A stretch of DNA of 20,326 nt from a virus: positions 1 through 20,326 of IMG/VR virus record IMGVR_UViG_3300009172_000094. The stretch is one strand, 5' to 3'. The position numbers and the translations under genes were made by a program. The notes below the pieces were generated by a model that worked only from the letters and a program-made list of their open reading frames with translations, ran no database searches and was not told the origin of the DNA. Every line of letters begins with the position of its first letter. The stretch's first letter is position 1. Of the stretch, positions 1 through 20,326 are shown one piece after another.

Positions 1-1
1 A

Positions 2-949
2 GATGCTTTAAATGAATTTTACCGCCAGTTCCCAAGAACTACAGAGCATGCTTTTAGAGATGAGACTAAAGGAAGTATATTTAACCTAGTTAAAATATAC
101 GAACAAATAGATTACAACGAAGAAATGTCAAGAACATTAGGAATTACTCAGGGTAATTTTCAATGGGTTAATGGTATAAAAGACAGCCAAGTTATATTTT
201 ATCCAGATAAAAAAGGTAGATTTAAAGTAAGCTGGGTGCCGCCATCAAACATACAAAACAAAGTTGTAATTAAAAATGGTGTCAAACACCCAGGAAATGT
301 ACACATGGGTGCTTTTGGTTGTGATAGCTATGATATATCAGGTACTGTTGATGGTATTGGCTCTAAAGGAGCTTTACACGGGTTAACTAAGTTTAGTATG
401 GAAGACGCGCCAGCTAATCAATTTTTTCTAGAGTACCTAGCAAGACCACAAACTGCAGAGATGTTCTTTGAAGACGTTTTAATGGCATTAGTATTTTACG
501 GGATGCCTATACTCGCAGAGAACAATAAACCTCGTCTATTGTATTATTTAAGAAGACGTGGTTACAGAGGTTTTAGTATGAACAGGCCGGACAAGATTTG
601 GAACAAACTATCTGTAGCTGAAAAAGAAGTTGGTGGAATACCTAACTCAAGTGAAGATATAAAACAAGCTCATGCTGCCGCAATTGAAATGTATATTCAA
701 GATCATGTAGGTTTAAGCACTGATGGTATTTATGGTAGTTGTTATTTTAACGAATTACTAAATGACTGGGCTAAGTTTGATATAAACAAAAGAACAAAGC
801 ATGATGCGTCTATAAGTTCTGGACTAGCTATAATGGCAAACAATAGACACTTGTACGCGCCAAACGCAAGGGTAGAAAAACCTAAACTAAATATAAGTAT
901 TGCTAGATATGCAAACAAGGGTAATACATCTAAATTAATTAAAAAATAA
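2..949 (+). CDS. terL: Large terminase subunit, C-terminal nuclease part (5' truncated by the window)
   Basis: The packaging motor cuts concatemeric DNA and pumps it into the procapsid. The reading frame is open from base 2, so the gene starts outside the window. The ATG at 125 is internal: the codons before it read FYRQFPRTTEHAFRDE, the typical linker after the ATPase domain. The visible 315 residues are therefore the linker plus the RNase H-like nuclease domain. Candidate metal-binding acids, numbered from base 2, are D108 (in GCDSYD), E173 (in ILAENNK) and D268 (in KHDASISS), in the order expected for TerL nucleases. The Walker A/B ATPase motifs must lie upstream and are not seen. The stop is separated from the portal start by only two bases, so the two are probably co-transcribed and translationally coupled. 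Family assignment rests on these motifs and on gene order. Confidence 0.88.
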   Translation, partial: DALNEFYRQFPRTTEHAFRDETKGSIFNLVKIYEQIDYNEEMSRTLGITQGNFQWVNGIKDSQVIFYPDKKGRFKVSWVPPSNIQNKVVIKNGVKHPGNVHMGAFGCDSYDISGTVDGIGSKGALHGLTKFSMEDAPANQFFLEYLARPQTAEMFFEDVLMALVFYGMPILAENNKPRLLYYLRRRGYRGFSMNRPDKIWNKLSVAEKEVGGIPNSSEDIKQAHAAAIEMYIQDHVGLSTDGIYGSCYFNELLNDWAKFDINKRTKHDASISSGLAIMANNRHLYAPNARVEKPKLNISIARYANKGNTSKLIKK

Positions 950-951
950 AT

Positions 952-3354
952 ATGGCAGATTCTGTTATCAATAATTATTTTCCAAGCCAAGTCGTAAGTG
1001 ATTTGGAAAAAATGAGCTATGATTATGGTTTAAGTGTTGCTAGAGCGATAGAAACAGAGTGGTTTCATGTTGATAGAGGTTCTAATAGATATAGAAGTAA
1101 TCAAAATGATTTTCACAAGTTAAGATTATACGCTAGAGGAGAACAATCGATACAAAAGTATAAAGATGAGTTGTCAATAAATGGTGATTTATCTTATTTA
1201 AACTTAGACTGGAAACCAGTACCTATAATACCTAAGTTTGTTGATATAGTTGTAAATGGTATAGCAGAAAGAATGTATGATGTAAAAGCTTATTCACAAG
1301 ATCCATTTGGTGTTAGCAAGAGAACAGAATACATGGAGTCTATACTGTCTGACATGAGAACTAAAAAAATTAGCGAGTTTACTGAACAAGCTTTTGGTAT
1401 GTCACTGTTAGATAATCCAAAAGAATCTTTACCAGATTCAAAAGAAGAACTAGACTTACACATGTCGTTAACATACAAGCAAGCTGTAGAGTTAGCAGAA
1501 GAACAAGCTATCAATGTTTTGTTAGAAGGTAACGATTATGAATTAATTAAAAAAAGATTTTATTACGATATTACAACAATAGGTATTGGTGCTGTAAAAA
1601 CAAGTTTTAATACATCTGAAGGCGTTACTATCGATTATGTTGATCCAGCTGACTTGGTTTATTCTTATACTGAGTCACCATACTTTGATGATATATATTA
1701 CGTTGGTGAAGTTAAAATGATACCTGTAAATGAACTTGTAAAACAATTTCCACATTTAACAGAGAGTGACTTAGCTGATATAGTTAAAAACAAAAGTTAC
1801 CACAAGTCTAATTATCACAACAGCAACTATAATTTAAACGAAGAAGATAATAATAAAGTTCAAGTTTTATATTTTAATTATAAAACGTATATGAACGAGG
1901 TTTACAAAGTAAAAGAGACTGGTAGTGGAGCTGATAAAGTTTTAGCAAAAGATGATACTTTTAACCCACCACAAGGTATGGAGGGTGAGTACGCTAAACT
2001 GCAAAGATCTGTAGAGTGTTTGTATGAGGGAGCTTTAATACTTGGTACTAAAAAATTACTTAAGTGGGAAATGTCTAAAAACATGATGCGACCTAAGAGT
2101 GATTTTACTAAAGTAAAAATGAACTACGCTATTGTTGCGCCACGTATGTACAAAGGAAGAATAGAGTCTTTGGTTGGTAGAATTACTGGTTTTGCTGACA
2201 TGATACAGCTTACACATTTAAAGCTACAACAAGTAATGTCTCGTATGGTACCTGATGGTGTTTATTTAGATGCTGATGGACTTGCGGAAATAGATTTAGG
2301 CAATGGTACTAATTATAGTCCACAAGAAGCGTTAAACATGTTTTTCCAAACAGGATCTGTTATTGGTAGATCATTCACTTCAGAAGGTGATATGAATCCA
2401 GGTAAAATACCTATACAAGAAATACAATCAGGTTCTGGTAGTGGTAAAATGCAAACTTTAATTCAAACATATAATTATTATTTACAAATGATAAGAGATG
2501 TGACTGGATTAAACGAGGCTAAAGATGGTAGCACACCAGACAAGTATTCTTTAGTTGGTGTACAAAAACTAGCTGCGGCTAATTCTAACACAGCAACAAG
2601 ACATATACTACAATCAGGTTTGTTTTTAACAAAAGAAGTTTGTCAATGTTTATCAATGCGAGTTTCAGATATATTAGAGTATTCGCCAACAGCAAACGCT
2701 TTTATACAGCAAATAGGATCTCATAACGTTGCTACATTAAAAGAAATGTCACAACTACACTTATATGACTTTGGTATATTTATCGAGCTTATGCCTGATG
2801 AAGAAGAAAAAGCAATGCTTGAAAACAATATTCAACAAGCGTTATCTCAACAAGGTATTGATTTAGAAGATGCTATTGATCTTAGAGAAATAAAAAGTAT
2901 TAAACTTGCTAATAGATTGTTGAAGATAAGACGTAAGAAGAAAAAAGAAGAAGATCAAAAAATGCAGCAAGAAAATATAAAAGCTCAATCAGAAGCTAAT
3001 ATACAAGCTCAAAACGCTGCAGCAATGATGGAAGTTAAAAAGAACGAGGCGGTTACTATGAGTCAATTGCAGTTAGAAGAAGCAAAGGCTAATTTTAAAG
3101 CTAAATTTTTAGAACAAGAAGCAGCTATAAAAAAGGATTTAATGGAACATGAGTTTAAACTTAACATACAATTAGAGCAAGTTAAAAATGAATCTGTTAA
3201 TGGTAAAGAAAAAATGAAAGAAGATCGTAAAGACGAAAGAACTAAAATACAAGCTTCTCAACAAAGTGAACTAATAGATCAAAGAAATAATGGTAAAGCA
3301 CCTAAAAGTTTTGAGTCTACAGGTAATGATAACTTAAGAGGAACAAGTATTTAG
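952..3354 (+). CDS. Portal protein
   Basis: This is probably the dodecameric ring at the packaging and tail vertex, through which DNA enters and leaves the capsid. It has 800 residues, long for a portal but usual for crAss-like and related marine podoviruses. The centre (about residues 420-560) holds the most characteristic block, with RDVTGLNEAKDGS followed by LVGVQKLAAANSNTATRH; I recall this as a conserved portal segment in crAss-like phages. The C-terminus (about 650-785) is a long Lys/Glu/Gln-rich predicted coiled coil, starting with a cluster of basic residues (RRKKKKEE) and ending in a polar tail; it could form the barrel or an internal extension. The gene sits directly between terL and the probable scaffold, the canonical position. 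It is the only complete gene here that ends in TAG. No Shine-Dalgarno sequence precedes the start (AAAATAAATATG). Confidence 0.87.
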   Translation: MADSVINNYFPSQVVSDLEKMSYDYGLSVARAIETEWFHVDRGSNRYRSNQNDFHKLRLYARGEQSIQKYKDELSINGDLSYLNLDWKPVPIIPKFVDIVVNGIAERMYDVKAYSQDPFGVSKRTEYMESILSDMRTKKISEFTEQAFGMSLLDNPKESLPDSKEELDLHMSLTYKQAVELAEEQAINVLLEGNDYELIKKRFYYDITTIGIGAVKTSFNTSEGVTIDYVDPADLVYSYTESPYFDDIYYVGEVKMIPVNELVKQFPHLTESDLADIVKNKSYHKSNYHNSNYNLNEEDNNKVQVLYFNYKTYMNEVYKVKETGSGADKVLAKDDTFNPPQGMEGEYAKLQRSVECLYEGALILGTKKLLKWEMSKNMMRPKSDFTKVKMNYAIVAPRMYKGRIESLVGRITGFADMIQLTHLKLQQVMSRMVPDGVYLDADGLAEIDLGNGTNYSPQEALNMFFQTGSVIGRSFTSEGDMNPGKIPIQEIQSGSGSGKMQTLIQTYNYYLQMIRDVTGLNEAKDGSTPDKYSLVGVQKLAAANSNTATRHILQSGLFLTKEVCQCLSMRVSDILEYSPTANAFIQQIGSHNVATLKEMSQLHLYDFGIFIELMPDEEEKAMLENNIQQALSQQGIDLEDAIDLREIKSIKLANRLLKIRRKKKKEEDQKMQQENIKAQSEANIQAQNAAAMMEVKKNEAVTMSQLQLEEAKANFKAKFLEQEAAIKKDLMEHEFKLNIQLEQVKNESVNGKEKMKEDRKDERTKIQASQQSELIDQRNNGKAPKSFESTGNDNLRGTSI

Positions 3355-3372
3355 AATTTATTAACTATTATT

Positions 3373-3382
3373 ATATTATATT
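3373..3382 (+). promoter_or_regulatory. ATATT tandem leader directly before the scaffold start
   Basis: Two exact ATATT pentamers run straight into the ATG at 3383, preceded by TTAACTATTATT. The same arrangement, with three pentamers, precedes the gene at 6100, and a related TTATATTAT precedes the gene at 16810. It may be a translation-initiation context for a host that does not use Shine-Dalgarno pairing, or part of a promoter. The function is inferred; only the repetition is seen. Confidence 0.4.
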
Positions 3383-4570
3383 ATGGAACAAAACGTAGAA
3401 AACGTAGTTGAAGAAACTACACAAGACCAAGTTGTCGAAACAAAAGCTGATGAATCTAAATTTGATTCCGCTGGAGACGACACTATTTTAAAAGTAGATT
3501 TAAGTCAACCACCACCAGAACCAACACAAGATGAAATTAAAGAAAATAACCCTAACAACGAGGGAGTGGTTACAAAGCTTGATAATGCCGAGTCCACAGA
3601 AAAACAAGAAGAAATACAACCGCAAGAGCAAACACAAGAAGCTCCAGTATTAGAAGAAGTTACAAACGAAGAAGTTAAAGAGCAAGCAGAAGAATTAACT
3701 GAAGAGATAATAGAAGCTCAAGAAACTGGAAAAGCTTTACCAGAGAATTTACAAAAAGTTGTAGATTTTATGGAAGACACAGGCGGAAGTCTAGAGGATT
3801 ATGTAAAACTTAATCAAGATTATGCTAGCTATGACAATGACACGTTGTTAAGAGAATATTATAGCAATACAAAACCTCATTTAGACAATGAAGAAATAAG
3901 TTTCTTAATGGAAGATCAGTTTTCATATGATGAAGACGCTGACAATGAAAGAGACATAAAAAGAAAAAAATTAGCATTAAAAGAGCAAGTTGCCGATGCT
4001 AAGGCCCATCTGGACAGGCAAAAGTCCAAATACTATGAAGAAATTAAAGCCGGATCGAAACTCACTACTGAGCAACAGAAAGCAGTTAATTTTTTTGATA
4101 GATATAATAAGGAGTCGGAAGAAAGTCAAAGAATAGCAGAAAAAGGTAAAAATGTATTTGTAGAAAAAACTAATCAAGTATTTAACAACGAATTCAAAGG
4201 TTTTGATTATAACGTTGGTGATAAGAGATACAGATATAATGTTAAAAATCCTGATAGCGTGAAACAAACTCAAAGTGACATTAATAATTTTGTTCAAAGA
4301 TTTACTGATAAAAACAACGGACAAATTAATGATGCTAAAGGTTATCACAAATCATTATTTACAGCTATGAACCCAGATGCTATTGCTAATCATTTTTACG
4401 AGCAAGGTAAGGCTGACGCTATGAAAAATAGTGTTGCTAAATCTAAAAACGTTAGTATGAATCCTAGACAGTCGTTTAGTAATGAAAATACTAGTGGCAT
4501 GAAAGTAAGAATAGTTAACAATCAACTTTCTGATACGGCAACTTTTAAATTTAAAAATAAAAATAAATAA
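3383..4570 (+). CDS. Probable capsid scaffolding / head assembly protein
   Basis: This 395-residue protein is encoded between the portal and the major capsid protein, the classic scaffold position. Residues 1-115 are a low-complexity, strongly acidic stretch rich in Glu, Gln, Val and Asn, probably disordered. About 120-290 looks helical and charged (for example KKLALKEQVADAKAHLDRQK), as expected for an elongated scaffold or assembly core. The C-terminal third contains HFYEQGKADAMKNSVAKSKN and ends in a basic tail (FKFKNKNK) that could contact the capsid shell. There are no membrane segments and no catalytic motif; I see no protease signature, so a fused prohead protease is not supported. Assignment is from position and composition rather than recognised homology; a minor head or internal protein is the main alternative. 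The leader is an ATATT repeat rather than a Shine-Dalgarno site. Confidence 0.55.
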   Translation: MEQNVENVVEETTQDQVVETKADESKFDSAGDDTILKVDLSQPPPEPTQDEIKENNPNNEGVVTKLDNAESTEKQEEIQPQEQTQEAPVLEEVTNEEVKEQAEELTEEIIEAQETGKALPENLQKVVDFMEDTGGSLEDYVKLNQDYASYDNDTLLREYYSNTKPHLDNEEISFLMEDQFSYDEDADNERDIKRKKLALKEQVADAKAHLDRQKSKYYEEIKAGSKLTTEQQKAVNFFDRYNKESEESQRIAEKGKNVFVEKTNQVFNNEFKGFDYNVGDKRYRYNVKNPDSVKQTQSDINNFVQRFTDKNNGQINDAKGYHKSLFTAMNPDAIANHFYEQGKADAMKNSVAKSKNVSMNPRQSFSNENTSGMKVRIVNNQLSDTATFKFKNKNK

Positions 4571-4592
4571 ATAATTAAAAAAACATTAAAAA
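4571..4592 (+). promoter_or_regulatory. A-rich leader of the major capsid gene
   Basis: The 22-nt gap before the capsid start is almost purely A and T, with adenine runs at 4577-4583 and 4588-4592 directly against the ATG. A-rich, SD-less leaders of this kind are known to go with high translation in Bacteroidota. This fits the most abundant virion protein, but strength is inferred. Confidence 0.45.
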
Positions 4593-6026
4593 ATGTCAAT
4601 TACTAGAAGAACGTCGTTTCAAGCTGCACCAGTGCAAGCTGTTACGTCGCAAAATTACTTAGACATCCAAAACAACGGATGGGCACAGCAATACCTACCT
4701 GACTTAATGGAAAAAGAAGCTGAGGTTTATGGAAAAAGAACTATCTCAGGTTTCTTATCTCAAGTTGGTGCGGAAGAAGCTATGTCAGCTGATCAAGTTA
4801 TTTGGTCAGAACAAGGTAGATTACATCTATCTTACGAGTGTGATATGGTAGACGTTACAGCAAGTACAATTAATATTACTAAAGATATTGATGGTGTTGC
4901 TCAAACAACTACACACGGTATTAGAGTTGGTGATCAAGTATTGATCGCTGGAGGTGGACAAACTGTTACGGCTCGTGTAAGCGTTGCTGCTGCGGGTGCG
5001 CAAGTTATTACAGTGCAACCGTATAGATTTGCACACATGACAAATGCAGGTTTTGCTAATGGAGACAATACATGTACTATACTAGTATTTGGTTCTGAAA
5101 ACGCAAAAGGAGTTGCATACGTAGGAGGTAGATCTAATGAGCCATCTTTCACTACATTTACAAACAAGCCAATCATTTTAAAAGACATGTATGAGGTTTC
5201 AGGATCTGATGCTGCTCAAGTTGGTTGGGTTGAAGTTTCTGGTGAAGAAGGACAAAATGGTTACTACTGGTACTTAAAAGCTGAAGGAGATACAAGAGCT
5301 AGATTTACTGATTACTTAGAAATGAGTATGATTGAATCAGAGTTAGTTGCTGCTGCTTCTGCTATTGCTCTACCAACTGATGGTGGTGCAGGTACTGCGG
5401 GTACTGAAGGATTATTTGCTGCAATCAGATCAAGAGGTAATCAAACTTCAGGAGTTACGGGTACTAACCCTTCTACTGATTTTGCTGAATTTGATTTAAT
5501 CTTAGCTGAATTTGACAGAAATGGTGCTATTGAAGAAAACATGATGTTTGTAAATAGAGGAACTTCTCTTGCAATGGACGATATGTTAGCTTCATTAAAC
5601 TCTGGTTATTCTGGTGGTACTTCTTACGGAGTATTTAACAACTCAGAAGACATGGCTTTAAATTTAGGTTTCTCTGGTTTCAGACGTGGATCTTACGATT
5701 TCTACAAGTCTGACTGGAAATACTTAAACGATTTAGCTACTAGAGGTGGTATAAACAATTCTGCTACTGCAGGTGAAGATATTAGAGGGGTTGTTATACC
5801 AGCTGGTACTTCTTCAGTTTATGACCAACAATTAGGTAAAAACCTTAAGCGTCCTTTCTTACACGTAAGATATAGAGCTTCTCAGTTAGAAAGCAGAAAA
5901 ATGAAGACATGGGTTACTGGTTCCGTTGGAGCTGCTACGTCTGATCTTGATGCAATGACTGTAAACTTCTTATCAGAAAGATGTTTAATTACACAAGGTG
6001 CTAACAATTTCATGTTAATGAACTAA
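4593..6026 (+). CDS. Major capsid protein (HK97 fold, crAss-like type)
   Basis: This is the main shell protein of the head, 477 residues. The N-terminal part reads LDIQNNGWAQQYLPDLMEKEAEVYGKR in two adjacent segments, typical of the N-arm of this family. The C-terminus (about 420-477) contains RPFLHVRYRAS, KMKTWVTGSVG and LSERCLITQGANNFMLMN, which I recognise as the conserved end of crAss-like and marine flavophage capsid proteins. About residues 88-165 form a Val/Gly/Thr-rich beta segment (HGIRVGDQVLIAGGG) that looks like an inserted domain. Codon use differs from its neighbours: by hand count 8 of 20 Phe codons are TTC and 12 of 18 Tyr codons are TAC, against 0 of 11 and 6 of 20 in the first 250 codons of the portal gene. 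This is consistent with selection for high expression. An A-rich leader precedes it and a strong terminator hairpin follows. Confidence 0.9.
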   Translation: MSITRRTSFQAAPVQAVTSQNYLDIQNNGWAQQYLPDLMEKEAEVYGKRTISGFLSQVGAEEAMSADQVIWSEQGRLHLSYECDMVDVTASTINITKDIDGVAQTTTHGIRVGDQVLIAGGGQTVTARVSVAAAGAQVITVQPYRFAHMTNAGFANGDNTCTILVFGSENAKGVAYVGGRSNEPSFTTFTNKPIILKDMYEVSGSDAAQVGWVEVSGEEGQNGYYWYLKAEGDTRARFTDYLEMSMIESELVAAASAIALPTDGGAGTAGTEGLFAAIRSRGNQTSGVTGTNPSTDFAEFDLILAEFDRNGAIEENMMFVNRGTSLAMDDMLASLNSGYSGGTSYGVFNNSEDMALNLGFSGFRRGSYDFYKSDWKYLNDLATRGGINNSATAGEDIRGVVIPAGTSSVYDQQLGKNLKRPFLHVRYRASQLESRKMKTWVTGSVGAATSDLDAMTVNFLSERCLITQGANNFMLMN

Positions 6027-6037
6027 GCACAAAACTT

Positions 6038-6076
6038 TAAAAGAACCGGGGCTTCGGCCTCGGTACTTTTATTTTT
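6038..6076 (+). terminator. Strong intrinsic terminator after the major capsid gene
   Basis: Bases 6039-6052 pair with 6057-6070 around a TTCG tetraloop closed by C-G (6053-6056). The 14 stacked positions include one G-U pair (6049/6060) and one A-A mismatch (6044/6065); T6038-A6071 can extend the stem. The 3' arm ends in TTTT and is followed by A and five more Ts. The GC-rich core (ACCGGGGC / GCCTCGGT) stands out in an AT-rich genome. It starts 12 nt after the capsid stop, and the next gene begins 24 nt after it, on the same strand. Confidence 0.88.
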
Positions 6077-6084
6077 ATTAATTT

Positions 6085-6099
6085 ATATTATATTATATT
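6085..6099 (+). repeat. Three tandem ATATT pentamers abutting a start codon
   Basis: Exact copies lie at 6085-6089, 6090-6094 and 6095-6099, and the ATG follows at 6100. It resembles the leader at 3373-3382. It lies just after the capsid terminator, so it may belong to a new promoter or translation-initiation unit; no clear Bacteroidota-type TTG / TAnnTTTG promoter pair is visible in the 24-nt gap. Confidence 0.5.
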
Positions 6100-6942
6100 A
6101 TGGCAAAAAAACAAACAAAAGCTTACGCTGGTGATCCTGGCGATGAGCACGTAGAAAAAATAGCACCGGTTATGGAAACACCAAAACCAACAAGAGTAGA
6201 ACCAAAAAGTCAAAAAACAAATGACGGCTGGAAAATACAAGATAGAACATATCTTTTAACAGACGGTTCAAAACCTTTAAGTAAGTCAATAAAAAGTGCA
6301 GGTATATATCACTTTGATGAAAATTTAGGTTATGAAAGAGAAATGAAGTATTGTGAAAATCAAAAAACTCATTTTGTTGATGAAATGAAAGGAGAAATGA
6401 GATTATCTCACATTGTATTTAGAGCTGGTGTTTTATTTGTTCCTAAAAACAAAGTTACACTACAAAAACTTTTAGCGTTACATCCTTACAACGGTAAAGT
6501 TTTTTATGAATTAAAACCTCAAAAAATAGCAGAGTTCGAAGTTGAAAGTATTGAAATAGAAATAGAAGCTTTAAACGCTGCTCAAGCCTTAGACATTGAC
6601 ATGGCTGAAGCAGTTATGCGTGTAGAACTAGGTTCTAGAGTCACTAAGATGAGTTCTAAGGAACTTAAGCGAGATTTACTATTATATGCTAAGAGAAACC
6701 CTAGTTTGTTCTTAGAATTAATAAACGACGAGAACGTACATCTTAGAAATATAGGTATTAGAGCTACTGAAATGGGATTGTTAAAACTATCACAAGATCA
6801 AAGAACTTTTTCTTGGAAAGATACTAATAGAAAATTAATGAACGTACCATTTGATGAGCATCCATATTCAGCTTTAGCCGCTTGGTTTAAAACTGATGAG
6901 GGTATGGAAATCTTCACAAATATAGAAAAAAGATTGAAGTAA
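6100..6942 (+). CDS. Unrecognised conserved structural-module protein
   Basis: A 280-residue soluble protein of unknown role, encoded directly downstream of the capsid protein. Residues 1-45 are Lys/Pro-rich and probably disordered. About 45-145 contains WKIQDRTYLLTDGSKPLS, GIYHFDENLGYERE and THFVDEMKGEMRLSHIVFRAG, a mixed alpha/beta block. About 145-200 is a Glu/Ala-rich helix (EFEVESIEIEIEALNAAQAL). About 200-280 ends with HLRNIGIRATEMGLLKL, FSWKDTNRKLMNVPFDE and YSALAAWFKTDEGMEI. I recall similar proteins next to capsid genes in marine phages but know no assigned function; a head completion, decoration or internal capsid protein are possibilities. There are no membrane segments and no enzyme motif that I can name. 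The gene is bracketed by two GC-rich hairpins (6038-6076 and 6948-6988), unlike any other gene in the window. Confidence 0.6.
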   Translation: MAKKQTKAYAGDPGDEHVEKIAPVMETPKPTRVEPKSQKTNDGWKIQDRTYLLTDGSKPLSKSIKSAGIYHFDENLGYEREMKYCENQKTHFVDEMKGEMRLSHIVFRAGVLFVPKNKVTLQKLLALHPYNGKVFYELKPQKIAEFEVESIEIEIEALNAAQALDIDMAEAVMRVELGSRVTKMSSKELKRDLLLYAKRNPSLFLELINDENVHLRNIGIRATEMGLLKLSQDQRTFSWKDTNRKLMNVPFDEHPYSALAAWFKTDEGMEIFTNIEKRLK

Positions 6943-6947
6943 AAACC

Positions 6948-6988
6948 TTGTAGAAGCGGTCGCTCTACGGGGCGATCGCAAACTACAA
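6948..6988 (+). ncRNA. GC-rich structured spacer with two competing hairpins
   Basis: Long form: TTGTAG (6948-6953) pairs with CTACAA (6983-6988), then an internal loop, then GCGGTCGC (6956-6963) pairs with GCGATCGC (6972-6979) with one G-U pair and an 8-nt loop. Short form: GTAGA(A)GC (6950-6957) pairs with GCTCTAC (6962-6968) around GGTC with one bulged A. The two share bases and exclude each other. No U-run follows on the + strand, so it does not look like a simple terminator. It could be an attenuator-like switch, an RNA processing site or a protein-binding site in the late mRNA. Confidence 0.5.
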
Positions 6989-7001
6989 ACAAAAAAGAAA
7001 T

Positions 7002-7712
7002 ATGGCGGTAAATATAGATACAGTATATCAAAGAGTTTTAGCTTTAGCTAACAAAGAACAAAGAGGTTACATAACGCCTCAAGAATTTAATTTACATGCC
7101 AACCAAGCTCAGATGAATATTTTTGAGCAATATTTTTATGACACTCATCAGTTTCAAGCTACTCAAAAAGGTAACAGCACAGAGTATTCTGATATGATAG
7201 ATTTATTGTCAGAAAAAATTAGTCCTTTTGAAAAATACAAAGTAGCAGTTAGTATGTCAGGTAACACTGGTACGTTGGCAACTGATCTTTATAGATTAGG
7301 AACTGTATTTTTTGCTGTTGGTGGTACAAAAGATGTTGAAGTTGAAAGAATAGAAAAAAACGACTTTGCATATATAGAGAACTCACCACTAGCATCACCC
7401 ACAACAAACAGACCTGTGTACAATCGTACGTCAGCAGCAACAATAAAAACTTTTCCCTCAGCAACTATAACATCTAACGTTACACATAACTATATAGCTA
7501 AGCCCGCAAAATGTGAATGGGCGTACGTAGTTGTAAACGAAAAAGCTTTGTATAATGGAAATCAAGCTGTAGACTTTGAGTTACACGCCTCTGAAGAAGA
7601 AAGTTTAGTTATAAACATATTGGAGTTATCAGGAATAACAATTAACAAACAAGGTTTAGTGCAAGTAGCTTCTAATATGGAAGCTTCAAACATACAACAA
7701 GAAAAACAATAA
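7002..7712 (+). CDS. Probable head-tail connector / neck protein
   Basis: A 236-residue protein. The N-terminus (about 5-50) is helical and contains VYQRVLALANKEQRGYITP followed by EFNLHANQAQMNIFEQYFYD, a block I recall as common in marine phage neck or connector proteins. The middle (about 80-190) is beta-rich and polar (YRLGTVFFAVGG; ERIEKNDFAYIENSPL). The C-terminal segment (about 188-215) has the pattern FELHASEEESLVINILELSG, then a short Gln-rich tail. It lies between the post-capsid genes and the ring and hub genes, which fits an adaptor between portal and tail. Assignment is from position and partly from memory of the family; no structure-level match could be tested. The start follows AAAAAAGAAAT with no Shine-Dalgarno. 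The stop is followed at once by a second in-frame TAA and then the next start. Confidence 0.55.
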   Translation: MAVNIDTVYQRVLALANKEQRGYITPQEFNLHANQAQMNIFEQYFYDTHQFQATQKGNSTEYSDMIDLLSEKISPFEKYKVAVSMSGNTGTLATDLYRLGTVFFAVGGTKDVEVERIEKNDFAYIENSPLASPTTNRPVYNRTSAATIKTFPSATITSNVTHNYIAKPAKCEWAYVVVNEKALYNGNQAVDFELHASEEESLVINILELSGITINKQGLVQVASNMEASNIQQEKQ

Positions 7713-7715
7713 TAA

Positions 7716-8591
7716 ATGGGATTACTAGGAACTACATCACAACAAACATACCAAAACTCTGGTGACCTTGGAAGTTATCAATACACTTCTCTTGAAGACA
7801 TTATAAATAATTTTATAGTTGGATATGTTGGTGAAAACAAATTAATAGGTAAAGTAAGAAGAACAGATGTTGCTTTTCACGCTCAAAGAGGATTAGCAGA
7901 ATTAAGTTATGATACTTTACGATCTAGAAAATCACAAGAAATAGAAATAGCACCAAGTTTAAAAATGATGCTACCACAAGATTACGTTAATTATGTAAAA
8001 ATATCATGGCATGATACTAATGGTATGGAAAGAATATTATACCCAGCTTTAAACACAAGTAATCCTACAGCTATATTGCAAGACGGTAATTACGATTACA
8101 GTTTAGATAGTGGTGGTAACTTACAGGTTGCAAGTGAATCTGATACTTGGAAAGCATTTAAAGCAACAACACCTAGCTCAACAGGTAATTTAGACGCAGA
8201 CTCAGACTACTATGCCGATATGTTTAGCGGTAGGTTTGGGCTAAGTCCTGAAAAAACTCAAGCTAATGGAAATTTTTATATAGATTACGCATTAGGTTTT
8301 ATACATTTTAGTTCAAACTTGAATGGTGAAACTGTTACTTTAAAATATGTAAGTGATAGTTTAGGTGTTGACGGTGATCAAATTGTTCATAAATTTGCTG
8401 AAGAAGCTTTGTACAAACACATTGCTTACGCATTGATATCAGCATCAGCTACAGTTCAAGAGCATGTAATTAGAAGATTTAAAAAAGAAAAGTTTGCAGC
8501 TACAAGACAAGCTAAATTAAGACTGTCAAATATTAAATTAGAAGAAATTGCTCAGGTAATGAGAAACAAATCTAAAAGAATAAAACACTAA
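7716..8591 (+). CDS. Probable tail ring / tail tubular adaptor protein
   Basis: A 291-residue protein. The N-terminal part (about 25-110) contains IINNFIVGYVGENKLIGK, VRRTDVAFHAQRGLAELSYD and a LPQDYVNYVKISW strand, and the C-terminal part (about 225-291) contains FAEEALYKHIAYALIS, RRFKKEKFAATRQAKLRL and a basic end. This two-helical-block layout with a beta-rich middle (about 110-220) is what I associate with P22 gp4-like or T7 gp11-like adaptors, and with the ring proteins of crAss-like podoviruses, which bind under the portal and carry the tail hub. The very short gap (AAT) to the giant hub gene and the 3-nt gap from the preceding gene indicate a tightly coupled tail operon. Exact ring identity among the several crAss-like ring proteins cannot be decided from sequence alone. 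Confidence 0.6.
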   Translation: MGLLGTTSQQTYQNSGDLGSYQYTSLEDIINNFIVGYVGENKLIGKVRRTDVAFHAQRGLAELSYDTLRSRKSQEIEIAPSLKMMLPQDYVNYVKISWHDTNGMERILYPALNTSNPTAILQDGNYDYSLDSGGNLQVASESDTWKAFKATTPSSTGNLDADSDYYADMFSGRFGLSPEKTQANGNFYIDYALGFIHFSSNLNGETVTLKYVSDSLGVDGDQIVHKFAEEALYKHIAYALISASATVQEHVIRRFKKEKFAATRQAKLRLSNIKLEEIAQVMRNKSKRIKH

Positions 8592-8594
8592 AAT

Positions 8595-11500
8595 ATGGCT
8601 GAGTTAAAGCATAATTTTACTAAAGGTCGAATGAACAAAGATGCTGACGAAAGATTAGTATCTAACGGTGAGTATAGAGACGCTATGAACATTGAGGTTT
8701 CTACCTCTGAAGATTCTGATGTTGGTACTATACAAACAACTTTAGGTAACACTTTAAAATCAGCTACTGGAACAACTACTGCTTTTACAGTTGGATCTAT
8801 TGTAGATCACAAAACAAACAAAGTGTATTGGATGGTTCATAATGATCAAGCCAATATCACTACAAGCGGTATTACTAAAGATATGATTGTTGAGTACAAC
8901 CCTACAACAGAAACAAATAAATACGTTTTTGTTGATATTTGGAAGGTTGTAACCTCAATAGGAACGTCTAATGGTGGTGCCGTTAAATATTTATATATAG
9001 CTCTTGGTGGTAGTACGGCAACTAATAATATTACTGGTATTAGAAAAGGTATGCAAATTATAGGTACTTTTAACAATATAGTTTATGGAGCAAACTCACA
9101 ACAAAACGTTTATGTTGAAGACATAGAGTTTGATGCGGTTAATGGTTGGAAAATAATTTTAAACAGAACTGTACAAACTGTTGCTGGTGAACAAATAACT
9201 TTTACAACAGAAAGATGTTTAAATTTTTCAAGAAATAGATTAATAACAGGTATAAACATTGTTGATGATATGTTGTTTTGGACCGATGGAGGTTCAGAAC
9301 CTAAAAAAATAAATATCATAAGAAGTATAAAAGGTACTGGTGGTTCTAGAACTTTAAATACAAATGCAACAACTACTTTTGATGGAGACAATTTTAATCA
9401 TCACACTAGACTTGTTATCGATGACATAGACAATGCGCCTGGAATATATGAAGTTGTTACAAATAGATTAGCTACATATCCTGTTTTTTGTAAAGAATCA
9501 CACTTAACAGTTCTTAGACCAGCACCTCAAACAGTATTACAGTTGGAAATGTCTAGAACCTCTTATAATAGAGGTAATGGGGTTACTGGCGCGGTTAATA
9601 GAACTGATGCTCAAGCAAATATACAGTTTTTTGACCCATTAATTACAACAGAACCATTAGCAAGTGGTAGCATGGTACAAGTTACTTTTGATCAAGCGCC
9701 TGACTATAGAGTAGGAGATTATATAATAATAACAAACGACACAACCGTTTTACCAACAGACTACAAAGATTATAAAGTTAGATGTAAAATATCTCAAATA
9801 CCAACTGGTCATACTAATAATAATTTAATGTTTGGAATATTTGAGTTAGAAATAATTACAATTTCTCAAGAATTAGTTTATAACGCTAGTGGTGAGCAGT
9901 TTTTCACTTTGTTAGAACAAAAAGATTCTGTGTTTGAATTTAAATTTCCTAAATTTAGTTATAGATATAAATATACCGATGGTGAGTATTCGGCTTTTGC
10001 ACCTTGGTCTGAAATAGCTTTTTTAGCTGGTAGTTTTGATTATGAACCTAAACACGGTCACAATTTAGGTATGACAAACCGTCTAAAATCTTTATGTTTA
10101 AAAAACTACGTACCAGAACCTGGAGAGATCGGCGCATCAAGACCTGGTGATGTTATTGCTATAGATATTTTATACAAAGAATCTAACAATACAAACATAT
10201 ACACTGTTAAAACAATAACTTCAAATGACAATCACCCTGTTTGGCCTGATCTCGCTACAAGAGCTTACGCAAGAGGAGAGTTAATTATTGACACAGAAAT
10301 GATACATGCTGTATTGCCATCTGATCAATTTTTAAGACCTTTTGATATTGTTCCAAGAAAAGCTAAATCTCAAGAAGTAACTGGTAATAGACTTGTTTAT
10401 GGTAACTACACACAGAATTATAATGTTGATGAAATTATAAATATTGAAACAACACTACAAGTAGGAAGTTTTTCTACACACAGTGATACCGGAGAAAAAT
10501 CTGTAAAATCATTAAGAGATTATCAAGTTGGAGTTGTTTACTTAGATAAGTACGGTAGAGAAACGCCAGTTTTAGTTGGGCCAGAAAAAGGATTTAAAAG
10601 AGTTGGTAAAGTATTTAGTGATAACTTTACAAAACTAAGAGCTAGACTTACAAACACACCACCATCATGGGCTAAAGGGTTTAAGTTTTATGTAAAAGAA
10701 CCTTCTAATGAGTACTATAACTTAGCAATGGATAGATGGTATAATGCTAAAGATGGTAATATATGGATAAGTTTTCCTTCTTCAGAAAGAAATAAAATTG
10801 ATGAAGATACTTTTTTAATACTTAAAAAATCTCACGCTAAAAACAAGTCTGTATCTGACGATGAAGCTAGATATAAAATACTTGCTATAGAAAGCGAAGC
10901 GCCAGAGTTCATAAAAAAAGTAAGAAAGAACTTAGGTGAAATGTTTGACAACAGCGCTAGAGAACACGTTGGTAACGGTGGTGATGGATTTCCTTTTCCA
11001 GGTTTTAATTACGTAGAAGTACCTTATGCTGCTTTAAACAATAGTAGTATTGTTGATATAGATGCTTCTGGAACTGTAAACCCTAAATCACCACACTTAC
11101 AAGACAATCTTTTTTTACGCGTAGGTGGTCCTGACAATCTTAGTGCAGAGTATGAAATTGTTGGTATTTCTAACACTGGTCAAGGTGGTAACTATAAGTT
11201 TAGATTAAACAAGCGTTTAGGTGATGATTTAGAATTTACTTCAACAGACGGAACATATGGTAATAGAATTAGCGGTTTGTTTATACAGTTGATACAATAC
11301 AGAATAGAGAACAAAGCAGAGTTTGATGGTAGGTTTTTTGTCAAAATAAATCAAGACCAAGTAATAAGAACAAATGTTATTGGTGATAAAATAAACTCTG
11401 AGGACATGATTGTTTATTCAGCAAGACATCTTAGGTATGTAAAATCTAAAGCAACACACCCAAACCATGCTGGTATGCCTAACTCAAATCAGTGGCACGG

Positions 11501-14500
11501 TACTAATAACTTTAATAGAGCTTGGGGTGGTATTGGTGGTGTTAGTGACCACGAAGACATACATAAAAAACTAGATGTTAATGGTTATTCATATTGGAAA
11601 GGTTTTATAAAGTTTAATAGAAATGGTAACGGTAGTAAGTTTTTTATTGACGAAGATAGTATAGTCACTATAGGTCCAGATGGATCTCCTGTTAGTTCTA
11701 ATTTAGCAACTGGTGATATGGCTACTAAAGCTTATTGCTTTCCAAATATTACAAACTCAGATAGTTTAACTAAACATGATGGGCAGAAAAACACTGGCTA
11801 TGGCGGTAACAGTGCTAAGTATCCAAAAGGAGTACACCAAGGCGCTAATGAACCTGTTGGTAGTAGAATAGATATATCTTGGGTAGGTTATGAAGATACT
11901 AATTACCCACAAAACAGTCCACCAGTTTTTTGGAGCCAACACGGTCAAGATATTGCTCCGGATGATTATGAGTTTTCAAAAGAGTGGTTTCAAATAGGTA
12001 CTAAATTTAGATTTGCAGGAGATGATGATGAAACTGTTTATACGGTTAAAGACTATCGACATGAGTTTGGTCTTAGAAACTTTCAGACTGTAAACGGTAA
12101 TGTTACATCATCTAATAGAAACAAAGGTTCGGTTTATAGAGACAAGTGGACTTTACAAGTAGAACCACCTATAGTAAGAACAGCTAGTGGTTTTTACCCT
12201 ACAGACATAAGACATGATGGTACACAAAACCAATTAGTTGAACTTGTTAGAACACACTCTGAGTATGGTGTAACACAATTTACTGATAATCCTGGTATTT
12301 TTGAAACAGAACCAAAAAAAGATGTTGGTTTAGATGTTTACTACGAAGCTAGTGTTACATACCCAACACAAATAACCTCTGACACAAATGAAATGTTTGC
12401 GCCTATAGGATCAACGGTAAGTGTTTTACCTAGTGCTGGTGCAACTGTCTCTGCTGGTTGTAAAGTGTTTAGCTGGAGTGATAATACTGTTACATTAGAC
12501 GGTAGCGTTACTGATCCTAACCAAGGAGAAATACTCGTGTTTACTAGACCTGACGGTGGAACTGTACAAGCTAAAGTTGAAGCTATTTCAGCATCTACAC
12601 AAGGTGGAGGAATAACTGTTGCTACTGGCTTGACAATGTATAGAGACGTTAGTAATCAAAGATTTACATTAGGATATACAAATTGTTTTGCTTTTCCACA
12701 AGGAGTAGAATCTGATAGAATTAGAGATGATTTTAACCAAATTACAATAGGTAAAGGAACTAAAGCTTCCACTGTGTTAGCTGAACAGTTTAACGAAGAA
12801 CATAGAAAATCAGGTTTAATATTTTCTGGAATATACAACTCTATGACTGGTGTTAATAATTTAAATCAATTTATAGCGTCAAGTGGTATTACTAAAGATT
12901 TAAACAATCAATATGGCTCTATACAAAAATTATTTACTAGAGATAACAACATAGTTGCTTTTTGTGAAGATAAAATATTAAAAGTATACGCAAATAAAGA
13001 TGCGTTGTTTAACGCTGATGGTAGCTCAAACGTTGTTGCTACCAATAGGTTTTTAGGAGATTCACAGCCTTTTGGTGGTGATTTTGGAATATCTAAAAAT
13101 CCAGAATCATTTGCTCAAGAAAACTTTAGAATATATTTTACCGACAAATCTAGAGGTGCGGTTTTAAGATTGTCTAAAGATGGTCTAACCGTTATATCTA
13201 ACCAAGGCATGGCAGATTATTTTAGAGATCACCTACCACTAGCATCAGATTTGATAGGTAGTTACGATAAAAGAAAAGGCTTGTACAACCTTACTCTACA
13301 TGATAAAGGTGTTAATCCAGACGGTAGAGGTATTGGTGCTGGTATAACTTATGTGCCAAAAGTAAATACAACTATAAGTTTTAGTGAAAAATCTAGTGGT
13401 TGGACGTCTTTTAAATCTTTTGTTCAAGAGTCTGGCGTTAGTTTAGACAACAATTATTACACGTTTAAAAAAGGTGAAATATTTCTTCACCACAGTAACC
13501 AAGAAACAAATAATTATTACGATACTATTGCTGACGTAACTAACGGTGCGTTTTCTAGCGTAACAGTAATGTTAAATGATCTACCTGGTTCTGTTAAAAG
13601 TTTTAATACATTAAACTACGAAGGAACGCAGTCTCAAATTGATTTGTTTCAAACAATAACTATTGGTGGTGTTGTTTACAATGACGGCGAGTTTTACAAC
13701 TTAAAACCTAAAAAAGGTTGGTTTGTAGAGTCTATGATCACAGACTTGCAAACAGCTAGGTTAAAAGAGTTTATAGAAAAAGAAGGCAAATGGTTTAATT
13801 ACTTATATGGTGAAACAACTACGTTGGCTAATTTAGATAGTAGAGAGTTTTCGTATCAAGGTATAGGTATGGCTGAATCTATAACGCACAATGGACCAAC
13901 GCCTATTTATGGTTGCACAGATTCTACAGCTTTAAATTACAACCCAGCGGCTACAATAGATGATGGATCTTGTTTATACATTAACAACCCAATACAAACA
14001 AACGCATACTTGTGGAACAATATACTACAACCTTGTAAAGGTAGTTGTTTACCTAATTTCACTACAGCTGCTGATTACGAGTTTACGCACACCATAACTG
14101 TAAACCCTAGTTTACCAGCAAACACAACTGCTACTGTAGGTATTATATCGGTACAGCCTTTCCAACAATTAAACGGTTGTGCAGGTACACAAACTATTGA
14201 CGGTGCAGCTCCTGATAATACAACTATAAACCCTGTTTACACAATAGCGTTTACAGCTGATACAGGTTTCAAATTTACAGGAGTACCATCGGCAACTATA
14301 ACTATTAACGATGCAAGTACTTCAATAACTGATTACACTATAACTCAAACAGCTCTTGTTTACGATGCTAATTCAAACCTGACTGGAGCTACATTTGAAG
14401 TTGCTTTTGTAACTCCTGGCGCGGCAATGACAGTTCGTGACGATATAAAATGGAATATATGTACCACTCAGATACCAACAATAAACAATAGCACTTACAC

Positions 14501-14534
14501 ACTAACAGTACAAGACGATCCAAACGATCATTAA
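8595..14534 (+). CDS. Giant tail hub / stabilization (muzzle-type) protein with adhesin-like C-terminus
   Basis: At 1979 residues this is the largest protein here. The N-terminus (NFTKGRMNKDADERLVSNGE, YRDAMNIEVSTSEDSDVGT) is the signature I recall from tail stabilization or P22 gp10-like proteins of crAss-like and marine phages. Propeller-like YWTD-type elements occur: VYWMVHND near residue 77, LFWTDGG around W229, and IYFTDKSRGAVLRLS near 1510. About 690-760 resembles a fibronectin-like strand set (ARLTNTPPSWAKGFKFYV). About 1400-1560, including LFTRDNNIVAFCEDKILKVY, is a second conserved block. Residues 1773-1793 carry a Cys-bracketed GCTD...DDGSC motif, followed by a Cys-containing beta domain to the end. 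It probably forms the tail nozzle and presents variable parts to the host surface. It may act with the appendage gene 3 nt downstream. Roles beyond tail assembly are inferred. Confidence 0.75.
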   Translation: MAELKHNFTKGRMNKDADERLVSNGEYRDAMNIEVSTSEDSDVGTIQTTLGNTLKSATGTTTAFTVGSIVDHKTNKVYWMVHNDQANITTSGITKDMIVEYNPTTETNKYVFVDIWKVVTSIGTSNGGAVKYLYIALGGSTATNNITGIRKGMQIIGTFNNIVYGANSQQNVYVEDIEFDAVNGWKIILNRTVQTVAGEQITFTTERCLNFSRNRLITGINIVDDMLFWTDGGSEPKKINIIRSIKGTGGSRTLNTNATTTFDGDNFNHHTRLVIDDIDNAPGIYEVVTNRLATYPVFCKESHLTVLRPAPQTVLQLEMSRTSYNRGNGVTGAVNRTDAQANIQFFDPLITTEPLASGSMVQVTFDQAPDYRVGDYIIITNDTTVLPTDYKDYKVRCKISQIPTGHTNNNLMFGIFELEIITISQELVYNASGEQFFTLLEQKDSVFEFKFPKFSYRYKYTDGEYSAFAPWSEIAFLAGSFDYEPKHGHNLGMTNRLKSLCLKNYVPEPGEIGASRPGDVIAIDILYKESNNTNIYTVKTITSNDNHPVWPDLATRAYARGELIIDTEMIHAVLPSDQFLRPFDIVPRKAKSQEVTGNRLVYGNYTQNYNVDEIINIETTLQVGSFSTHSDTGEKSVKSLRDYQVGVVYLDKYGRETPVLVGPEKGFKRVGKVFSDNFTKLRARLTNTPPSWAKGFKFYVKEPSNEYYNLAMDRWYNAKDGNIWISFPSSERNKIDEDTFLILKKSHAKNKSVSDDEARYKILAIESEAPEFIKKVRKNLGEMFDNSAREHVGNGGDGFPFPGFNYVEVPYAALNNSSIVDIDASGTVNPKSPHLQDNLFLRVGGPDNLSAEYEIVGISNTGQGGNYKFRLNKRLGDDLEFTSTDGTYGNRISGLFIQLIQYRIENKAEFDGRFFVKINQDQVIRTNVIGDKINSEDMIVYSARHLRYVKSKATHPNHAGMPNSNQWHGTNNFNRAWGGIGGVSDHEDIHKKLDVNGYSYWKGFIKFNRNGNGSKFFIDEDSIVTIGPDGSPVSSNLATGDMATKAYCFPNITNSDSLTKHDGQKNTGYGGNSAKYPKGVHQGANEPVGSRIDISWVGYEDTNYPQNSPPVFWSQHGQDIAPDDYEFSKEWFQIGTKFRFAGDDDETVYTVKDYRHEFGLRNFQTVNGNVTSSNRNKGSVYRDKWTLQVEPPIVRTASGFYPTDIRHDGTQNQLVELVRTHSEYGVTQFTDNPGIFETEPKKDVGLDVYYEASVTYPTQITSDTNEMFAPIGSTVSVLPSAGATVSAGCKVFSWSDNTVTLDGSVTDPNQGEILVFTRPDGGTVQAKVEAISASTQGGGITVATGLTMYRDVSNQRFTLGYTNCFAFPQGVESDRIRDDFNQITIGKGTKASTVLAEQFNEEHRKSGLIFSGIYNSMTGVNNLNQFIASSGITKDLNNQYGSIQKLFTRDNNIVAFCEDKILKVYANKDALFNADGSSNVVATNRFLGDSQPFGGDFGISKNPESFAQENFRIYFTDKSRGAVLRLSKDGLTVISNQGMADYFRDHLPLASDLIGSYDKRKGLYNLTLHDKGVNPDGRGIGAGITYVPKVNTTISFSEKSSGWTSFKSFVQESGVSLDNNYYTFKKGEIFLHHSNQETNNYYDTIADVTNGAFSSVTVMLNDLPGSVKSFNTLNYEGTQSQIDLFQTITIGGVVYNDGEFYNLKPKKGWFVESMITDLQTARLKEFIEKEGKWFNYLYGETTTLANLDSREFSYQGIGMAESITHNGPTPIYGCTDSTALNYNPAATIDDGSCLYINNPIQTNAYLWNNILQPCKGSCLPNFTTAADYEFTHTITVNPSLPANTTATVGIISVQPFQQLNGCAGTQTIDGAAPDNTTINPVYTIAFTADTGFKFTGVPSATITINDASTSITDYTITQTALVYDANSNLTGATFEVAFVTPGAAMTVRDDIKWNICTTQIPTINNSTYTLTVQDDPNDH
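13908..13979 (+). other. Bacteroidota-type GCTD...DDGSC extracellular motif
   Basis: This segment codes for residues 1772-1795 of the giant tail protein: YGCTDSTALNYNP, then AATIDDGSCLY. The form GCTD-x-x-A-x-NYNP-x-A-x-x-DDGSC is a recurrent short module in secreted and surface proteins of marine Bacteroidota. The two cysteines probably form a disulfide and the Asp cluster may bind calcium. It marks the boundary between the conserved tail core and the divergent C-terminal domain. Confidence 0.7.
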
Positions 14535-14537
14535 AAT

Positions 14538-16391
14538 ATGGGACATAACGCAAACACAAACTATACAGTAAGCCAAAGCATAACTAGTGAATTTAGTGGT
14601 GATTCAGTAGCTTTAGGAACTCTACCTAATCAAGGTGGTGTAAACGGTAACGTTATATTAACTATAACGCCAAACGCAGGTTTTACTGTTAATTCTTCTG
14701 ACTTTACTATAGCGGGTTTACCTGCGGATAACACTGTTACAGTTACGTCATCAACAATAACAAACCCAGCTACTGGAAATGCTTTAAGTGTTGTTCAATA
14801 TAATTTTATTAGTGTAGGTTCTGGTGGTACAGCTTCTTCTTTACCAGGTGAAGTTGAAAGTGTTGCAATGTTTAATAGCGAGCATGATTATGACAGTACG
14901 GCAAACGTATATGTTCCAGTTACAGCTAACAATGTTGTATATGTTCACGTGGCGTTTATGAACAATTTTATTATGCCACCTGCAAATCTAACGTTAAACA
15001 TAGATATAGACGGCTCGGCATCAGCAACAGGTGCTATACAATATCCTGCAATATGGGAAACTTGGACAAGTCCAGCGGGGTCTGAATATACTTTGACCGC
15101 TGTAGGTAATCCTGCTTTGACAAACATGAGTCTTTCTTCACAAATTAGCGTTAACCCAAACAGCACTACACTTTTAAATACAGTATCGGGTTTGGTTGAT
15201 GATGGTGTTCAAACGCTTTTAATGACAAAAACTTTTCAAGCTGTTTCTGGTTTTTATTTTACTGACATTACAGAACAACAACAATTCACTCCTTTTGGTT
15301 TAGATGATTGGCTACCTTATTTCCAAACAATAATAACAAATCAAGTTTTTAATAGTAACTTAGAAGAAACTCAAAGAGTTTATGAATTTTACTACACAAA
15401 CCCACCAGTTAGTAATCAACTTGGTTTAGATCCAACATTTGGCGGGAGTATATATGGGTTAGGATTTTTATTTGAATATATAATCGGAACTCAAGCAACA
15501 GTATATTCATCGCCAGGTGGAAATGGCGGTGGTATATCTCCTTTAGTACCTCAACGACCTTATGGTGGTTTAGTAAGCTCAACATCAAGCACGGGGCTTG
15601 GCGGTGAAGTTGAAGATGTAAACCCATCTGTAATCTCTATACCAAACACAACTTTCTTTGAAGAAGTTACAAATGTTGTTTTAGACACAAGCAAAGAAAT
15701 AAACGCTATTGGTGGTGAGTCAAGACCTATAACTCTGTATGGTACTGTAGGAGCGACTTACTCTATAACCATATCTGATGGTAGTAAAACATACACTGAT
15801 AGTAACAACACTTTTACTTCTGGAGCTACTGTAATTGATGGTGTAATAGGTAGCGAAGGATTAACAAACCATTTAATAACATATCCAGCGGTTACTGCAA
15901 CAACAACTTATACTTTAACATTAAGCAGTAGATTTGGAACTAAGCTACCAACAGGTATTGTTGATGGTTCTGCTGGTAATCTAGGTACTATAGCCGCTAA
16001 CATAACAAAAACGTTTACATTATCTTTTGCTTCTGCTAGTGACATATCAAACGACTTACCGGCAGACATTGTGTTTTCTTTCGCTGATTTAAGTCAAAGA
16101 TCGAGTAGAACTTTTAAAGTAGAAGTAGTAGGTGATGTTGGAGAAACTTTTGTAAGCGTTGCCGCTACAGATGACGCTCCAGATGCAACTGTAGTAGCTG
16201 CAATGTCTGTAACAGCTGGTAGTGCTAGTGGTTGGGAATGGTCTTTATCAGGTTTTAACCTTGTTCATGGAGGTGTTGACGAAGATGGAAGAGATAGATT
16301 TACAATGGGAGGAACAATAACTGTTCAAACTCTTGGAGCAGCAAACGTAAAATATGCAATTGCATTAGACACAATAACTAACGTATCATAA
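14538..16391 (+). CDS. Beta-rich tail appendage / fibre-like protein
   Basis: A 617-residue protein of Ser/Thr/Val/Gly/Asn-rich composition with almost no cysteine, typical of beta-sandwich or fibre proteins. Residues 1-95 form an Ig-like unit (ILTITPNAGFTVNSSDFTIAG) that resembles the last domain of the preceding giant protein (TIAFTADTGFKFTGVPS). About 100-310 is a larger beta/aromatic region. A Gly/Ser/Pro hinge (SSPGGNGGGISPLVPQRPYG) lies near 324-343, followed by flexible GGLVSSTSSTGLGG. About 375-617 holds further Ig-like strands (PITLYGTVGATYSITISDGS) and a final repeat ending in YAIALDTITNVS. It has no signal peptide and no enzymatic (depolymerase) motif. Position directly after the hub gene suggests a tail appendage or receptor-binding part. 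Host-binding function is inferred; a head fibre is an alternative. Confidence 0.55.
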   Translation: MGHNANTNYTVSQSITSEFSGDSVALGTLPNQGGVNGNVILTITPNAGFTVNSSDFTIAGLPADNTVTVTSSTITNPATGNALSVVQYNFISVGSGGTASSLPGEVESVAMFNSEHDYDSTANVYVPVTANNVVYVHVAFMNNFIMPPANLTLNIDIDGSASATGAIQYPAIWETWTSPAGSEYTLTAVGNPALTNMSLSSQISVNPNSTTLLNTVSGLVDDGVQTLLMTKTFQAVSGFYFTDITEQQQFTPFGLDDWLPYFQTIITNQVFNSNLEETQRVYEFYYTNPPVSNQLGLDPTFGGSIYGLGFLFEYIIGTQATVYSSPGGNGGGISPLVPQRPYGGLVSSTSSTGLGGEVEDVNPSVISIPNTTFFEEVTNVVLDTSKEINAIGGESRPITLYGTVGATYSITISDGSKTYTDSNNTFTSGATVIDGVIGSEGLTNHLITYPAVTATTTYTLTLSSRFGTKLPTGIVDGSAGNLGTIAANITKTFTLSFASASDISNDLPADIVFSFADLSQRSSRTFKVEVVGDVGETFVSVAATDDAPDATVVAAMSVTAGSASGWEWSLSGFNLVHGGVDEDGRDRFTMGGTITVQTLGAANVKYAIALDTITNVS

Positions 16392-16392
16392 T

Positions 16393-16764
16393 ATGCCACT
16401 AATAACACTAACATTTCCAGCAACACTAGATTTAAATGTATCTTGTCAAGTGGGCGACACAGCTTACTTTAGCTCAACAACTAACGTGGCTGGTTTTAAC
16501 ACGTCGGCACAGTCAGACATTATTGAAATAGGTTTAATAACATCTATAACGTACACGAATGGTCAGTGGATTATTATTTGTGACACGTTGCTTTCAAACG
16601 GACAACAACCAGGTGTAAATGATTTTATTAGTTTTTCTAAAAATAACACAGCTAACTTGACAAGCGTGCTTGGTTATTACGCAGAAACAAAGTTTGTAAA
16701 CTCTTCAAGTATAAAATCTGAACTATATTCAGTTGGTAGCGATTACTTTGTAAGTAGTAAATAA
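16393..16764 (+). CDS. Small beta-rich virion-module protein of unknown function
   Basis: A 123-residue protein starting one base after the previous stop, so probably translated by coupling. It begins MPLITLTFPATLDLNVSCQV, then GDTAYFSSTTNVAGFN, and is beta-rich throughout; two Cys (C18 and C55) are present. The C-terminal half (FISFSKNNTANLTSVLGYYA, then ETKFVNSSSIKSELYSVGSD) ends in SSK. I recall short proteins of this pattern following tail-fibre genes in uncultured marine flavophages, but none with a known role. Plausible roles are a decoration protein on the appendage or a small tail component. No catalytic or membrane features are seen. A 45-nt gap with an inverted repeat follows, so it closes the hub-appendage block. 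Confidence 0.65.
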   Translation: MPLITLTFPATLDLNVSCQVGDTAYFSSTTNVAGFNTSAQSDIIEIGLITSITYTNGQWIIICDTLLSNGQQPGVNDFISFSKNNTANLTSVLGYYAETKFVNSSSIKSELYSVGSDYFVSSK

Positions 16765-16781
16765 ACGTTAAAAAGTGTAAC

Positions 16782-16810
16782 TATAATATAAATAATTAAC
16801 TTATATTATA
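16782..16810 (+). promoter_or_regulatory. Perfect 10-bp inverted repeat overlapping the start of the cupin-like gene
   Basis: TATAATATAA (16782-16791) and TTATATTATA (16801-16810) are exact reverse complements around the 9-nt spacer ATAATTAAC. The last base of the right arm is the A of the ATG. The left arm includes TATAAT, but no convincing -35 element lies at the right distance. It may be an operator or a weak AT-only hairpin hiding the start codon. The function is not shown by the sequence. Confidence 0.5.
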
Positions 16811-17271
16811 TGTCTGATAACTCGGTAGTTACAAAATCAAAAGTAATTGAACTACAAAATGAATTACTTAAAAATGTTGATAATGAAAACATTATAGGTA
16901 ATAACGGTGGAATAGTTAGAAGCGAAGTGTTTCCACTAAAACATAGTTTTGCAGACGGTAAATATGTTAGACAAATGGAAATGAGTAAAGACTCTATGGT
17001 TGTTGGCGCTATACATAACCACGAACATTTATGGTTTTTACTAAAAGGTAACATAGTAATATTAGCAAACGAAAAAACTGAGGAATATATTGCGCCATGT
17101 TATGTTAAGTGTCCGCCGGGAATAAAAAGAGTTATATATGCTGTTAGTGATAGTATATTTGTAAATATACACAAAAACCCAACAAACACACAAGATTTAA
17201 ATGAATTAGAAGCTGAAATAGTTTCAGGAAGCTACGAAGAGTATGAAGAATATCAAAATAAAAACAAATAA
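16810..17271 (+). CDS. Cupin-like small protein
   Basis: A 153-residue soluble protein. The centre fits a single cupin (double-stranded beta-helix) fold: motif 1 is GAIHNHEHLWFLLKG (G66, H69, H71, H73, G80), and motif 2 is PPGIKRVIYAVSDSIFVNIH (P103, G104, R107, N119, H121). Compared with the classical metal site, the HxH pair is present, but the Glu expected 4-5 residues later is absent and the motif-2 His is replaced by R107. Metal binding is therefore possible but enzyme activity is doubtful. The N-terminal 45 residues are polar; the C-terminus is an acidic helix (DLNELEAEIV) with EEYEEYQNKNK. Similar small proteins with an 'A.SD..FVN.H' end are, from memory, frequent in structural regions of marine phages with no known role. 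It is separated from its upstream neighbour by the longest gap of the distal region. Confidence 0.6.
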   Translation: MSDNSVVTKSKVIELQNELLKNVDNENIIGNNGGIVRSEVFPLKHSFADGKYVRQMEMSKDSMVVGAIHNHEHLWFLLKGNIVILANEKTEEYIAPCYVKCPPGIKRVIYAVSDSIFVNIHKNPTNTQDLNELEAEIVSGSYEEYEEYQNKNK

Positions 17272-17274
17272 AAT

Positions 17275-17916
17275 ATGAGTTTTATAATAGTAGGAGTAGC
17301 CGCTACCTCGGGATTAACAAAGATAGGTATGGCATTGGCTGGTCGTAAAAAAAGAATAGCAGAGCAAAAAGCTGCAAACAAAGAGCTTCAGCAAAGAAGA
17401 GATGCTTACGAAAGTTTAGATACTAGTAATCCGTATTTAAACATGGAAAATACTATGGAAGATTTAACTGTAAACCAACAACAAGCACAGTTCCAAAAAG
17501 ATATGGCTCAACAACAACAGTCAAACATGTTAGGTTCTATGCAGCAAAGTGGTGGTTTTAATGCTGGTAATATACAAGCTATGGTTAACGCTGGATCAAA
17601 TCAAGCAAGACAAGCTTCGGCTAGTATAGGACAACAAGAAGCACAAAATCAAAAAGCAGAAAGATCTATGGCTGGTCAAATACAAGCTAAAGAAAGAGCA
17701 GGTGATGTATATTCAAGAGGTCAGAAAAAAGATAAAGTTGAAACACTGTTTGGTATGTCTATGCAACGATCAAAAGAGTCTGACGAAGCTAGACAAAGAG
17801 CAGGTCAAATGATTGCTAGTGGTGTTGGTGATTTTGCTAGCGCTGGGATTGGCACTGTGCAAGCTGGCCAAGCAAACATGGCGGAAGGTTTAAAATTCTT
17901 TGGTGGACAAAAATAA
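17275..17916 (+). CDS. Gln/Ala-rich internal virion-type protein
   Basis: A 213-residue protein. Residues 2-23 form a short hydrophobic, glycine-containing segment (FIIVGVAATSGLTKIGMALAG) followed by a basic helix (RKKRIAEQKAANKELQQRRD). The rest is Gln-, Ala-, Met- and Gly-rich (QQQAQFQKDMAQQQQ; MLGSMQQSGGFNAGNIQAM) and ends with another Gly/Ala-rich amphipathic stretch (IASGVGDFASAGIGTVQAG). This layout resembles small internal or ejected virion proteins of podoviruses (T7 gp14 or P22 gp7-like in general character), which insert into or cross the host envelope during DNA ejection. That role is inferred from composition and position. The gene starts 3 nt after the cupin-like gene and is followed closely by a large unknown gene. 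Confidence 0.5.
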   Translation: MSFIIVGVAATSGLTKIGMALAGRKKRIAEQKAANKELQQRRDAYESLDTSNPYLNMENTMEDLTVNQQQAQFQKDMAQQQQSNMLGSMQQSGGFNAGNIQAMVNAGSNQARQASASIGQQEAQNQKAERSMAGQIQAKERAGDVYSRGQKKDKVETLFGMSMQRSKESDEARQRAGQMIASGVGDFASAGIGTVQAGQANMAEGLKFFGGQK

Positions 17917-17925
17917 TAAATAATT

Positions 17926-19674
17926 ATGGTAAAGAAATTTGAAAAACACATGATGTATGGTGATGGCAAGTCAAAAATGGCTAACACTAAAAAACAACAT
18001 TTAAACCTTAAAGCTAAAGGTTGGGGTCATACTAAACCTAAAAGTCCTTTAAAAATAAATCAAGCTTTAATAGAAAATTATAAAGGAGTAAACAAGTACA
18101 CTAGAACTGGTGGAGGTACTAGAATGCCTGAGATGGACGTTGAAACTGTTGACTCTATGTTTAAGCCTATGGCTGCAACTGCTAGTCAAGGTTTAGAAAA
18201 AAGTTTTTTAAACCAAAAACCACCTGCAGAAGAAGAAGAAAATAACCAAACAGAGGAAAAAACAACAGAAAAAACTCCAAGAGAAAAACCAGATAAAACA
18301 GTTGAAGAAACTGATGATGATGGGCTTTTTGATATAAATGACGAAAGTGAACCAGAAAAAGAAACAAGAAGAGAAAAAAGGCAAAAAAGAAAACAAGAAA
18401 AATTAGACAAAAAAGATCAAGAATCACAAGGGCCAAATTTAAATGAGAACTTTGATAAAACAAATAATGAGCTTAGAAAAAATAAAAGTCTTACATTAGA
18501 ACAAAATACATTAGCTGGTGATCCAAAACCTACAAGATTAAGAGTTAGAAGTGTTTATGATAAAGGTAGAAGAAATGACAATGTTGTTGAAGTTAATGGA
18601 CAACGTATGTCTAATGAGGATTTTGAACAGTCTTTTGGTACAGCAACACGTAGAGGTAATGATCCTACACGAAAAGGTGCTGGTGATTATGATTTTAATG
18701 GTTCGTTAGCACCTAACTCACCTTTTAAGATGCGTGAAGGTGATCAAGAAACTTACGATCCTTTAACTGATCTTCAAATGAAAAATCCAAACATAGAAAG
18801 AGAAGTAGACACTTACATTGAAAACACTAGTTTAGTAGGTGATGAAAAACTAGATATTTTAGGAGCACAAGCTAACTCTAGAGTTTTTGATTTTTCAAAA
18901 CAATTGAAAGATCAAGCTAACATGTATATTGAATCAGAAGGTAACAGTAGAGTTGTAAACGACTCTATAAACACGTTGAGAGGTTTAGCACAGAAAGTAA
19001 ACAACTTGGTTGATAAAAAAGCTGAGTGGATAGAAAATAACGGTGGTGGTGAAGCTGGTAAGCGTGGTTTCTCAAAAGGATCTTCTGGTAAAAATAAGTT
19101 TATGCAAAACGCTATATTTACTGAAAGAGATGATTTATATAAAATGATACTACCTTTACCTGAAACTACTGTAAGCGGTGATACAAAGTTTGGAGATGTA
19201 GAATTTGCTTTTGGGGATTTTAATGATGAACAAAGACCAAATTCGGTTGTAAAGTCTGGTCAAATATTTAAAGATGTGTTTATGAAGCCAGAGGGTAAGT
19301 TTGCAGATTTTAGAAAAGCAGCTGTAAAACAAGGTGAAAACTCTAGAGACAGAAAACCATTTAATGCTTATCATTCTGAGGTTGTTGTAAACGGTTTGTT
19401 AGATTCAAAAGAAAACATACTAGCTTTTGCTTGGGATGATTTTGCTGGACCATCTTTTATAGATCAATATGCAGAAGCTCGTCCTAACGAAGATATTAGT
19501 TGGGCAGATGTTGATAATCCAAAATTTAACGAAGATAGATTAAAAAAAGAAGTTGGTTATTGGCTTAATCAAAAGCTTAAAACAGAGCATGAAATGACAA
19601 AGGCAAATAATCAAGCTACGTCATACTTAGATCAAATGTCACCAGATGAATTAATAGCAAAATATTCAAAATAA
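17926..19674 (+). CDS. Large charged virion-module protein of unknown function
   Basis: A 582-residue protein that I cannot assign. Residues 1-50 are very basic with a KAKGWGHTKPKSPLK block, and may bind nucleic acid or be cleaved. About 90-190 is a low-complexity charged region (EEEENNQTEEKTTEKT; KETRREKRQKRKQEKLDKKD), probably disordered. The remainder looks folded and mixed: DFNGSLAPNSPFKMREGDQ near 255-273, a helical part (about 300-375), GDVEFAFGDFNDEQRP near 425 and a C-terminal alpha-helical part (HEMTKANNQATSYLDQMSPD). Two SP[LF]K motifs occur at S40 and S265. There is no membrane segment or catalytic motif that I recognise. Position among distal virion genes suggests a packaged (cargo) or internal protein. 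The 9-nt gap upstream and 1-nt gap downstream indicate co-translation. Confidence 0.6.
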   Translation: MVKKFEKHMMYGDGKSKMANTKKQHLNLKAKGWGHTKPKSPLKINQALIENYKGVNKYTRTGGGTRMPEMDVETVDSMFKPMAATASQGLEKSFLNQKPPAEEEENNQTEEKTTEKTPREKPDKTVEETDDDGLFDINDESEPEKETRREKRQKRKQEKLDKKDQESQGPNLNENFDKTNNELRKNKSLTLEQNTLAGDPKPTRLRVRSVYDKGRRNDNVVEVNGQRMSNEDFEQSFGTATRRGNDPTRKGAGDYDFNGSLAPNSPFKMREGDQETYDPLTDLQMKNPNIEREVDTYIENTSLVGDEKLDILGAQANSRVFDFSKQLKDQANMYIESEGNSRVVNDSINTLRGLAQKVNNLVDKKAEWIENNGGGEAGKRGFSKGSSGKNKFMQNAIFTERDDLYKMILPLPETTVSGDTKFGDVEFAFGDFNDEQRPNSVVKSGQIFKDVFMKPEGKFADFRKAAVKQGENSRDRKPFNAYHSEVVVNGLLDSKENILAFAWDDFAGPSFIDQYAEARPNEDISWADVDNPKFNEDRLKKEVGYWLNQKLKTEHEMTKANNQATSYLDQMSPDELIAKYSK

Positions 19675-19675
19675 T

Positions 19676-20326
19676 ATGGCTGAAACAATAGAACAGATAG
19701 AAGAATTAACTTTAGAGCAAAAAACAAAGCTTGCTAATACTATAAAAGGTATGAAGGAAGATGGGGTGGCTGACGAAGTTATTCAACAGTCTGTTATAGA
19801 CATTAAACAAAGCTTTAAACAAAAAAACTCACAAGCTATTGTTGCTAAAAATTTGTTTAGAGAAAGTGTTATGCTTCCTGAGGTTGAGGTTAAAGGTGGA
19901 GATGGAACTGTTACTGAAAATGATTTTAAAGAGATGGATAAAAATATAATTACTGACAAAGGTAATAAATATTTAAATGGAATAGGTTTAGAGTTTAGTC
20001 CAAACTTTACTGGAGGAGTTGAGCTTAACGATCCTGAAGCAAATGAAGCAGATCCTGACTATGAAAGTTCTACAATAAAAGTTGGACCTGTTGTAAATTA
20101 TTTAAATCCTAGCTATGCTGGCAAGGCAGAAGTTTTTGTTAAAGAAAAAATAGATTTAAAAATTAAAGAATTAGAAGACAATCCTGAAATGTTTTTTGAC
20201 GCTGAGCTATACAACAAGTCTCACGAGTACATGTGGAAAAACACTCCAACAATAAACCACCCTACAGAAAACAGGTATTTAAATGTTGACGAGTTAGATG
20301 GTGATCAATTAGAAAATTTTAAAAAA
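19676..20326 (+). CDS. N-terminal part of a further virion-module protein (3' truncated by the window)
   Basis: An ATG one base after the preceding stop opens a frame that stays open for all 217 codons to the last base. It begins MAETIEQIEELTLEQKTKLA, continues with a helical, acidic N-terminus (about 1-75), then a mixed section (LPEVEVKGGDGTVTENDFKE; YLNGIGLEFSPNFTGGVELN) and a helical segment near 155-180 (VKEKIDLKIKELEDNPEMFF). No function can be given. In crAss-like phages this place is usually taken by very large internal or cargo proteins, so a long internal virion protein is a reasonable guess. Codon use and start context (AATAATATG) match the other genes, which supports it as a real gene. 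Confidence 0.75.
   Translation, partial: MAETIEQIEELTLEQKTKLANTIKGMKEDGVADEVIQQSVIDIKQSFKQKNSQAIVAKNLFRESVMLPEVEVKGGDGTVTENDFKEMDKNIITDKGNKYLNGIGLEFSPNFTGGVELNDPEANEADPDYESSTIKVGPVVNYLNPSYAGKAEVFVKEKIDLKIKELEDNPEMFFDAELYNKSHEYMWKNTPTINHPTENRYLNVDELDGDQLENFKK

Follow-up and report, generated by a model that had tools for sequence, protein, structure and literature searches.

To our knowledge, the roles of gp13 of phage T7 and gp14 of phage P22 are poorly understood. T7 gp13 (Pfam PF11090, named 'probable scaffold') is a small protein whose gene occupies the slot between those for the nozzle protein gp12 and the ejection protein gp14, and P22 gp14 (DUF2824; PHROG 651, head morphogenesis) is encoded immediately 5' of ejection gene 7. 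A cobavirus GNAT is tentatively equated in PMC6775973 with T7 gp13 and with virion morphogenesis. In our comparison, the alignment of T7 gp13 with GNATs was collinear and weak (hhalign E 0.02, probability 2%), and a profile of T7 gp13 relatives gave no match in the PDB. P22 gp14 was considered as a possible GNAT from the appearance of its sequence, for which hhalign gave no support; the 80 relatives retained were at least 94% identical, too close for a useful profile, and these relatives were left out.

Phage cupins have been described in other terms. In PMC8703784, a depolymerase role is suggested for the cupin of a Ralstonia phage, without experimental validation, and a cupin 'short tail fiber' is mentioned for Ralstonia phage phiAP1, whose ORF43 may be a homologue. 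Among the papers listed by our literature searches, none was seen to tie the cupin described here to the gp13/gp14 slot.

Cupin-fold protein and its gene neighbourhood

The window analysed here (20,326 nucleotides, the whole of the viral DNA examined) encodes portal and major capsid proteins that are 39–52% identical, among the matches listed, to those of phi38:1, elemo, Panino, and a Manatee Spring phage, with the capsid protein also matching that of Calle. The window is a module of podovirus type, with Cellulophaga phage phi38:1, Flavobacterium phage elemo, and Maribacter phage Panino among its relatives. The cupin gene lies between the tail-hub block and the gene for a 213-amino-acid protein (Table 1). 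The context of tail and internal virion genes described by an earlier, sequence-only reading of this DNA was correct, and the open reading frame is at the coordinates that it gave. The 213-amino-acid protein gave no match in its own PHROG search and was assigned by its position and by the profiles of its relatives; it takes the place of phi38:1 gp99, T7 gp14, and P22 gp7. Near the cupin gene, we counted 11 promoter-like sites, compared with 6.8 (sd 2.7) in shuffled sequences, and a terminator search found none. Many relatives that have nothing in the slot carry, directly adjoining the gp14-like gene, a small open reading frame that by eye resembles the 123-amino-acid protein encoded 5' of the cupin. 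The hub protein carries near its COOH-terminus a GCTDSTALNYNPAATIDDGSC stretch, possibly a host-derived segment; stretches of this type are typical of repeats in secreted Bacteroidetes proteins. In Panino (L073, 16996–17613), the tblastn match to the window hub crosses the annotated end of the hub into the next gene, as if the gene had been split.

Table 1. Coordinates of virion genes and cupin features in the window.
Feature	Position	Strand	Basis or remark
Portal protein	952..3354	+	Sequence match
Major capsid protein homologue	4593..6026	+	39–47% identity among 25 matches listed
291-aa virion protein, PHROG 13977	7716..8591	+	Query for slot-blind clade sampling
Large hub or tail protein, 1979 aa, PHROG 14478 (virion structural protein)	8595..14534	+	
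617-aa protein in hub-to-slot interval	14538..16391	+	tblastn matches in 11 loci
123-aa protein 5' of cupin	16393..16764	+	Open reading frame
153-aa protein with cupin fold, ATG to TAA	16810..17271	+	PHROG 12032/24280/34170 family
Predicted β-barrel, residues 43–122	16936..17175	+	AF2 secondary structure; helices 5–20 before, 130–137 and 142–151 after
H69-N-H71-E-H73	17014..17028	+	H69 matches the second His of the classical HxH; H71 is additional; H73 stands in the Glu position
R107, place of motif-2 His	17128..17130	+	Arg/Lys in 144/144 distinct domains
H121, last barrel strand	17170..17172	+	Family alignment
213-aa protein, first of ejection block, hydrophobic NH2-terminus	17275..17916	+	Starts 3 bases past cupin stop
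Second ejection-block protein, place of phi38:1 gp100	17926..19674	+	Position only; no PHROG match
Start of following protein, cut by window end	19676..20326	+	Position only

A scan of IMG/VR with a pattern returned 80 matches, of which 71 were relatives, with identities of 49–95%. The window protein and 39 of these 71 relatives were aligned, and this alignment was the input for a structure model with AlphaFold2 (AF2). The model (mean pLDDT 88.4, pTM 0.80) shows a barrel preceded by one helix and followed by two. The best 50 of 493 Foldseek matches in the PDB at E ≤ 0.001 (best E 9e-7) were all cupins or cupin-type proteins, some of them presumably so. Alignment with VIA-align gave HP0902 at Z 11.3 (rmsd 2.4, 87 residues aligned), and the other matches listed, at Z 9.6–10.8, were of cupin type, again with some entries presumably so. 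By all three analyses, the barrel is the double-stranded β-helix of the cupin superfamily, as the sequence-only reading had predicted. The best match in a library of viral structures was a protein of Virus NIOZ-UU157 (TM 0.90, 42% identity).

Sequence searches placed the protein in PHROG 12032, 'short tail fiber protein' (E 1.4e-25, residues 9–150), PHROG 24280 (3.1e-20), and PHROG 34170 (3.3e-14), with 'tail fiber adhesin' as another label on the matches. Pfam and NCBIfam gave no usable match to the window cupin, and a PDB search with the single sequence gave only matches of E 0.76 or worse. The top PDB matches of the profile, Ika8/Ika4 (6g6o, 6g6q), were dropped, the alignment shown consisting of seven weak repeated matches. 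The family occurs in phages of very different hosts. A scan of genome contigs revealed a single relative, on the Bacteroidetes MAG contig QQUU01000066.1 (L250), and thus no cellular source; the location of this relative hints at a Bacteroidetes host.

Metal-site register and conservation of the pocket

Classical cupins carry motif 1, G(X)5HXH(X)3-4E(X)6G, and motif 2, PxG(X)2H. The sequence-only reading had described a degenerate metal site, with an HxH formed by H69 and H71, a late His (H121), no canonical Glu, and an Arg in place of the motif-2 His. The three His residues, the missing Glu, and R107 were all placed correctly in this description, but its HxH was shifted by one step. The manganese cupin TM1459 was a fold match, and a profile alignment with it that is weak on its own (E 0.06–0.9) sets A67 on H52, H69 on H54, H71 on W56, and H73 on H58, with the TM1459 numbering taken from mutant names. 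In this register, the classical HxH corresponds to A67-x-H69, H71 is an extra residue, and H73 stands in the Glu position, as does the His of TM1459. The window cupin thus deviates from motif 1 at A67 and H73, retains G80, and has R107 for the His of motif 2. It shares with TM1459-type manganese cupins the fold, the His in the Glu position (H58, H73), and H54 (H69), and differs from them in having Ala67 for H52 and Arg107 for the motif-2 His. H121, 14 residues after R107, presumably lies near C106 of TM1459 by an ungapped count.

Among 144 distinct domains of the family, R54 and G80 were invariant and position 107 was always basic (Arg in 83, Lys in 61). His73 was present in 140 domains, His69 in 120 (Gln in the other 24), and either His67 or His69 together with His73 in 139; H69, H73, and H121 occurred jointly in 82. 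Arg107 went together with His121 in 80 domains and Lys107 with Tyr121 in 58, the other 6 domains being exceptions; the pairing tracks the clades, and the numbers do not represent independent events. Within the family, the clade of the window is characterized by HxHxH and H121, and the group of long, mostly SET-fused proteins by Lys107 (55/56) and Tyr121 (55/56), this group being defined by length and containing at least one misplaced member. Among the 74 distinct relatives that are at least 40% identical to the window protein, H69, H73, and H121 were invariant and H71 was present in 71. A degenerate site in the sense of a decaying one does not agree with these counts; the pocket is strongly conserved. 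The likely ligand of the pocket formed by His69, His73, His121, and Arg107 is a metal or an anion, which would serve stability or binding and not an essential reaction.

The slot and its exchange

We inspected 16 annotated phage records containing a family member. In 14 of them (VAC_51, Sphaerotilus R1, P26218, VPMS1, Amaethon, MW202744, MW202691, 1.061.O, ZP9, DSL-LC05, 234P9, X14, BA3, and T4S1), the cupin is encoded directly 5' of the gene that opens the next block. A gene labelled as tail or head closure is found upstream in 10 of these 14 records; the region is largely unnamed in Amaethon, ZP9, and BA3, and VPMS1 has mixed labels around the cupin, with 'internal virion protein' upstream. 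In five records (VAC_51, P26218, VPMS1, DSL-LC05, and 234P9), the next gene carries a label of DNA ejection, DNA transfer, or internal virion protein, and our PHROG searches with the next gene matched internal virion proteins for VAC_51 and Sphaerotilus R1 and a DNA ejection protein for P26218. The cupins of VAC_51 and Sphaerotilus R1 take the place of T7 gp13, as does that of the window when its gene order is read by analogy; cupin and gp13 show no sequence relation, with a profile alignment of only 10 columns. The cupin likewise shares with P22 gp14 the position ahead of the ejection genes and belongs to a separate family. In the remaining two records, both of Foturvirus phages, the cupin is encoded between the RNA polymerase and the connector and does not adjoin the ejection block; the slot is empty there, the nozzle gene abutting the next, unnamed gene, which is followed by that for an internal virion protein. 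Sphaerotilus R1 has an annotated acetyltransferase between the RNA polymerase and the connector (L081, 1116–1553) and the cupin in the gp13 slot. Given that the Foturvirus cupin is found at the same RNA polymerase–connector site, this site and the gp13 slot may be interchangeable.

For the spacing analysis, 171 cupin loci were reduced to 169 by removal of 2 duplicates, and 156 of these had at least 300 bases downstream, the other 13 being too short. In all 156, the nearest in-frame start of the next open reading frame fell between −43 and +6 relative to the cupin stop, the commonest distances being +3 (58 loci) and −4 (29 loci), with selection of the nearest start favouring small distances. 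Independently of this selection, the annotated next start was −19 to +1 bases from the cupin stop in 14 of the 14 slot-type phage records. Downstream open reading frames matched an ejection-protein profile in 118 of 156 loci, a count that is partly circular given that the profiles were built from such neighbours. As a cross-check, 11 of 12 GNAT neighbours were recovered by the profile built from cupin neighbours, and the converse search recovered 63 of 67 cupin neighbours, with the denominators counted from length lists. The 38 open reading frames without a profile match all follow cupins with a COOH-terminal tail of at least 141 amino acids; a search with 7 of them found no PHROG match, and 10 inspected by eye begin with a Gly/Ala-rich hydrophobic stretch. 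The NH2-terminus of gp14-like proteins was far more hydrophobic than that of other open reading frames, with a median of 2.13 (n = 73) for the best 15-residue Kyte-Doolittle mean within the first 35 residues, compared with a 95th percentile of 1.65 for other open reading frames (n = 1611).

The same slot in phi38:1 (gp98), elemo (gp69), and Panino (CDS0073) encodes PHROG 17252 proteins, not cupins. We considered phi38:1 gp98, which is annotated as 'structural' by similarity to phi18:1 (annotation only), as a counterpart of the cupin; by sequence and by the model of its relatives it was a GNAT, and the comparison became a finding of exchange. A model of a slot-GNAT relative from 8 sequences reached a pLDDT of 90.8 (74.5–90.8 over five models) and matched N-terminal acetyltransferases, including the Ard1 NAT 4lx9 (Z 17.2, rmsd 1.9, 130 residues aligned). 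The window cupin does not have the GNAT fold, and the profile alignment of the two families (A3 versus A4) covers 7 columns.

For a sample of the clade that was blind to slot content, we used the 291-amino-acid core protein as query and kept the best 80 of at least 595 relatives, a sample that leans toward the kin of the window. The slot was visible in 43 of the 80 loci. It was occupied by a cupin in 7 and by a GNAT in 10, the other 26 had neither, and no locus had both; several of the GNAT loci are near-copies, and one locus scored as neither (L137) has a truncated ejection gene. Across the whole contigs of the 26 loci with neither, 25 had no cupin anywhere, with the proviso that the contigs may be fragments, and one had a cupin elsewhere, in a second related module (L170). 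A search for GNATs over the same 26 contigs, run without a positive control, found none. In a tree of the core protein with 52 rows (12 cupin, 14 GNAT, 26 neither), the cupin label required 7 changes, 6 of them forced by well-supported branches, and the three labels together required 13 changes, compared with 22.4 when shuffled. In a 115-row tree of the gp14-like protein, from which the window was omitted, the raw number of label changes was 14.

Over the 7.1 kb that finish with the gene before the slot, the DNA of L170 is 82% and 86% identical to that of L150 and L134, respectively. The cupin comes next in L170 only, and at the ejection gene the sequences are again alike (79% and 76% identity). 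The cupin thus behaves as a one-gene cassette. Contig G022 (129.5 kb) contains two closely related virion modules, L170 with and L137 without the cupin, and may be chimeric or may have arisen when the assembly linked two phages.

Among the 169 cupins, 76 extend at least 60 amino acids past the barrel, and 69 of these 76 contain an NH[SC] motif. Four fused relatives were scanned with the Pfam SET model (cut-off, 22.4 bits); L163 (27.0) and L206 (27.6) passed and L173 (15.7) and P26218 (16.2) fell below. SET-like COOH-terminal fusions (L076, 11899–12774; L163, 6920–7681; L173–L249) are found in relatives of Rhodoferax phage P26218.

Possible roles of the slot protein

Having observed the fold, the family, the slot with its tight spacing, the exchange with a GNAT or with nothing, and the conserved pocket, we propose, with an even chance of being right, that the cupin, as an exchangeable factor, helps in the assembly or loading of the first ejection protein and is not a tail fibre. 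The slot is filled by a GNAT-fold protein in the closest cultured relatives and by T7 gp13 or P22 gp14 in the model phages, and the cupin is swapped as a one-gene cassette. The cupin would be made together with the first ejection protein (gp14/gp7-like), whose hydrophobic NH2-terminus is probably membrane-active, and would bind this protein or a neighbouring part of the virion through the pocket or the flanking helices. It would either keep the ejection protein soluble or load it into the procapsid or tail, and may or may not remain in the virion. Several observations speak against such a loading factor. Neither a cupin nor a GNAT was present in 26 of the 43 clade loci, and the gp14-like genes of L170 and L150, with and without the cupin, are approximately 79% identical in DNA. 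The Foturvirus cupins lie away from the ejection block, and Sphaerotilus R1 also has its annotated acetyltransferase elsewhere. In a co-evolution test with 14 loci, the correlation between cupin and gp14 (r = 0.35) was weak next to that between gp14 and the core protein (0.69), with 0.25 for cupin and core, and thus gave no sign of tight co-evolution with a client. The 38 downstream open reading frames that matched no ejection-protein profile, the mixed labels around the VPMS1 cupin, the weak homology of T7 gp13 to GNATs, and the unsupported one of P22 gp14 count on the same side. Finally, the strong conservation of the pocket suggests chemistry or ligand binding more than it does a plain chaperone.

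Given the SET fusions, an enzymatic reading is worth stating. The slot enzymes might modify ejection or tail proteins during assembly, the GNAT as an acetyltransferase, the SET domain fused to the cupin as a lysine methyltransferase, and the cupin itself through a His-ligated metal. The closeness of the GNAT to N-terminal protein acetyltransferases, the two SET domains above the cut-off, the NH[SC] motif of the long tails, and the conserved pocket are all consistent with such a role, which we nevertheless judge unlikely: cupin metal enzymes do not usually have an Arg or Lys where a ligand is expected, the slot is empty in 26 of 43 loci, no substrate is known, and no enzymatic role of T7 gp13 appeared in the literature consulted. 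The broader form of this reading, a slot of short-tailed phages dedicated to protein-modifying enzymes (GNAT, SET, cupin metal enzyme) that are swapped as one-gene cassettes and edit ejection or tail proteins during assembly, we regard as slightly more doubtful.

A structural part of the tail, or a short tail fibre or adhesin whose barrel decorates or plugs the tail tip and perhaps binds sugar, would agree with the PHROG labels and with the adjoining tail-hub genes, and small β-barrels are common in tails. The labels, however, are transferred annotation, the predicted monomer consists of one barrel and helices without a fibrous region, the slot is shared with GNAT-fold proteins and not with fibres, and in some P22-like carriers other genes intervene between the gp10-like gene and the cupin; we therefore consider this role improbable. 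The window protein shares with PHROG 12032 the sequence family, the cupin fold, and, in most records inspected, the slot, and the name of that family implies a fibre that neither fold nor slot supports. The label 'short tail fiber', frequent for this family in phage annotation, is probably wrong; the slot ties the family to T7 gp13 and P22 gp14. The cupin may yet be the sugar-binding or structural virion barrel suggested by the sequence-only reading, but the position of the gene points to the ejection-protein block. Location beside that block would also suit a protein packaged with the ejection proteins and delivered for takeover of the host, and cargo proteins are known in crassvirus virions (PMC10172136); no host target is known, the exchange with a GNAT and the absence from sister phages are neutral in this regard, and such a function appears distinctly unlikely. 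An enzyme acting on host glycans, the remaining suggestion of the sequence-only reading, found no positive evidence here. A depolymerase would have the unvalidated Ralstonia proposal in its favour, but there is no spike or fibre context and the hosts of the family differ widely, and we hold this possibility to be extremely remote.

If the enzyme-slot reading were true, the edits would modulate insertion into the membrane or evasion of host exclusion systems. Members of the family should not be picked as receptor-binding proteins or depolymerases. Two unrelated folds are exchanged at one site, and close relatives with and without the cassette are available, so that the role of the slot in podovirus ejection is directly testable.
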